In this document: positions 1 through 64,000 of the stretch, in pieces
Position numbering within the stretch: the stretch's first letter is position 1
How the letters are laid out: each line of letters opens with the position of its first letter
From: Salegentibacter echinorum
GTDB taxonomy: Bacteria; Bacteroidota; Bacteroidia; Flavobacteriales; Flavobacteriaceae
DNA length: 64,000 nt
Assembly: GCF_900129445.1 (NCBI RefSeq)
Contig: NZ_FQVT01000010.1
Span: forward strand, 1 to 64,000
Reading direction: 5' to 3'
Program-made: the position numbers and the translations under genes
The notes under the pieces: model-generated
The model's database searches: none
Told to the model about the DNA's origin: nothing
What the model saw: the letters and a program-made list of their open reading frames with translations, nothing else

Positions 1-281
1 TCAAAGATGACTTCTCTAGTCTTAATTCTAAATTATTTGTATCGCTTTTCTCTCGAAAAACGTACGCGCTGTCAATTCAATAAATCAATGAACTTCAAAA
101 GCCCCACCTAGCCTCCCCAAAGGGGAGGAACCAACTCCTTAATCATTCCCCTTTCGGGGGAACAGGAAGGGGGCTTCCTATCTTGTAAAAAACAAAGGAG
201 TCGAACCTTTCTTATATAACGCCCCGTCCGGCGGTTTCTTTTTCAATATTTCTGGGAACTTGTTTTGCTGTGAAAGCGGCT
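1..281 (-). other. Probable leader of a leftward stable-RNA transcript; no gene seen
   Basis: No credible coding frame is present. Three promoters at 282-606 point leftward into this stretch, so it is most likely the leader of an rRNA or tRNA operon lying left of the window. It contains a GC-run repeat at about 95-178 and an isolated T-arm-like hairpin near 200-217 without the rest of a tRNA. The identity of the downstream RNA is inference, because it lies outside the window. Confidence 0.4.
95..178. repeat. GC-run dispersed repeat, copy 1
   Basis: Runs of C and G (CCTCCCC, GGGGAGG, CCCCTTTCGGGGG, GGGGGCTT) form nested stems closed by an outer pair between the first AGCCCC and the final GGGGGCTT. 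Related runs occur at 16339-16392, 16913-16948 and 25964-26000, all in non-coding DNA. It looks like a small dispersed palindromic element; its origin is unknown. Confidence 0.5.
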
Positions 282-314
282 GCAAATATACGTCGCTTTG
301 TTTTTACCAGCCAA
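282..314 (-). promoter_or_regulatory. Stable-RNA-type promoter P1, leftward
   Basis: On the minus strand the -7 box TATATTTG is preceded by TTG with a 21 base spacer, matching the Bacteroidota sigma consensus TTG-N(17-23)-TAnnTTTG. The box is followed at once by the GC-rich stretch CAGCCGC, shared with the other tandem promoters here. It is the promoter closest to the window's left edge. Confidence 0.65.
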
Positions 315-395
315 ACTTTTTAAAGGTTTTTTTAAAATTTTATTTTCGCTAAAACCAAACCTTAAAAGAACGTCGCAATTATTATTTTTGCGGGT

Positions 396-426
396 GCAAA
401 TATACAACTCTTTTTTAATGTGGCAA
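396..426 (-). promoter_or_regulatory. Stable-RNA-type promoter P2, leftward
   Basis: Minus-strand TTG-N19-TATATTTG followed by CACCCGC. It is the second of three similar promoters in the same orientation, lying 114 bases upstream of P1. Tandem strong promoters of this kind are typical of rRNA operons. Confidence 0.65.
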
Positions 427-575
427 GCAAAAAATAAATTATTTTTTTACTGAGCGTTATTTGATAAAAATTACGCTGTATCTTTAAATACACACGCTAT
501 CAAAAGCCTTAATACAATCCCCAATATGCAATGAACTTTGCCAAGCTAAGCTATTCGCTGTCCTGCTAAGCGGGG

Positions 576-606
576 GCAAATATACACCCGTTTTTTGAGT
601 GGGCAA
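576..606 (-). promoter_or_regulatory. Stable-RNA-type promoter P3, leftward
   Basis: Minus-strand TTG-N19-TATATTTG followed by CCCCCGC. It is the most upstream of the three tandem promoters and lies about 100 bases from the stop codon of the DUF4294 gene, which is transcribed in the same direction. Confidence 0.65.
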
Positions 607-703
607 GCGTTCTATGAAATTAATTTAAAAAAATCTTAAACAGCAAACTTAAAAGACTTCAAATTAGCGGGTTGGGATTGAAAAAAAATTAAAGGAGAAA
701 GAA

Positions 704-1387
704 TCAATTGACACTGCTTCTTGTTTCACTCCATTTATCGGTTAATTCCACATACTCAAAATCTAAAGCAGTAGCCTGTGGTTCCAAAAGATTATTCATA
801 AAAGAACGCTGCAAAATATCTTCAATCAAAAAGTCTTCATGATTGTTCTTAGGATCATACTCTTCCTTTAAAGATATTTCAAATAGACTTGCCGTGGTAT
901 TGTACCAGAATGCCCGCCAACCGCTTTTTAAATTTTTAATTAGGTTAAAAGTAGTTGTGCCCGTTTGCCTATGCACCAACTTTACCAGAATTTGACCTTC
1001 GGTGTGGGTAAGCTTTTTTAATTCCGCAGAAAACTCATCCTCTATATATTTTTGAACTATCCTCGTATAAGATCGTCGTTTCGATTTAGATTCTATTGCT
1101 TCCAATCTACTATTTAATTCTACTAATCTTTCTGAAGCCAGTTTAGCATAGGGATACACCTTTCTCGTTTTTCTTCTTAATATAAGGTAACGCCTTCTTT
1201 CAGCAAGACTATTAAATCGTAACTTTTTTAAAATAACTACTTCTTTAAGGTCAATACTTTCCCTGGGTACAGTATCTCCGGCTATAATCATATATTTTTT
1301 CTGTAGAGTATCCTGCACCTGCAAGCTGTCTTGCGCGAAAAGCGTAGAAAAAGCAAAGAATAATATGACAAAAAGTATCCTGGGCAT
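704..1387 (-). CDS. DUF4294 domain-containing exported protein
   Basis: A 227-residue protein with an N-terminal signal peptide of about 18 residues ending in FAQ, so it is probably secreted or periplasmic. The core matches the Flavobacteriia family DUF4294: a basic stretch ERRRYLILRRKTRKVYPYAK at residues 64-83 and a conserved GWRAFWYNTTA segment near residue 155. The function is unknown. It is monocistronic, divergent from the M42 peptidase gene, and its stop codon lies about 100 bases upstream of the tandem stable-RNA promoters, so read-through into that leader is possible. Confidence 0.85.
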   Translation of the reverse strand: MPRILFVILFFAFSTLFAQDSLQVQDTLQKKYMIIAGDTVPRESIDLKEVVILKKLRFNSLAERRRYLILRRKTRKVYPYAKLASERLVELNSRLEAIESKSKRRSYTRIVQKYIEDEFSAELKKLTHTEGQILVKLVHRQTGTTTFNLIKNLKSGWRAFWYNTTASLFEISLKEEYDPKNNHEDFLIEDILQRSFMNNLLEPQATALDFEYVELTDKWSETRSSVN

Positions 1388-1446
1388 GAACCAAATATTT
1401 TGTTTGCTGTTGTACTAAAACCATTCCAAAATTAATGATTATTGCG

Positions 1447-1476
1447 TTGTGGACCGTTTAATTCTTATTAAATTCG
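1447..1476 (+). promoter_or_regulatory. Promoter candidate for the M42 peptidase gene
   Basis: TTG-N19-TAAATTCG, one mismatch from the TAnnTTTG box, ends 15 bases before the ATG at 1492. Spacing and position fit the Bacteroidota promoter model. Confidence 0.35.
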
Positions 1477-1491
1477 TGAAAAATAAAAACT

Positions 1492-2580
1492 ATGAGTACA
1501 GACAGCATAATAGATAAAAAAGCTTTAGAATTTCTAGAAAAATACCTTAATAATGCATCACCCACAGGATATGAGTCTGAAGGACAAAAACTATGGATGG
1601 ATTATCTAAAGCCTTATGTAGATGAGTTTTTTACAGACCCTTATGGTACAGCCGTAGGAGTAATTAATCCTGAAGCCGAATATAAAGTTGTCATAGAAGG
1701 ACATGCTGATGAAATCTCCTGGTATGTAAATTACATCACCGATGACGGGTTTATCTATGTAGTTAGAAATGGGGGTAGCGACCACCAAATTGCAGCTTCC
1801 AAACGCGTAAATATCCATACCAAAAAAGGCATTGTAAAAGGTGTTTTTGGATGGCCGGCCATTCATACCCGCGATAAAGACAGCGAACAATCCCCTAAGA
1901 TAGACAACATTTGTATAGACGTGGGATGTAGCACCAAAGATGAAGTAGAAGAATTGGGCGTTCACGTAGGTTGCGTAATCACCTATCCCGATGAGTTCTT
2001 TATATTAAATGACAATAAGTTTGTTTGCCGGGCATTAGATAACCGAATGGGTGGCTTTATGATTGCGCAAGTAGCGAAATTATTAAAAGAGAACAAAAAG
2101 GAATTGCCTTTTGGTTTGTATATCACCAATTCGGTGCAGGAAGAGATTGGGCTTCGCGGTGCAGAAATGATTACACATCATATTAAACCAAATGTGGCGA
2201 TAGTGACCGATGTAACTCACGATACGAATACCCCCATGATTAACAAGAAAAAAACCGGGGACACTAAAATTGGTCACGGGCCGGTAATTGCTTATGCGCC
2301 CGCAGTACAAAATAAATTAAGGGAATTGCTTACCGATACAGCTACCGAGAAAGAAATTCCGTTTCAAAGAGCCGCAAACTCCAGGTTTACCGGTACCGAT
2401 ACCGATGCTTTTGCCTACAGCAATGGCGGGGTTCCTTCCGCATTAATCTCACTTCCTTTAAGATATATGCACACCACGGTAGAAATGGTGCATAAAACAG
2501 ATGTAGAAAATGTGATCAAACTAATATACGAAAGCATCTTAAAAATTAAAGACGGCGATAAGTTTAGCTATTTCGAATAA
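1492..2580 (+). CDS. M42 family metallopeptidase (aminopeptidase)
   Basis: A 362-residue cytoplasmic di-metal aminopeptidase of the M42 (TET/glutamyl aminopeptidase) family. Expected metal and catalytic sites are visible: GHADEISW near residue 70, DNRMGG near 183, the catalytic pair QEEIGLRG near 215, VTDVTHD near 238, and the late YMHTTVEMVH histidine near 325. These enzymes form dodecameric complexes that trim N-terminal residues from peptides made by other proteases. It has no signal peptide. A rho-independent terminator follows, so the gene is probably monocistronic. Confidence 0.9.
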   Translation: MSTDSIIDKKALEFLEKYLNNASPTGYESEGQKLWMDYLKPYVDEFFTDPYGTAVGVINPEAEYKVVIEGHADEISWYVNYITDDGFIYVVRNGGSDHQIAASKRVNIHTKKGIVKGVFGWPAIHTRDKDSEQSPKIDNICIDVGCSTKDEVEELGVHVGCVITYPDEFFILNDNKFVCRALDNRMGGFMIAQVAKLLKENKKELPFGLYITNSVQEEIGLRGAEMITHHIKPNVAIVTDVTHDTNTPMINKKKTGDTKIGHGPVIAYAPAVQNKLRELLTDTATEKEIPFQRAANSRFTGTDTDAFAYSNGGVPSALISLPLRYMHTTVEMVHKTDVENVIKLIYESILKIKDGDKFSYFE

Positions 2581-2607
2581 TTTTTTAGTTTAATTCTGAA
2601 TAAACTC

Positions 2608-2642
2608 AAACCCTTTTAACATTCAGGAAAGGGTTTTTTCTT
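2608..2642 (+). terminator. Terminator of the M42 peptidase gene
   Basis: A 9 bp stem AAACCCTTT/AAAGGGTTT with an 11-base loop is followed by a T run. It sits 28 bases after the stop codon. Confidence 0.75.
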
Positions 2643-2824
2643 TTATAGAAATATTCAATATTTAATTATAAAGTAAACCGGCATTCTTAATACATCCTGG
2701 CAATAATGGTTTAAATATCGCTAATGGAGTCTAATTTCAGGAATATTACGAGTTACTTAGCTATACTTTCACAAATGTTTATTATTCTGGTTTTTTATTT
2801 CAGCTTATATTTATAAAAAAAGAA

Positions 2825-3901
2825 ATGACTATTTCTCCGGAAGAGATTGAATCCCTAATATCAGATCCTTATGAAGCGGTCGCTTTTGCCAGGCTAACTT
2901 ATGTTTCCGAAGAGCACCTTTCTATTGAACGAAAAAAGAGAGGACGGGGATTCTCATATTTGCAAAAAGGAGAGCGCCTGGAAGATAAGAAAACCATAGC
3001 TCGTATTAAAGAATTAGTAATTCCTCCAGCCTGGCAGGATGTTAAGATTAGTCATCTTGAGAAAGGACACCTTCAGGTAGTGGGACGGGATGAGAAAAAC
3101 AGAAAACAATATATATACCATCCTACCTGGAGCAAATTAAGAAATGAAACTAAGTTTTTTAAAATGGCTGCTTTTGGTGAAAATCTACCCAAAATAAGAA
3201 AACAAGTAGATAAGGACCTTGACCTACCAGAGATGAGTCAAAGAAAAGTTTTAGCGCTTATTCTTAGGCTTATGGAAGAAACACATATTAGAATTGGTAA
3301 TGAATATTATGCAAAGAAGAATAAAACCTACGGACTTTCTACTTTTAGGAGTCGGCACGTAAAAACCCATAAAAATCGCATAAAATTTGAGTTTATTGGC
3401 AAAAAAGGGAAAGAGCACTCGGTAACCGTAAAGAATAAAAAGTTAATCAAACTAATTAACCAGTGTGAAGAAATTCCCGGCTGGGAGCTCTTTAAATTCT
3501 TTGATGAAAACGGTGAAAAACGAAGCATAGACAGCGGAATGATCAATGAGTACATCCACGAACTAACCGGTGATCTATTTTCAGCTAAAGATTTTAGAAC
3601 CTGGAGCGCCACTAAAATTTTCTTTGAGACCTTAAGAGAATTAGGATATATCGAAGAAGAAAAACAAAATAAAAAAAACCTGCTAAAAGCCTTCGACGCA
3701 TCTGCCGAAGGTTTGGGCAATACCCGGGCGGTATGTCGCAGCTATTACGTGCATCCAAAGATTATCAATTCCTACGAATCTGGAGAAATAGAGCCCTATT
3801 TTGATAAGGTTAAGGAAGAAACAACTCAAAATTATGTAGCGCTCTCTGAAACTGAAAAAGTGATTCTCGAAATGATTAAAGATTACGAAGTAATTCTGTA
3901 A
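2825..3901 (+). CDS. DNA topoisomerase IB (poxvirus/eukaryote-like)
   Basis: A 358-residue type IB topoisomerase, which relaxes supercoils through a 3'-phosphotyrosine intermediate without ATP. The N-terminal domain includes KGHLQVVGRDEKNRKQYIYH at about residues 79-98. The catalytic domain holds RIGNEYYAKKNKTYGLSTFR near residue 157, KDFRTWSATK near 258 and the C-terminal GNTRAVCRSYYVHP region with the candidate active tyrosine near 308. The compact length is normal for bacterial members. It lies upstream of the DUF294 gene with a 32-base gap. Type IB enzymes are sporadic in bacteria but frequent in Flavobacteriia. Confidence 0.92.
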   Translation: MTISPEEIESLISDPYEAVAFARLTYVSEEHLSIERKKRGRGFSYLQKGERLEDKKTIARIKELVIPPAWQDVKISHLEKGHLQVVGRDEKNRKQYIYHPTWSKLRNETKFFKMAAFGENLPKIRKQVDKDLDLPEMSQRKVLALILRLMEETHIRIGNEYYAKKNKTYGLSTFRSRHVKTHKNRIKFEFIGKKGKEHSVTVKNKKLIKLINQCEEIPGWELFKFFDENGEKRSIDSGMINEYIHELTGDLFSAKDFRTWSATKIFFETLRELGYIEEEKQNKKNLLKAFDASAEGLGNTRAVCRSYYVHPKIINSYESGEIEPYFDKVKEETTQNYVALSETEKVILEMIKDYEVIL

Positions 3902-3933
3902 ATTGCAGTTATAAATTTAGTCAAATTAGTGCT

Positions 3934-5862
3934 GTGATGAATACCATAGCTTCCCGTATCGCCGATTTTTTAAAGGATTTTCCACCCTTTAAATTTTTAG
4001 AGAAAGAGCAGCTACTAAGCATTTCTGGCCAGGTAAAAGTTTTATACCTGGAAAAAGGTAAAATGTTTTTTTCTGAAGGTGAAAAAGGCCATCAACATTT
4101 TTATGTAGTCAATAAAGGAGCTATTTCTTTAGAGCGAAAGCATAATGGCGAGCTGGAGACTATAGATAAATGCGATGAAGGGGATATTTTTGGTCTTCGG
4201 CCGCTTTTTGCCAAAGAGAATTACCTCATCAACGCTATCGCCGAAGAAGAAAGTATAGTTTATGCCATTCCTATTGAAAAATTCAAGCCTCTTTCTGAAG
4301 AAAACAAAGAAGTAGGTAATTTCCTTATTCAGAGCTTTGCTTCCAACACCCGGAATCCCTACTCTGAAGCGCATAAAGGTAAACTTGTTTCAGATCACGG
4401 GGCCGAAGAACATAAATATCAATCTAACTCTAATCTTTTTGAACTCCAGCCGGCACCAATTACCAGAAAAGTGGTATTGGTTTCACCAGATACTACAATT
4501 AGACAGGCAGCACAATTGATGAGCGAAAAAAGATTGGGCTCGGTGCTGGTTGCCGAGAAAGGTATTCCAAAAGGAATAATTACCGACGAGGATTTTCGGG
4601 AAATGATTGCTTCGGGAGAATTTGAGAGCGAAACCACCGTTGCGAAGATCATGGCTTCCCCGGTAGTTTGTTATCCGCGGGGTTTAAGCATTGCCCAGGC
4701 GCAGCTTAGCATGATGAAACATCATATTAACCATATTTGTATTACCGAAGATGGCACGCCAAATACCAAAGTAACCGGCATTCTTTCTGAACATGATATT
4801 ATGGTTTCTGAAGCGCACAATCCTTCCATCTTAATGAAGGCTATACAGCGTAGTAAAAGCACTAATGAACTAAAGAAAATTAGGCATAAGATCACTTTAC
4901 TGCTACGAGGTTTTATAAGTTCCAATATCCCCTTAACGCATATTTCAAAAATTATTTTTGAATTAAACGATGCCACCATCAAAAGAATTATTGAGCGTTG
5001 TATCAAAAAACTTGGTACTCCCCCACCCTGTGATTTTGCCTGGGTTTCGTTGGGCAGCCAGGGCCGGAAGGAACAATTGTTACAAACCGATCAGGATAAC
5101 GCGATTATTTTTGAAGATGTTTCCGCAGAAAAACTGGAAGAAGCGAGAGCTTACTTTTTAGAACTCGCTAAAAAAGTAAATAAGCGCTTGCGGATAATTG
5201 GCTATGAATACTGTCCTGCCGAAATGATGGCCAAAAACCCCAAATATTGTCTTAGTCTAACGGAATGGAAAAAACAATTTAGCGATTGGATCGTGAATCC
5301 CGGCAACGACGAGATTCTGCTTTGTTCTATTTTTTTCGATTTTGATATTAGCTACGGAAATATAAAACTTACCAACGCCCTGGCCGATCATATTTTCGAA
5401 CTTACCCGCGATAATCGTAAATTTTTTGCGGTAATGGGTGCAACCACATTAAGAAACCCTTCACCGCTCGGTTTCTTTAGGCAATTTTTAGTAGAACAGG
5501 ACGGAGAAAACAAGGATTATTTTGACATAAAAAAACGTGGAATTACCCCAATTACAGATGCTGCGCGATTGCTTATTTTAAACCACCAGGTAAAAAACAT
5601 AAGCAATACTGCAGAGCGTTTTGAAAAACTAGCGCAGCTGGAGCCCAATAACAAAGAATTATTCCTGGCTTGCGCTTATGCGTCTAAAGTCTTAATTAAA
5701 TTAAGGACAAAACACGGTTTGAAAAATAGAAACAGCGGGCGTTTTATAGATCTTTCCAGCCTAAGCAAGGAAGAGCGCATTAAATTAAAACGCTGTTTTA
5801 AAAATATAAGGCAATTGCAGGAATTGATAAAGTTTAAATTTGAAGTAAGCCCCTACGTTTAA
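3934..5862 (+). CDS. cNMP-binding, CBS-pair and DUF294 nucleotidyltransferase-like protein
   Basis: A 642-residue cytoplasmic signalling protein. Domains in order: cyclic-nucleotide-binding fold at about 10-125, a CBS pair at about 170-300 (likely adenine-nucleotide sensor), a DUF294 nucleotidyltransferase-like domain with GSQGRKEQ and DQDNAII near 373-393, and a C-terminal DUF294 helical domain from about 495. The GS...D.D signature suggests nucleotidyl transfer, as in GlnD, but its substrate is unknown. The start may be GTG at 3934 or ATG at 3937. It overlaps the exonuclease gene by one base (TAATG), so the two are translationally coupled. Such pairs are often found next to acs, as here. 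Confidence 0.88.
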   Translation: MMNTIASRIADFLKDFPPFKFLEKEQLLSISGQVKVLYLEKGKMFFSEGEKGHQHFYVVNKGAISLERKHNGELETIDKCDEGDIFGLRPLFAKENYLINAIAEEESIVYAIPIEKFKPLSEENKEVGNFLIQSFASNTRNPYSEAHKGKLVSDHGAEEHKYQSNSNLFELQPAPITRKVVLVSPDTTIRQAAQLMSEKRLGSVLVAEKGIPKGIITDEDFREMIASGEFESETTVAKIMASPVVCYPRGLSIAQAQLSMMKHHINHICITEDGTPNTKVTGILSEHDIMVSEAHNPSILMKAIQRSKSTNELKKIRHKITLLLRGFISSNIPLTHISKIIFELNDATIKRIIERCIKKLGTPPPCDFAWVSLGSQGRKEQLLQTDQDNAIIFEDVSAEKLEEARAYFLELAKKVNKRLRIIGYEYCPAEMMAKNPKYCLSLTEWKKQFSDWIVNPGNDEILLCSIFFDFDISYGNIKLTNALADHIFELTRDNRKFFAVMGATTLRNPSPLGFFRQFLVEQDGENKDYFDIKKRGITPITDAARLLILNHQVKNISNTAERFEKLAQLEPNNKELFLACAYASKVLIKLRTKHGLKNRNSGRFIDLSSLSKEERIKLKRCFKNIRQLQELIKFKFEVSPYV

Positions 5863-6524
5863 TGTTTAGTATTTTTAGAAAAAAACCAGAAAAATATCCT
5901 GAATTTTGGCAAAAGTATGCAGCCAAATTCTCAGAGGCGCTGCCAGCAGAAATCAAAGACACCCGGTTTATTGCTTTTGACACCGAAACCACCGGCTTTA
6001 ATTTTATAAAAGACCGCATGTTATGTATTGGTGCCGTTGCAATTCACAACAATAGTATTGATGTTTCGCATAGCTTTGAAGAATATATCTCTCAAAACAC
6101 TTTTAATCCTGAAACCGTAAAAATTCACGGTATTATTCAGCACGAAAGGCTGGAAACACTTACGGAAGAAGAAGCGATAAAAGATTTTCTAAAATATATT
6201 GGAAATTCGGTCTTAGTTGCTCATCACGCAGGTTTTGATATAGGAATGGTAAACGCGGCTTTAGAACGGATAAATTTGCCTAATTTAAAAAATAAAGTTT
6301 TAGATACCTCAAATTTATATCGTCGCACCCGTATTCATTCTAATTTGATTAACCGTGACAAACATTATACTTTAGATGACCTGGCCGAAACTTATGATAT
6401 CGCGATAAAAGACAGGCATACTGCCGCCGGCGATGCATTTATCACCGCTATTGCTTTTTTAAAGATAATGGGAACTTTAAATAGCGACAAAAAGTTGAAT
6501 TTAAAAACGCTATTGAAATATTGA
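5862..6524 (+). CDS. 3'-5' exonuclease, DnaQ/PolC-type
   Basis: A 220-residue DEDDh exonuclease. Exo I is FDTETTG near residue 39, Exo II is HHAGFDIGM near 121, and Exo III is HTAAGDAF near 186, so all catalytic acids and the histidine are present. No polymerase or helicase domain is attached. It is coupled to the DUF294 protein by a one-base overlap and is convergent with acs. It resembles the epsilon proofreading subunit but, given its context, is probably a stand-alone accessory nuclease rather than the replicative one. Confidence 0.88.
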   Translation: MFSIFRKKPEKYPEFWQKYAAKFSEALPAEIKDTRFIAFDTETTGFNFIKDRMLCIGAVAIHNNSIDVSHSFEEYISQNTFNPETVKIHGIIQHERLETLTEEEAIKDFLKYIGNSVLVAHHAGFDIGMVNAALERINLPNLKNKVLDTSNLYRRTRIHSNLINRDKHYTLDDLAETYDIAIKDRHTAAGDAFITAIAFLKIMGTLNSDKKLNLKTLLKY

Positions 6525-6571
6525 CCAGTATCAGTTTTCAGTGGGCAGTTTCAGTTTGCAGTGAGCAGTAA

Positions 6572-6603
6572 GCAGTGAGCAATACTTGAACAATGCTCAC
6601 TGC
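6572..6603. terminator. Hairpin between convergent exonuclease and acs genes
   Basis: A perfect 10 bp stem GCAGTGAGCA/TGCTCACTGC with a 12-base loop, embedded in a tract of repeated words (CAGTGAGCAGT and variants) from about 6527. No clear T run follows, so the termination role rests on position between convergent genes. Confidence 0.45.
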
Positions 6604-6645
6604 GACTGCCTACTAAATTTACTTACTGTAAGCTTTTAAAAAAGT

Positions 6646-8550
6646 TTACAAAGCATCTTTCATAATTTCATCTACAATTTCAGGATTTAACAATGTTGAA
6701 GTATCGCCAAGATCTTCGGTTTGTTTGGAAGCGATTTTACGTAAAATCCTTCTCATAATTTTACCACTTCTTGTTTTTGGAAGTCCGCTAACAAACTGAA
6801 TTTTTTCCGGTTTAGCGATAGGCCCAACTTTTTCTGAAATTTGCTGGTGTATCTCTTTTCTAAGATTATCCTGGTTTCTGGATTCCCCGGCTTCTTTCAG
6901 GATCACGTAGGCATAGAGCGCGTTTCCTTTAACTTCATGAGGGAAACCAACAATAGCAGATTCTGCTACGGCGGGATGCTCATTAATAGCATCTTCAATA
7001 GGTGCAGTACCAAGGTTGTGACCAGAAACGATAATCACATCGTCCACCCTACCGGTAATCCTATAGTAGCCAACCTCATCTCTTAAGGCCCCATCACCGG
7101 TAAAATACATGTTTTTATAGGTAGAAAAATAGGTGTCTTTATAACGTTTATGATCGCGCCATACAGTTCTGGCAATAGAAGGCCAGGGAAATTTTATGCA
7201 CAATCTTCCATCAACCTGTTTATCCATGAGCTCATTTCCATTTTCATCCATGATAGCCGGTTGAATTCCCGGGAACGGTAATGTAGCATAGGTTGGGATT
7301 ACCGGGGTAACATAAGGAATTGGGGAAATCATAATTCCGCCAGTTTCCGTTTGCCACCAGGTATCTACTATAGGGCTTTTATTTCTTCCCACATTATCAT
7401 TATACCAGTGCCAGGCTTCCTCATTAATAGGTTCTCCTACCGAGCCTAAAACTTTAAGTGAAGAAAGGTCGTGCTTTTCTACAAGTTCCACATTCTTTTT
7501 GGCTAACGCCCTAATTGCAGTTGGCGCTGTGTAAAATTGATTTACTTTATGTTTATCTACCACTTCCCAAAACCTACCGGCGTCTGGATAAGAAGGAACC
7601 CCTTCAAACATTACGGTAGTGGCGCCGTTGGCAAGCGGCCCATATAGAATATAAGAATGTCCTGTGATCCAGCCAATATCGGCGGTACACCAATAGACAT
7701 CATCCTCTTTATACTGAAATACATTTTTAAAAGAATAGGCAGTATAAACCATATATCCCGCGGTGGTGTGTACCATGCCTTTAGGTTTCCCGGTAGAACC
7801 AGAAGTATATAAAATAAACAAGGGGTCTTCAGCATCCATGGTTTCTGCGGCGCATTCGTCTGATGCTTCTTCCAAAAGTGGCTCCAACCATTTATCGCGC
7901 TCCTGCATGTTAACATCGGCGCCGGTTCTTTTAGCTACGAGCACGGTTTCTACATCTGGACACTCTGTCATTGCTTTATCGACAATTCCTTTTAGATCTA
8001 TAGTTTTATTTCCGCGGAAAGAACCATCGGAGGTTATAACCATTTTACAATCGGCGTCGTTGGTTCGGCTGGCCAGAGCTTTAGACGAAAAGCCTGCAAA
8101 AACCACAGAATGAATAGCTCCAATTCTGGCGCAAGCTAACATCGCGTAAGCTAATTCTGGGATCATAGGAAGGTAAATACAAACCCTATCCCCTTTTTCT
8201 ATGCCTTGTGATTTTAAAACGTTAGCAAACTTATTAACTTTTTTATGCAATTCACCATATGAAATATGCTGCGCCTCTTCTTTGGGGTCATTAGGTTCCC
8301 AAATAATGGCAGTATTATCGGCCCTGTTAAAGAGAAAACGATCTATACAGTTTTCGGTAATATTGAGTTTAGCATTTTCAAACCATTTCACCTCCGGTTT
8401 ATCAAAATCCCAACTCAACACATTATCCCATTTTTTGCGCCAGGTAAAATGTTCTTCGGCTACTTCTTCCCAAAAATTTTCGGGCTCTCTAACCGATTTA
8501 CGATATACCTGAAAGTACTCCTCTAAATTCTTAATATGGTAATTACTCAT
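6646..8550 (-). CDS. acs: Acetyl-CoA synthetase
   Basis: A 634-residue AMP-forming acetate-CoA ligase that converts acetate, ATP and CoA to acetyl-CoA. It shows the adenylate-forming signature YTSGSTGKPKGMVHTT near residue 245, the acetate pocket region DTWWQTETGG near 395, and the C-terminal PKTRSGKIMRRILRK motif near 595, whose lysine is the acetylation-regulated catalytic residue in this family. The length is normal. It is monocistronic and convergent with the DUF294/exonuclease pair, which suggests a functional link to acetate metabolism. No acetate permease gene (actP) is seen nearby. Confidence 0.95.
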   Translation of the reverse strand: MSNYHIKNLEEYFQVYRKSVREPENFWEEVAEEHFTWRKKWDNVLSWDFDKPEVKWFENAKLNITENCIDRFLFNRADNTAIIWEPNDPKEEAQHISYGELHKKVNKFANVLKSQGIEKGDRVCIYLPMIPELAYAMLACARIGAIHSVVFAGFSSKALASRTNDADCKMVITSDGSFRGNKTIDLKGIVDKAMTECPDVETVLVAKRTGADVNMQERDKWLEPLLEEASDECAAETMDAEDPLFILYTSGSTGKPKGMVHTTAGYMVYTAYSFKNVFQYKEDDVYWCTADIGWITGHSYILYGPLANGATTVMFEGVPSYPDAGRFWEVVDKHKVNQFYTAPTAIRALAKKNVELVEKHDLSSLKVLGSVGEPINEEAWHWYNDNVGRNKSPIVDTWWQTETGGIMISPIPYVTPVIPTYATLPFPGIQPAIMDENGNELMDKQVDGRLCIKFPWPSIARTVWRDHKRYKDTYFSTYKNMYFTGDGALRDEVGYYRITGRVDDVIIVSGHNLGTAPIEDAINEHPAVAESAIVGFPHEVKGNALYAYVILKEAGESRNQDNLRKEIHQQISEKVGPIAKPEKIQFVSGLPKTRSGKIMRRILRKIASKQTEDLGDTSTLLNPEIVDEIMKDAL

Positions 8551-8720
8551 AACTTAAATAAATATTTTAGTGGCTAGTTTGATTAATAATTAAAAAATTG
8601 AAACATCTTCCCTGCAATTTAAAAAATACATTGGAATATAAAATATTCAGCCCCTATTAAAACAGCTCAATTTAAACTTTTGAGAAAAAACTAAGCGAAA
8701 TAGGTTTCTTATTCATTAAA

Positions 8721-8753
8721 AATAAAAAAACCGGACTAAAAGCTAATCCGGTT
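8721..8753 (-). terminator. Terminator of purC
   Basis: On the minus strand the stem AACCGGA/TCCGGTT is followed by an uninterrupted T run of about eight bases. It lies 25 bases behind the purC stop codon. Confidence 0.75.
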
Positions 8754-8777
8754 CTATTTTTCACAATAAGATAAAGG

Positions 8778-9725
8778 CTATTTTAGATAATCCAGTACAT
8801 TTTCTTCAATCCTCTGCTGAATATTATTAATATCACTCTTCACAAAAGCTTCTCCGGTAATTTTTTCATAGAGTTCAATATACCTTTCAGAAACCGAGTT
8901 TATATAATCATCGCTCATTTCGGGTAGAATTTGTCCTTCTTTCCCCTGAAAATCGTTTTCAATAAGCCATTGTCTTACAAATTCCTTAGAAAGCTGTTTT
9001 TGCGATTCTCCGTTATCCTGTCTTTCCTGATAGCCATCGGCATAAAAATACCGCGAAGAATCTGGAGTGTGAATTTCATCGATCAACACAATTTTTCCAT
9101 CGGCAGTTTTTCCAAATTCATATTTGGTATCTACTAAAATGAGTCCGCGTTTTGCTGCAATCTCAGAACCACGTTGAAATAAATCCCAGGTATATTTCTC
9201 TAAAACCTCATAATCTTCTTTCGAAACGATACCTTGTTTTAAAATTTCAGCTTTAGAAATATCTTCATCGTGATCACCCTGTTCTGCTTTTGTTGCCGGC
9301 GTAATTATAGGTTCAGGAAATTTATCGTTTTCATTTAAGCCGTTTGGCATTTCCACACCGCAAAGCATACGTTTCCCCCCTTTGTATTCCCGGGCTGCAT
9401 GCCCCGCCAGATAACCTCTTATTACCATTTCTACTTTGAATGGCTCGCAAGCCTGGCCGGCTGCCACATTAGGATCTGGGGTTGCTTCCAACCAATTTGG
9501 CACCAAATCGCTGGTAGCTTCCATCATTTTTGTGGCAATTTGATTAAGAATTTGTCCTTTATAAGGAATTCCCTTCGGCATCACCACATCAAAAGCTGAA
9601 AGCCTATCGGTAGCTACAATTATAAGTTTATTGTCTTTTAGTGTATAAACATCCCTAACCTTGCCTTTATAAACGCTGGTTTGCGATGGAAAGTTGAAAT
9701 CGGTTTTTATAATGGTATTGCTCAT
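8778..9725 (-). CDS. purC: Phosphoribosylaminoimidazole-succinocarboxamide synthase
   Basis: A 315-residue SAICAR synthetase that joins CAIR and aspartate with ATP in purine biosynthesis. Family motifs are clear: GKVRDVY near residue 22, [13 protein letters not shown] near 40, [10 protein letters not shown] near 100, LVDTKYEFG near 195 and [12 protein letters not shown] near 214. Its length is that of the longer, eukaryote-like PurC forms. It stands alone, with a terminator behind it and about 250 bases before phoH, so it is not in a pur operon here. Confidence 0.95.
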
Positions 9726-9974
9726 TAGTTTGTAATATAAAACTTAATTGATAAAATTGGAGTCCCGGGCTAACATTGTTTTGGAAACCCCTTAGGTAAA
9801 TTGTATAATAAATTAAATTGTCTCGCCGGGCACTTCCACCAACTCAGCACAGGCCTGTAGAAGCGTTCCAAATAATAGCGTCTTCGACAAGCTAAGATTG
9901 ACATTTTGCAATAAATAAATCATTGTTTTTTTAGATTATTTTCAATTGAAAGTTAGTTTCAGGGTAATTGAAAC

Positions 9975-10928
9975 TTATTCGGCCTGTTCAATCTCCTTAT
10001 ATGCTGCAATAATTTTTTTAACCAGCTTATGTCTTATTACATCTTTATCATCAAGATAGATCATCCCCACTCCTTTCACTTCTTTTAAGACCAATAAAGA
10101 TTCTTTTAAACCAGAGACAGCTCTTCTTGGTAAATCAACCTGCCCGGGATCTCCGGTAATCATAAATTTGGCACTTTTTCCCATCCTGGTAAGAAACATT
10201 TTCATTTGGGCGTGGGTAGTATTTTGCGCTTCGTCTAAAATCACAAAAGCATTGTCCAATGTTCTTCCTCGCATAAAAGCGAGCGGTGCTATTTGGATGG
10301 TTCCTTTTTCGATATAAGCATCTAATCTTTCGTGGGGGATCATATCACGCAACGCATCATAAAGCGGCTGCATATATGGATCTAATTTCTCTCTTAAATC
10401 CCCGGGAAGGAAACCCAGGTTTTCCCCGGCTTCTACCGCAGGCCGGGTTAAAATAATCCTTTTTACCTGTTTTGATTTTAAAGCTTGAACTGCCAAAGCA
10501 ACCCCCGTATAGGTTTTTCCGGTTCCGGCGGGACCAATGGCAAATACCATATCATTTTTACGCATTAATTCTACCAGTTTTCGCTGGTTTGCAGTTTGGG
10601 CTTTTATGAGCCGGCCGCCTACCCCGTGTACCAGTACATCGTCACTTTTAGCCGAAGTTTGATATTCAGCACTGCTTTTGCTGGTCAACACCCTCTCAAT
10701 AGCATTCTCGTCCAGCTTATTGTATTTAGTAAAGTGCTCCATAAGCATATTGATACGTCCATCAAATTCCTCCAGCATTTCATCATCTCCAAAAACTTTA
10801 ATCCTGTTTCCCCTGGCTACAATCTTTAGTTTTGGGAAATACTTTTTTAAAAGTTCAATATTTTCATTCTGCTGCCCGAAAAATTCGCGGGGATTAATAT
10901 CTGAAAGTTCAATAACAAGTTCGTTCAA
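9975..10928 (-). CDS. phoH: PhoH family ATPase
   Basis: A 317-residue protein of the PhoH/YbeZ family. The ATPase core has Walker A GPAGTGKTYTG near residue 132 and Walker B FVILDEAQN near 229. The N-terminal 110 residues carry the KH-like region usual for YbeZ-type PhoH. These proteins bind RNA and are tied to ribosome and RNA metabolism, often with YbeY, which is not seen here. About 300 bases without a gene lie upstream, then the divergent SAM hydrolase gene. Confidence 0.92.
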   Translation of the reverse strand: MNELVIELSDINPREFFGQQNENIELLKKYFPKLKIVARGNRIKVFGDDEMLEEFDGRINMLMEHFTKYNKLDENAIERVLTSKSSAEYQTSAKSDDVLVHGVGGRLIKAQTANQRKLVELMRKNDMVFAIGPAGTGKTYTGVALAVQALKSKQVKRIILTRPAVEAGENLGFLPGDLREKLDPYMQPLYDALRDMIPHERLDAYIEKGTIQIAPLAFMRGRTLDNAFVILDEAQNTTHAQMKMFLTRMGKSAKFMITGDPGQVDLPRRAVSGLKESLLVLKEVKGVGMIYLDDKDVIRHKLVKKIIAAYKEIEQAE

Positions 10929-11226
10929 AAGCTTAAAGTTTAAATTGAAAAAAGATGTTCAAAATATTTTTATTTATAGTTATTCTTTTTTTGTGTCTAC
11001 TAAGTTTAAATGCTAATTTTGGCAAATAAAATTTAGTGTAATGCTTAGCGGCAAGATGAGAAAAAATCACCACATCACCACACCCAATGTAGGGAAAATT
11101 AAAAAACAACCGGCTTAATTAAAAGCATTCTTAGTTGTTGCGTAGTGCGCTCATTGCTACTTAGCTTCATTACAAACTTACACAAAATTAGCGCTTACAT
11201 TTAAAAAAATATATTAACAATTATCT
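10929..11226. other. Divergent intergenic region phoH / SAM hydrolase
   Basis: About 300 AT-rich bases between two divergent genes. I see no RNA gene and no convincing hairpin. It must hold promoters for both sides, but neither is a clean TAnnTTTG match. Confidence 0.4.
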
Positions 11227-12063
11227 ATGGCCATCATTACTTTAACTACAGATTTTGGAGAGAAAGATTATTTTGTCGGGGCAGTTAAAGGCGCAATTTA
11301 CAACGAGCTGGATCAGGTAAGGATTGTTGATATTTCGCATTCGGTCTCTCCTTTTCATATAAGCGAAGCAGCCTATATTATAAAAAATGCATATCGCAGT
11401 TTCCCAAAAGGAAGCATTCATATAATTGGAATAGATTCTGAATTTACTCCAGAAAATAAACACCTGGCCGTGTTACTGGACGAGCATTATTTTATTTGCG
11501 CCAATAATGGGATTCTATCTCTCTTAGCTTCAGAAATTAAACCCGAAAAGATTGTAGAAATCAATATTCACGATACTACCCAAACCAATTTCCCGGTACT
11601 GGATGTTTTTGTGCGGGTAGCCTGCCATATAGCTCGTGGGGGAACTTTAGATGTTATTGGAAGAAATATTAACGAAATTCGCTACCTTAAGCAGTTTGAG
11701 CCAATAGTAAATACTGAAGAAGATCAAATTATAGGCCACGTGCTCTATATTGACAACTATGGCAACGTGGTCACTAACATTAATCGAAAATTATTTGAAC
11801 AGGTGGGCAAAGGACGGGAATTTGTAATAAGTGCCAGGATGCTCACCTTTAAAGATATTTACGAATCATATTCCGATTGGATCAATTTTGATGTAGCCAA
11901 AGAAGAACGCGGCGAAGAAGGAGGAAAAAAATTGGCATTATTTAATTCTGAAGGAAATATAGAATTAGCCATTTACAAAAGTAATCCTTCTACCGTAGGA
12001 AGCGCTGCTACCCTCTTCGGACTCGAAATTAGGGATACCGTTACCATAAACTTTGAAAAATAA
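11227..12063 (+). CDS. SAM hydrolase (adenosine-forming), DUF62 family
   Basis: A 278-residue member of the SAM hydroxide adenosyltransferase family, which splits S-adenosylmethionine into adenosine and methionine using water. Signature segments are LTTDFGEKDYFVGAVKG at the N-terminus, GIDSEF near residue 72 and VLYIDNYGNVVTNI near 173. There is no signal peptide. It overlaps the ABM-domain gene (TAATG), so the two are probably co-translated, followed by gldF and gldG in the same direction. The reason for this pairing with gliding genes is unclear. Confidence 0.88.
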   Translation: MAIITLTTDFGEKDYFVGAVKGAIYNELDQVRIVDISHSVSPFHISEAAYIIKNAYRSFPKGSIHIIGIDSEFTPENKHLAVLLDEHYFICANNGILSLLASEIKPEKIVEINIHDTTQTNFPVLDVFVRVACHIARGGTLDVIGRNINEIRYLKQFEPIVNTEEDQIIGHVLYIDNYGNVVTNINRKLFEQVGKGREFVISARMLTFKDIYESYSDWINFDVAKEERGEEGGKKLALFNSEGNIELAIYKSNPSTVGSAATLFGLEIRDTVTINFEK

Positions 12064-12359
12064 TGCTGAACAGAATCGTAAAAATGAGTTTTAAGCCCGA
12101 AAAAATTCCGGAATTTCTGGAAAATTTCGAGCAGAACAAACATAAAATCAGCGGATTTGACGGCTGTCATAAAGTTGAATTATTGCGGGACAAACACAAT
12201 ACCAATCGGTTTTTTACGTATAGTTACTGGACCGATGAAACAGCTTTAGAAAATTACAGAAATTCTGAAATCTTTAAAGGAATTTGGGCAAAAACAAAGG
12301 TTTTATTTAATGAAAAACCCGAAGCCTGGAGCACTGAGGTTGTGAGTTGTGAGTTGTGA
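12063..12359 (+). CDS. Antibiotic biosynthesis monooxygenase (ABM) domain protein
   Basis: A 98-residue single-domain protein with a dimeric alpha/beta barrel fold of the ABM/YgiN type. Its conserved centre is FFTYSYWTDETALENYR near residues 56-72. Members act as small monooxygenases or heme-degrading enzymes; the substrate is unknown here. Its last codons and stop (VVSCEL and TGA) are supplied by the 7 bp tandem repeat that begins at 12339, so the native C-terminus may have been altered by repeat growth. Its start overlaps the SAM hydrolase stop. Confidence 0.8.
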   Translation: MLNRIVKMSFKPEKIPEFLENFEQNKHKISGFDGCHKVELLRDKHNTNRFFTYSYWTDETALENYRNSEIFKGIWAKTKVLFNEKPEAWSTEVVSCEL

Positions 12360-12462
12360 GTTGTGAGTTGTGAGTTGTGAGTTGTGAGTTGTGAGTTGTG
12401 AGTTGTGAGTTGTGAGTTGTGAGTTGTGAGTTGTGAGTTGTGAGTTGTGAGTTGTGAGTTGT
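12339..12462 (+). repeat. Tandem 7 bp repeat (GTTGTGA), about 17.7 copies
   Basis: A perfect array of GTTGTGA covers 124 bases. Because 7 is not a multiple of 3, every forward frame meets a TGA within 21 bases, so the array stops all three frames, while the reverse strand is open in all frames and gives a spurious SQLTTHN repeat ORF. It starts inside the 3' end of the ABM-domain gene. The copy number is likely to vary between strains. Confidence 0.95.
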
Positions 12463-12610
12463 TTAAAGAAAAAATAATATATGAAAAAGGAAGATTTACA
12501 GGATTTATTTATTAACAATCTTTATGCTAATTTACAAAACCTCATTTAATGATAGTACTAAGGTATAAACATTTAACCGAGACCGACAAACCGACAACCG
12601 AAATCCGATC

Positions 12611-13348
12611 ATGTTCGCAATTTTAAACAAAGAAATAAACTCTTTTTTTTCCTCGCTTACGGGGTATTTGGTTATTGGGGTGTTTTTGGTGGCTTGCAGT
12701 CTTTTCTTATTCCTTTTTACCGGGAATTACAATATTTTAGATAACGGCTTTGCAGACCTAAAACCATTTTTCAATCTAGCGCCCTGGATCTTTATCTTTT
12801 TAGTACCGGCAATTACGATGAAAAGTTTTTCTGAAGAAAAAAAACAGGGTACTATGGAGCTATTACTCACCCGCCCAATTGGTTTTAATCAATTAATTTT
12901 GGGTAAATATTTTGGCGCACTGTTATTAATTCTTTTGGCAATTATCCCCAGCATTTTATATGCAATCACCATTTATCAACTGGGCGATCCCGTTGGAAAT
13001 CTCGATTTTGGCGCCACTCTGGGCTCTTATATTGGCTTGATGCTACTTGGCGGTTGCTACGCCGCTATTGGTGTTTTTGCTTCCGCTTTATCTCAAAATC
13101 AAATTATTGCTTTTATTATCGCGGTGTTTTTATGTTTTCTTAGTTTTTTCGCCTTTGAAAATTTAGGGAATTTCGATCTTTTTGGCAGTACCGCTTATGG
13201 CCTGGAATACCTGGGAATTAGTTTTCATTACCAGAGTATTAGCCGGGGAGTTTTAGATACGAGGGATCTTATTTATTTTCTAAGTTTTATCATTTTATTT
13301 TTAGCATTCACTAAGCTAAGATTAAAAGCCATTCAGCAAAAATCCTAG
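12611..13348 (+). CDS. gldF: Gliding motility ABC transporter permease GldF
   Basis: A 245-residue inner-membrane ABC-2 type permease with about six hydrophobic segments. The signature loop AITMKSFSEEKKQGTMELLL at residues 71-90 is typical of GldF and NosY-like permeases. GldF, GldG and the ATPase GldA form an ABC transporter needed for gliding in Flavobacterium johnsoniae; gldA is not in this window. gldG follows after two bases, so the two form an operon. Upstream, 148 bases with the end of a 7 bp repeat separate it from the ABM gene. Confidence 0.93.
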   Translation: MFAILNKEINSFFSSLTGYLVIGVFLVACSLFLFLFTGNYNILDNGFADLKPFFNLAPWIFIFLVPAITMKSFSEEKKQGTMELLLTRPIGFNQLILGKYFGALLLILLAIIPSILYAITIYQLGDPVGNLDFGATLGSYIGLMLLGGCYAAIGVFASALSQNQIIAFIIAVFLCFLSFFAFENLGNFDLFGSTAYGLEYLGISFHYQSISRGVLDTRDLIYFLSFIILFLAFTKLRLKAIQQKS

Positions 13349-13350
13349 TT

Positions 13351-15021
13351 TTGAAACAACAAAAAACTTATAAAAACGCATTCCTAATCCTGCTTGCTCT
13401 GGTGGCCGTTAACCTGCTGGCTGCAAATTTCTTTGCGCGTTTTGATCTCACCGGTGACAACCGTTATTCTCTTTCTCCCGCGGCGATGCGTATTGTTGAA
13501 GACGCGAAAGAACCTATAATCATCAAAGTTTTTTTACAGGGAAATTTTCCCTCGGAATTTAGGAGGTTGCGGAACGAAACCCGGCAGATGTTGGAAGAAT
13601 TTTCAGCATACAACAGCAATATAAAATTTACGTTTACCAATCCTTTAGAAACCAGTAACAATGCCGAAGCCACTGCACAGGAATTTTATAAGCGAGGCAT
13701 GGCCCCCGCCCGGGTAAGCGTAAAAGAAAATGGAAAAACATCTGAAGCTTTAATCTTTCCCTGGGCAGAAGCCAGTCTGGCAGGGAAAAAGGTGCAAATT
13801 CCATTGCTAAAAAATAAACTTGGCGCGACCGATGAGGAACGCGTTTCCAACTCGGTGCAACAATTGGAATATGCTATCGCCAATGCATTAAATAAATTAA
13901 TTTATCCGAAGCAAAAGAAAATTGCTGTAATGCGCGGCAATGGCGAACTTAAAGACGCTTACATCGCCGATTTCATTAAGACCCTGCAGGAATATTATTT
14001 TATGGCACCATTTACTTTAGATTCGGTAGCCGAAAATCCACAAAAAACCCTTCAGGAATTAACAAAATACGATTTGCTCATTGAAGCAAAACCTACCGAG
14101 GCTTTTACCGAGAAAGAGAAATTCGTGCTGGATCAATACACCATGCAAGGCGGAAAATCGTTATGGCTCACCGAAGCTGTAGCGATGGAAACCGATAGTC
14201 TTTTAAACCCCACCGGGAAAGCTTTTGCTTTACCGCGGGATCTCAACCTTGGCGATTTCTTCTTTTCGTATGGGGTTAGGATCAACCCTGTATTGATAAA
14301 TGATATTTATTCAGCACCCATTATTTTGGCTTCGGGGCAGGGAAATAACACCAGGTTTAATCCATATCCCTGGTTTTACAGTCCGCTTACCACCTCGCCA
14401 AATAATCACCCAATTATCAACAATATTGAGGCGGTACGTTTTGAATATGCCAACCAAATTGACACCCTGGCCAACGATGTAAAGAAAACGATTTTATTGA
14501 GTAGTTCACCACAAACCAGGGTTGAAGGCACACCTAGGGAAATTAGCCTGGAAATTGTAAACAAAGAACCAAACCTGGCTACTTACAAAGATGGAGAGCA
14601 GCCCATGGCGGTTTTATTGGAAGGTAAATTTACTTCAGTATATAAAAACAGGATAAAACCTTTTAAAATCAATAATCCGCTAAGAGAAAGTATTCCCACA
14701 AAAATGTTGGTGATTTCTGATGGTGATGTGATTAAGAATACTGTACAGAAAGGCAAACCTTTAGAGCTTGGGTTTGAACGTTATACCGGTAACACTTATG
14801 GTAATAAAGAATTTTTGCTCAATGCCGTGAATTATATGTTAGACGATACCGGACTTATTGATATAAGAAGTAAAGAAATTAATATTGCTTTTCTTAACGA
14901 GCAAAAAGCGGCCAATGAAAGGCTAAAATGGCAATTAGTAAATCTGTTGCTTCCGTTGTTTCTCTTAGGGGGTTTTGGTTTAATCTTTAAATTTTTCAGA
15001 AAGAAAAAATATCAGAAATAG
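13351..15021 (+). CDS. gldG: Gliding motility ABC transporter auxiliary protein GldG
   Basis: A 556-residue membrane-anchored protein with one N-terminal transmembrane segment (about 9-27), a large periplasmic region of the GldG/intraflagellar-transport-like family beginning with FDLTGDNRYSLS, and a C-terminal membrane segment (about 525-548) before a lysine-rich tail. It starts with TTG at 13351, two bases after gldF, and no better start is visible. It works with GldF in gliding and, in some species, in secretion-related functions. dnaN follows 200 bases later with its own promoter. Confidence 0.93.
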   Translation: MKQQKTYKNAFLILLALVAVNLLAANFFARFDLTGDNRYSLSPAAMRIVEDAKEPIIIKVFLQGNFPSEFRRLRNETRQMLEEFSAYNSNIKFTFTNPLETSNNAEATAQEFYKRGMAPARVSVKENGKTSEALIFPWAEASLAGKKVQIPLLKNKLGATDEERVSNSVQQLEYAIANALNKLIYPKQKKIAVMRGNGELKDAYIADFIKTLQEYYFMAPFTLDSVAENPQKTLQELTKYDLLIEAKPTEAFTEKEKFVLDQYTMQGGKSLWLTEAVAMETDSLLNPTGKAFALPRDLNLGDFFFSYGVRINPVLINDIYSAPIILASGQGNNTRFNPYPWFYSPLTTSPNNHPIINNIEAVRFEYANQIDTLANDVKKTILLSSSPQTRVEGTPREISLEIVNKEPNLATYKDGEQPMAVLLEGKFTSVYKNRIKPFKINNPLRESIPTKMLVISDGDVIKNTVQKGKPLELGFERYTGNTYGNKEFLLNAVNYMLDDTGLIDIRSKEINIAFLNEQKAANERLKWQLVNLLLPLFLLGGFGLIFKFFRKKKYQK

Positions 15022-15183
15022 CATTTTCTTCTGAAGTTATCGGGTCGAAGAAAGTAACATATTAACAATAAGAAAGATTTTCGCTGCGACACTCCACTAA
15101 TTTTCAGCAGTATAACACATAATTTCAAGATTACAATGTTAATAAATACTATCTTGAAAGCGTCCTGAATTTACCAGATTCAA

Positions 15184-15191
15184 TATATTTG
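15184..15191 (+). promoter_or_regulatory. -7 box of the dnaN promoter
   Basis: TATATTTG is a perfect TAnnTTTG match ending 28 bases before the dnaN ATG. The nearest clean TTG lies 27 bases upstream, longer than usual, so the -33 element is uncertain. Confidence 0.5.
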
Positions 15192-15219
15192 TAAACGATT
15201 CTAATTAATCACAAAGCCG

Positions 15220-16338
15220 ATGAAATTTATTGTATCCAGCAGTTATTTGCTGAAACAGCTTCAAATATTGGGTGGCGTAATAAACAACACCAACACCCTT
15301 CCTATTTTAGACAACTTTTTATTTGACCTTAATCAGGACGAACTTAGTGTTTCTGCTTCAGATCTTGAGACTACCATGTCTGCAAAGTTAAAAGTAGAGT
15401 CAGATTCCGAAGGAAAAATAGCGGTACCGGCAAAATTACTTTTGGACACCTTAAAGACTTTTCCCGAGCAGCCACTAACCTTCGTGGTAGAAGATAACAA
15501 CACTATAGAATTGAGTTCCAATCACGGGAAATATGCACTGGCTTACGCCGATGGTGAGGAATTCCCTAATCCCGTGGAACTGGAAGATCCCAGCAAAACC
15601 ATTATTGAAGGAGATATTTTGGCCACGGCCATTAGCAAAACCATCTTTGCCTCTGGAAATGATGATTTACGCCCGGTGATGAGTGGTGTGTTTTTTCAAT
15701 TCACTACAGATGGGTTAACCTTTGTGGCTACCGATGCTCATAAACTGGTAAAATACTCCAGGGAAGATGTGAGCGCCACCGAAGCTGCCGATTTTATCAT
15801 GCCTAAAAAACCTTTAAACCTTTTAAAGGGTATTTTAGCCGGAAGTGAAAGTGAAGTTCTTATAGAGTATAACGACGCCAATGCGAAATTCACTTTTGAC
15901 GATACCCAGTTGGTTTGCCGACTTATAGACGGGAAATATCCAAATTATGAAGCGGTAATTCCTAAAGAAAATCCGAATAAGTTAAGTATAGAACGCAACC
16001 AATTTTTAAGTTCGGTGCGTCGTGTTTCTATTTTCTCTAACAAAACCACCCACCAGGTGCGCTTAAAAATCGCAGGAGCCGAATTAAATATTTCTGCGGA
16101 AGATGTTGATTACAGCAACAAAGCAGAGGAACGTCTTACTTGTGCTTATGAAGGAGACGATATGCAAATTGGCTTTAACTCTCGTTTTCTAACAGAAATG
16201 CTGAATAATTTAAATTCAGATGAAGTGCAGTTGGAAATGAGCTTGCCAAATCGCGCAGGAATTCTTACGCCAATAGATGGTTTAGATCCCGGGGAAAAGA
16301 TTACCATGCTCGTTATGCCGGTGATGCTTAATAGTTAA
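15220..16338 (+). CDS. dnaN: DNA polymerase III sliding clamp, beta subunit
   Basis: A 372-residue beta clamp with the usual three-domain length. The N-terminal MKFIVSSSYLLKQLQILGG and the C-terminal LVMPVML tail are characteristic; the latter lines the groove that binds clamp partners. It tethers the replicative polymerase to DNA. Here it is next to gldFG rather than dnaA, an order seen in Flavobacteriaceae. It is followed by a GC-run repeat and a strong bidirectional terminator. Confidence 0.96.
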   Translation: MKFIVSSSYLLKQLQILGGVINNTNTLPILDNFLFDLNQDELSVSASDLETTMSAKLKVESDSEGKIAVPAKLLLDTLKTFPEQPLTFVVEDNNTIELSSNHGKYALAYADGEEFPNPVELEDPSKTIIEGDILATAISKTIFASGNDDLRPVMSGVFFQFTTDGLTFVATDAHKLVKYSREDVSATEAADFIMPKKPLNLLKGILAGSESEVLIEYNDANAKFTFDDTQLVCRLIDGKYPNYEAVIPKENPNKLSIERNQFLSSVRRVSIFSNKTTHQVRLKIAGAELNISAEDVDYSNKAEERLTCAYEGDDMQIGFNSRFLTEMLNNLNSDEVQLEMSLPNRAGILTPIDGLDPGEKITMLVMPVMLNS

Positions 16339-16392
16339 GCCCCCTGGCTCCCTAAGGGGGAAGCCTCCCCCAGCCCCTCCCAAGGAGAGGAG
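16339..16392. repeat. GC-run dispersed repeat, copy 2
   Basis: CCCCCTGG, CCCTAAGGGGG, CCTCCCCCAGCCCCTCCC and AGGAGAGG runs begin directly after the dnaN stop codon. Its reverse complement matches the copy at 16913-16948, so the two flank the DUF4870 gene in inverted orientation. Confidence 0.65.
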
Positions 16393-16401
16393 AAAAAATA
16401 T

Positions 16402-16445
16402 AAAATCCTCATAATCCCGTATAGGTATCGGGAATGTGAGGATTT
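16402..16445. terminator. Bidirectional terminator between dnaN and the DUF4870 gene
   Basis: A 10 bp stem AAAATCCTCA/TGAGGATTTT encloses a second small stem TCCCG/CGGGA. T runs follow on both strands, which fits its place between convergent genes. Confidence 0.8.
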
Positions 16446-16454
16446 TTTATTTAA

Positions 16455-16832
16455 TTATTTTATGATTTCTATGGTTAATGGATAATTCGGGATTTCGCCG
16501 TTGCTTACCTTAATGGCGTTTATAATTGGGAGGATTAATATTAGAATCCCAATAATTAAGAAGCCAAAAAAACCAAGTCCGACAAGGAATATTAGCGGAA
16601 TACAAATAATACTGTAAATAAACATACTTATTTGAAAGTTGAGGATTATTTTACCGTGAAAATCCATTCCCGCTATTTTATCCTTTTGGGTAAGCCAAAG
16701 AATTAAAGGAACAATAAAACCTCCCAACCCGGTAACAAGGCTTAATAACTGGGAAAGATGGGTAAGCATAAGCATTTGTTTGTCTTCTCGCATTTGTTTG
16801 TAATTAAATAACTGGTTTTCGTATAATCTCAT
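16455..16832 (-). CDS. DUF4870 membrane protein (Tic20-like)
   Basis: A small integral membrane protein of up to 125 residues with the DUF4870 pattern: HLSQLL, then GGFIVPLILWLTQKDK, then a MDFHGKIILNFQISMFI segment and two further hydrophobic stretches, three to four membrane helices in all. The function is unknown. The upstream limit is uncertain: ATG at 16832 is the longest choice, while ATG at 16793 (MREDKQ) fits family length better. The gene is enclosed by two inverted GC-run repeats. Confidence 0.8.
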   Translation of the reverse strand: MRLYENQLFNYKQMREDKQMLMLTHLSQLLSLVTGLGGFIVPLILWLTQKDKIAGMDFHGKIILNFQISMFIYSIICIPLIFLVGLGFFGFLIIGILILILPIINAIKVSNGEIPNYPLTIEIIK

Positions 16833-16912
16833 CTCTATGAGCTCCTAACTCTCTGTTTATAAATAAGACGATAAACTTTACTAATTGTTACATATTCTAA
16901 AAAGATCAATTT

Positions 16913-16948
16913 TTCTCCCCCTCTCTTGGAGGGGGTTGGGGGGAGGCT
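16913..16948. repeat. GC-run dispersed repeat, copy 3, next to mnmE
   Basis: CTCCCCCTCTCTTGG followed by G runs ending GGGGGGAGGCT. It is an inverted relative of the copy at 16339-16392. It ends at the -7 box of the mnmE promoter and contains the TTG that serves as its -33 element. Confidence 0.65.
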
Positions 16949-16956
16949 TATCTTTG
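16926..16956 (+). promoter_or_regulatory. Promoter of mnmE, partly made of a dispersed repeat
   Basis: TTG at 16926 and TATCTTTG at 16949-16956 are 20 bases apart. The -7 box ends only four bases before the mnmE ATG, so transcription would begin at or near the A of ATG and the mRNA would be leaderless. The -33 part lies in the GC-run repeat. Confidence 0.6.
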
Positions 16957-16960
16957 CCCT

Positions 16961-18364
16961 ATGAAATTAAATGACACCATTGTTGCTCTTGCGACGCCAT
17001 CTGGCGCCGGGGCGATTGCTATAATAAGAGTTTCGGGTCCCGAAGCTTTATCCATTGTTTCGCCACTTTTTAAAGCAAAAAGCAAAAAAAACCTGGAAGA
17101 ACAGCCCAGTCACACTTTGCATCTGGGCAATCTCGTGGATGCCGAACGCACCTTAGATGAAGTTTTAATTTCGGTATTTAGGGCACCTAAATCTTATACG
17201 GGAGAGGAAACGGTTGAAATTTCATGCCACGGAAGTCCGTATATTCAGCAAGAAATTATTCAGCTGATGATAAGAAAAGGCTGTAGATCTGCCGAAGCAG
17301 GTGAATTTACTATGCGGGCGTTTTTAAATGGAAAAATGGATTTAAGTCAGGCTGAAGCGGTGGCCGATTTGATTTCTTCTGAAAATCAGGCTTCCCACCA
17401 AATGGCGATGCAACAAATGCGCGGCGGATTTTCGAACGAGATACATCGCTTGCGCCAGGAATTGTTGGATTTTGCTTCTTTAATTGAATTGGAGCTCGAC
17501 TTTTCTGAAGAAGATGTGGAATTCGCCAATCGCGATCAATTTAAAGAATTGGTTGCGAGAATTCAGCAGGTTTTAAAACGTTTAATCGATTCTTTTGCAA
17601 CGGGTAATGTGCTTAAGAACGGAATTCCGGTTGCGATTGTGGGCGAGCCAAACGTAGGAAAATCTACTTTACTCAACGCACTTTTAAATGAAGAACGCGC
17701 CATAGTCTCTGATGTTGCTGGCACCACAAGGGATTCTATTGAAGACGAAATGAGCATTGGCGGCGTGGGGTTTAGATTTATCGATACCGCCGGGATTAGG
17801 GAAACCGAAGATAAGGTAGAAAGCATCGGGATAAAGCGGACTTTTGAGAAGATAAGTCAGGCGCAGGTTGTTGTTTTTTTGCTCAATGCAGAAAACTTCA
17901 AAGTGGAAAGTTCGAAGTTCAAGGTTGAAATTAAGAAGATTCACAATCAGTTTCCACAGAAACCACTTTTAATCCTTGCCAATAAAATAGACCAACTTGT
18001 AGAAGAAGAGAAAACGCGATTGTATAAAGATTTAAACGAAGTTGAAGGCGCAAGTTTACAATTAATCTCGGCTAAAACCGGTGCCGGGGTTGAGGAGTTA
18101 AAGACAAAATTACTCGAATTTGTCAATACAGGAGCTCTTAGAAACAACAACACCATCGTCACCAACTCCCGTCATTACAATGCGCTACTTCAAGCCCTTG
18201 AAGAAATCAACAAAGTGGAAGAAGGTCTAAACTCAGGTTTGTCAGGCGATTTATTGGCTATAGATATTCGTGAAGCTTTAGAATATTTTGGAGAAATCAC
18301 CGGCCAGGTTACCAATGACGAGTTACTTGGGAATATATTTTCTAATTTCTGTATCGGGAAATAA
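16961..18364 (+). CDS. mnmE: tRNA U34 modification GTPase MnmE
   Basis: A 467-residue GTPase that, with MnmG, installs (carboxymethyl)aminomethyl groups at U34 of certain tRNAs. It has the tetrahydrofolate-binding N-terminal domain (SGAGAIAIIRVSGPEAL), a G domain with G1 GEPNVGKST near residue 227, G2 GTTRD, G3 DTAGIRE near 272 and G4 NKID near 342, and the C-terminal FCIGK, whose cysteine is required for modification. A lysine-rich insertion FKVESSKFKVE lies between G3 and G4 and is encoded by a repetitive stretch at 17894-17932. The start follows directly after the -7 box. Confidence 0.96.
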   Translation: MKLNDTIVALATPSGAGAIAIIRVSGPEALSIVSPLFKAKSKKNLEEQPSHTLHLGNLVDAERTLDEVLISVFRAPKSYTGEETVEISCHGSPYIQQEIIQLMIRKGCRSAEAGEFTMRAFLNGKMDLSQAEAVADLISSENQASHQMAMQQMRGGFSNEIHRLRQELLDFASLIELELDFSEEDVEFANRDQFKELVARIQQVLKRLIDSFATGNVLKNGIPVAIVGEPNVGKSTLLNALLNEERAIVSDVAGTTRDSIEDEMSIGGVGFRFIDTAGIRETEDKVESIGIKRTFEKISQAQVVVFLLNAENFKVESSKFKVEIKKIHNQFPQKPLLILANKIDQLVEEEKTRLYKDLNEVEGASLQLISAKTGAGVEELKTKLLEFVNTGALRNNNTIVTNSRHYNALLQALEEINKVEEGLNSGLSGDLLAIDIREALEYFGEITGQVTNDELLGNIFSNFCIGK

Positions 18365-18385
18365 ATAAAACAGCAAATCTATAAT

Positions 18386-19234
18386 TTAGAAATTGGTCAA
18401 GGCATACACCAAACTGTTTACTGCACGGCTCATAATTTCGAAGTCTAAAGTATCAATAGTATCGGTAGCTTTGTGGTAGTGAGGATTCCCGTGGCCTCCA
18501 GTTCCAATCACCATGACGGCCGGAATTCCATATTGCCAATAATTGCGATGATCAGAAGGACCGTTGTTTCGGTAATTATCGGCATAAGATAAGCGTCGGG
18601 AATCAATTTCTCCATAGGCTTTCAACAATTTGGATATGTTTTTATTGAATGTATCAAAACGCTTAATACCGGAGACTATTAAAAAGTTTTTACTGGAGTT
18701 ACTATCAGCATTATACTCGGGTTCTTCATGGTAATAGCCAATCATCTCCAGTGCGATCATTCCAATATATTCTATGTTTTGATCTCCAATAGATTTTGCA
18801 TGAATATAACTTCCCATTTCTTTCTTTTTAAAAAACGGTGGCTCTTCCAAACAAAAGGAAACAAAATCGATTCCGTATTCTAATGCTACCTCATTCTTTG
18901 TTAGCATTCTTGCTATCTCAAGTAATCCTGCCACACTACTGGCATTATCATCTGCCCCGGGCTGGTCCTTATACACATCATAATGCGCCCCAATAATAAA
19001 GCGTTTTGTTTTCTCGGGCTGATATTTTGCGATAATATTCTCGTAAGGTTCCTCCCCTACCAACCATTCTTGTCGCGCGGTGCGTAAGCCTATTTTCCTG
19101 AATTCATTTTCAATAAAATTTGCCGCCTTCTTAAGACTTTTAGGATTTTTATAATTCCTGAACGGATATATGGATGTAAGGAATGCTACATCTCGATATA
19201 AAATATCTTTATTTGCTTTTATTTTATTTCCCAC
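18386..19234 (-). CDS. M28 family metallopeptidase
   Basis: A 282-residue zinc aminopeptidase-like protein. Metal-binding motifs are visible: GAHYDVY near residue 82, GADDNASSVAGLLE near 94, CLEEPP near 129 and HYHKATDTID near 257. There is no signal peptide, unlike many M28 enzymes, so it may act in the cytoplasm. The start is GTG at 19234, with the weak -7-like GATATTTG just upstream. The natural substrate is unknown. Confidence 0.85.
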   Translation of the reverse strand: MGNKIKANKDILYRDVAFLTSIYPFRNYKNPKSLKKAANFIENEFRKIGLRTARQEWLVGEEPYENIIAKYQPEKTKRFIIGAHYDVYKDQPGADDNASSVAGLLEIARMLTKNEVALEYGIDFVSFCLEEPPFFKKKEMGSYIHAKSIGDQNIEYIGMIALEMIGYYHEEPEYNADSNSSKNFLIVSGIKRFDTFNKNISKLLKAYGEIDSRRLSYADNYRNNGPSDHRNYWQYGIPAVMVIGTGGHGNPHYHKATDTIDTLDFEIMSRAVNSLVYALTNF

Positions 19235-19408
19235 TCCAAATATCTTTATTGCCTTTGATGTCCGATAAAAATATAACTAATTAGCTTGTTCTTTTTTATA
19301 GCAATGCCGCAAAACGCTTTCACAATTATCCTTCTTGCTATTTGAAATCTTCAGGAAAAAGACTTAGTTGAAGAATATTACTTATTAAAAGGCTTGATTC
19401 TCGGTTAG

Positions 19409-19609
19409 TTAGAATTTAGTCTTTTCTCTTTATTCTTGCAGGAAAGCAATCTTATTTCTTTACCGACCAATAGTAATTTACTACTTAAAAATATTTTAAA
19501 CCCTGATGGACATTACTCAAAAATAGTTGTTTTCACAGACAAAACCTACGTAGGATTCTTGCCGGGTACAGAGCTTCCTGCCTTTTTAGGAATGTATAAT
19601 CACGCTTAG
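19409..19609 (+). other. Unrecognised open frame without a start codon; possible gene fragment
   Basis: A 66-codon frame runs from just after a TAG at 19406 to a TAG at 19607. It lacks an early ATG, but its composition is protein-like, for example KIVVFTDKTYVGFLPGTELP near its end. It lies in an otherwise empty 400-base gap (19235-19635) between two minus-strand genes and is on the plus strand. I do not recognise the family. It could be the 3' remnant of a decayed gene or chance. Confidence 0.25.
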
Positions 19610-19635
19610 GCAGTTTCCCAACGTCAATCAACAAC

Positions 19636-20415
19636 TCAATCCTCTGTTCCAAAACTCCTAAACCGAGTTAGAAAAACAAAAAATGCACCATAAGAAATAA
19701 ACCCAACAGCCGTGAAAGCCATCAAAATCCGACCTGAACTAGATTGATCCATAAAGGCAAAAGCATCTTGCATGCCTTTAATATCATTACTTCCCGAATA
19801 AATTCCGGCACGAAGGAAAAAATAGGCGATAATTAGCACTACAAAGGCACGCGCGTAGAAACCAAACCTTCCTACAGACCTAATTATGCGATGGTGTTTT
19901 TGTCCTTCTAAATTAAACTGATCCAGCAAACCTCCTTTAAATGCCCCCCTTATTAGAATAACCGCCTGAACAAGAAGTATGATTCCAACACCTATAAAAA
20001 TATAGGAGATTACTGAGGGATCTAGAAAACTCATATAACGCGTTTCAGAATCTCCCTTATACGAGTTTGTAAAAAGGTGGTAAAAGGCCATGATAGCTAC
20101 AGCCGTATAAACCAATCCCGTAGTAAAAAGTCCGAATCGGCGAGACTTCGACCTTCGGGATGAGTCGAGTTTTTCAGGGTTCTTAATGCTTTGTAGAAAC
20201 ATCCAAAACGAATAACACAATAAACCAACGCCAAGAAATAACAACATTATTTGTCCGAAAGGCTGTCTTTTTAGAAAAGTAAGAGCCTGATTGGTTCCAG
20301 AGCTTTCACCTCCCATTCGTAGTGCGGCCAATAAAGAAAGCACCCCAATCACCAAATAAATAATCCCTTTGGAGATAAAACCAATAATGGCCACGGTTTT
20401 ATAATATTTTCTCAC
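19636..20415 (-). CDS. DUF1206 membrane protein
   Basis: A 259-residue protein with six hydrophobic helices arranged as three related pairs, the DUF1206 pattern. Repeated motifs include GFISKGIIYLVIGVLSL at residues 12-28, GLFTTGLVYTAVAIMAFY near 90 and GRFGFYARAFVVLIIAYF near 182. The function of the family is unknown; some members are linked to stress. The gene stands alone between two gaps of 220 to 400 bases. Confidence 0.85.
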   Translation of the reverse strand: MRKYYKTVAIIGFISKGIIYLVIGVLSLLAALRMGGESSGTNQALTFLKRQPFGQIMLLFLGVGLLCYSFWMFLQSIKNPEKLDSSRRSKSRRFGLFTTGLVYTAVAIMAFYHLFTNSYKGDSETRYMSFLDPSVISYIFIGVGIILLVQAVILIRGAFKGGLLDQFNLEGQKHHRIIRSVGRFGFYARAFVVLIIAYFFLRAGIYSGSNDIKGMQDAFAFMDQSSSGRILMAFTAVGFISYGAFFVFLTRFRSFGTED

Positions 20416-20635
20416 TTAAAATATTGTTTTCACTAAATGCTAAAGTTACGATTAGTCTAAAAATTCAACAACCCCGAACCAAAGGCACGAGGTATGCTTT
20501 TGTAAAAAGTTCTTCTATTTCGAGCCAGGTCCCGGGGAAATAAACCTCATGCTATCGCCTTGCGGTTAAAAGATGATAATCGGCAGCTCTTAGATACTAA
20601 ATCTACTTTTCGTTAAGACCTGAACGGCAAGATGT

Positions 20636-21025
20636 TTATCTGGCTAGCTCGGCAATTTTTTCAGCATCAATATCCTGATGGGAAGCGTGATGAACTACTT
20701 CCTTATTTTGCAAAACGATAAGCTGCGGACTCTCATGTCTTACATTCAATTCACTTGCCACAGCATTAGAAACTTCGCGATGCTTTCTTAAATCCAGAAA
20801 ATAAAGTTTAACATCTTCATTTTCAATATATTCTTTTTCAAAGCTCTTAAGCACCATCCGGCTTACTCCACAGCTAGTAGAATGTTTAAAAACCGCTATT
20901 AATTTATCTTTAGACTCTTCTAAGGCAATAGTGATCTGATCTTTATCGGTTAAAGGATGCCAGGTAATTCCATCTTCCTGCTTATCGTCTTTATCAGAAT
21001 TAAAAAATTTATCCAATATTCCCAT
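20636..21025 (-). CDS. ytxJ: Bacillithiol-system monothiol bacilliredoxin YtxJ
   Basis: A 129-residue thioredoxin-fold protein with the single-cysteine motif SCGVS near residue 52 and a cis-proline region ESPQLIVL near 100. YtxJ-type proteins remove bacillithiol from mixed disulfides on proteins, which implies that this organism makes bacillithiol, as many Flavobacteriia do. A -7 box TAAATTTG lies 14 bases before the ATG. It is divergent from clpB, another stress gene. Confidence 0.88.
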   Translation of the reverse strand: MGILDKFFNSDKDDKQEDGITWHPLTDKDQITIALEESKDKLIAVFKHSTSCGVSRMVLKSFEKEYIENEDVKLYFLDLRKHREVSNAVASELNVRHESPQLIVLQNKEVVHHASHQDIDAEKIAELAR

Positions 21026-21200
21026 AATATGATTTTTTACAAATTTAAGTTTATAAAATTAAGTAGAACTACTTCATCAAATGATTAAGAATCTATTAAC
21101 CTAAATAGACAATTTGTCGGTTAATTATTAAAATATAACGCCATAATGTCATTATTCTACATTGGTATATCAATTGCTCTACTTCAGAAAAATAACGGAA

Positions 21201-23807
21201 ATGAATTTTAAAAACTTTACTATAAAATCACAAGAGGCCATCCAGCAAGCACAACAGCTTGCCCAGGAAATGGGCCATCAGCAAATAGAAAATGAACACA
21301 TTTTTAAAGCCATTGGTATGGTAGATGAAAATGTTGCGCCTTTTCTGCTGAAAAAACTGAACATTAACGTAAATCTTTTCAACGAGATTCTCGATAAAAC
21401 TTTAGAAAGTTTCCCTAAAGTGAGTGGTGGCGATATTATTCTCTCACGAGAAGCAGGTAAAGCTATGAATGAAGCCAGTACCATCGCTAAAAAAATGAAA
21501 GATGAATATGTTTCTATTGAACATTTAATTCTGGCAATCCTTAAATCCTCAAGCAAGGTTGCCCAAATATTAAAAGACCAGGGTGCCACCGAAAAGTCTA
21601 TGAAGACGGCTATTGAAGAATTACGGCAGGGCGATAGAGTGACTTCCCAAAGCGCAGAAGATACCTATAATTCCTTGGAAAAATATGCCAACAACCTCAA
21701 TAAAATGGCCGAGGAAGGTAAATTAGATCCAATTATTGGAAGGGATGAAGAGATTAGAAGGATTTTGCAAATCCTGTCCCGAAGGACCAAGAACAACCCT
21801 ATGCTGGTAGGTGAACCCGGAACCGGTAAAACTGCTATTGCCGAGGGTCTGGCACATAGAATAATTGCCGGTGATATTCCCGATAACCTAAAGGATAAAA
21901 CCATATATAATTTGGATATGGGGGCACTTATCGCCGGTGCCAAATATAAAGGGGAGTTTGAGGAACGTTTAAAAGCGGTGATCAAGGAGGTGACTTCCAG
22001 CGATGGTGATATTGTGTTATTTATTGATGAAATCCACACCCTGGTAGGCGCCGGTGGCGGACAGGGAGCTATGGATGCCGCCAATATTTTGAAACCGGCC
22101 CTGGCCCGAGGTGAACTTCGCGCTATTGGAGCCACAACTTTAGATGAATACCAAAAGTATTTTGAACAGGATAAGGCCCTGGAGCGAAGGTTTCAAAAGG
22201 TGATGGTAGAAGAACCCGATACCGAGAGTGCGATCTCCATTTTAAGGGGAATTAAAGAAAAGTATGAAACCCACCACAAGGTGCGTATTAAAGATGAGGC
22301 TATTATTGCGGCAGTAGAATTATCACAGCGGTATATTACCAACAGGTTTTTACCCGATAAAGCGATAGACCTTATGGATGAAGCTGCTTCTAAGCTACGT
22401 ATGGAAATTAACTCCAAGCCAGAAGAACTGGATGTATTAGATCGTAGGATCATGCAATTGGAGATTGAAATTGAAGCGATTAAACGTGAAAAGGATGAAA
22501 CCAAACTAAAAACGCTTCGCGCCGAATTAGCTAACCTCAAAGAAGATCGTAATGAGTTAAATGCCCGCTGGCAAAATGAGAAGAGCGTAGTAGATAATAT
22601 TCAGGGGTTAAAATCTGATCTTGAGAATTATAAACTGGAGGCTGAACGTGCCGAGCGGGAAGGCGATTACGGTAAGGTAGCCGAAATTCGCTACGGAAAA
22701 ATTAAGGAAGCCCAGGAAAAACTGGAAAAATTACAAAAAGAAGTAGCCGAAAAGAAGGAAACTAACACCTTGATCAAGGAAGAGGTGACCAACGAAGATA
22801 TTGCAGAGGTTGTCGCCAAATGGACGGGAATACCTGTCACCAAAATGCTGCAAAGCGACCGTGAAAAGTTATTAAAACTGGAAGATGAACTCCATAAACG
22901 AGTAGTTGGCCAGGAGGAAGCTATTGTAGCAGTAAGTGATGCAGTAAGAAGAAGCCGTGCGGGATTACAGGATCAAAACAGGCCTATTGGATCCTTCCTG
23001 TTTTTAGGAACCACCGGCGTTGGTAAAACCGAACTTGCGAAAGCCCTGGCAGAATACCTCTTTGACGATGAAGCAGCGATGACCCGTATAGATATGAGTG
23101 AATACCAGGAGAGGCATTCTGTGAGTCGTTTGGTTGGAGCTCCTCCCGGGTATGTAGGTTATGATGAAGGTGGCCAGCTTACCGAAGCCGTGCGAAGAAG
23201 ACCTTATTCTGTGGTGCTTTTAGATGAGATTGAAAAAGCGCATCCAGACACTTTCAATATTTTATTGCAGGTGCTGGATGAAGGCCGGTTAACAGATAAT
23301 AAAGGCCGTCTCGCCGATTTTAAAAACACCATAATTATTATGACCTCAAATATGGGAAGCCATATTATTCAAGAGAAATTTGAGAATGTGCAGGATTTAG
23401 ATACAGCAATGGAAGCGGCAAAAACCGAAGTTCTGGGACTGTTAAAACAAAATGTAAGACCAGAATTTATTAACCGTATTGACGACATCGTGATGTTTAG
23501 TCCGTTATCAAAAGAAGATATTCGCAAAATTGTTTCCCTGCAATTAAAAGGGGTGAAGAGAATGTTGGCAAAACAAAATATAGTTTTAGATGCCACTGAG
23601 GAAGCAATATCTTATCTATCGCAACTTGGTTTTGATCCTCAGTTTGGAGCGAGACCGGTAAAACGGGTTGTTCAAAAAGAAGTGCTGAACAAACTTTCTA
23701 AAGAAATACTAGCCGGTAAAATCACTACAGATAGTATTATTTTGATCGATGAATTTGATGAGCATTTGGTATTTAGAAATGAAACCAATGCAGTGCCCAA
23801 TGATTAA
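21201..23807 (+). CDS. clpB: ATP-dependent disaggregase ClpB
   Basis: An 868-residue Hsp100 chaperone that, with DnaK, dissolves aggregated proteins. It has the Clp N-domain, AAA1 with Walker A GEPGTGKTAIAEGLAHR near residue 205, a coiled-coil middle domain at about 410-525, and AAA2 with Walker A GTTGVGKTELAKALAEY near 605. The open frame extends upstream to a TTG at 21162, but ATG at 21201 gives the family start MNFKNFTIKSQEA and is preferred. A strong terminator follows. Confidence 0.96.
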   Translation: MNFKNFTIKSQEAIQQAQQLAQEMGHQQIENEHIFKAIGMVDENVAPFLLKKLNINVNLFNEILDKTLESFPKVSGGDIILSREAGKAMNEASTIAKKMKDEYVSIEHLILAILKSSSKVAQILKDQGATEKSMKTAIEELRQGDRVTSQSAEDTYNSLEKYANNLNKMAEEGKLDPIIGRDEEIRRILQILSRRTKNNPMLVGEPGTGKTAIAEGLAHRIIAGDIPDNLKDKTIYNLDMGALIAGAKYKGEFEERLKAVIKEVTSSDGDIVLFIDEIHTLVGAGGGQGAMDAANILKPALARGELRAIGATTLDEYQKYFEQDKALERRFQKVMVEEPDTESAISILRGIKEKYETHHKVRIKDEAIIAAVELSQRYITNRFLPDKAIDLMDEAASKLRMEINSKPEELDVLDRRIMQLEIEIEAIKREKDETKLKTLRAELANLKEDRNELNARWQNEKSVVDNIQGLKSDLENYKLEAERAEREGDYGKVAEIRYGKIKEAQEKLEKLQKEVAEKKETNTLIKEEVTNEDIAEVVAKWTGIPVTKMLQSDREKLLKLEDELHKRVVGQEEAIVAVSDAVRRSRAGLQDQNRPIGSFLFLGTTGVGKTELAKALAEYLFDDEAAMTRIDMSEYQERHSVSRLVGAPPGYVGYDEGGQLTEAVRRRPYSVVLLDEIEKAHPDTFNILLQVLDEGRLTDNKGRLADFKNTIIIMTSNMGSHIIQEKFENVQDLDTAMEAAKTEVLGLLKQNVRPEFINRIDDIVMFSPLSKEDIRKIVSLQLKGVKRMLAKQNIVLDATEEAISYLSQLGFDPQFGARPVKRVVQKEVLNKLSKEILAGKITTDSIILIDEFDEHLVFRNETNAVPND

Positions 23808-23828
23808 TCACGGGCAAGATTTAATAAA

Positions 23829-23868
23829 AAAAGGCTGTCTAAAATTTTAGACAGCCTTTTCTTTTTTG
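23829..23868. terminator. Bidirectional terminator between clpB and the CsbD gene
   Basis: A perfect palindrome with arms AAAAGGCTGTCTAAAA and TTTTAGACAGCCTTTT is followed by a T-rich run. A-rich sequence on the other side makes it work in both directions for these convergent genes. Confidence 0.88.
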
Positions 23869-23879
23869 TTGCAACGAAA

Positions 23880-24065
23880 TTACATTTTATCAATTTCGTC
23901 TTTCAATTCTTCCTTCGTTTTTCCGGTTTTTTCCTGTAAACGACCAAGCATTTCATCAAATTTACCTTCAGAATACGTAGTGTCATCATCGGTCACATCA
24001 CCATATTTCTGCTTAAATTGACCTCTTACCTGTTTCCACTTTCCTTCTAATTGATCATTATTCAT
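23880..24065 (-). CDS. CsbD family stress protein
   Basis: A 61-residue hydrophilic protein matching CsbD from its first residues (NNDQLEGKWKQVRGQFKQKY). Members are small general-stress proteins, abundant in stationary phase and of unknown mechanism. It shares a terminator with clpB and is divergent from the phytase-like lipoprotein gene. Confidence 0.9.
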   Translation of the reverse strand: MNNDQLEGKWKQVRGQFKQKYGDVTDDDTTYSEGKFDEMLGRLQEKTGKTKEELKDEIDKM

Positions 24066-24160
24066 AACTATTGGTTTTAATTGTTAATAACACCTCTAAG
24101 ATACCATGAGCTTAAAGTTCAAACTCTCAAAATACTCCCATATTTATCTTAAGGATTTGT

Positions 24161-24168
24161 TATTTTTG
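24161..24168 (+). promoter_or_regulatory. -7 box before the phytase-like lipoprotein gene
   Basis: TATTTTTG matches TAnnTTTG and lies 62 bases upstream of the ATG. No clean TTG is at the preferred distance. Confidence 0.35.
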
Positions 24169-24230
24169 CCCTTGTAATAAGAGGCCTTGCTAAATGAAAA
24201 CAAAGCAGGTTATTTCCAGGAATTTTAATT

Positions 24231-25328
24231 ATGAAAAGAATTATTTTATTACTCCTTTTAAGCGGGAGTATTTTAAGTTGTGCCACTAGCAGAAAAATTG
24301 AGCAGCAGGAAATAAAGTTAAGTTATTTGGACGATGTGGTCATTCCCAATGACTTGGAATTTGATGGCATCAAGGTGGGCGGAATTTCCGGAATAGATTA
24401 TCACAACGGAAGCTATTATTTGGTTTGTGACCAACCTTCTAATCCCCGCTTTTATAAAGCAGAAATCCCCATGATAAACCGTTCTTTAGACACTGTATTA
24501 ATTACAGAAATGATAAAACTGGACAACGAGCAGGATTTTATAAAGAACAATACCTTAGATTTAGAAGCCATTAGATTTGATGCTGAAACCAACAAAATCA
24601 TTCTTACTTCTGAAGGTTCCATTAAATATGGCAAGGATCCCGTGGTATTTGAAGTTTCTCCAGAGGGTCAATTTCTGGCCGATTACAAGATCCCAGAGTA
24701 TTTTAGAGTTTCTGGCGAACAAAAACCAAGGCATAACGGGGTTTTTGAAGGGCTTAGTGAAAGTTTCGACAAAAAAGCCTACTGGGTAGCCACTGAACTT
24801 CCCCTGGAAAAAGACGGGCCAAAACCTAAAGTATTTCCGACGAAATCTATGGTGAGAATCACAAAATTCAATAAAAAAACCAAAGAGGCAGAACGCCAGT
24901 TTGCCTATAAATTAGACGGAATTTCAAAATTACCTATAAACTGGTTTGCGGTAAACGGGGTAACCGATATTCTTGAATATGCTGAAGATAAATTCCTGAT
25001 TTTAGAACGGGCATACTCCGCCGGTTATGGCTCTAATGGGAATACGGTAAAAATTTTTCAGGTTGATGCCAGCAAGGCTAGCAATACTTTAGCAATAGAT
25101 AATTTAAAGAAATCTGATTATCAAAAAGCTTCAAAAAAACTGGTTTTCGACTTTAAATCTATTAAAAGTTTTCTAACGAAAGAAATTATAGATAATATTG
25201 AGGGTATGACATTTGGCCCCGATTTACCTAACGGAAAAAAGTCGCTTATTCTGGTTTCAGACGATAATTTTAGTAGCTTTAGCAAACAAATCAACCAGTT
25301 TATACTTTTAGAATTGGAAATTAAATAA
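24231..25328 (+). CDS. Phytase-like esterase-domain lipoprotein
   Basis: A 365-residue predicted lipoprotein: the hydrophobic N-terminus ends in ILSC with the lipid-anchored cysteine at residue 17. The mature part matches the bacterial 'esterase-like activity of phytase' family, a beta-propeller fold, with GGISGIDYHNGSYYLVCDQ near residues 47-65 and NIEGMTFGPDL near 322. Its substrate is unknown. The stop is six bases before the ATG of the histidine phosphatase, so the two form an operon and may both process phosphorylated compounds in the periplasm. Confidence 0.75.
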   Translation: MKRIILLLLLSGSILSCATSRKIEQQEIKLSYLDDVVIPNDLEFDGIKVGGISGIDYHNGSYYLVCDQPSNPRFYKAEIPMINRSLDTVLITEMIKLDNEQDFIKNNTLDLEAIRFDAETNKIILTSEGSIKYGKDPVVFEVSPEGQFLADYKIPEYFRVSGEQKPRHNGVFEGLSESFDKKAYWVATELPLEKDGPKPKVFPTKSMVRITKFNKKTKEAERQFAYKLDGISKLPINWFAVNGVTDILEYAEDKFLILERAYSAGYGSNGNTVKIFQVDASKASNTLAIDNLKKSDYQKASKKLVFDFKSIKSFLTKEIIDNIEGMTFGPDLPNGKKSLILVSDDNFSSFSKQINQFILLELEIK

Positions 25329-25334
25329 AACACT

Positions 25335-25934
25335 ATGCATTATTTTATTCCCACTAAATCAATAAGAATAAAAGATATTTTGCGCGGAATAATTTCAGTA
25401 TTTCTAATCACTTGTAGTTTTGCGCTTCTTACATCTTGTGAATTTGGGGAGAAAGAGCCTGAAGATATTTTAGAAGATGCCAGGAAACCTTCCGAAGAAA
25501 TCACCACGTATTACTTTATTCGACACGCTGAAAAAGATACCACAGATTCTGGAAATAAAGATCCTAAACTCACCGAAGCCGGATTAAAACGAGCGGAAAA
25601 CTGGGCAAAAACTTTTAAAGATATCGATTTTGACCTTATTTATACTTCAGATTATAAACGCACAAAAAACACTGCCAAACCTATTGCGCAAGCTCAAAAT
25701 AAAGAGCTTAATTTTTTTGACACTGAAAAGTTAAACAGCAAGAAATTTCAGCAGGAAACAGAGAACAAAACGGTTTTAGTAGTGGGACACAGTAATCTAA
25801 ATCCCGAATGGGTAAATTATATTTTAGGAAAAGAAAAATATGATGACCTGGAGGAAAGTGTTTATGGCAGTTTATTTATTGTGACGATTCATCCCAACGA
25901 TAGCCGCACTGCTAGCGTGCTGTATTTTGATTAA
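25335..25934 (+). CDS. Histidine phosphatase family lipoprotein
   Basis: A 199-residue phosphoglycerate-mutase-like phosphatase. The catalytic motif YFIRHAEK lies near residue 57 and the second histidine in VVGHSN near 152. The N-terminal hydrophobic stretch ends in LLTSC, followed by the acid-rich EFGEKEPED, which suggests an outer-membrane lipoprotein, possibly surface-exposed. It is in an operon with the phytase-like lipoprotein. The substrate cannot be named. Confidence 0.82.
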   Translation: MHYFIPTKSIRIKDILRGIISVFLITCSFALLTSCEFGEKEPEDILEDARKPSEEITTYYFIRHAEKDTTDSGNKDPKLTEAGLKRAENWAKTFKDIDFDLIYTSDYKRTKNTAKPIAQAQNKELNFFDTEKLNSKKFQQETENKTVLVVGHSNLNPEWVNYILGKEKYDDLEESVYGSLFIVTIHPNDSRTASVLYFD

Positions 25935-25963
25935 GCTTTCAAAATTGACTCTGCTTCGAAAAA

Positions 25964-26000
25964 TAAAAAACCCCTAAATCCCCTAAAGGGGACTTTGTCA
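25964..26000. repeat. GC-run dispersed repeat, copy 4
   Basis: CCCCTAAATCCCCTAAAGGGGA forms a short CCCC/GGGG hairpin between the histidine phosphatase and transporter genes, which are convergent. It may act as a terminator for one or both. Confidence 0.45.
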
Positions 26001-26112
26001 CTCCTTTCGTTTTAGCAAATTCCCATTAAGGATAAGGCAAAAGAGCTGAAAAAGCATTGTTTCTTCCGACGATAGAGTAATCTTTCTTCTTGCATTAAAC
26101 TTTTGCTACTCT

Positions 26113-27732
26113 TTAAAGCTGTGCCAGGATCTGCGCACAAATAATGATTGCTACGAGTGCAAAAGGATATACCGCCGCATAAGCCACCTGGGGACCTGCG
26201 GTATCGGTCATAGAATCTACAGCGCTTAAGCCGGGAGTACTAGTCATACCCCCCGTAAGAGCTCCAAGAATAGACAAAAAATTAATTTTCATAAACCAAT
26301 GGCCAATCATCACTACCAAAAACAAGGGTATTACGGTAATAATTGCACCAATACCAAACAAACTAATGCCATATTCGGCAATGGTGGGTTGAATATGTGT
26401 TCCTGCCGCAAGGCCAACCGGCGTTAGAAATAGCAGCAAACCTAGCTGTCGCAAAATCTGGTTTCCGGTACCGGGCAGATTCCAAAGCACTTTTCCTGTT
26501 CTGCCAATTCGGCTAAGAATAAGCGCGGCCAGTAACACACCCCCGGTAATTCCCAAAGAAAAAGAACCTCCACCGAGAAGCGGAATTTCTATAGCACCTA
26601 CCAGCAAACCAATAACAATTCCCAGCGCTACAGGAAGAAAACTGGTTGTTTCTACCTCTTTCATACTATTTCCCAAAAGAGAGGAAAGTCCGCTTACGTT
26701 CCCCCTGGTTGTAGAAATAAGCAACCTATCACCATATCGCAATTTTAAGGTAGGTTTGGCAGGTAAGTCTATTCCTGCCCTTCTCACCCGGGTTACATTA
26801 GCCTTAAAGTTATTTAATAAGTAAAGATCGGCAATTTTCTTTTTCACAATATCCCGGCGGGAAACCACATACCAGTTAATTTCGTAAAGTCCGCTGGTGG
26901 GAATTTCTATATCGGTAACTTTCCCCAAAAGAATCTCAACCTTTTTTAAAGCTTCTTCGGTACCCACGGCCTTTATAAGGTCTCCTTTATACAAAACAGC
27001 ATCAGGAGTTACGGGAACTGAATTTTTATCGGGACGCATAATCCTGGAAATATTTGCCTTTGTCATGGCCCTTACTTCAAGTTGCTCAATAGTTTTTCCG
27101 TTTATATTACTATTGCTAATAATAAAATTGCGATTAAATACCTCTGAGGTTTGGCTTGTTTCTGCTTCGCGATAATTTTCTTCCTGCTTTTTTATTTTTA
27201 CGCGGAATATATGTGGTGAAAGCTTTACAAAAAGAATTACTCCCAGCAAGCCAAACGGATAAGCGATCCCGTAGCCAATAGAAGCCAGGGGAGAATTTGA
27301 AGCCTCTATCGCTGCGGCCAATCCCGGGGTACTGGTTAAAGCGCCGGTAAAGAGCCCTACGGCAATATCAAATTCTACATCGAAAACATTGGCAACCAAA
27401 GCAGTTATCCCTGCGCCAGAAACCACTGCAATCACCGCCAAACTTATCAACTTACCGCCCTGGGTTTTAAAAACCTCAAAGAAAGAAGGCCCGGCTTGCA
27501 TCCCAATAGTAAAAATAAAAAGCAATAAGCCTATTTGCTGGATGATAGCGGGTAATTCAAACTGGGTGCCGTTTGAATTTAAGATATACCCATAAAGGAT
27601 TGCCACAAAAATAACTGCGGAAGAATCTAATGAAATTCCTTTCACCTTTACCTGGCCCAGGGCAATCCCAAAACCAATAATAATAAATAAGGCGATATAA
27701 TCCTTACTTAAAAACTCTATGAGAAAATCCAT
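26113..27732 (-). CDS. AspT/YidE/YbjL-type transporter with two TrkA-C domains
   Basis: A 539-residue membrane protein with two homologous membrane halves (about residues 1-185 and 365-539) around a soluble centre. Each half has the family pattern GLFTGALTSTPGLAAA near residue 126 and GALTGGMTSTPGLSAV near 490. The centre holds two TrkA-C domains, for example GDLIKAVGTEEALKK near 250 and GDRLLISTTRGNV near 333, which usually bind small ligands. Related proteins exchange aspartate and alanine; the substrate here is not known. It is monocistronic. Confidence 0.85.
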   Translation of the reverse strand: MDFLIEFLSKDYIALFIIIGFGIALGQVKVKGISLDSSAVIFVAILYGYILNSNGTQFELPAIIQQIGLLLFIFTIGMQAGPSFFEVFKTQGGKLISLAVIAVVSGAGITALVANVFDVEFDIAVGLFTGALTSTPGLAAAIEASNSPLASIGYGIAYPFGLLGVILFVKLSPHIFRVKIKKQEENYREAETSQTSEVFNRNFIISNSNINGKTIEQLEVRAMTKANISRIMRPDKNSVPVTPDAVLYKGDLIKAVGTEEALKKVEILLGKVTDIEIPTSGLYEINWYVVSRRDIVKKKIADLYLLNNFKANVTRVRRAGIDLPAKPTLKLRYGDRLLISTTRGNVSGLSSLLGNSMKEVETTSFLPVALGIVIGLLVGAIEIPLLGGGSFSLGITGGVLLAALILSRIGRTGKVLWNLPGTGNQILRQLGLLLFLTPVGLAAGTHIQPTIAEYGISLFGIGAIITVIPLFLVVMIGHWFMKINFLSILGALTGGMTSTPGLSAVDSMTDTAGPQVAYAAVYPFALVAIIICAQILAQL

Positions 27733-28038
27733 ATTCCGCGCTTATTTTATCCCTGTCTTTCAAGTTAACATTCCATTTCCTTTATAAAAATGACAGGTCG
27801 TAACCAAGCTCTAAATTAGGTAAGAACTACAACTAATCAAATAATACCCGACTTTAAACAACCGAAATCTGACATGAATCATACCCTTAATTTCATTTAT
27901 GAGCGGCATTCCAAAATCTATATTTTTTTAATTTCACCAGGAATTTTTAGAGTTAGCAGACGTCCATAATTATTGAATTTCTTTTCTGAAGAAGAAAGGA
28001 AAGATGTCGATAAAGTATAAGCCGAAGAATTTATATTT
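27733..28038. other. Intergenic region without a recognised gene
   Basis: About 300 AT-rich bases between the transporter start and the end of a small membrane protein gene. A 62-codon minus-strand frame across its right end is a shadow of that gene. I see no RNA gene or repeat. Confidence 0.4.
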
Positions 28039-28200
28039 TTAAGATAATGACTTACATTTTTTAAACCTGCCAGTAATGGTAAAGCCAAGGCCAACTCCGG
28101 TAACAATTCCGGAAAAGATGTCTATCATATCATGATCAATGAAGGAAATCATGATAAAACCGACAAGTAATAAAATAATTCCAATAATTCTAACTTTCAT
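28039..28200 (-). CDS. Small two-helix membrane protein, 53 residues
   Basis: ATG at 28200 opens a 53-residue frame that ends at TAA 28039. It begins MKVRIIGIILLLVGFIMISF and has a second hydrophobic glycine-rich stretch DIFSGIVTGVGLGFTITGRF, so it is probably a two-helix inner-membrane hairpin with basic ends. The pattern of a short basic start, helix, acidic turn and a G-x-x-x-G-rich helix resembles small conserved Flavobacteriia proteins. The role is unknown. Confidence 0.6.
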   Translation of the reverse strand: MKVRIIGIILLLVGFIMISFIDHDMIDIFSGIVTGVGLGFTITGRFKKCKSLS

Positions 28201-28353
28201 AAATTCTTTATTTCAAGAATAAATATAGGCTCATCTATCCTAATTTATGCCGTTTCTATAGAAAAATATGTGTCCTTTTGTGAAAACCAAAGACAAACAA
28301 TCTTCTTAAGAACAATTAAAGAATGACTTTTTAGCCAATCTCGAGCTTGGGGA

Positions 28354-28455
28354 GCATTTATGTTAGGCTCCCGGAAAAATTGAGATCGACAGTAATGAGC
28401 CGCACAGCCTGCCCCAATTTTTATCGGAGAATCCTTAGTTATAGGTAGTGCTTTT
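28354..28455 (-). repeat. Hairpin element A, 102 bp, behind the toxin gene
   Basis: About three-quarters identical by eye to element B at 29628-29730, in the same orientation, with shared ends TGTTAGGC and CTTAGTTAT. It starts directly at the toxin stop codon. One arm of the stem seen in B has decayed here. It could be an IS91-family terminus or an integron-cassette-like recombination site. Confidence 0.6.
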
Positions 28456-28752
28456 TAAAATTTCAATTTATTAGGGGCTTGTCGTGAATCAAAAAGTCTT
28501 ATTATTTCGAGTTTCCCTGCCTTTTCTCTATAATAAAGCGTGTTGTGCTTTGATATTACACTTTTTCTTATCTGAAGATCTTCATTAATTACAGGAAATA
28601 TCTTTGAGTCTTTAAGTATCAAGTTAATATTATCATCAACTCTGTTAATGAATCTATTTACCATTTTGTCATCCCAATTTAGTTGTAAGTAATCTAATAT
28701 TGATTCAAAAATCATTCTCGGCAGAAGGGGACCAGGTTACTTTTTTAAGCAC
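28455..28752 (-). pseudogene. ParE/RelE-family toxin, split by a one-base frameshift
   Basis: The first codons run from GTG at 28752, overlapping the antitoxin stop, and read KVTWSPSAENDF before a TGA. One T fewer in the T5 run (plus-strand A run 28707-28711) would continue in frame to ESILDYLQLNWDDK and on to HNTLYYREK and FDSRQAPNKLKF, a full-length ParE-like toxin of about 98 residues. The open remainder, from ATG 28715, encodes 86 residues and lacks the first strand. The toxin is probably inactive, unless the extra base is an error or is bypassed. It is followed at once by element A. Confidence 0.75.
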
Positions 28753-28993
28753 TTGTATATCGTTTTCTAATATCAGACATTACTTTTTTATGTTCTCTAC
28801 CTTCTCCTTTATCAAGTTCTTCAATACCAAGTTTAATGGCATTTTGTTGCTCTTGGGTCAGACTTTTCCAATCATCAAGTTCATTCTTTCCGTTAATATA
28901 ATTCAACAAAACACCATAAGCTTCTTCTAATTGATTTCCTTTTAATGAATCTAATTTTCTAAATAAGTCTATTTTTATTTCTGCTGAATTCAT
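28745..28993 (-). CDS. Antitoxin partner of the ParE/RelE-like toxin
   Basis: An 82-residue acidic and basic helical protein of the kind encoded directly upstream of ParE/RelE-like toxins in Bacteroidota, with the mid segment DDWKSLTQEQQNAIKLGIEELDKG at residues 40-63 and a basic C-terminus. The assignment rests on context: the toxin's GTG start overlaps its stop codon by eight bases, a normal coupling for type II modules. The N-terminal part would bind DNA in such proteins, but no clear fold can be named. Confidence 0.7.
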   Translation of the reverse strand: MNSAEIKIDLFRKLDSLKGNQLEEAYGVLLNYINGKNELDDWKSLTQEQQNAIKLGIEELDKGEGREHKKVMSDIRKRYTSA

Positions 28994-29093
28994 AACTAAA
29001 TATTTACAATAAACTACCTCGGGGCAAGCCTCGGAGCTCCCGATAGGTATCGGGATAAATCTCGATTATTGAGTAAAGATAATCATAAAAAAA

Positions 29094-29386
29094 TTGACTT
29101 TGACCGAATAGATCAGGCGGTTTTCATCAAATTACCTGTCCCGATTCTTTCAGGATCCTGCCCAAAGGATTCACCCGGATCAGGAATTATAGTATCCTAA
29201 GCAGTTATTACAAAAGAACTATAATTCCAGAATTACAGCAGCTATTAGGCACGGCAGTACTACAGAAACAAAGCCCCTACAACACCAGATGTGCCCGGTA
29301 TGCAAAAAGAAAAACTTATTACCGTGGTCACATTTACAGTTCGTGGTCCACCAAAACGCCGGCTTAACAAATTAAAACAAAATTAA
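29094..29386 (+). pseudogene. IS91-family transposase, decayed C-terminal remnant
   Basis: Segments of one protein appear in order in different frames: LTLTE-stop-IRRF at 29094, ILPKGFTRIRNYSILSS from 29155, CPVCKK at 29292, and TVRGPPKRRLN ending 29386. This order (IRRF, LPKGF-RIR-Y, zinc-type CPxC, RGPP) is the C-terminal pattern of IS91-family Y2 transposases. At least two frameshifts and one stop are present, plus an apparent insertion between IRRF and ILPKG containing CCTGTCCCGATT. The 5' part is missing. Confidence 0.7.
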
Positions 29387-29627
29387 ATGATACTGAAAAA
29401 CGATCCTAAAAGGCGTAATCCAAGACTACATCCAAAAATCAAGAAAAATGGTAAAAAGCAGTGATAAAAAACCCTTCAATACCCAAAATAGTGAAACTTG
29501 CTATTTTCTAAGCTTAGGTTTAGATGCCAAATAAAAAGAAAGGTGGGATTCTCTACCTAAAAAACTCAAGGCAAACAGACCAATCCCCATAGTGGCTAAT
29601 CGAAGAACAGCCGGTTTAGTCAACACG

Positions 29628-29730
29628 GCATTCATGTTAGGCTTCCGATAAAATCGGGACAGGCAGTACCGGCCACACTGCCTGACCCGATTTTTTCTCG
29701 GGGAATGCTTAGTTATTGGATACAGTTTTT
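29628..29730 (-). repeat. Hairpin element B, 103 bp, behind the kinase gene
   Basis: The centre is a long stem AAATCGGG-A-CAGGCAGT paired with ACTGCCTG-A-CCCGATTT (29651-29693), with a single A-A mismatch. Outer arms pair GCATTC with GAATGC loosely. It starts just behind the kinase stop codon and 240 bases beyond the IS91 remnant. It is a relative of element A. Confidence 0.65.
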
Positions 29731-29732
29731 TA

Positions 29733-30854
29733 TTAAAATGGTAAATCATCTTCTTCACTTGGGTCGTGTCTATCTATTTTGTCAAGCCTTTGCCATAAAT
29801 TATTTAAAATCACTTTTTGTCTTTCTTTCGATGAAGAACTTAAGAATTTAGAAAAATCGTAAACTGTATCAACTTTTATTTCTCGATTTTTCCAATACCG
29901 AAAATTACCTTTGATAAAACATCTCGCAAGTCGGTTTTGATTTTGAATGTTGTCTTCTAAAATTGAATTTCTATGAACTTCTTGAATTTCTCTTATAATA
30001 TTCGAAATATCTGTAATGTATTCTGCATCAACATCAATGTTACTAAATATATTCTCTAAACCATCAGCAAATTTCTGGTATATTGCTTTCTCCTCCTTTG
30101 AAAATGAAATTTCGCTTGTCAATTCGGAAATCATTTTTCTGTTTAGGTCAAAAAATGATGAAACTCGATTATCATAATCTATTACAACAATATTTTTCAA
30201 AAGGTCTTTATACCGAAAGTTTTGAAAATCATTTTCAACGATTATTTCTTCGAACATTTTTCCAATAAAATATAATTCCGTTTTAAAATCATATTTTTTT
30301 TCTTTGAAATCATTTGGTGGTGAGTATCTCCAATTTAAGGATATGCTCTTATCAAAGTCCGACTCAAAATCTATTTTTTTGCTAAAGCCAAAATCTATTA
30401 TTTTGACTATGCCTTCGTTAGAAATCAGAATGTTATCAGGTCGTATATCTCTGTGTAGAATATTTGAATTTTCTAAATGAACAAAACCGTTTATTGTTTG
30501 TCTAAATATGTCATTTAATTTGTCAGGGTTTTCCTTTAAAAAGTCAGTTATGTTTTTGCCTTTTATAAATTCCATTAATATATATCCTGTATATTCTTCT
30601 GGATACAAATAGTAATTGAAAACTCTAACAATATTTTTATGATTTAAAAGATGAAGTAATTTGATTTCATCTTTGAAATTGTTGAAGAATATCTTTTTGT
30701 GCTCCTCGTAATATGGCGAATATTTTTTGCAAACAAATCGCTCATTAATTATTTCATCTTCAAGAAGTACGGTTCTACCAGTTCCGCCTTGACCTATTTC
30801 TTCTATGAATTTAAAGTCTTTACTTCTTATAAATTGAATAATTTTTCCTTTCAT
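29733..30854 (-). CDS. Hanks-type serine/threonine protein kinase
   Basis: A 373-residue protein with an intact kinase domain at about 13-260: glycine loop GQGGTG at 21-26, invariant lysine in CKKYS at 43-44, HRDIRPDN near 135, and DFGFS near 155. The C-terminal ~110 residues have no recognised domain or membrane segment, so the kinase is soluble. ATG at 30854 is preferred; the frame extends to GTG at 30875. The gene is much richer in A and T than its neighbours and lies beside mobile-element traces, which suggests horizontal gain. The target is unknown. Confidence 0.82.
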   Translation of the reverse strand: MKGKIIQFIRSKDFKFIEEIGQGGTGRTVLLEDEIINERFVCKKYSPYYEEHKKIFFNNFKDEIKLLHLLNHKNIVRVFNYYLYPEEYTGYILMEFIKGKNITDFLKENPDKLNDIFRQTINGFVHLENSNILHRDIRPDNILISNEGIVKIIDFGFSKKIDFESDFDKSISLNWRYSPPNDFKEKKYDFKTELYFIGKMFEEIIVENDFQNFRYKDLLKNIVVIDYDNRVSSFFDLNRKMISELTSEISFSKEEKAIYQKFADGLENIFSNIDVDAEYITDISNIIREIQEVHRNSILEDNIQNQNRLARCFIKGNFRYWKNREIKVDTVYDFSKFLSSSSKERQKVILNNLWQRLDKIDRHDPSEEDDLPF

Positions 30855-30959
30855 CGATTTTTGTTCAAATTGCACCCAACGTGTTATATCCAGTACAATA
30901 TACCTATCTAATCAAAAATATTCAGGGATAAACGCAGGTTTAAAGTGCTTTTTATAATT

Positions 30960-30988
30960 AAACCCCACAGCCAGAAACTGCAGGGTTT
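30960..30988 (-). terminator. Terminator of the DUF3467 gene
   Basis: On the minus strand an 11 bp stem AAACCCTGCAG/CTGTGGGGTTT with two G-T pairs and a 7-base loop is followed by a T-rich run. It lies 22 bases behind the DUF3467 stop codon. Confidence 0.75.
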
Positions 30989-31009
30989 TAAAATAAAATT
31001 TCAATTAAA

Positions 31010-31327
31010 TTAAGCTTGACCCGTTGGGCCAAAATTAAGTGGCATTGGGGCTTTTTCATAATCCCTTATTTCGCCGTGTGCTTTTTCAAAACGCTGGATA
31101 TTATCATTTAAAGCTTTTAGCAAACGTTTTGCGTGCTGCGGGGTTAAGATAATACGTGATTTTACCTTGCTCTTAGGTCTGCCGGGCATGATATTTACAA
31201 AATCGACCACAAACTCTGATACCGAATGATTAATAATCGCCAGGTTAGAATAGGTGCCCTCGGCTACGGTTTCATCCAGTTCTATATTGATTTGTCCCTT
31301 TTTGGGTTGTTTCTTTTCTTCACTCAT
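31010..31327 (-). CDS. DUF3467 domain-containing protein
   Basis: A 105-residue soluble protein matching DUF3467 throughout, with INIELDETVAEGTYSNLAII at residues 13-32, DFVNIMPGRPKSKVKSRIIL near 43 and the AKRLLKALNDNI segment near 66. The function is unknown. In Flavobacteriia it is regularly found behind rpoC, as here, which hints at a link to transcription. Two hairpins separate it from rpoC, so it may be read partly by read-through and partly from its own promoter. Confidence 0.9.
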   Translation of the reverse strand: MSEEKKQPKKGQINIELDETVAEGTYSNLAIINHSVSEFVVDFVNIMPGRPKSKVKSRIILTPQHAKRLLKALNDNIQRFEKAHGEIRDYEKAPMPLNFGPTGQA

Positions 31328-31362
31328 ATTGTTGCTTTGAAATGTTTAAAATAAAAATACAA

Positions 31363-31389
31363 AAAATCCCGGCCTAAGACCGGGATTTT
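31363..31389 (-). terminator. Second hairpin behind rpoC
   Basis: A perfect 10 bp stem AAAATCCCGG/CCGGGATTTT with a 7-base loop, then TTTTTT on the minus strand. It lies between the first rpoC hairpin and the DUF3467 start codon. Confidence 0.8.
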
Positions 31390-31398
31390 AGCTTATAA

Positions 31399-31424
31399 AA
31401 AGAAAAGAGCCGCGATTGCGGCCC
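31399..31424 (-). terminator. First hairpin behind rpoC
   Basis: On the minus strand GGGCCGC and GCGGCTC form a short GC-rich stem followed by TTTTCTTTTT. It begins about 13 bases behind the rpoC stop codon. Confidence 0.7.
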
Positions 31425-31436
31425 TTGTTCCAAACA

Positions 31437-34400
31437 TTAGTTATAATTAACTTCTTGTTTTTGCTCCATCATTTCGTCAAATTCTTCTTTAGAACCAACG
31501 ATAATGCTATCATACTCGCGCATTCCTGTACCTGCAGGGATCTTATGTCCTACAATTACATTTTCCTTAAGTCCTTCAAGCTTATCGATCTTACCGCTCA
31601 CCGCAGCCTCGTTCAATACTTTGGTTGTTTCCTGGAAGGAAGCCGCCGAAATAAACGATTTTGTTTGTAGCGATGCCCTCGTAATACCCTGAAGTACCGG
31701 AGTTGCCGTTGCAGCAGTTACATCTCTGGCTGTTGCAAGGTTTTTGTCTTCCCTTCTCAACAAGGAATTCTCATCCCTAAGCTCTCTAGGAGAAACAATT
31801 TGTCCCGGTTTAAGGTTTTCTGAATCCCCGGCATCATCCACCACTTTCATTCCGAAGACTTTATCGTTCTCCTCAATGAAATCTGATTTATGTACCAGTT
31901 GGTTCTCAAGGAAAATGGTATCTCCCGGATCCTGAACCCTTACCTTACGCATCATTTGTCTTACTACAACCTCAAAGTGCTTATCGTTAATCTTCACACC
32001 CTGTAGTCTATACACTTCCTGAACTTCGTTCACCAGGTACTGTTGTACCGCGTTTGGCCCTTTAATGTTCAGGATATCTTCTGGAGTAATAGAACCATCA
32101 GAAAGTGGCATTCCCGCTCTCACGTAGTCATTTTCCTGTACCAGGATTTGGCTGGATAACTTCACTAAGTATTTCTTAACCTCTCCCAGTTTAGATTCTA
32201 CAATGATCTCGCGGTTACCTCGTTTAATTTTCCCGAAGGAAACCACGCCGTCTATCGCACTTACTACGGCAGGATTTGAAGGGTTACGGGCTTCAAACAG
32301 CTCGGTTACCCTTGGCAGACCACCGGTAATATCTCCTGCTTTAGAAGATTTACGTGGAATCTTAACCAAAATCTTACCAATTCCTATTTTCTCCTCATTA
32401 TCTACCATAAGGTGGGCACCCACCGGTAGGTTATAAGAACGAATCACTTCTCCTTTTTTACCAAGAATATGTAAAGTAGGAATCAATTTTTTGTTTCTTG
32501 ATTCTGAAATTACTTTTTCCTGGAATCCGGTTTGCTCATCGATCTCTACCTGGTAAGTTACACCTTGCTCGATATTCTCATATTTAATCTTACCGGCAAA
32601 CTCTGAAATAATTACCCCGTTATATGGATCCCACTGGCATATAGTATCACCTTCGGCAACATCTACACCATCTTCAATAAATATTTGAGAACCATAAGGA
32701 ATGTTACTATTACTTAGCACTACCCCGGTTTTCTTATCTTTTATCTTCAGCTCGGCAGTTCTGGAGATTACGATCTCGGCCTGGCTACCATCTGGAGCTT
32801 CACCTTTTACTACTTTAAGATCTTCAATTTCTGCACGACCTTCAAATTTAGCCACCAGTTTATTATCTTCAGAAATGTTTCCGGCAATACCTCCAACGTG
32901 GAACGTACGAAGGGTTAACTGTGTACCGGGCTCTCCAATAGATTGCGCAGCTACAACACCAACGGCCTCACCTCTTTGTACCAGTTTATTGGTAGAAAGG
33001 TTTCTTCCGTAGCATTTAACACAAATACCTTTTTTAGCTTCACAGGTTAATGGTGATCTCACCTCTACGCTTTCAATTGGTGCGGCTTCAATTTTCGCAA
33101 CAATATCTGCAGTGATTTCATCTCCTGCTTCAACTAACAATTCATTATTTGAAGGATCGTGAACATCGTGCAGGGAAATACGTCCCAGGATTCTTTCTCC
33201 TAAAGATTCCACAGTCTCTTCGTTCTTCTTAAGCGGTCTTACTTCTACACCTCTTAAAGTTCCACAGTCTTCTTCATTTACAATAACATCTTGCGAAACA
33301 TCTACCAATCTACGTGTTAGATAACCCGCATCGGCAGTTTTAAGTGCAGTATCGGCTAGACCTTTACGTGCACCGTGGGTAGAAATAAAGTATTCAAGAA
33401 TTGAAAGCCCTTCTTTAAAGTTAGAAAGAATTGGGTTTTCAATAATTTCACCACCACCGGAATTCGATTTTTTAGGCTTGGCCATTAATCCTCGCATTCC
33501 CGTTAACTGACGAATTTGCTCTTTAGATCCACGTGCCCCAGAATCAAGCATCATAAACACCGAGTTAAAACCTTGCTTGTCTTCGCGAATTCGCTTCATC
33601 GCCAATTCGGTAAGACCGGCGTTGGTGGAAGTCCAAATATCAATCACCTGGTTATAACGCTCGTTGTTGGTAATAAGCCCCATATTATAGTTGCCTACAA
33701 TACCCTCAACCTGCTCGTTAGCTTCATCGATCATCGTTTGTTTTTCTGCAGGAATAATAATATCCCCAAGGCTAAACGACAATCCACCTCTAAAGGCATA
33801 TCCATAACCCATTTCTTTAATGGCGTCCAGGAATTCACCTGTTTCTGGTACACTGGTTTTATTCAATACACTACCAATAATATCCCGAAGGTTTTTCTTG
33901 GTCAATACGGTATTTACAAAACCAACTTTTTCTGGTACAGCCTGGTTAAACAGTACTCTACCAACTGTAGTTTCAATAATTTGATATACTAATTCCCCGG
34001 CAGCGTTAAAATCTTTTGCCCTAATTTTAATTTTGGCGTTAAGATCTACCTTTTTCTGGTTGTAAGCGATTACCAACTCTTCATCTGAATAGAACGTAAG
34101 GCCTTCACCTTTTACTTTCACATCATCTGTAGATTCCCGTGATTTGGTCATATAATAAAGACCAAGAATCATATCCTGGGAAGGTACTGTAATTGGCGAA
34201 CCGTTTGCCGGGTTAAGAATATTGTGAGAAGCCAACATTAAAAGTTGCGCTTCTAAAATAGCCTCTGGTCCAAGCGGTAGGTGTACCGCCATCTGGTCAC
34301 CATCAAAGTCGGCGTTAAATGCCGTACACGCTAAGGGGTGTAATTGTATCGCTTTACCTTCAATAAGCTTAGGCTGAAATGCCTGAATACCCAAGCGGTG

Positions 34401-35738
34401 AAGCGTAGGAGCACGGTTAAGCAGTACAGGATGTCCTTTAAGAACATTTTCTAAAATATCCCATACAATCGGCTCTTTCTTATCGATTATTTTCTTGGCA
34501 GATTTTACGGTTTTTACAATTCCTCTTTCAATTAATTTTCTAATTACAAAAGGTTTGTAAAGTTCTGCTGCCATGTTTTTTGGAAGACCACACTCATACA
34601 TCTTCAACTCTGGTCCCACAACAATTACCGAACGTGCCGAGTAATCTACACGTTTCCCCAACAAGTTTTGGCGAAAACGTCCCTGCTTCCCTTTAAGGGA
34701 GTCTGAAAGTGATTTCAACGGACGGTTTGAATCGGTTTTTACTGCGGAAGATTTCCTGGTGTTGTCGAACAATGAATCTACCGATTCCTGAAGCATACGT
34801 TTCTCATTACGTAAAATTACTTCGGGAGCCTTAATCTCCATTAATCTTTTAAGTCGGTTGTTACGAATAATCACCCTTCTATAAAGATCATTTAAATCTG
34901 AAGTCGCGAAACGTCCACCATCAAGCGGTACCAATGGGCGTAATTCTGGCGGAATTACCGGTACCACCTTCATAATCATCCACTCCGGAAGGTTTTCGCG
35001 ATTTTTATTGGCATCACGTAGTGCTTCCACAACCTGAAGGCGTTTAAGAGCTTCAGTTTTACGTTGTTTAGAAGTTTCGTTATTTGCCTTGTGTCTTAAC
35101 TCGTAAGAAAGTTCGTTAAGGTCTATTCTCTTAAGTATTTCAATAAGACACTCTGCCCCCATCTTCGCGATGAATTTATTAGGGTCGTTATCTTCCAAAT
35201 ACATATTTTCCTGCGGAAGACTATCTAAAACATTAAGATACTCTTCTTCGGTAAGAAAATCCATTTTCTTTAATGGTTCTCCTTCTTCATTTTTAGCAAT
35301 ACCGGCCTGGATTACTACGTAGCGTTCGTAGTAAATAATCATATCTAATTTCTTAGACGGAAGACCAAGTAGGTATCCAATTTTGTTTGGTAAAGAACGG
35401 AAGTACCAGATATGTGCTACAGGAACTACCAGATTTATGTGTCCCACACGGTCTCTACGTACTTGTTTTTCGGTTACCTCTACCCCGCAACGGTCACAAA
35501 CAATTCCTTTGTAACGTATTCTTTTATATTTACCACAAGCACATTCGTAATCCTTTACAGGACCAAAAATACGCTCACAAAACAAACCGTCACGCTCTGG
35601 TTTGTGGGTACGATAGTTGATAGTTTCCGGTTTAAGAACTTCTCCGCGAGACTCTGCGAGGATAGACTCTGGGGAAGCTAAACCTATAGAGATTTTATCA
35701 AATCTCTTTACTGCATTCTTATCATTATTTCTAGCCAT
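31437..35738 (-). CDS. rpoC: RNA polymerase beta' subunit
   Basis: A 1433-residue beta' subunit with the catalytic magnesium motif [14 protein letters not shown] near residue 460, the N-terminal zinc site [20 protein letters not shown] near 65 and the C-terminal cysteine cluster near 820-900. It forms the active centre of RNA polymerase with RpoB. The open frame reaches a TTG at 35747, but ATG at 35738 gives the expected start [13 protein letters not shown]. It follows rpoB by 70 bases in one operon and is ended by two hairpins. Confidence 0.98.
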
Positions 35739-35808
35739 ATTTTCCAATATTCAGTATATCAGTATTCAGCAGCAGTAAAAACTACCACTGAATACTGTAA
35801 ACTTTTTA

Positions 35809-38800
35809 TTATTCTTCTAATTTAATATCCAAACCAAGACCTTTCAATTCGTGCATAAGTACGTTGAAAGATTCCGGCAGGCCGGGTTCTGGCATAGGCT
35901 CTCCTTTTACGATAGATTCGTAAGTTTTAGCCCTTCCTATAACATCATCAGACTTCACTGTTAAGATTTCACGCAGGGTACTTGAGGCTCCATAAGCTTC
36001 AAGGGCCCAAACTTCCATCTCTCCAAATCGCTGTCCACCAAACTGTGCCTTACCACCAAGCGGTTGCTGGGTAATAAGAGAGTATGGACCAATAGACCTG
36101 GCGTGCATTTTATCTTCAATCATATGGCCCAGTTTCAGCATATAGATTACCCCTACTGTAGCAGGTTGGTCAAATCTATCACCTGTACCACCATCATATA
36201 GATAAGTATGTCCATATCTTGGAATTCCGGCTTTATCGGTAAGCTCATTAATATGATCTATACTGGCACCATCAAAAATTGGTGTTGCATATTTCGTGTT
36301 AAGCTTCTGGCCGGCCCATCCAAGAACAGTTTCATAGATCTGTCCAATATTCATACGTGAAGGTACCCCAAGTGGGTTCAACACGATATCTACCGGAGTA
36401 CCATCATCAAGGAATGGCATATCTTCCTGGCGCACAATCCTGGCAACAATACCTTTGTTACCGTGACGTCCCGCCATCTTATCCCCTACTTTAAGCTTAC
36501 GTTTCTTGGCGATGTAAACTTTAGCAAGTTTAAGGATACCAGATGGAAGCTCATCTCCAACAGAGATGGTAAACTTCTCTCTTCTCAAGTTCCCCTGAAG
36601 ATCGTTTTCCTTAATTTTATAGTTGTGGATAAGATCTGCAACCAAAGTGTTTAAGTGATCATCTGTCGTCCAGGTGCCGTGCGTTAAGTGGGTATAATCA
36701 TCTACCGAATTTAACATCTTAAGGGTGTATTTCTTCCCTTTTGGCATTACCTCTTCTCCAAGATCATTTTGAACGCCCTGTGCTGTTTTTCCGCCAATAA
36801 TTGTAAATAATTTATCTACAAGCTCAGCCTTTAAATTAGCAAATTTAGCGTCATACTTTTTCTCTAATGCTGCAACATCTTCTTTATCCTGCGCTCTCTT
36901 GCGTTTATCTTTAATAGCACGGGCAAACAATTTCTTGTCTATAACCACACCATTAAGTGATGGAGAAGCTTTAAGGGATGCGTCTTTTACATCTCCTGCT
37001 TTATCTCCAAAGATGGCACGAAGTAATTTCTCTTCCGGAGTTGGGTCACTCTCTCCTTTTGGTGTAATTTTACCAATAAGAATATCCCCAGGTTTAACCT
37101 CGGCACCAATCCTAATCATCCCGTGTTCATCAAGGTCTTTGGTAGCCTCTTCTGAAACGTTTGGAATATCATTGGTCAATTCTTCGTTTCCAAGTTTGGT
37201 ATCCCTAACTTCAAGCGAGTATTCATCTACGTGGATAGAAGTAAAAATATCTTCCCTTACCACTTTTTCTGAAATTACAATCGCATCCTCAAAGTTGTAA
37301 CCTTTCCAGGGCATAAAAGCAACCTTCATGTTTCTTCCCAGTGCAAGTTCTCCTGCTTCTGTAGCGTAACCCTGGCATAACACCTGTCCTTTGGTTACCC
37401 TGTCACCAACCCTAACAATAGGTTTTAGGTTAATAGAAGACCCCTGGTTTGTTTTACGAAACTTAATAAGATCGTAGCTTTTTGAATCACTATCAAAACT
37501 TACCATACGCTCTTCTTCGCTACGGTCGTATTTAATAATAATTTGTTTTGCATCTACATATTCCACTTCACCATCGCCCTCAGCATTAATCAATACACGG
37601 GAATCTGTAGCTACCTGGCGCTCCAATCCTGTTCCTACAATAGGAGAATCTGCTTGCAATAATGGTAATGCCTGGCGCATCATGTTAGATCCCATCAAGG
37701 CACGGTTCGCATCATCGTGTTCCAAAAACGGAATTAACGAAGCCGAGATTGAAGAAATCTGGTTTGGTGCAACATCGGTATAGTGTATCTCTTTTGGATC
37801 TACTACCGGGAAGTCACCCTCCATTCTTGCAATTACTCTTTCAGAATCTATAGTACCATCGTCTTTAAGAGGGATGTTAGCTTGAGCGATCTTTTTGTCC
37901 TCTTCCTCTTCAGCACTTAGGTATATAGGCTCTTCAGAAATATTTATTTTTCCATTTTCAACAGTTCGGTATGGTGTCTCAATGAAGCCCATTCCATTTA
38001 CTTTCGCATAAACCGAAAGTGAAGAAATAAGCCCAATGTTTGGACCCTCGGGAGTTTCAATAGGACAAAGTCTTCCGTAGTGTGTGTAGTGAACATCACG
38101 TACCTCAAAACCTGCTCTTTCCCTGGATAAACCACCCGGACCTAATGCAGAAAGACGACGCTTATGCGTGATTTCTGCCAGTGGGTTGGTTTGGTCCATA
38201 AACTGAGACAACTGGTTGGTACCAAAGAAAGAATTAATCACCGAAGATAATGTCTTGGCGTTAATTAAATCTATTGGAGTAAATACCTCGTTGTCACGAA
38301 CGTTCATTCTTTCACGAATGGTACGTGCCATACGGGCAAGACCAACACCAAACTGCTGAGATAGTTGCTCACCAACAGTTCTAACACGACGGTTAGAAAG
38401 GTGGTCAATATCATCTATCTCTGCTTTAGAGTTAATAAGCTCTATTAAATATTTTACAATGGTAATGATGTCTTCTTTGGTAAGCACCTGCTTATCCATA
38501 GCCACATCAAGACCAAGTTTTTTATTCATTCTATATCGACCTACTTCCCCAAGGCTGTAACGCTGGTCTGAGAAGAACAATTTATCAATAATACCGCGCG
38601 CAGTTTCCTCGTCTGGCGGTTCAGCATTACGCAATTGACGGTAGATATGTTCTACTGCCTCTTTCTCTGAGTTTGTAGGATCTTTTTGAAGTGTATTATG
38701 AATAATCGCGTAATCTCCGGTAGAATTATCCTCTTTATGCAGTAGAATTGTTTTACTGCCGGTTTCAAGAATTTCCTCTATGTGATCTTTATTAAGCTCG

Positions 38801-39618
38801 GTATCACGATCTAATACAATTTCGTTACGTTCTATCGAAACAACCTCTCCTGTATCTTCATCCACAAAATCTTCATACCAGGTGTTCAATACACGTGCGG
38901 CCAGTTTACGGCCCAATACTTTTTTAAGTCCTGTTTTAGAAACTTTCACCTCTTCTGCAAGGTCAAAAATCTCTAAAATATCTTTATCGCGCTCAAAACC
39001 AATGGCACGGAAAAGCGTGGTTACAGGTAACTTTTTCTTTCTATCGATATAAGCATACATCACGCTGTTAATATCGGTAGCAAATTCTATCCAGGAACCT
39101 TTAAAAGGAATTACACGGGCAGAATATAGTTTTGTTCCATTTGCGTGGAACGATTGTCCAAAGAAGACTCCAGGTGAACGGTGAAGTTGAGATACTACCA
39201 CACGTTCTGCTCCGTTTACACAAAAGGTACCACTAGGGGTCATATAAGGAATAGTCCCTAAATAAACGTCCTGTACAATAGTTTCAAAATCTTCGTGTTC
39301 AGGATCGGTACAATATAATTTTAACCTGGCTTTTAACGGTACACTATAAGTCAACCCACGCTCTATACATTCCTGAATGGAATATCTGGGTGGGTCCACA
39401 AAATAATCTAAAAATTCTAGTACAAATTGGTTACGGGTATCCGTAATAGGGAAGTTTTCCAGGAAGGTATTATAAAGACCTTCATTTCCCCGCTCTTCTG
39501 ATTTAGTTTCTAATTGAAAGAAATCCTGGAACGACTTGATTTGGATATCCAAAAAGTCGGGATAATCAGGCTTCTTTACAGAGGAGAAACTTACTCTTTC
39601 AGTTTGCTTTGCTAACAT
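35809..39618 (-). CDS. rpoB: RNA polymerase beta subunit
   Basis: A 1269-residue beta subunit. The rifampicin-pocket region [33 protein letters not shown] spans about residues 460-492 in the wild-type-like form, and the C-terminal [24 protein letters not shown] is also typical. ATG at 39618 is preferred over the TTG one codon upstream. It follows rplL, with a strong hairpin in the 124-base gap, and is read with rpoC. Confidence 0.98.
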
Positions 39619-39683
39619 CAATGGACGGATTATAATTTATTAAAAAACGGGTGCGTTATAGATTTTTGGCTATATACGCAAAA

Positions 39684-39722
39684 GGGTTTAGACCTTCAGG
39701 AACGTATCCTGAGGTCTAAACC
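39684..39722 (-). terminator. Attenuator-like hairpin between rplL and rpoB
   Basis: A long stem pairs GGTTTAGACCT(C)AGGA with TCCTGAAGGTCTAAACC with a small loop and one unpaired base, followed on the minus strand only by CCTTTTGCG. In Escherichia coli a partial terminator sits at the same place and lowers rpoBC transcription relative to ribosomal proteins; the same role is inferred here. Confidence 0.65.
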
Positions 39723-39745
39723 TAAATAATATTGCTTTGTCAAGC

Positions 39746-40120
39746 TTATTTAAGCTCAACCTCGGCTCCTGCTTCTTCTAGCTGTGATTTAAGTGCTTCA
39801 GCTTCATCTTTGGCAACTCCTTCTTTAACTGGAGCTGGTGCGCCATCTACTAATGCTTTAGCATCTTTAAGACCAAGACCGGTTAGTTCTTTTACCAACT
39901 TAACAACTGCAAGTTTAGAACCACCTGGAGCATTAAGAATTACGTCGAATTCTGTTTGCTCTTCAGCAGCTTCACCTTCAGCGGCTCCACCACCGGCAAC
40001 AGCTACTGCAGCAGCTGCAGGCTCTATACCATATTCTTCTTTTAAAATATCAGCCAACTCATTTACCTCTTTTACGGTTAAGTTAACCAATTGTTCTGCG
40101 AAATCTTTCAAATCTGCCAT
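39746..40120 (-). CDS. rplL: 50S ribosomal protein bL12 (L7/L12)
   Basis: A 124-residue stalk protein. The N-terminal dimerisation part is followed by an alanine- and glycine-rich hinge ([20 protein letters not shown]) at about 35-54 and the C-terminal domain with EKTEFDVIL-like EQTEFDVIL and [12 protein letters not shown]. It recruits translation GTPases to the ribosome. It lies behind rplJ, which anchors it, in the standard order. Confidence 0.97.
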
Positions 40121-40177
40121 TTTCTATCGTTTTTAAAAAGTTCTTTAATTTATATTTGTTAAAAAGTGCGTACTATG

Positions 40178-40699
40178 TTATCCTTCCTTTTCTGAAAGGG
40201 TTTTAAGAATACCAGACAGTTTACCACCACCAGATTTAAGTGCTGAAATAACATTCTTAGCAGGCGATTGCAATAGGCCAACGATATCTCCAATAACTTC
40301 TTCCTTAGACTTAATGTTAACAAGGGTTTCCAGGTAATCGTCACCTAAATAAATTCCCTCATCTACAAAAGCTCCTTTAAGAAGTGGTCTTTCGTTTTTC
40401 TTTCTGAATTCTTTAATTACTTTGGCTGGTGCATTTCCAACTTCAGATAACATAATTGAAGTGTTTCCTTTTAAAACTGAAGGAAGTTCCCCAAATTCTT
40501 TGTCTGAAGCATCCATTGCTTTAGCCAATAAAGTATTTTTAACTACAGCCAGTTTTACGTTAGCTTTAAAACAAGCTCTACGCAAGTTGGTAGTCGTTCC
40601 GGCATCAAGGCCAGATATATCTGCTAAATAAACAACAGAGTTATCTGATAACTGGGCAGTTAAATCTTCAATTACTATTGATTTTTCTTCTCTTGTCAT
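40178..40699 (-). CDS. rplJ: 50S ribosomal protein uL10
   Basis: A 173-residue L10 protein that forms the base of the ribosomal stalk and binds bL12 dimers through its C-terminal helix. The family start MTREEKSIVIEDLTAQL and the segment RRACFKANVKLAVVKNTLLAKA near residues 39-60 are typical. Only 11 bases separate it from rplA, so there is little room for a separate L10-binding leader. Confidence 0.96.
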   Translation of the reverse strand: MTREEKSIVIEDLTAQLSDNSVVYLADISGLDAGTTTNLRRACFKANVKLAVVKNTLLAKAMDASDKEFGELPSVLKGNTSIMLSEVGNAPAKVIKEFRKKNERPLLKGAFVDEGIYLGDDYLETLVNIKSKEEVIGDIVGLLQSPAKNVISALKSGGGKLSGILKTLSEKEG

Positions 40700-40710
40700 A
40701 ATCTATACTA

Positions 40711-41409
40711 TTATTGCTCAGTGAACCTTTTAGTATCAACCTGAACGCTCGGGCTCATTGTAGAAGACATATATATACTCTTAATATATACCCCTTTGGC
40801 GGCCTGAGGTTTCAACTTCACTAAAGTAGTTAATAATTCTCTTGCGTTACCGGCAAGTTTTTCAGCATCAAATGATGATTTTCCGATTCCCGCATGTACA
40901 ATTCCGGTTTTATCAACTTTAAAGTCAATTTTACCAGCTTTTACATCAGAAACTGCTTTCGCTACATCCATTGTTACGGTTCCTGTTTTAGGGTTAGGCA
41001 TTAAACCTCTTGGCCCTAAAATTCGGCCCAAAGGACCTAATTTCCCCATAACGCTAGGCATAGTGATAATCACATCTACATCTGTCCAGCCACCTTTTAT
41101 CTTGTCTAAATACTCATCTAAACCAACATAATCGGCCCCGGCTTCTTTAGCCTCTTCTTCTTTATCTGGAGTTACCAACGCAAGAACTTTCACATCTTTA
41201 CCAGTACCGTGCGGCAGGGTTACAACACCTCTTACCATTTGGTTGGCTTTTCTGGGATCTACATTCAAACGAACCGCTAAATCCACAGATGCATCGAAGT
41301 TTTCGCTAGCAACGTCTTTAATTAAAGCTGAAGCATCTGCCACTGAGTAAGCTTTATTGCTCTCAATTTTAGATTGTGCCTCTTTTCGCTTTTTTGTCAA
41401 TTTTGCCAT
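40711..41409 (-). CDS. rplA: 50S ribosomal protein uL1
   Basis: A 232-residue L1 protein with the typical [14 protein letters not shown] near residue 66 and [19 protein letters not shown] near 131. It forms the mobile L1 stalk that helps tRNA leave the ribosome and, in many bacteria, represses its own rplK-rplA mRNA. It follows rplK by 18 bases. Confidence 0.97.
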
Positions 41410-41427
41410 TTCTAATTTCTTTTTGGA

Positions 41428-41865
41428 TTAAAACGGTGCATCACCTTTTACAGTTATTCCCATTGAACGCGCTGTTCCAGCAACCATTTTCATAGCAGAT
41501 TCTACGGTGAAGGTATTTAAATCCTGCATCTTATCTTCTGCGATCGCTCTAACCTGATCCCAAGAAACACTTGCTACTTTTTTTCTGTTTGGTTCTCCTG
41601 AACCTTTTTTATTCTTAGATGCTTCCAACAATTGTACAGCAGCCGGAGGAGTCTTGATTACAAAATCAAAAGACTTATCTGAATATACTGTGATATTCAC
41701 CGGCAAAACTTTACCTTGTTTATCCTGGGTCCTACCATTGAATTGCTTGCAGAATTCCATGATATTTACCCCGGCAGCACCCAAAGCAGGTCCAACTGGT
41801 GGTGATGGGTTAGCAGCACCTCCGCGAACTTGTAGTTTTACAACTTTACTTACTTCTTTTGCCAT
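41428..41865 (-). CDS. rplK: 50S ribosomal protein uL11
   Basis: A 145-residue L11 protein with the proline-rich [21 protein letters not shown] near residues 15-35 and the RNA-binding C-terminal part ending [13 protein letters not shown]. It shapes the GTPase centre of the 50S subunit and is needed for RelA-type ppGpp signalling. It lies 77 bases behind nusG. Confidence 0.97.
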
Positions 41866-41942
41866 TTTCTATAATTTTAAGGTGATAGTTTGTTAGAGTG
41901 GAAGCTTTAAAAAACCATCAAAAAATTGGTAACAAAAATTCT

Positions 41943-42494
41943 TTATACTTTTTCTACTTGCATATAGCTTAATTCCAACGGTGTTTTTCTACCAAAGATC
42001 TTCACCATTACCTCAAGCTTACGCTTTTCTTCATTTATCTTCTCTACAGTACCATTAAAGCCATTAAACGGTCCGTCTATAACTTTTATGGTTTCCCCAA
42101 TAGTAAACGGTATAGCCACATTTTCTGTTTTCACAGCCAATTCGTCAACCTTACCAAGCATTCTATTCACTTCAGATTTTCTTAAAGGCACGGGGTCTCC
42201 TCCCTTTGTCTCACCTAAAAATCCAATAACACCATTTATACTTTTAATTACGTGAGACATCTCCCCTTCCAGGTTTGCCTGCACCATAATATATCCCGGG
42301 AAATAAACACGTTCTTTATTTACTTTCTTACCATTTCTTACCTGAATTACTTTTTCAGTAGGCACAAGAACCTGCTCTAAATAGTCTTCCATTTTTAGAT
42401 GGGCGACCTCTTTTTCAATATAGTCTTTCACCTTGTTCTCCTGGCCGCTAACGGCGCGAACTACATACCACTTTTTTTCCTTTGCCTCTGACAT
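41943..42494 (-). CDS. nusG: Transcription elongation factor NusG
   Basis: A 183-residue NusG with the N-terminal NGN domain beginning KKWYVVRAVSGQENKVKDYI and a C-terminal KOW domain with TIKVIDGPFNGFNGTVEKINEEK near 134. It binds RNA polymerase and links transcription to translation and termination. It follows secE by 10 bases, the standard arrangement. Confidence 0.97.
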   Translation of the reverse strand: MSEAKEKKWYVVRAVSGQENKVKDYIEKEVAHLKMEDYLEQVLVPTEKVIQVRNGKKVNKERVYFPGYIMVQANLEGEMSHVIKSINGVIGFLGETKGGDPVPLRKSEVNRMLGKVDELAVKTENVAIPFTIGETIKVIDGPFNGFNGTVEKINEEKRKLEVMVKIFGRKTPLELSYMQVEKV

Positions 42495-42504
42495 TTAACT
42501 ATAT

Positions 42505-42699
42505 TTACGATTTAATCCATTCAAAATATTGTTCAATAGCCGCACTAAACACGGTATCTACGCCCCATATTGCAAGTGAAAAAATTATTGAAAAAACCGC
42601 CACCACAATAGTAAGACGTTGCGCCTCAGACCAGCTGGTCCAGGTCACGTGGTTTTTCAATTCGCTGTAAGATTCTGATATATAATTACCTATTGCCAT
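42505..42699 (-). CDS. secE: Preprotein translocase subunit SecE
   Basis: A 64-residue single-span SecE. It has the short amphipathic helix SYSELKNHVTWTSWSEAQRL near residues 10-29 and one membrane helix at about 30-55. It stabilises SecY in the translocon. It is the first protein gene after tRNA-Trp and is separated from it by the 87 bp repeats. Confidence 0.92.
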   Translation of the reverse strand: MAIGNYISESYSELKNHVTWTSWSEAQRLTIVVAVFSIIFSLAIWGVDTVFSAAIEQYFEWIKS

Positions 42700-42910
42700 G
42701 ATATTATGGTATTCACACGAGATAAGGGTTAAAAACCTTAAACTTTGTGTAGTCTATTTTTAATAATCTATTATGAACCTGTTTAAAGCAAAAAAAATAC
42801 TGATTTAGAACAATCTCACTCCCCAAAACATCCCTCAACAGAAACCCAGACTCCGAGATTCTTCACGTTATTCATTTTCAGTAATTCAACACTTTTACAA
42901 GCTCAGTGTT

Positions 42911-43157
42911 AACCAGTTGAGAAGCTCCCTTCGCCCTCGCTCAAGATAAACTTCTCGCCTTATACACTTTAATATTTCAAATTAAGCACGGGTTGAGAGG
43001 CTTCCCGATATTCCGCTATCGCTACAATCGGGACAGGCTTCTCGCCTAATGCAATTCAGTATTTTCATTTAAGCACGGGTTGAGAGGCTTCCCGATATTC
43101 CGCTATCGCTACAATCGGGACAGGCTTCTCGCCTAATGCAATTCAGTATTTTCATTT
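42911..43157. repeat. 87 bp tandem repeats carrying the tRNA-Trp 3' end
   Basis: Two identical 87-base copies (42984-43070 and 43071-43157) each begin with the same 19 bases that end tRNA-Trp (AAGCACGGGTTGAGAGGCT on the plus strand), followed by a hairpin with TCCCGAT and ATCGGGA arms. The real tRNA gene starts exactly one period later at 43158. A more diverged copy lies at about 42911-42983. The array fills most of the gap between tRNA-Trp and secE. Confidence 0.9.
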
Positions 43158-43160
43158 AAG

Positions 43161-43233
43161 CACGGGTTGAGAGGCTCGAACTCCCGACACCTGGTTTTGG
43201 AGACCAGTGCTCTACCAACTGAGCTAAACCCGT
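43161..43233 (-). tRNA. tRNA-Trp (CCA)
   Basis: The cloverleaf folds with acceptor ACGGGTT/AACCCGT, discriminator G, D-arm AGCTC..GAGC, anticodon stem CTGGT/ACCAG around loop CTCCAAA, and T-arm GGGAGTTCGAGCCTC-like. The anticodon is CCA. It lacks an encoded CCA end. It lies between tuf and secE, the usual place in Bacteroidota. Confidence 0.95.
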
Positions 43234-43248
43234 ATTAGAAAGATAAAG

Positions 43249-43279
43249 AAAGGCACCCCGCCCCCGGCGGGATACCTTT
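43249..43279 (-). terminator. Hairpin between tuf and tRNA-Trp
   Basis: On the minus strand a 14 bp stem pairs AAAGGTATCCCGCC with GGCGGGGTGCCTTT, followed by CTTTATCTTT. It lies 18 bases behind the tuf stop codon and may end most tuf transcripts, leaving a fraction to read into tRNA-Trp and secE. Confidence 0.75.
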
Positions 43280-43296
43280 GTATATCTAAACTGTAA

Positions 43297-44484
43297 TTAT
43301 TCTAAAATTTCAGTTACCTGTCCTGCACCTACGGTTCTACCACCTTCACGGATAGCAAAACGAAGTCCAGTATTCATTGCAATTGTGTTAATAAGCTCAA
43401 CAGTAATTGTAAGGTTATCACCAGGCATTACCATTTCAACTCCTTCAGGAAGACTAATTGTTCCTGTCACATCGGTTGTACGTACGTAAAACTGAGGACG
43501 GTAGTTATTATGGAATGGAGTATGACGTCCACCCTCTTCTTTCTTAAGGATATAAACCTCTGCTTTAAATTTAGAGTGAGGTGTTACAGATCCAGGCTTA
43601 GTAATTACCATACCTCTAGAGATTTGAGTTTTCTCAATACCTCTTAGAAGGATACCAACGTTATCACCTGCTTCACCTCTATCTAATATCTTACGGAACA
43701 TCTCAACCCCTGTAATTGTAGAAGTAAGTTTTCCAGCTCCCATACCAATTATCTCTACAGGATCTCCGGTATTTGCAACTCCGGTTTCAATACGACCGGT
43801 AGCAACAGTACCACGACCAGTAATTGAGAATACATCTTCAATTGGCAATAAGAATGGTTTATCCACATCACGCTCTGGCAAGTCAATCCATGAATCCACT
43901 GCTTCCATAAGCTCCATAACAGTCTTAGCCCATTTCTCATCTCCTTCAAGAGCTCCTAATGCAGATCCTGAAATCACAGGAGCATCATCACCATCATACT
44001 CGTAGAAAGAAAGCAAATCTCTTACTTCCATCTCAACAAGCTCTAACAATTCCTCATCATCAACTAAATCTACTTTGTTCAAGAAAGTAACGATTTTTGG
44101 GATACCTACCTGGCGTCCTAATAGGATGTGCTCACGAGTTTGTGGCATAGGACCATCAGTCGCAGCAACAACAAGAATAGCACCGTCCATTTGAGCAGCA
44201 CCAGTAACCATGTTTTTCACATAGTCGGCGTGACCAGGACAGTCAACGTGTGCATAGTGACGCTTTTCAGTTTGATACTCTACGTGAGAAGAGTTAATAG
44301 TAATACCTCTTTCTTTTTCTTCTGGTGCGTTATCGATTTGATCGAATGCACTAGCTTCAGAATATCCAGCATCAGCCATTACTTTAGTAATCGCTGCAGT
44401 TAAAGTAGTTTTTCCGTGATCTACGTGTCCAATCGTACCAATATTAAGGTGCGGTTTGGAACGATCGTAAGTTTCCTTTGCCAT
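43297..44484 (-). CDS. tuf: Elongation factor Tu
   Basis: A 395-residue EF-Tu with G1 GHVDHGKT at residues 19-26, the DCPGHADY motif near 81 and NKVDLVDD near 136, plus the tRNA-binding domains 2 and 3. It delivers aminoacyl-tRNA to the ribosome. It lies between tRNA-Thr(GGT) and tRNA-Trp. A TAGATTTG -7-like box (44533-44540) directly behind tRNA-Thr could start separate tuf transcripts. Confidence 0.98.
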
Positions 44485-44541
44485 AATTAATACTTATTTA
44501 TCTTAGTTATATATTAGTGTTCAATTTAATACAAATCTAGA

Positions 44542-44612
<71 letters not shown>

Positions 44613-44850
44613 AATCTAAAGTTCAACCTCTCCAGGACTTCACAGCTTTAAACAACAAAAACCATAGACCAACAAAGGTGTATGGGTAAGTGATTAAAAC
44701 AAACATTAAAGCTTAAAAAGCTTTTTCATTCACAGTGAATTTTTAAATTCATCTCTCAATAGCCACAATTATTAAAACTTGTAAACTATTTTCGATTATA
44801 ACTCTTCTTTCAAAACAAGTTCGTAATTCATGAACCTCAGAAAGACTTTG

Positions 44851-44923
44851 AGCGGGAGACCGGGTTCGAACCGGCGACATTCAGCTTGGAAGGCTGACGC
44901 TCTACCAACTGAGCTACTCCCGC
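44851..44923 (-). tRNA. tRNA-Gly (TCC)
   Basis: Acceptor GCGGGAG/CTCCCGC, discriminator T, anticodon stem CAGC/GCTG with loop CTTCCAA, so the anticodon is TCC. T-arm CCGGTTCGAACCCGG is complete. A 238-base spacer without visible features separates it from tRNA-Thr(GGT). Confidence 0.95.
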
Positions 44924-44997
44924 ATTGAATTCAAGATTTAAAATTCAAAATTCAAGATTAATTTTGAATAGAGAACTTAGAAAATTGAATTAATAAG

Positions 44998-45080
44998 TGG
45001 GGAGAGCAGGATTCGAACCTGCGAAGTCGAAAGACAGCAGATTTACAGTCTGCCCTCGTTGGCCGCTTGAGTATCTCCCC
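44998..45080 (-). tRNA. tRNA-Tyr (GTA)
   Basis: A class II tRNA of 83 bases with acceptor GGGGAGA/TCTCCCC, discriminator A, anticodon stem GCAGA/TCTGC with GTA, and a long variable arm. It is third in the leftward tRNA cluster and follows its own promoter candidate. Confidence 0.95.
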
Positions 45081-45159
45081 AATGTTAATTTTTCCACTAT
45101 TTCATAGAACCGTAGCCAGCGTACTGACCAAGCTTTATGACGGTTGTTTTTAACGGCTG

Positions 45160-45190
45160 CAAATAAACATAAATTTACAGCACCGTCCAA
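45160..45190 (-). promoter_or_regulatory. Promoter candidate P5 for tRNA-Tyr and downstream genes
   Basis: Minus-strand TTG-N20-TTTATTTG, one mismatch from TAnnTTTG, followed by the GC-rich CAGCCG also found in the tandem promoters at 282-606. It lies 79 bases upstream of tRNA-Tyr. Confidence 0.45.
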
Positions 45191-45390
45191 AGCATTTTTA
45201 AAAAAATTTTAAATAAAATTTTTATTCGCTTGATTTACAATAAATCAAAGCTTAAAAACACTATTTCAAAATTTCAAGAGTTGTATTGACAAACCAAACA
45301 CCACTCTACACACTGTATCCAGCTTTTTTTTCAGAAATAATTCTAAAAACTTATATCTTCGAAAAATCTTAAATACTTCAAAATTTCAAG

Positions 45391-45464
45391 AGCCGATGGA
45401 GGGACTCGAACCCACGACCTGCTGATTACAAATCAGCTGCTCTAGCCAGCTGAGCTACATCGGC
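45391..45464 (-). tRNA. tRNA-Thr (TGT)
   Basis: Acceptor GCCGATG/CATCGGC, discriminator T, anticodon stem GCTGA/TCAGC around loop TTTGTAA, so the anticodon is TGT. It is the first tRNA in the leftward cluster, about 50 bases from promoter P4, with a 200-base featureless spacer before the tRNA-Tyr promoter. Confidence 0.95.
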
Positions 45465-45485
45465 ATTTACGCTACGTTTTCAGCA

Positions 45486-45513
45486 TAAAAAAGCCCGCTA
45501 TTTCTAACGGACT
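45486..45513 (-). terminator. Terminator behind hpf, overlapping the tRNA promoter start site
   Basis: On the minus strand a 9 bp stem AGTCCGTTA/TAGCGGGCT with a GAAA loop is followed by TTTTTT. It lies about 50 bases behind the hpf stop and starts directly after the -7 box of promoter P4, so the first bases of the tRNA transcript would form this hairpin. Confidence 0.65.
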
Positions 45514-45514
45514 G

Positions 45515-45543
45515 CAAATGTATATAAATTATTTCTTTCGCAA
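45515..45543 (-). promoter_or_regulatory. Promoter P4 of the tRNA-Thr cluster
   Basis: Minus-strand TTG-N18-TACATTTG followed by CAGTCCG. The box and the GC-rich continuation match the tandem promoters near the left window edge. It lies just behind hpf. Confidence 0.65.
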
Positions 45544-45564
45544 AACAATTATTTAAAAAAATAT

Positions 45565-45867
45565 TTAAACACGTGCGCTTAATTTTTCTTTTCGCTTAAT
45601 AAGCTGTCTTTGTAGTGATGAAAAACACTCATCTACACACTCTTCAAACTTTTTACAGGTTTTCTTAACCATGATATCGTCTCCGGGAATACTTAATAGG
45701 ATTTCTGTTATCTTATTTTCCTTTGCGCTTGTATTCTGAACCTTTAGATAAACATCGGCAAAAATTATTTTATCGTAGTAATTTTCAAGCTTGTCCAATT
45801 TTAGCTGGATAAAATCTATAAGTTTTTGATCGGCATTGAAATTAACAGATTGCACGTTTACTTTCAT
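45565..45867 (-). CDS. hpf: Ribosome hibernation-promoting factor, short form
   Basis: A 100-residue HPF/RaiA-type protein that binds the 30S decoding region and helps store ribosomes in stationary phase. It begins MKVNVQSVNFNADQKLIDFI and ends with the basic tail RQLIKRKEKLSARV. No C-terminal dimerisation domain is present, so it is the short form. It follows xerC by 33 bases and is likely co-transcribed with it. Confidence 0.9.
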   Translation of the reverse strand: MKVNVQSVNFNADQKLIDFIQLKLDKLENYYDKIIFADVYLKVQNTSAKENKITEILLSIPGDDIMVKKTCKKFEECVDECFSSLQRQLIKRKEKLSARV

Positions 45868-45900
45868 GTTTACTAGTATTTAATTAAACAATTATATTAG

Positions 45901-46791
45901 TTAATCTTTATTGTTCCTGGGATGTGCCATTTTATGTACTTCGCTAAGTTCTGCAATACTATTGTGCGTGTATATTTGAGTTGCCGCCAGACTGGAATGT
46001 CCCAACAACTCTTTAACCGCATTTAAATTAGCGCCCTGGTTCAACAAGTGTGTAGCAAAAGAATGACGCAAAATATGCGGGCTTTTTTTCGTTTTGCCAG
46101 ACACCTTACTAAAATAATTATTTATAACTCTATAAACAAGGCTTTCGTATAATTTAACTCCTTTCTTTGTAATAAATAAATATGGATTTTCTTTTCCTTC
46201 TAAAATCTCTCGGCGTTGTTTTAAATATTCTTCTATATCAACTTTAATTCCGGGAAGCAGTGGAATTATTCGCTCTTTCTGGCGCTTACCCAATACTTTA
46301 ATGTAACCATCATTTAAGCTCAAGTTTTGCAATTGAATGTTTATAAGTTCAATGCGCCTTAAACCGGTTGCATAAAACAAGCTTACGATTAGTTTATCCC
46401 GGGCACCCTCAAAGCCTGAAGTATCAAAATCTTTTAGAACCTGCTCAATTTCATCTTTAGAAAAAGGCACCTGTAATGTGTTGCTGGTTTTTAAGGCTTT
46501 GTGTTTTGCAAGCGGCGAAATACTAATATCTCCTGTTTTTTGCAAGAATTTATAATAAGCTTTTAAGGAAGCAATTTTTCGGTTTATAGATTTATTGGAG
46601 AGCCCCTCTTCTACCAACGCCACGATCCAGTTTCTTATCTGTGGATAAACGACCTGTTTTAAATCTTTTTCATGAAATTCCTCGTCAATAAATTCAGCAA
46701 AAAATGTAAGATCGGCTTTATAGGCAGTTACGGTATGGGGAGAACAATTTTTCTCCAGGTGTAAGTAATCGAGAAATTGAAAAAAGGGCAT
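45901..46791 (-). CDS. xerC: Tyrosine recombinase XerC-like
   Basis: A 296-residue site-specific recombinase with the N-terminal SAM-like DNA-binding domain starting MPFFQFLDYLHLEKNCSPHT and the catalytic set R (ATGLRRIEL near residue 147), K (VLGKRQKER near 173), HILRHSFATHLL near 238 and LGHSSLAATQIYTH with the tyrosine near 271. It resolves chromosome dimers. The open frame extends seven codons upstream, but ATG at 46791 fits the family start. It sits between rpsU and hpf in core genome, so it is unlikely to be a mobile-element integrase. Confidence 0.88.
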   Translation of the reverse strand: MPFFQFLDYLHLEKNCSPHTVTAYKADLTFFAEFIDEEFHEKDLKQVVYPQIRNWIVALVEEGLSNKSINRKIASLKAYYKFLQKTGDISISPLAKHKALKTSNTLQVPFSKDEIEQVLKDFDTSGFEGARDKLIVSLFYATGLRRIELINIQLQNLSLNDGYIKVLGKRQKERIIPLLPGIKVDIEEYLKQRREILEGKENPYLFITKKGVKLYESLVYRVINNYFSKVSGKTKKSPHILRHSFATHLLNQGANLNAVKELLGHSSLAATQIYTHNSIAELSEVHKMAHPRNNKD

Positions 46792-46809
46792 AAAAAAACT
46801 GTTGATAAA

Positions 46810-46836
46810 CAAAGTTACTAAACTTTAATCTATCAA
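46810..46836 (-). promoter_or_regulatory. Promoter of xerC
   Basis: Minus-strand TTG-N16-TAACTTTG, ending 18 bases before the ATG at 46791. The spacer is one base shorter than usual. Confidence 0.5.
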
Positions 46837-46891
46837 CAGTCCTATATGATTTTGAGAAATATAATTTCAAAAAACCAGAATTTTTAATTTA

Positions 46892-47086
46892 CTAGATATC
46901 TTCCTGATCCCTCAAATGCTGAATATATTCTGCTTTTTGATTTTGTGCCCTTTTGGCTACAGAAGGTTTAGTAAAATGCTGACGGCTTCTTAGCTGTCGC
47001 ATAGTTCCGGTTTTATCAAACTTTCGTTTAAAACGCTTTAGCGCTCTATCTATATTTTCTCCGTCTTTTACTGGTATTATTAACAT
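46892..47086 (-). CDS. rpsU: 30S ribosomal protein bS21
   Basis: A 64-residue bS21 with the start MLIIPVKDGENIDRALKRFK and the basic RQLRSRQHFTKPSV centre, in the Bacteroidota form with a longer C-terminus. In Flavobacterium johnsoniae bS21, together with bS6 and bS18, covers the anti-Shine-Dalgarno end of 16S rRNA, and ribosomes that lack bS21 translate rpsU through its strong Shine-Dalgarno site. The same site is present here, so autoregulation is likely conserved. Confidence 0.95.
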   Translation of the reverse strand: MLIIPVKDGENIDRALKRFKRKFDKTGTMRQLRSRQHFTKPSVAKRAQNQKAEYIQHLRDQEDI

Positions 47087-47092
47087 AGTGTC

Positions 47093-47106
47093 ATCACCCC
47101 CTTTCT
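47093..47106 (-). promoter_or_regulatory. Strong Shine-Dalgarno site of rpsU
   Basis: On the minus strand AGAAAGGGGGTGAT lies six bases before the ATG. It matches the perfect complement of the 16S rRNA 3' end (AGAAAGGAGGTGAT) except for one A to G change that still pairs with U. No other gene in the window has a comparable site, in line with the scarcity of such sites in this phylum. Confidence 0.9.
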
Positions 47107-47120
47107 TTAGAAATAGTGCG

Positions 47121-47128
47121 CAAAGATA
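47121..47128 (-). promoter_or_regulatory. -7 box of the rpsU promoter
   Basis: Minus-strand TATCTTTG matches TAnnTTTG and would give a leader of about 30 bases that just contains the Shine-Dalgarno site. Confidence 0.6.
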
Positions 47129-47176
47129 ATTTAAATCTAAGAACCTACAACTTATATTTTAATTAATTATTCTACC

Positions 47177-48346
47177 CTACCGCGCTGCAGGTTTGTACTC
47201 CTTCTTATCGATTACCATTTTAGCGATAATTTCTCTCAAAATTTCAGAAGTTCCACCGCCAATGGGACCTAAGCGACTGTCGCGAAACATCCTTGCCAAA
47301 GGATAATCTTCCATATAACCATAGCCGCCTAATAATTGCAGGCAATCATAAATAACCCTATCGGCCATTTTGGTAGAAACCAGCTTAGACATACTGGCTT
47401 CTTTCACCACATATTCCCCCTGGTCTAATCTCTTGGCTACAGAATAATTAAACTCTTTATTTATCTCTATCTCACTTGCCATATCTGCTACAGAATGTCT
47501 TAGAGCTTGAAATTTATCTATGGTACTACCAAATGCTTCTCGCTCTGCCATGTAACCCATTGCATAATCTAAGGCATACTCGGCGCGAGCGTGCGAGTTT
47601 ATTCCCATAATTAACCGCTCTAAAGCGAAATGCTGCATAATATAAGAGAAACCTTTTCCCTCTTCACCCATTAAATTTTCGTCCGGAATTTCCACATCAT
47701 CGAAAGCAAGCTCGGCAGTATCAGATGCTCGCCAGCCCAATTTATCTAATTTTGAAGCTGAAATTCCCGGGGTATCCCTATCTACAATAAAAATACTCAT
47801 ACCCTTATTCCCTTTTTCCTGGTCGGTTTTTGCGGCAACTACCAAATAATCTGAATACACTCCATTGGTAATAAAAGTTTTAGATCCATTAAGAATATAT
47901 TTATCGCCATTTTTTACTGCAGTACTTCGCATTCCAGCAACATCAGATCCTCCAAAAGGCTCGGTGATACAAAGACAACCAATCTTTTCCCCATCAATAC
48001 TTGGTGTGAGGTATTTCTTTTTTATTGCATCGTCGCCTTCCTTGCTTACGTGGGTCATCGCCAAATATGCGTGAGCCCACATAGCAGCAGCAAAACCGCC
48101 ACTATTTATCTTTTGAAGTTCTTCCAAAAATATTACGGTGTAGAAAATATCCAGTCCCATACCGCCATATTCCTCTGGCTGGTTAATACCAAAGTATCCC
48201 ATTTCACCAAACTTTTTCCAAATAAAGCGCTCTATGGTTCCGGTTTCTTCCCATTTATCAATATGCGGAACTACCTCTTTCTTTAAAAAATCTTGAAAAC
48301 TTTTTCTAAAAAGTTCGTGTTCCTCTGTAAAATACATTGTATTCAT
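47177..48346 (-). CDS. Acyl-CoA dehydrogenase
   Basis: A 389-residue FAD-dependent acyl-CoA dehydrogenase of the short/medium or long-chain type. The FAD-binding signature CLCITEPFGGSDVAGM near residue 128, the segment LNGSKTFITNG near 154, and the C-terminal LGGYGYMEDYPLARMFRDSR near 342 are clear, with GTSEI near 371. It performs the first step of fatty acyl or branched-chain acyl oxidation. It is probably monocistronic, between rpsU and an HhH protein gene. The exact chain length preference cannot be read from the sequence. Confidence 0.92.
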   Translation of the reverse strand: MNTMYFTEEHELFRKSFQDFLKKEVVPHIDKWEETGTIERFIWKKFGEMGYFGINQPEEYGGMGLDIFYTVIFLEELQKINSGGFAAAMWAHAYLAMTHVSKEGDDAIKKKYLTPSIDGEKIGCLCITEPFGGSDVAGMRSTAVKNGDKYILNGSKTFITNGVYSDYLVVAAKTDQEKGNKGMSIFIVDRDTPGISASKLDKLGWRASDTAELAFDDVEIPDENLMGEEGKGFSYIMQHFALERLIMGINSHARAEYALDYAMGYMAEREAFGSTIDKFQALRHSVADMASEIEINKEFNYSVAKRLDQGEYVVKEASMSKLVSTKMADRVIYDCLQLLGGYGYMEDYPLARMFRDSRLGPIGGGTSEILREIIAKMVIDKKEYKPAAR

Positions 48347-48450
48347 TTTCTTTTTCTTTTTTTATTAATCTTCTCGCTCTAAAAGTGAGAGAATTTTAGC
48401 TTTTCAACATAACTATCATTGGTAGTAAAACAACGATTATTTCCGAAAAA

Positions 48451-49317
48451 TCAATCGATTTTCAAATATAATTCAATTCTATCAATTTTATCTGAAGGAA
48501 AACTTTCTATTTTTGATAATTCCTCAAAACTAGTTATTTTCTCGTGAATTTGCCGATAATCTATGATCTCCCTGGCAAGCTCATAGTTAATATAGGGAAC
48601 CTCAACGAGCTCCAGTACTTTTGCCGTATTGATGTTTAACAGCACAAATTTATCATTTTTAGAAACTTCAAAAGTACGTATAAGTTTTTCTCTGGTTTCA
48701 AAATTCAATCCATAAATATCCTTTAATTGAAGATTACTTCTGAATTTGCCAATTTTAGTTCTGTAATTTACAATTCGATTAGCCAGAACCTCCCCTACCC
48801 CACTTATTTCCTCAAAATCCTCTACGGAAGCAGTATTCAAATTTAAAACTTTTCTGGGAATTGAAGCATTGCTTATCACTTTCGCTTTTTCAGCGGTTAC
48901 AACCCAATCTGGAAACCTAAAATAAGGAGATATTTTTGTCAATATTGAATCTGATATGCCGGTAACCTTTTGGAAATCGGTCGTAGAATTTATCCATTTA
49001 CCCGTTTCCCGATAGCGGTGCAATCTATCAATTTCTTTCACATTCATCCCCAATTGATAGCCTTTAAAATCTGAAATATAATTGGGATTAAAGGGATAAA
49101 TCTCTACAATTTTTTCCTGTTCTTTAAGCTGCTTTAGAGAATCGATATGTTTCTGCAATTCTTCTATTTTAGAAGTATTGAGGTTTCTTTCTTTTTCTTC
49201 AGAAGAAAAATCTATAAAATGATAGGCCAATTGAAGTATAATTATAATGCACACCAAAAGAAAAACCCCATTTTGTTGGCTCCTGGAGAAGACAAAATGA
49301 GGTTTTAAAAATTTCAT
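48451..49317 (-). CDS. Helix-hairpin-helix (ComEA-like) membrane-anchored protein
   Basis: A 288-residue protein with one N-terminal membrane segment at about 17-36 and, after a short coiled stretch, several HhH motifs: TGISDSILTKISPYF near 115, SGVGEVLANRIVNYRTKIG near 173 and VPYINYELAREIIDYR near 240. ComEA-type proteins bind DNA outside the inner membrane during natural transformation, but this long form may be structural instead. Its stop lies 10 bases past the AGCS transporter gene in the same direction, so the two may be co-transcribed. Confidence 0.8.
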   Translation of the reverse strand: MKFLKPHFVFSRSQQNGVFLLVCIIIILQLAYHFIDFSSEEKERNLNTSKIEELQKHIDSLKQLKEQEKIVEIYPFNPNYISDFKGYQLGMNVKEIDRLHRYRETGKWINSTTDFQKVTGISDSILTKISPYFRFPDWVVTAEKAKVISNASIPRKVLNLNTASVEDFEEISGVGEVLANRIVNYRTKIGKFRSNLQLKDIYGLNFETREKLIRTFEVSKNDKFVLLNINTAKVLELVEVPYINYELAREIIDYRQIHEKITSFEELSKIESFPSDKIDRIELYLKID

Positions 49318-49327
49318 ACGTTAAAAA

Positions 49328-51406
49328 TTAGCTGCTTTTGGGTTCAGGCTGTTTTTTAAACAACCTGCCCTCTTTAAGGTCACGGGTATAATTTTTAAGA
49401 TCTCTTCTCACCTCGCCAGACATGATGTACAACCCGATGATATTAGGAAAAGACATCGCTAAAATCATCATATCTGAAAAGTCTAATACAGCGCCAAGGC
49501 TAATAGAAGCTCCTACCACCACAAAAACAAGAAATAATATCTTGTACACCAATTCGGTTTTTTGGCTTTTTCCAAATAAGTAGGTCCAAGAACGCATCCC
49601 GTAATAAGACCAGGAGATCATGGTAGAAAAAGCAAATAAAAATACCGCTACCGCCAGTACATAAGGAAACCAGGAAACCACGCTGGCAAAAGCATCTGAA
49701 GTTAATTGAACCCCACCAACACCCTGTACTTCGTGCATTCCGGTGAAAATCAATACCAGGGCTGTTAGGGTACAAACTACAACAGTATCTATAAAAGGTT
49801 CTAATAATGCTACAAAACCCTCAGATGGCGGATGGTTTGTTTTTGCTGCCGAGTGAGCAATCGCTGCAGACCCCACCCCGGCTTCGTTAGAAAATGCCGC
49901 TCTTTGAAAACCAACAATCAGCACACCAATCACCCCTCCTTTTAAAGCGGTAGGATTAAATGCCCCGTCATAAATGGCTCCAAAAGCAGCGCCAACATTT
50001 TCTATATTTAAAAAGATTACCACTAAAGCTCCCAGGACATAAGTAGCGGCCATAAAAGGCACTACTTTTTCAGTTACTTTAGCAATACTTTGTATTCCGC
50101 CAATAATTACAATTCCCACTAAAACGGCTACTACAAGCCCAAACCAGAATCCATTACCGGCTAAAAAGGAAAACTGTCCCTGTAAAATTTCAAAAGATTG
50201 ATTGGCCTGGAACATATTTCCACCGCCAAAAGAAGCTCCAATTCCCAAAACAGCGAAAAAAGCCGCAAGGAATTTACCCAATCCGCGCATATTCCTTTTC
50301 TCGAGTCCGTAGCGCAAATAATTCATGGGGCCACCAAATATTCGCCCTTCAGAATTAATAAACCTGTATTTTACACCCAGAGTACATTCGGTAAATTTAG
50401 AAGCCATCCCAAGCAGGCCGGCAATAATCATCCAAAAAGTGGCTCCTGCCCCACCTAGAGAAATAGCTACTGCAACTCCTGCGATATTCCCCAGGCCAAC
50501 AGTTGCAGAAACTGCCGTAGATAAAGCCTGAAAATGTGTAATACTTCCCGGAGCATTGGGCTCGTCATATTTTCCTTTTACAAGATCGAAAGAATGCTTA
50601 AAACCTTTAAAATTCACGAAGCCCATTTTAATGGTAAAGAAAGCTGCTCCAAAAATTAACCAAACTACAATAAAGGGAATATTATGAGTTTGGGGACTCC
50701 CGTTTGGATTGGTTAAAAGCTTAGGTTCATCATAAGTAATTTGCGCCAACATGTGGGCGTTGGTCTCAATAAGATCGTCATTATTCTCGTAATCCCAAAT
50801 CATTTCCCCTTCATCGACCAAATGAACCACGTCACCAGTTCCATTGGCAAAAACTTCCATATCGCCCTCGTTTGCAGAATTCACAATAGCAATAAGATCA
50901 CCTTTATTAGCGTGAGATCCTTCTGCTACTTTCCATTCTTTAAGCTTATATTTATCTTGCGCATCTGCACTCCAGGCTGGCACCGGTACATTGCTTTCTT
51001 CAGAATACACCTTAGGATCATAAACTCCCAAGGCCGTAAACGGATCCCAAAAGAGTATGGAGGTCATCGCTTCTACTATTGGAACGAAAGTACCGTTAAA
51101 GTGCTCGGTAATAGCATCAGCTTTAATTTCAAAACTTTTGGTAACAGAATTGCCCTGGCTATCGGTTACGGTAACCGTATATGGTACACCTTCGGTAAGT
51201 CCCTGCGCTCTTGAAGACTGCAAGGATGTTTGAGAATTAGACCAATGATATTGATATGGGGGCTCTCCGCCAGTTGCTTCAAGATCTATAAAACCATCGT
51301 TTATAAGATTTGAAGGGTTTCCAACTTTGGCTGTAACATCCAGTTCTTGTGCATTAATTGTAAAAATTGAAAATATAAAGAACGCTGAAAGTAAGTACTT
51401 TCTCAT
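49328..51406 (-). CDS. Alanine/glycine:sodium symporter with extracytoplasmic SprB- and lipoyl-like N-terminus (paralog 1)
   Basis: A 692-residue protein. A signal peptide (1-19) is followed by an SprB-repeat-like beta domain at about 22-100 (GGEPPYQYHWSN, YTVTVTDSQGNSV), a region near 155-230 that resembles a lipoyl/biotinyl barrel (VAEGSHANKGDLIAIV), and then an AGCS symporter from about 240 with TAVSATVGLGNIAGVAVAISLGG and NEAGVGSAAIAHSAAKT. AGCS proteins import alanine or glycine with sodium. Ordinary members lack the ~230-residue N-terminal part. A second copy lies at 54892-57003. Confidence 0.85.
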   Translation of the reverse strand: MRKYLLSAFFIFSIFTINAQELDVTAKVGNPSNLINDGFIDLEATGGEPPYQYHWSNSQTSLQSSRAQGLTEGVPYTVTVTDSQGNSVTKSFEIKADAITEHFNGTFVPIVEAMTSILFWDPFTALGVYDPKVYSEESNVPVPAWSADAQDKYKLKEWKVAEGSHANKGDLIAIVNSANEGDMEVFANGTGDVVHLVDEGEMIWDYENNDDLIETNAHMLAQITYDEPKLLTNPNGSPQTHNIPFIVVWLIFGAAFFTIKMGFVNFKGFKHSFDLVKGKYDEPNAPGSITHFQALSTAVSATVGLGNIAGVAVAISLGGAGATFWMIIAGLLGMASKFTECTLGVKYRFINSEGRIFGGPMNYLRYGLEKRNMRGLGKFLAAFFAVLGIGASFGGGNMFQANQSFEILQGQFSFLAGNGFWFGLVVAVLVGIVIIGGIQSIAKVTEKVVPFMAATYVLGALVVIFLNIENVGAAFGAIYDGAFNPTALKGGVIGVLIVGFQRAAFSNEAGVGSAAIAHSAAKTNHPPSEGFVALLEPFIDTVVVCTLTALVLIFTGMHEVQGVGGVQLTSDAFASVVSWFPYVLAVAVFLFAFSTMISWSYYGMRSWTYLFGKSQKTELVYKILFLVFVVVGASISLGAVLDFSDMMILAMSFPNIIGLYIMSGEVRRDLKNYTRDLKEGRLFKKQPEPKSS

Positions 51407-51568
51407 AGAGACTATTTAGTATTAAGTTTAAATTTAATATTTCCGCGAAGCAAGATGCTAAAAAAATACTCTTTTTCAAATTTTTGCAAGTTAAATTGTA
51501 AAATATTGTTAAAGAGATTTCACTTTACTTAACCCAGACTTTCTTATTCCGAAGAATTCAAATAGCTG

Positions 51569-51799
51569 CTACAAATCAAATACTGAAGTTCTCTTTGTAT
51601 ATACCAAATCTTTAAGTTTTAACCAAAAAGCCAGCGTTAGATAAACAACAAACCAGAATCCCAGGGTGAAAAAAGATGCATAAATAAAAAACAAACGAAC
51701 ACTTTTTGCCCTCATCCCAATACTCTCGGCAAGACGAGAAGAGACATAGAAGCCATGACGTTCAAAAAAATACCGAATGTTATAAATTAGTTTTTTCAT
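51569..51799 (-). CDS. PspC domain membrane protein
   Basis: A 76-residue PspC-family protein with the pattern SSRLAESIGMRAKSVRLFFIYASF and a second helix TLGFWFVVYLTLAFWLKL. PspC proteins sit in the inner membrane and sense envelope stress; short single-domain forms are common in Flavobacteriia. It is monocistronic, between an AGCS symporter gene and a universal stress protein gene. Confidence 0.85.
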   Translation of the reverse strand: MKKLIYNIRYFFERHGFYVSSRLAESIGMRAKSVRLFFIYASFFTLGFWFVVYLTLAFWLKLKDLVYTKRTSVFDL

Positions 51800-51869
51800 A
51801 GCGATAAAGGTACTACTATAAAACGGTTTGGTGTTTGGTGTTAAAAATGAGAAAATTAAATTCTAAAAC

Positions 51870-52706
51870 CTACTCATTATCCGGTTCATATTTTTCTGCC
51901 GGAAGTACAAGGAATGGTGAGCTACTGTTAAAACCAATTTCGTGAATTACCGAAGTAAACAACAGTTTTTCTATAAAACTGCGTTTGTGTTTAATCATAA
52001 CTAAAACGTCAATAGGAGTTTTTTGTGCCAGTTTTTCCAACGCCTGTGGAACGCTATCGGCTGCAATATCGTGATGTTGAAGCGGAAGCCCCTCAAAAAA
52101 CCTTGTTAATTCGTTTTTAGCGTTTTTCTGCCGTTCTTTTAAGTCGCTACCATAATTGGCTCGCATCGCGTGAATATTTGCTTTAGTGCGTACTGCGATC
52201 TCCTTAAGTAGGTTCATTTGATATTCAGAAAAATCTATTTCATATTTTGTAGCAAAAACAATGTTTTTAGGCTTTTTAAATTGATAATCTGAAGGTATTG
52301 TCAGTAAAGGACATTTGGCAACTTTAATGGCGTGAACAGTGGTAGTTCCAAATAAGATTTGATCGCTTCCTGTAGCACCATTAGTTCCCATAATAATCAT
52401 ATCTATACTCCTGTCTTTCACCCGATCCTTTATCTCCTGATGCAGCATTTCGTAGGAAGAGACAAGTTCAAAAGTATGCCTGTCATTATTAAACTCGTGG
52501 TCTATACGCTCTTTGGTTTTTTCCAGGCCTTCATTAGACTTTTCTTTATAAATGCCACCAAGGCTGCTGTACATAATATAATCTGCATTGTAAAGGGTAT
52601 GCAGTAAAATAAAATGGCAATCCTCCTCGGCATATAACTTAACAGCGTACCTAATTGCATTAAATGCATTCTCTGAAAAATCTGTTGGCAGCAAAATTCT
52701 TATCAT
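51870..52706 (-). CDS. Universal stress protein, tandem-domain type
   Basis: A 278-residue protein with two UspA folds. The first has MIRILLPTDFSENAFNAIRYA and the ATP-binding pattern GTNGATGSDQILFGTTTVHAI near residues 110-130. The second domain, from about 148, is less conserved and ends SFIEKLLFTSVIHEIGFNSSSPFLVLP. It is probably a cytoplasmic stress protein that binds ATP. A TATCTTTG -7 box lies at 52729-52736, 22 bases before the start codon. Confidence 0.88.
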   Translation of the reverse strand: MIRILLPTDFSENAFNAIRYAVKLYAEEDCHFILLHTLYNADYIMYSSLGGIYKEKSNEGLEKTKERIDHEFNNDRHTFELVSSYEMLHQEIKDRVKDRSIDMIIMGTNGATGSDQILFGTTTVHAIKVAKCPLLTIPSDYQFKKPKNIVFATKYEIDFSEYQMNLLKEIAVRTKANIHAMRANYGSDLKERQKNAKNELTRFFEGLPLQHHDIAADSVPQALEKLAQKTPIDVLVMIKHKRSFIEKLLFTSVIHEIGFNSSSPFLVLPAEKYEPDNE

Positions 52707-52836
52707 GGCTACGTTATTTATGGCTACTCAAAGATACGAAAGCCCCTACATAACTAAAAGTTTAAACCCTATGTTTTCAGTAAATCCTTTTACTTTTCAG
52801 CTTATCAAAAATGTTTCCCCATTCAGGATAAAAAGT

Positions 52837-54117
52837 TTAAATATCCCCCTTTAATATTTTAGTTCCTATTGCGCAATGCAAACATCTATTGGGCTCGCAA
52901 TAATGACGTTTCATTTGTAATAAAGCCTGGGATTGCATCGCGTTTACAGAAGTTGAAGCTCGTAATTTATTAAAACCTTTCGTTATTTTATTTTCTTCCG
53001 AAGCAAGTTGTTCCATCACAGAAAATAAAAATTCAATTTCATCAATACCACGTGCCTTTGCATAACAAAAGCGCAAAGGAATCAACGTATTTATAATCAC
53101 CAGGTCTTTAAACTTCTTCGGAAGGGCTTTTTTCCGCTTCTTATGGGATTTCGTAAAGCTATAGTGCGTTTCCCAAAAAGTAGCTGTTTCCGCATCCAAA
53201 AGTTTATAAATTGAGGTCACACTATTGGCTTTCATCAAAGCCAAAAAATAATATTTATGCCGTGTGTATAAAGAAGCCAATTGAGAAAACCGAATATTAG
53301 GAAAATTATCTGGCCGTAACCTAAAATACTTAGGTCTGGTAATCCCAGTATTACTAAGCCGAAATTTATGCTTTAAGTATTGATATTCGGCTTCGAGTGC
53401 CTTATAATAAGCTGTATTCCTATTCCTATCTAATAATCCCGCCTGTCCCAGGAACAGAGCTTCCAATTTTAAGTGATCTGCACCACACTTTTGCAGAACT
53501 GAAAAACCAAAACTTTGAGCCACACTTAAAAAAGCATCCCCATTAAGGTTTAAACCAAAGTTTTTCGATAAAAGCTGAAATAAAACTGCCTCCCAGTTGT
53601 TCTCTGATTTTTTTAAGAGCTGCTCAATTAACCGGGATTTCTCCTCAAGACGTTCCAAATACAGACGTTCCTGCCAGTGCCTGAGTGTAAAATTATCGAC
53701 CTGGGGAAAAGTTTGTTCACAGTTTATCCAGGTAGTAGTTGATGCAAACAAGCTTCGGTATTCATTTATTAAACTTGCATCCACCAAATTTTTTAAGCTC
53801 AATGCAGGAATTCTAGTTTTATTCCGACGGGAAACCGGGACATCATCTTCCCAAACCACGTGCAAGATTACATTATCGTAATTGGGATCTGTTTCGTGTT
53901 GATGAAAATACCAATCTGAAGCTTTTATGTGCAGTTCTACATTTCCCGCCCAAAGCTGTTCCCCAATTTTTAACCTGGCATTAAAGAAGTCTGGACCGGC
54001 ATTAAAGTTATGAGTACCGCAATCTAAAAGTAAGATTTTTTCGCCCTGCGTTGTTTTCGCATTGGCGAAATCGAACTTTTTATACTTCCACAGATAATGT
54101 AAAAAATCTTCCCGCAT
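52837..54117 (-). CDS. DUF2851 family protein
   Basis: A 426-residue soluble protein of the DUF2851 family, with the start MREDFLHYLWKYKKFDFANA, the motif GTHNFNAGPDFFNARLKIG near residue 34, NVELHIKASDWYFHQHETD near 59 and a C-terminal cysteine-rich CEPNRCLHCAIGTKIL. The core resembles a nuclease-like fold in its HIKASDWYFHxHxxD pattern, but no activity is established. It is close to the GDSL hydrolase gene (40 bases) in the same direction. Confidence 0.88.
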   Translation of the reverse strand: MREDFLHYLWKYKKFDFANAKTTQGEKILLLDCGTHNFNAGPDFFNARLKIGEQLWAGNVELHIKASDWYFHQHETDPNYDNVILHVVWEDDVPVSRRNKTRIPALSLKNLVDASLINEYRSLFASTTTWINCEQTFPQVDNFTLRHWQERLYLERLEEKSRLIEQLLKKSENNWEAVLFQLLSKNFGLNLNGDAFLSVAQSFGFSVLQKCGADHLKLEALFLGQAGLLDRNRNTAYYKALEAEYQYLKHKFRLSNTGITRPKYFRLRPDNFPNIRFSQLASLYTRHKYYFLALMKANSVTSIYKLLDAETATFWETHYSFTKSHKKRKKALPKKFKDLVIINTLIPLRFCYAKARGIDEIEFLFSVMEQLASEENKITKGFNKLRASTSVNAMQSQALLQMKRHYCEPNRCLHCAIGTKILKGDI

Positions 54118-54157
54118 TTTTAAAATTAGGAAAATCTAAAAGTTAACTAAGCTACTT

Positions 54158-54853
54158 TTAATTCTCTGGCAGCATTTGGGGGATTTCATCTATAATCTCA
54201 TCTACCCAATATTGGTACATCAAGCCGCTGGGGTGCAGATTATCTTCGGCAATTAGATTTGAGTCGCGAGCAGCTTCCCGTGAGATAGGAGTAATATTAT
54301 AAAAAACTACATCAAAATCATTCGCAACCTTTCTAAAAACTGCATTGTATTGATTAATTTCCTCTCTTATGGTTTCGGCATTATCGGCTCCAAACGGAGT
54401 AACCCCATAGTCTGGAATACTTAGAGCAAATACTGCTTTCTCCCTTTTTTTGGCATAATTTAAAGCCATTTTAAAAATCTCTCTTAGCTCCTCTTCATAT
54501 TCTTTTATACTTTTCCCCTGGTATTGATTGTTTACTCCAATAGAGATTGAAACCAAATCGAAATCCCGCGTATAATTAAGTTGCGACCGCATTGCCGAGA
54601 GCAAATCACCGGTGGTCCAACCTGTTTTAGCAATAATTTTTGGTGGCGCTACTTTATAGCCTCTATCATTTAAACGGGAGACTAGTTGCACCGGCCAACG
54701 CTGAGATTTATCTACACTTTCTCCAATAGTATATGAATCACCCAGGGCCAAAAACGAATATTCATAATCGTTTTTAACAATGGTTTCATTAAAAGTTTTA
54801 CAGCCAGATAAGCTTAAAACCAGCATTAATAAAGAAAATAAAATTTTACGCAT
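54158..54853 (-). CDS. SGNH/GDSL hydrolase lipoprotein
   Basis: A 231-residue predicted lipoprotein (LSLSGC, cysteine at residue 18) with an SGNH esterase fold: block I LALGDSYTIGESV near 35-47 with the catalytic serine, block III SIGVNNQYQGK near 105, and block V DNLHPSGLMY near 208 with the catalytic Asp and His. It probably cleaves esters, such as acetyl groups on polysaccharides, in the periplasm. It lies between the AGCS paralog and the DUF2851 gene in the same direction. Confidence 0.88.
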   Translation of the reverse strand: MRKILFSLLMLVLSLSGCKTFNETIVKNDYEYSFLALGDSYTIGESVDKSQRWPVQLVSRLNDRGYKVAPPKIIAKTGWTTGDLLSAMRSQLNYTRDFDLVSISIGVNNQYQGKSIKEYEEELREIFKMALNYAKKREKAVFALSIPDYGVTPFGADNAETIREEINQYNAVFRKVANDFDVVFYNITPISREAARDSNLIAEDNLHPSGLMYQYWVDEIIDEIPQMLPEN

Positions 54854-54891
54854 CGTTTATATTTTATTTTTCTAAAATAACACTTTTAACC

Positions 54892-57003
54892 TTAAGCATC
54901 AGCTTTAGCTTTTTTAAATTTTGGGTTGATATACAAGCCTCCAGTTTTAAGCCTGTCCCAATAGATCGCCATATCTTCCCTTACTTCTGAAGACATGATA
55001 TACAGTCCTATAATATTTGGAAAGGACATTGCGAGAATCATCATATCTGAGAAGCTCAATACAGCACCAAGGCTTACAGAAGCACCTAATACCACAAAAA
55101 CCAGGAACATTACTTTATAAACAAGCTCAGACTTTTTACTTTTTCCAAATAAATAAGTCCAGGACCTCATCCCATAGTAGGACCAGGACACCATGGTAGA
55201 AAAGGCAAACAAAAATACTGCAAATGCCAGTACAGAAGGGAACCAGGAAATCACACTACCAAAAGCATCGGAAGTAAGTTCTACTCCTCCCAGGCCGTCA
55301 ACTTCATGCATGCCGGTAAAAATAAGTACTAAAGCAGTCATGGTACACACCACCATAGTATCGATAAACGGCTCTACCAGCGAGGTAAATCCATCTGCAA
55401 TAGGATTATTGGTTTTGGAGGCACTATGCGCAATAGCCGCCGATCCTACTCCGGCTTCACTGGAGAAGGCGGCCCTCTGTAGTCCAATAATCAAGACGCC
55501 TATAAATCCGCCTTTTAATGCATCAGCTGAAAGTGCACCATTAAAAATTGCAGAAAAGGCAGTGCCAATATTTTCGATGTTTGTACCAATTACAATCGCA
55601 CAACCAAGCACATAAACTATGGCCATAAAAGGCACTACTTTTCCTGTTACGCGGGCAATACTATTAATACCTCCAATAATAACGGCACCTACTAGAATGG
55701 CAAAAATCACCCCAAACCAAAATCCGTACCCCTGTAAGAAAGGTACTTGTTCTGAAACAATTTTAAACGCTTGATTGGATTGCAGCATATTTCCTCCTCC
55801 AAAGGAAGCTCCTACCCCAAGAACGGCAAAAAGAGCGGCTAAAAATTTACCAAGTCCTTTCATTTTTCTTTTTTCAAGGCCATACCGTAAATAATTCATA
55901 GGCCCACCAAAAATTCGACCTTCACTATTTATAAATCGATATTTTACTCCAAGGGTACATTCTACAAACTTTAGGGACATTGCGAAGAAACCTGCTAAAA
56001 ACATCCAAAAAGTGGCTCCGGCGCCACCTAATGAGACCGCTACAGCAACACCTGCAATATTCCCCAAACCTACCGTTGCAGAAACTGCAGTGGCCATGGC
56101 CTGGAAGTGGGTAATAGTACCCGGTGCATTGGGATCGTCATATTTTCCCCTGGCGAGATCTATGGAGTGTCTAAATCCGCGAATGTTTACAAAACCAAGT
56201 CTAAGCGTAAAGAATATACTGCCCACAATTAGCCACATCACGATAAACGGAATTTTATTTTTTTTAATATCGCCATTAGGATGTAAGAGAGGTTGTGGCT
56301 CGTCATAAGTAATTTCGGCCAGGATATGAGCACCCTGCTCAATCACGTCACTACCGCTTTCGGGATCAAAAATCACATGGCCTTCTTTTACAAGATAGCT
56401 AAGTTCACCATCTGCCGGTGAAACTACTTCTATCTCTTTTCCTCCATCGCTTTGAACAAGGGCAATTTTATCGCCTTCGCTTACCCGGGCGTTTTTTTCC
56501 TTAAGCCACTCTTTGAGCGTGTATGCTTCATTTGTAGTAGCATCCCATCTGGGAATTGGCACTTGCTTACTTGGTGTGTAAACCACTGGATCAAAAAGAC
56601 CTATTGCCTCAAAGGGATCCCAGAATAAGATCCCTCCAAGAAAATCTACGGCAGGCTGTACATTACTATTAAAAATTTCGGTGATAGATTTCGCGGGAAT
56701 AGAGAAGGTCTCTGAAACAGTGTTACCATTAGCATCGGTAACACTAATGCTGTGATCCATCCCTTCAATTAAACCCGTAGATTTTGCAGCATCAAGGGCT
56801 GTAGATTGGTTGGACCATTTGTATTTATAAGGCTTTTTGCCGCCCCGGGCAACCACTTCTGCGGTGGCGTCATTAATTTCGGTAGATGGGTTATTTAGTT
56901 TTACTTCAATTTGAAGTCCCGTATCTTCTTTTATTTCGTCTTGCGCATTGGTAATGGCTGTTAGCATTAAAAATATACTGGTAAAAAGCCATAAATTCCT
57001 CAT
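54892..57003 (-). CDS. Alanine/glycine:sodium symporter with extracytoplasmic SprB- and lipoyl-like N-terminus (paralog 2)
   Basis: A 703-residue paralog of the product of 49328-51406, with the same layout: signal peptide (1-20), SprB-like repeat at about 28-105 (GGKKPYKYKWSN, HSISVTDANGNTV), a lipoyl-like hairpin near 165-215 (KNARVSEGDKIALVQSDGG) and the AGCS core from about 245 (TAVSATVGLGNIAGVAVAVSLGG). The lipoyl-like turn here contains a lysine (GGKE) that is absent in paralog 1. Nucleotide sequence differs widely, so the duplication is old. Confidence 0.85.
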   Translation of the reverse strand: MRNLWLFTSIFLMLTAITNAQDEIKEDTGLQIEVKLNNPSTEINDATAEVVARGGKKPYKYKWSNQSTALDAAKSTGLIEGMDHSISVTDANGNTVSETFSIPAKSITEIFNSNVQPAVDFLGGILFWDPFEAIGLFDPVVYTPSKQVPIPRWDATTNEAYTLKEWLKEKNARVSEGDKIALVQSDGGKEIEVVSPADGELSYLVKEGHVIFDPESGSDVIEQGAHILAEITYDEPQPLLHPNGDIKKNKIPFIVMWLIVGSIFFTLRLGFVNIRGFRHSIDLARGKYDDPNAPGTITHFQAMATAVSATVGLGNIAGVAVAVSLGGAGATFWMFLAGFFAMSLKFVECTLGVKYRFINSEGRIFGGPMNYLRYGLEKRKMKGLGKFLAALFAVLGVGASFGGGNMLQSNQAFKIVSEQVPFLQGYGFWFGVIFAILVGAVIIGGINSIARVTGKVVPFMAIVYVLGCAIVIGTNIENIGTAFSAIFNGALSADALKGGFIGVLIIGLQRAAFSSEAGVGSAAIAHSASKTNNPIADGFTSLVEPFIDTMVVCTMTALVLIFTGMHEVDGLGGVELTSDAFGSVISWFPSVLAFAVFLFAFSTMVSWSYYGMRSWTYLFGKSKKSELVYKVMFLVFVVLGASVSLGAVLSFSDMMILAMSFPNIIGLYIMSSEVREDMAIYWDRLKTGGLYINPKFKKAKADA

Positions 57004-57123
57004 AAATATGTTCTATTTTATTACTATTTCGCTTTGCTAAATTGCTTAAAATTATGTTATTATTATATTATTTCAAAGAATACAAAGATGCGATAAGCAC
57101 TGCAATCGCAACTTATGGTGAAG

Positions 57124-58104
57124 TTAGTCTAAAAAACCCTGAGCCTTCATCCATTCATCATTAAAAATTTTGCCCACATAACGACTCCCGTGATCGTGAA
57201 ATAAGACCACTACCACATCATCTTTGGTAAAATGTTCTTTTAATTGTAGTAAACCTTTTGCAGCTGCCCCGGCAGAATTACCTAAAAAGAAACCTTCTTC
57301 TTCAGCTAATTTACGTGTATAAATCGCAGCGTCTTTATCGGTTACCTTTGTGAAACCATCAATTACATTAAAATCTACATTTTTAGGTAGGATGTCCTCT
57401 CCTATTCCTTCGGTTATATAAGGATAGATTTCATTTTCATCAAATTCGCCTGTTTCGTGATACTTTTTAAAAACCGAACCATAAGTATCTATTCCCCAAA
57501 CTTTAATATTTGGGTTTTGTTCTTTTAAATATTTTCCAACACCAGAAATGGTTCCCCCGGTTCCTACTCCAACTACAAAGTGAGTAACTTTCCCGTCAGT
57601 TTGTTTCCAAATCTCGGGTCCCGTACTTTCATAATGTGCTTTTGTATTAGATAAATTGTCATATTGATTCACATACCAGGAATTTGGCGTTTCCTCTGCC
57701 ATTCTTCTCGAAGTAGAGTAATATGATTTGGGATCGTTTGGTGCAACATCTGTAGGACAAACAACCACTTCGCAACCTACTGCTTTTAATATGTCTATCT
57801 TTTCCTTACTCTGCTTGTCTGATAATACACAAACCATTTTATATCCTTTTACGATCGCTGCTAGGGCAAGGCCCATTCCCGTATTTCCAGAAGTTCCTTC
57901 TATGATGGTTCCGCCTGGTTTTAGTTTTCCAGATTCCTCGGCTTCTTCTACCATTTTTACCGCCATACGATCTTTTACCGAATTCCCGGGATTAAAAGTT
58001 TCATATTTAGCCAGCACCAGGGCATCAATTTCCTTTGTGATTTTGTTCATTTTCACCAAAGGAGTGTTCCCAATTGTGCCTAATATATTTTCAGAATAAT
58101 CCAT
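57124..58104 (-). CDS. PLP-dependent cystathionine beta-synthase / cysteine synthase-like enzyme
   Basis: A 326-residue fold-type II PLP enzyme. The PLP lysine is in NPGNSVKDRMA near residue 42, the phosphate loop is GTGGTISGVG near 180, and the substrate loop is EGTSGNTGMGLAL near 68. The C-terminal VVVVLFHDHGSRYVGKIFNDEWM favours the cystathionine beta-synthase branch (serine or O-acetylserine with homocysteine or sulfide) over CysK. No regulatory CBS domains are present. It has its own promoter and stands alone. Confidence 0.85.
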   Translation of the reverse strand: MDYSENILGTIGNTPLVKMNKITKEIDALVLAKYETFNPGNSVKDRMAVKMVEEAEESGKLKPGGTIIEGTSGNTGMGLALAAIVKGYKMVCVLSDKQSKEKIDILKAVGCEVVVCPTDVAPNDPKSYYSTSRRMAEETPNSWYVNQYDNLSNTKAHYESTGPEIWKQTDGKVTHFVVGVGTGGTISGVGKYLKEQNPNIKVWGIDTYGSVFKKYHETGEFDENEIYPYITEGIGEDILPKNVDFNVIDGFTKVTDKDAAIYTRKLAEEEGFFLGNSAGAAAKGLLQLKEHFTKDDVVVVLFHDHGSRYVGKIFNDEWMKAQGFLD

Positions 58105-58124
58105 ATTTTTCTTTTAACAAGTTG

Positions 58125-58152
58125 CAAAGGTAAAAAATTGAAACTATTTCAA
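58125..58152 (-). promoter_or_regulatory. Promoter of the cystathionine beta-synthase-like gene
   Basis: Minus-strand TTG-N17-TACCTTTG with the box 20 bases before the start codon. Both elements match the Bacteroidota consensus. Confidence 0.55.
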
Positions 58153-58327
58153 GAGGAATAGCAATAAAGTCGCCAGGATTAGAATTTTAAAAGCTAAGAA
58201 TGGCAACCTACAACAGCAAAACAAGCTATTCCTATACTAAATTGATTGTTTGTTTTTTAAGAATTATTCAGAAAAAATAAAGGAAATATTCTATTTCTAA
58301 AATCCTCGGTTTATTTATTTTTCAGCT

Positions 58328-59560
58328 TTACTCAAACTTTATAGCCTTTGCTGGAGAGATTTTGGCAATTATAAAAGATGGAATTATAAGCATAAGCATA
58401 CACAAAATCAATGTACCTATATTCACTGCAAAAATATAGTCCCAATGTATATAAACCGGCACTTCAGTTACATAATAGGTCGCTGGGTCCAGAGGCACAA
58501 GTTTAAAGTATTTTTGCACCAATAAAATCCCCAAACCTATTAAATTCCCCCAAAAAAGTCCTTTTAAAATAAGGTAACCGGCGTTGTAAAGAAAGATCTT
58601 TCTTATGCTCCAATCATTGCCACCAAGCGCTTTTAGAACTCCAATCATTTGTGTACGCTCCAGGATTAAAACTAATAGTGCCGTGATCATATTAATCCCC
58701 GCAACCAGGATCATTATTCCTATAATTAGCGCAATATTAAAATCGAAAAGCGCCAGCCATTCAAAGATGGAATAATATTTTTGAGTAATGGTTTGCGTGT
58801 CTAAGAAAGAGCCTGTGTTCTCATAAATTTCCTGACCTTTTTGATCTATTTCCTCAAAATCCTCTAAAAAAACTTCAAAATTCCCTACCTCATTAGGTTC
58901 CCATCGGTTTAATCTTTGAATATGTCTTATATCGGCAATTACATATAGTTCGTCAAATTCCCTAAACCCAGAGTCGTAAATTCCAGTAATCACAAATCCT
59001 CTTGTTAAGGGCCGCTCACTACTTTCCCTAAGAAAATAAGTTGGTACTTTATCCCCAACATTCAACCGAAGTCTATTAGCGAGATATGCAGAAATTAATA
59101 CCTCATCATTTAATTTTTCATTAAAATTGGGCAGATTTCCTTTTACCAAAAATTCCTCAAAATAATTCCAGTCATAATCGCTACCTACTCCTTTCACGAC
59201 CACCCCTTCAAAATCTGTTGCTGTGCGAATTATGCCAAATTTTGTGGCCACCGCCTGCACGTGTTCCACTCCCGCTACCGAGTTAAATTCAGGATAAAAA
59301 TCCTGATCTTTCGTTACCGGTGTTAAACTCACCTGTGAGCTGTTATTGTCGTAATTTGAAATATTAACGTGACCATTAAAAGCTGCAATCTTTTCTCTAA
59401 TTTTTTCCTTTAATCCCAACCCCGTAGCAAAAGACACCAACATCATCACCACGCCAATTGCAATAGCCGTGATTGCTATTTTTATAATCGGGGCAGATAT
59501 ACTACTTTTATGGTCTTTACCGCCAATAAGGCGTTTTACTATAAAAAATTCGAAATTCAA
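58328..59560 (-). CDS. LolC/LolE-like FtsX-family permease
   Basis: A 410-residue inner-membrane permease with one N-terminal helix at about 28-50, a large periplasmic MacB-type domain, and three C-terminal helices from about 275 (FNIALIIGIMILVAGINMITALLVL). The motif MIGVLKALGG near 313 is typical of the FtsX family. It probably forms part of a lipoprotein-release or related ABC exporter; no ATPase gene is adjacent. The start is TTG at 59560, only nine bases from the divergent namZ-like ATG. Confidence 0.85.
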   Translation of the reverse strand: MNFEFFIVKRLIGGKDHKSSISAPIIKIAITAIAIGVVMMLVSFATGLGLKEKIREKIAAFNGHVNISNYDNNSSQVSLTPVTKDQDFYPEFNSVAGVEHVQAVATKFGIIRTATDFEGVVVKGVGSDYDWNYFEEFLVKGNLPNFNEKLNDEVLISAYLANRLRLNVGDKVPTYFLRESSERPLTRGFVITGIYDSGFREFDELYVIADIRHIQRLNRWEPNEVGNFEVFLEDFEEIDQKGQEIYENTGSFLDTQTITQKYYSIFEWLALFDFNIALIIGIMILVAGINMITALLVLILERTQMIGVLKALGGNDWSIRKIFLYNAGYLILKGLFWGNLIGLGILLVQKYFKLVPLDPATYYVTEVPVYIHWDYIFAVNIGTLILCMLMLIIPSFIIAKISPAKAIKFE

Positions 59561-59569
59561 ATTATCACG

Positions 59570-60802
59570 ATGCTTAAAAAGTTATTCAAAAGTACATTTT
59601 TATTCGCTTTTATAGGAGTTCTTTCCTGCGGAAACCAAAATAAGAAAGACCAGGCTGGAAGAGAAAGCAATCTTGCAAGCGACAAAGCCCCGCAAACCAA
59701 AGAAATTATTCTTGGCGCAAACCGCACCGAAGAATACCTGCCTTTACTAAAAGATAAAAAAGTGGGGATTATGGGGAACCAAACCTCTATTATGAAAAAT
59801 AAGCAAGGTGGGTTTACGCACGTGGTAGATTCCTTAATGGCTTTAGAGGTGAATTTAGTGCAGGGTTTTGCACCAGAGCACGGTTTTAGAGGTACTGCAG
59901 ATGCCGGCGAGACGGTAGAAGATGGCAAAGATGCCCAAACCGGGCTATCGGTTATTTCTCTCTACGGAAGCAATAAAAAGCCAAAAGCAACGCACCTAAA
60001 AGATCTTGATGTTTTGATCTTTGATCTTCAGGATGTGGGCACCCGCTTTTACACCTATATTTCCTCTTTACATTATGTGATGGAAGCTTGTGCAGAAAAT
60101 GACGTGCAGTTGATTGTTTTTGATAGGCCCAACCCGAACGGAAACTATATAGACGGACCAATATTAGAGCCAGAATATAAGAGCTTTGTAGGGATGCATC
60201 CCATTCCCACCGTACACGGACTTACCATGGGAGAATATGCCAAAATGATTAATGCTGAAAAGTGGTTAAAAAACGGCGTACAGTGTGATTTGGAAGTTAT
60301 TGCTATGCAAAATTACAATCATGATAAAACCTATAATTTACCGGTAAAACCTTCTCCTAACCTTCCCAATGCCCAGGCTATTAATTTATATCCCAGTTTA
60401 TGTTTTTTTGAAGGTACTAACGTGAATGCGGGCCGGGGTACAGAAAAGCAATTTCAGGTTTTTGGTTCTCCATTTTTAGCTGAAGATTATTTTGACTACC
60501 AATACACGCCAAAATCAATGGATGGTGCTAAAAATCCCAAACACTTAAATAAAAAATGCTTCGGAAAAGATCTTAGTGAGCATGAACGCATAGCGAAAAT
60601 TAATTTAACCTGGCTTATAGAAGCTTATAATAACACCGAAAAGCAGGGTGAGTTTTTTAATGCATTTTTTACTAAGCTTGCGGGTACAAAGCAACTTCAA
60701 CGGCAAATAGAAGAAGGCAAATCTGCGGAAGAAATTAGAGCCAGCTGGCAGGAAGGCCTGGAGGAATTTCAAACTAAACGAGAGCAGTATTTGATTTATT
60801 AA
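59570..60802 (+). CDS. NamZ-like exo-beta-N-acetylmuramidase (DUF1343) lipoprotein
   Basis: A 410-residue predicted lipoprotein (FIGVLSC, cysteine at residue 20) of the DUF1343/NamZ family, which removes terminal N-acetylmuramic acid from peptidoglycan fragments. Family motifs are GIMGNQTSI near 68, FAPEHGFRGTADAGETV near 102, DLQDVGTRFYTYISS near 150, DRPNPNG near 185 and NVNAGRGTEKQF near 285. The frame extends upstream to 59510, but ATG at 59570 gives the signal sequence. It probably acts in the periplasm in cell-wall recycling. Confidence 0.88.
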   Translation: MLKKLFKSTFLFAFIGVLSCGNQNKKDQAGRESNLASDKAPQTKEIILGANRTEEYLPLLKDKKVGIMGNQTSIMKNKQGGFTHVVDSLMALEVNLVQGFAPEHGFRGTADAGETVEDGKDAQTGLSVISLYGSNKKPKATHLKDLDVLIFDLQDVGTRFYTYISSLHYVMEACAENDVQLIVFDRPNPNGNYIDGPILEPEYKSFVGMHPIPTVHGLTMGEYAKMINAEKWLKNGVQCDLEVIAMQNYNHDKTYNLPVKPSPNLPNAQAINLYPSLCFFEGTNVNAGRGTEKQFQVFGSPFLAEDYFDYQYTPKSMDGAKNPKHLNKKCFGKDLSEHERIAKINLTWLIEAYNNTEKQGEFFNAFFTKLAGTKQLQRQIEEGKSAEEIRASWQEGLEEFQTKREQYLIY

Positions 60803-60804
60803 GC

Positions 60805-60878
60805 ACGGGTTGCGGGTTGTAGCGGTTCTCAGTTGCGGGTTGCGGATTTGACCTTGCAACTCACAACCCGTAACCCGT
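60805..60878. terminator. Word-repeat hairpin between the namZ-like and YkgJ-type genes
   Basis: ACGGGTTGCGGGTTGT at the left pairs with ACAACCCGTAACCCGT at the right (15 of 16 positions), with more GTTGCGGGTTG words between. It is followed by CTTTTT on the plus strand and lies between two convergent genes. Confidence 0.6.
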
Positions 60879-60891
60879 AACTTTTTACCTC

Positions 60892-61386
60892 CTACTTTGG
60901 GATTCTTCTTTTCATCTCTTCTACAATATTATAAGCCGCAGGACAAATAGCACTGTTTTTTAATGTGAGCTTAGAGATTTTATGAAAGTCTTTGCGATTG
61001 GTGTGAGGAAATTCCCTGCAGGCTTTTGGCCTTACATCATAGATGAGACAGTAATTATCGGCAGCTAAAAAAGTACAGGGTACTTCCTGCAACACATAAT
61101 CCCGGTCTTCATCTACTCTCAGGTATTTTTCAATAAACTGTTGCGGTTTTAATTTCAAATGTTTACAAATGCGCTCAATATCTTTGTTCGTAAAAAGCGG
61201 CCCGGTAGTTTTGCAGCAATTAGCGCAATTTAGACACTCTGTTCTGGAGAATTCTTCTTCGTGCATCTCCTTCATTTGTACATCGAGGTCCTTTGGTGGT
61301 TTCTTTTTAAGTTTTGCAAAGAACTTTTTATTTTCCTTATGCTTATCTTTGGCCTTTTCGGGGAGCTTCTTGAGAATTTCTTCCAT
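60892..61386 (-). CDS. YkgJ family cysteine cluster protein
   Basis: A 164-residue protein with the cysteine pattern CLNCANCC near residue 55, CxF-type CTFLAADNYCLIYDVRPKAC near 105, and a late CPAA near 151, the set that defines YkgJ/UPF0153 zinc- or iron-sulfur-binding proteins. The N-terminal 40 residues are lysine-rich. The biochemical role is unknown. The -7 box TATCTTTG (61391-61398) ends four bases before the ATG, so the mRNA is probably leaderless. It is divergent from the methyltransferase gene. Confidence 0.85.
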   Translation of the reverse strand: MEEILKKLPEKAKDKHKENKKFFAKLKKKPPKDLDVQMKEMHEEEFSRTECLNCANCCKTTGPLFTNKDIERICKHLKLKPQQFIEKYLRVDEDRDYVLQEVPCTFLAADNYCLIYDVRPKACREFPHTNRKDFHKISKLTLKNSAICPAAYNIVEEMKRRIPK

Positions 61387-61390
61387 GTGA

Positions 61391-61398
61391 CAAAGATA
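61391..61398 (-). promoter_or_regulatory. -7 box before the YkgJ-type gene, leaderless layout
   Basis: Minus-strand TATCTTTG is separated from the ATG at 61386 by four bases, the same layout as in front of mnmE. Confidence 0.5.
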
Positions 61399-61421
61399 TA
61401 AAACAGAACTTCGCTTAATAA

Positions 61422-62156
61422 ATGAATACTAATATTTCAAAAAAAGATATCTTCGGAAAAGCTATTTCCGACTATTATTATCACAAAGACACTACCGACA
61501 TCCAGGTACATTCACCAGATTTTGACGATGATGTGATTCCTGTGCCTTACCTCTTTAGGAGCTATACTGAAATGCCTCCATTGGAACAAAAAGCCCTGCA
61601 GCTCGCCAAAGGAAATGTGTTGGATGTAGGTTGTGGCGCCGGAAGCCATAGTTTATATCTTCAGCAAAAAAGAAATTTAAAAACTACCGCTATAGATACC
61701 TCTCAAGGTGCAATTAAAATTGCTAAAAAACGTGGAATAGAGGATGCGAGAGTTTTAGATTTCTTTCAGTTAAACAATGAAAGGTTCGATACTATTCTAT
61801 TATTGATGAATGGTAGCGGCATTATTGGTAAACTCAAAAATCTAGATAATTTCTTCGGAAAAATTCAGGAACTACTGGCGCCCGGCGGAAAAGTAATCTT
61901 AGATTCTTCAGATCTCAGCTATTTATTTGAAAGAGATGAAGATGGTGGCATTTGGATAGATTCTGAAGCTCCTTATTATGGTGAACTGGAATTCAAAGTG
62001 AGTTATAAAGGAGAAAGCTCAGATTATTTTAAGTGGTTATATGTAGATTTTCAAACCCTGAAATTTGCCGCCGAAGTCAATAATTTCTCCTGTGAATGCA
62101 TTAAAAAAGGCGAACACTATGATTATTTAGCAGAATTGCGAAGACTAAAGCAATAA
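61422..62156 (+). CDS. Class I SAM-dependent methyltransferase
   Basis: A 244-residue methyltransferase with motif I VLDVGCGAGSHSLYL near residues 68-82, motif II AIDTSQGAIKIAKKRG near 97 and LLLMNGSGIIGKL near 128, followed by the small-molecule-type C-terminus. The substrate cannot be deduced. It starts 36 bases from the divergent YkgJ-type gene and ends 115 bases before the metzincin-like lipoprotein gene in the same direction. Confidence 0.85.
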   Translation: MNTNISKKDIFGKAISDYYYHKDTTDIQVHSPDFDDDVIPVPYLFRSYTEMPPLEQKALQLAKGNVLDVGCGAGSHSLYLQQKRNLKTTAIDTSQGAIKIAKKRGIEDARVLDFFQLNNERFDTILLLMNGSGIIGKLKNLDNFFGKIQELLAPGGKVILDSSDLSYLFERDEDGGIWIDSEAPYYGELEFKVSYKGESSDYFKWLYVDFQTLKFAAEVNNFSCECIKKGEHYDYLAELRRLKQ

Positions 62157-62270
62157 ATTCCTATTTTTACTATTTGTAGTGAGTAGTTTTTGCAATATTT
62201 CAACCAAAATTAAATACCGGGATGATTTAAATGCGTTTAGCACTTCACTGTTAATTCCAACATTACAAAT

Positions 62271-63050
62271 ATGATCAATTATAGATTTTTCTACTTTTTA
62301 TTTATTGCCATTTTTCTTTTTTCCTGCTCCGATCCCGATGAGAATGAAGAGGTAAAAAAACCGGGAATAAATAAATCGGCCAATTTAAAAGGCTTGGGGG
62401 ATTCTGCTTCAGAATTGTTAAGCGATAATAAATTCACTTCCATGAACATAGAAATTGTCTATGTAAATGGCTATGCGCCAAGCGAAAAAACCCTTACCAA
62501 TTTCAAGAAATTCCTGGAAGCGCGCACCTATAAACCAGATGGAATAACAATTAGCTTAAGAGCGGTTAATTCCTCAGGAAAATCTCCTTTTGATATCGAG
62601 GAGATCGCAGAAATTGAAAATGAAACCCGTACAGTTTATAATGCGGGTGATGAAATTGCCGTCTATATCTATGTAACCGATGGCAGAAGTGAAAAAGATA
62701 AAGAGAATGAGTTTACTTTAGGTTCGGCATTTAGAAATACGTCTATGGTAATATTTGGGGAAACCATCGAAAAATTTGCCGAGCGCCCCAATGCACCCTC
62801 AAAAAGTGATATAGAAGCTGCAGTTTTTAATCATGAATTCGGCCATTTATTTGGGCTGGTAGATATTGGTACCGAGCCACAATCTGACCATCTGGATAAA
62901 GATAACGCCGGTCACTGTAATATTGAAGGTTGTCTTATGGAAGCCTCTATAGAATTTGGAAGCGGTATTATTGATGAAATTGAAGGCGGCCGGGTGCCAA
63001 AACTCGACGAACTTTGTATTAGGGACCTACAAGCCGCAGGTGGAAGGTAA
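62271..63050 (+). CDS. Metzincin-like lipoprotein
   Basis: A 259-residue predicted lipoprotein (FLFSC, cysteine at residue 19). The zinc motif HEFGHLFGLVD at residues 188-198 fits HExxHxxGxxD, and GCLMEASI near 223 fits the Met-turn, so a metzincin peptidase fold is likely. The acid-rich SDPDENEE directly after the cysteine resembles the surface-export signal of Bacteroidota lipoproteins, so it may face outward. The substrate is unknown. Cysteines in CNIEGC may form a disulfide near the active site. Confidence 0.75.
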   Translation: MINYRFFYFLFIAIFLFSCSDPDENEEVKKPGINKSANLKGLGDSASELLSDNKFTSMNIEIVYVNGYAPSEKTLTNFKKFLEARTYKPDGITISLRAVNSSGKSPFDIEEIAEIENETRTVYNAGDEIAVYIYVTDGRSEKDKENEFTLGSAFRNTSMVIFGETIEKFAERPNAPSKSDIEAAVFNHEFGHLFGLVDIGTEPQSDHLDKDNAGHCNIEGCLMEASIEFGSGIIDEIEGGRVPKLDELCIRDLQAAGGR

Positions 63051-63055
63051 ACAAA

Positions 63056-63198
63056 GTTGGAAGTACCAGGTTAGAGATACGGAATTAGAAGTACGAAGTT
63101 AGAGGTTATAAGTATCAGATGAGTGAAAGTTCATTCAATATATTATTATTTCCAACCTTCCATTTCTAACTTCCCACTGCGTACCTCGTACTTCCAAC
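63056..63198. repeat. Word-repeat inverted element between convergent genes
   Basis: GTTGGAAGTAC (63056-63066) pairs perfectly with GTACTTCCAAC (63188-63198). Between lie repeated words such as GAAGTTAGAGG and its complement-like TTCTAACTTCC, giving a long imperfect hairpin between the metzincin-like and recQ genes, which are convergent. Confidence 0.6.
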
Positions 63199-63205
63199 TC
63201 CGCAT

Positions 63206-64000
63206 TTAATTTGCTACGTCGCTTATAAACTTAATTCTGTACAGGCGTAGTTCCTCATCATCATAATCCCCGTCAAATTCTTCCATGGCAGCATCTATCT
63301 TATCGGTTTCAGCTTCCAGGAAATATTCGTGAATTTCTTCCTGCTGGTCTTCATCTAAAATATCATCCAACCAGTAGTTAATATTCAACTTCGTTCCGCT
63401 GTAAACAATAGCTTCCATTTCTTTTATAAAATCTATCATTTCCATTCCTTTGGCTGAAGCAATATCATCTAAAGGTAATTTCCTATCCACATTCTGGATA
63501 ATATATAATTTCAAGGAAGAATTAGCGCCGGTACTTTTTACCACCAGGTCGTCTGGCCTGGTAATATCATTTTCCTCTACATATTGCTGTATAAGAGCTA
63601 TAAACTCTTTTCCAAACTTTTTAGCCTTGCTTTCCCCAACACCAAAAATATTGGAAAGCTCTTCCATATTTACAGGATATTTAATCGCCATATCTTCCAG
63701 AGAAGGATCCTGAAACACCACAAAAGGAGGCACTTCATTTTTTACGGCTATTTTTTTTCGAAGATCTTTTAACATTTTAACCAGCTGTTTATCGATTCCG
63801 CCGCCAGCTGCTTTATTTGGCGTAGTGACCGACTCTGTAGAACTATCAAAAATATGATCTTCGGTCATCATAAACGAAGTGGGGTTTTTCAAAAATTCCT
63901 CACCGCGTTTAGTGATTTTTATCACTCCGTAGGTTTCAATATCTTTTTTCAGGAATCCGGCTACCAAAGCCTGACGAATAAGCGCCATCCAATATTTTTT
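63206..64000 (-). CDS. recQ: ATP-dependent DNA helicase RecQ, C-terminal part (cut by window)
   Basis: The frame runs to the window edge and encodes 264 residues, starting inside the RQC domain (ALIRQALVAGFLKKDIETYGVIKIT). It continues through an HRDC domain at about 95-165 (VFQDPSLEDMAIKYPVNMEELSNIFGVGESKAKKFG) to a C-terminal acidic tail ending KFISDVAN. The helicase core lies outside the window. RecQ unwinds DNA during recombination and repair. The ATG at 63988 is internal. Confidence 0.88.
   Translation of the reverse strand, partial: KKYWMALIRQALVAGFLKKDIETYGVIKITKRGEEFLKNPTSFMMTEDHIFDSSTESVTTPNKAAGGGIDKQLVKMLKDLRKKIAVKNEVPPFVVFQDPSLEDMAIKYPVNMEELSNIFGVGESKAKKFGKEFIALIQQYVEENDITRPDDLVVKSTGANSSLKLYIIQNVDRKLPLDDIASAKGMEMIDFIKEMEAIVYSGTKLNINYWLDDILDEDQQEEIHEYFLEAETDKIDAAMEEFDGDYDDEELRLYRIKFISDVAN

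Follow-up and report, generated by a model that had tools for sequence, protein, structure and literature searches.

Analysis of a 64,000-nucleotide stretch of the Salegentibacter echinorum genome (contig NZ_FQVT01000010.1, positions 1 to 64,000 of the forward strand; hereafter the window) revealed that rpsU, which encodes bS21, carries an extended Shine-Dalgarno (SD) site that is conserved in the genus, is the strongest anti-SD match of the window and fits the 16S 3' tail of the genus, while the encoded bS21 has Tyr54 and the transcription unit looks monocistronic. By analogy with Flavobacterium johnsoniae, rpsU of this genome is very probably autoregulated; the mechanism itself was demonstrated in that species, and that the loop also operates in Salegentibacter is what we infer from the likeness. 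The features of the locus are listed below.

46792 to 46839, minus strand: hairpin followed by seven T, probable terminator 3' of rpsU (fold)
46892 to 47086, minus strand: rpsU, 64-aa bS21 with Tyr54 (ORF translation; Pfam PF01165, 73.9 bits)
47087 to 47092, minus strand: spacer GACACT 5' of the start codon (leader sequence)
47093 to 47094, minus strand: AT, counted as part of the helix by the first-pass annotation; the A opposes an A of the genus tail
47095 to 47106, minus strand: AGAAAGGGGGTG, 12-nt contiguous pairing with the genus 16S 3' tail (duplex computation)
47121 to 47128, minus strand: TATCTTTG, probable -7 promoter element (leader sequence; TAT.TTTG unchanged in all 15 genus genomes)
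47148 to 47150, minus strand: TTG, probable -33 element, 19 nt 5' of the -7 element (TTGT invariant in 15 of 15)

The profile search assigned the frame 46892-47083 (63 aa) to Ribosomal_S21 with the Pfam score given above, and a genome search returned the rpsU copy as the sole bS21 match of the window genome. Residues 1-61 of the protein matched PDB chain 7jil_z (E 3.6e-27), and Tyr54 was in register with that chain over the 61-residue alignment; entry 7jil is from F. johnsoniae. Upstream of the gene, TATCTTTG and TTG presumably represent the Bacteroidota -7/-33 promoter consensus, which they resemble. Downstream, the fold of 46785-46850 on the minus strand had an energy of -23.6 kcal/mol (z -6.58), and the hairpin with its T run makes rpsU look monocistronic, although a consensus terminator scanner, which requires three or more G-C pairs and a loop length between 3 and 8, called no terminator at 46792 to 46839. 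Within 46789-46839, the hairpin and T run abut the probable ATG (46789-46791) of the next gene, an integrase-family recombinase; by Pfam names, the window genes 3' of rpsU are of the recombinase and hpf types. This unit fits rpsU of F. johnsoniae, since the latter has a transcript of its own with a 25-nt leader (PMC9976891).

The leader of rpsU reads ...TCTAAAGAAAGGGGGTGATGACACT-ATG on the minus strand. The first-pass annotation had placed AGAAAGGGGGTGAT six bases before the ATG, and the distance from the end of AGAAAGGGGGTGAT to the ATG was indeed 6 nt. It had further held that every position of the site can pair with the 16S 3' end, and here only part of the claim stood: 12 consecutive bases paired, while the next base formed an A.A mismatch, because the claim presumes a GGAUCACC tail and the 16S genes of the genus have GGAACACCTCCTTTCTA. 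Since no 16S gene was detectable in the assembly of the window's own genome, its tail was taken from the genus, where eight genes were matched, six were read, and two other genomes yielded none. All six genes read, from three Salegentibacter genomes, ended in GGAACACCUCCUUUCU (the tail end also given as TGCGGCTGGAACACCTCCTTTCTA, with CACCTCCTTTCT as its anti-SD part). Compared with the E. coli-type tail, we take this tail to differ by one base, outside the core. A fourteen-base pairing was thus ruled out by GGAACACC in the genus tail; the correction leaves the interpretation of the site unharmed.

Against the genus tail, the 12 consecutive pairs comprised 11 Watson-Crick pairs and one G.U, at -19.7 kcal/mol, and the run ended 8 nt before the ATG. 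The site thus lies within the published criterion (9-13 bp, below -13 kcal/mol), a cut-off that applies only roughly here, as our energies are those of ViennaRNA duplexes and not of free_scan. The G.U pair sits at the central U of CCUCC and costs about 0.9 kcal/mol relative to GGAGG in duplex energies. Folding gave no support to a leader structure hiding the SD of rpsU (z +0.45).

The rank of the site was determined within the window, across the genome and against chance. That the window is otherwise SD-poor, as the same annotation had stated, follows from the finding that only three ORFs reached -8 kcal/mol in the SD region as against two in a mock region further upstream. These figures refer to 46 ORFs of the window, each 100 aa or longer, read from their first ATG and without rpsU (64 aa), for which the median was -2.0 kcal/mol in the SD region and -2.9 in the mock region, with a strongest value of -13.9. 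In a more liberal scan of 58 ORFs, which admitted every possible start codon up to the midpoint of an open frame, rpsU was the strongest anti-SD match (-19.7), followed by a GTG inside a long ORF at -15.0. Genome-wide, AAGGRGGTGA occurred at 5 sites compared to 12 for the reversed control, and when only ATG starts were considered, the rpsU site was the one site of the five followed, at a distance of 4-12 nt, by the ATG of an ORF of more than 14 aa. The looser pattern AAGGRGGN{4,12}ATG occurred at 79 sites compared to 109 for its reversed control. Thirty-two of the 79 were read, rpsU among them. Among the window genes rpsU is an SD outlier; the genome-wide comparison is one by pattern search.

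The clearest other SD-like start among the 32 sites read was AAAGGAGGTACAGG-ATG in front of a 261-aa ORF (L212, contig C16 near 92397), with 9 open codons upstream of its ATG; L233 and L208, with 43 and 139 open codons upstream, may be further SD gene starts. The sequence AAGGAGGATAATTATG recurred nine times among the 79 matches, and L209, L229 and the variant L237 (around position 1500) have a longer stretch in common. L209 and L229 also have TGTCCGGT-like inverted ends, which suggests an insertion-sequence or MITE-like repeat.

The site could be an ordinary strong SD that merely drives high, unregulated output of bS21. In line with this explanation, rpsU mRNA is bound stably in vitro even by complete 70S ribosomes of F. 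johnsoniae (PMC9976891); the other window genes, however, show no SD use, and mutation or depletion of bS21 increases the output from the F. johnsoniae site 3-4 fold (PMC9976891), which makes unregulated output unlikely. Chance or shared ancestry, leaving a site without present function, is a very improbable explanation: the leaders of the genus are closely related, but contiguous pairing of at least 12 bases (G.U allowed, any register) occurred in only 2 of 200,000 simulated 30-nt leaders drawn from a first-order chain built on the window's own upstream regions, and covariation of the site with altered anti-SDs has been published (PMC9976891).

Both bS21 and the extended SD site were present in all 15 Salegentibacter genomes (one of them only 61% complete). 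The SD core was GGGGG in seven and GGAGG in eight genomes, and we see no case for a special meaning of the central GGGGG, which also occurred in 9 of 190 SD loci and has only the small energetic effect given above. The letters of the GACACT spacer were invariant (15/15); in four genomes the spacer was 3 nt shorter with the SD shifted along, and two of these four pair, by reading, over 11 bases instead of 12. Since core and spacer differ among genomes yet the site stays, the pairing has been kept while the sequence varies.

The leader also contains an AUG at -8 (GGTGATGACACTATG; 47092-47094, minus strand), which opens an out-of-frame 4-codon ORF (ATG ACA CTA TGT TAA) that overlaps the rpsU start, with its UAA falling just inside rpsU. 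This AUG could act as a decoy that fine-tunes the switch by capturing SD-blind ribosomes, leaving the true AUG to those that pair with the SD. The presence of the upstream AUG in 11 of the 15 genus genomes, although it is not needed for pairing with the genus tail, would agree with such a role. The AUG is, however, absent from the other four, and just 40 of 190 SD-bearing loci have it (the loci come from named and unnamed sets with some overlap), a share that is, roughly estimated, near the expectation for an A+T-rich spacer. Both points argue against the decoy, which we regard as quite unlikely.

Autoregulation of rpsU through bS21, as the first-pass annotation had proposed, is supported by the presence of the features of the published mechanism: the extended SD, the C-terminal Tyr54 of bS21, the SD-poor surroundings and the intact CCUCC core in the 16S of the genus. 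In F. johnsoniae, mutation or depletion of bS21 raises the output of rpsU and of other strong-SD reporters and leaves most SD-less ones as they are (McNutt et al., 2023; PMC9976891). According to the same article, purified ribosomes without bS21 start faster on rpsU, although in one of the assays a temperature of 37 °C masked the effect, and such ribosomes favor rpsU through a site of this kind. In the proposed mechanism, bS21 would form part of a pocket in which complete ribosomes hide the 3' tail of their 16S rRNA, and complete ribosomes would therefore ignore SD sequences. Under bS21 shortage, 30S subunits lacking the protein would expose the tail, the tail and the rpsU leader would form a 12-bp helix, and more bS21 would be made until the pocket is refilled. 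The loop reading of the window rpsU is supported by homology and is not new, since PMC9976891 demonstrated the loop in F. johnsoniae and expects it in about 80% of Flavobacteriales, the share that satisfies its two criteria.

Compared with its closest systems, the Salegentibacter locus is like the F. johnsoniae loop in that rpsU has an extended SD while its neighbors are SD-poor, bS21 has Tyr54, and the gene looks lone with a short leader; it differs in the central G.U found in 7 of 15 genomes, with 12 bp in the window, and in being known from its sequence. In Chryseobacterium and relatives, an alternative anti-SD covaries with the rpsU leader (Jha et al., 2021, as described in PMC9976891); there too the leader is matched to the 16S tail of its host, whereas the CCUCC core of Salegentibacter is canonical. 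Francisella tularensis has bS21 paralogues (PMC9578407; also described in PMC9976891), and resembles members of the Flavobacteriaceae in having more than one bS21 gene and possible ribosome heterogeneity. The Flavobacteriaceae pairs, unlike those of F. tularensis, differ by the presence or absence of the extended SD, and the window genome is single-copy. The list of organisms with extra bS21 genes in McNutt et al. names no Bacteroidota (PMC9976891).

In a family-wide search of 199 Flavobacteriaceae genomes, nearly all of them the only one drawn from their genus, 192 had bS21 and 76 had two or three matches; outside the family, two matches were counted by eye in 3 of 166 genomes from an order-wide draw of 196. 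Of the 76, 70 were re-searched, and two of these (G041 and G054), whose second match fell below the family cut-off, were excluded, leaving 68 genomes with 142 copies (examples are L110/L111, L103/L104 and L125-L127); for single-copy genomes of the family, the loci read were the best-scoring ones returned by the search. At a cut-off of -14 kcal/mol, exactly one copy had an extended SD in 68 of 68 multi-copy genomes (-21.6 to -17.2 kcal/mol), although these genomes share ancestry and are not 68 independent events. That the site is kept on a single copy in each genome, while the paralogous leaders are without it, was counted in favor of the autoregulatory loop and against chance or ancestry as the sole cause. 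The other 74 copies ranged from -12.0 to +1.9 kcal/mol, with a moderate SD match in three (-12.0, -10.2 and -9.8), and the first 67 of them had a median of -1.4 compared to -1.5 kcal/mol in the mock region. Residue 54 was Tyr in all 68 SD copies and in 67 of the 74 SD-free copies, the remainder having His (5) or Phe (2). The leaders of 67 SD-free copies were A-rich at -11 to -7 (55-81%, compared to 30-63% for the 46 window genes), a composition that appears to suit SD-less initiation.

Phylogenetic analysis of 180 rows placed all SD rows in one clade (100/98), along with 17 SD-less rows that represent other Flavobacteriales families, and the main SD-free group of 41 rows separately (99/74), with further divergent SD-free copies outside; the 64 columns leave many forks unresolved, and the tree has long branches and a midpoint root. 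Genomic context also differed between the two kinds of gene. Genes of the recombinase and hpf clusters lay 3' of the SD copy (60 and 56 matches over 63 loci), as in the window. For the SD-free copies, counted over genes of at least 80 aa and with seven later-read genomes outside the count, the nearest upstream gene was a same-strand member of a sigma-70 cluster in 30 of 67 (23 of these 31-43 nt away), a member of an AsmA-like cluster in 13 (named by eye; no Pfam match) and of a cold-shock-like cluster in four (named by eye), and a DUF2797-cluster gene lay downstream on the opposite strand in 42. The sigma-70 and DUF2797 clusters were named from one representative each by Pfam. All 14 genomes chosen for a sigma-70/bS21 pair had two sigma-70 matches, but at least two were also found in 11 of 16 single-bS21 genomes, and the sigma factor is therefore not tied to the paralogue as a strict partner.

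Genes for bS21 also occurred on viral contigs, in 61 loci (including L349-L352 and L367-L422) of which 60 had a readable start; 56 matches were obtained with the paralogue as query compared to 5 with the window protein, and 5 of 50,697 records of a named phage collection matched, all below 60% identity. An extended SD was present in none of the 60 (27 distinct), none lying below -10 kcal/mol; for L348, which resembles hosts with an altered anti-SD, the tail used is the wrong yardstick. In a tree of 95 rows, 19 of 23 viral proteins formed a group of their own (89/88, with an open fork), apart from host copies and paralogues, and a phage origin of the paralogues, being unsupported, is therefore not claimed.

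The paralogue split is the part of this analysis that deserves a second look, and its function is put forward with some reserve; a search of titles and abstract openings returned no published report of SD-bearing and SD-free bS21 copies in Flavobacteriaceae. It is possible, if somewhat less likely than not, that in many members of the family two bS21 genes obey translation rules that are the reverse of each other. The SD copy would answer bS21 shortage; the SD-free copy, often placed right after a second sigma-70 gene, would be made by complete, SD-blind ribosomes and, since Tyr54 is mostly kept, would shut off the SD copy, so that co-expression of sigma factor and bS21 would change the choice of promoter and the make-up of the ribosome together. 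This extension concerns the relatives, as the window genome is single-copy. The window site extends a thoroughly studied example of ribosome specialisation in bacteria by one genus and, if both kinds of bS21 gene are used, the relatives would provide a natural control experiment for the switch, in which the supply of bS21 would be decoupled from the feedback.
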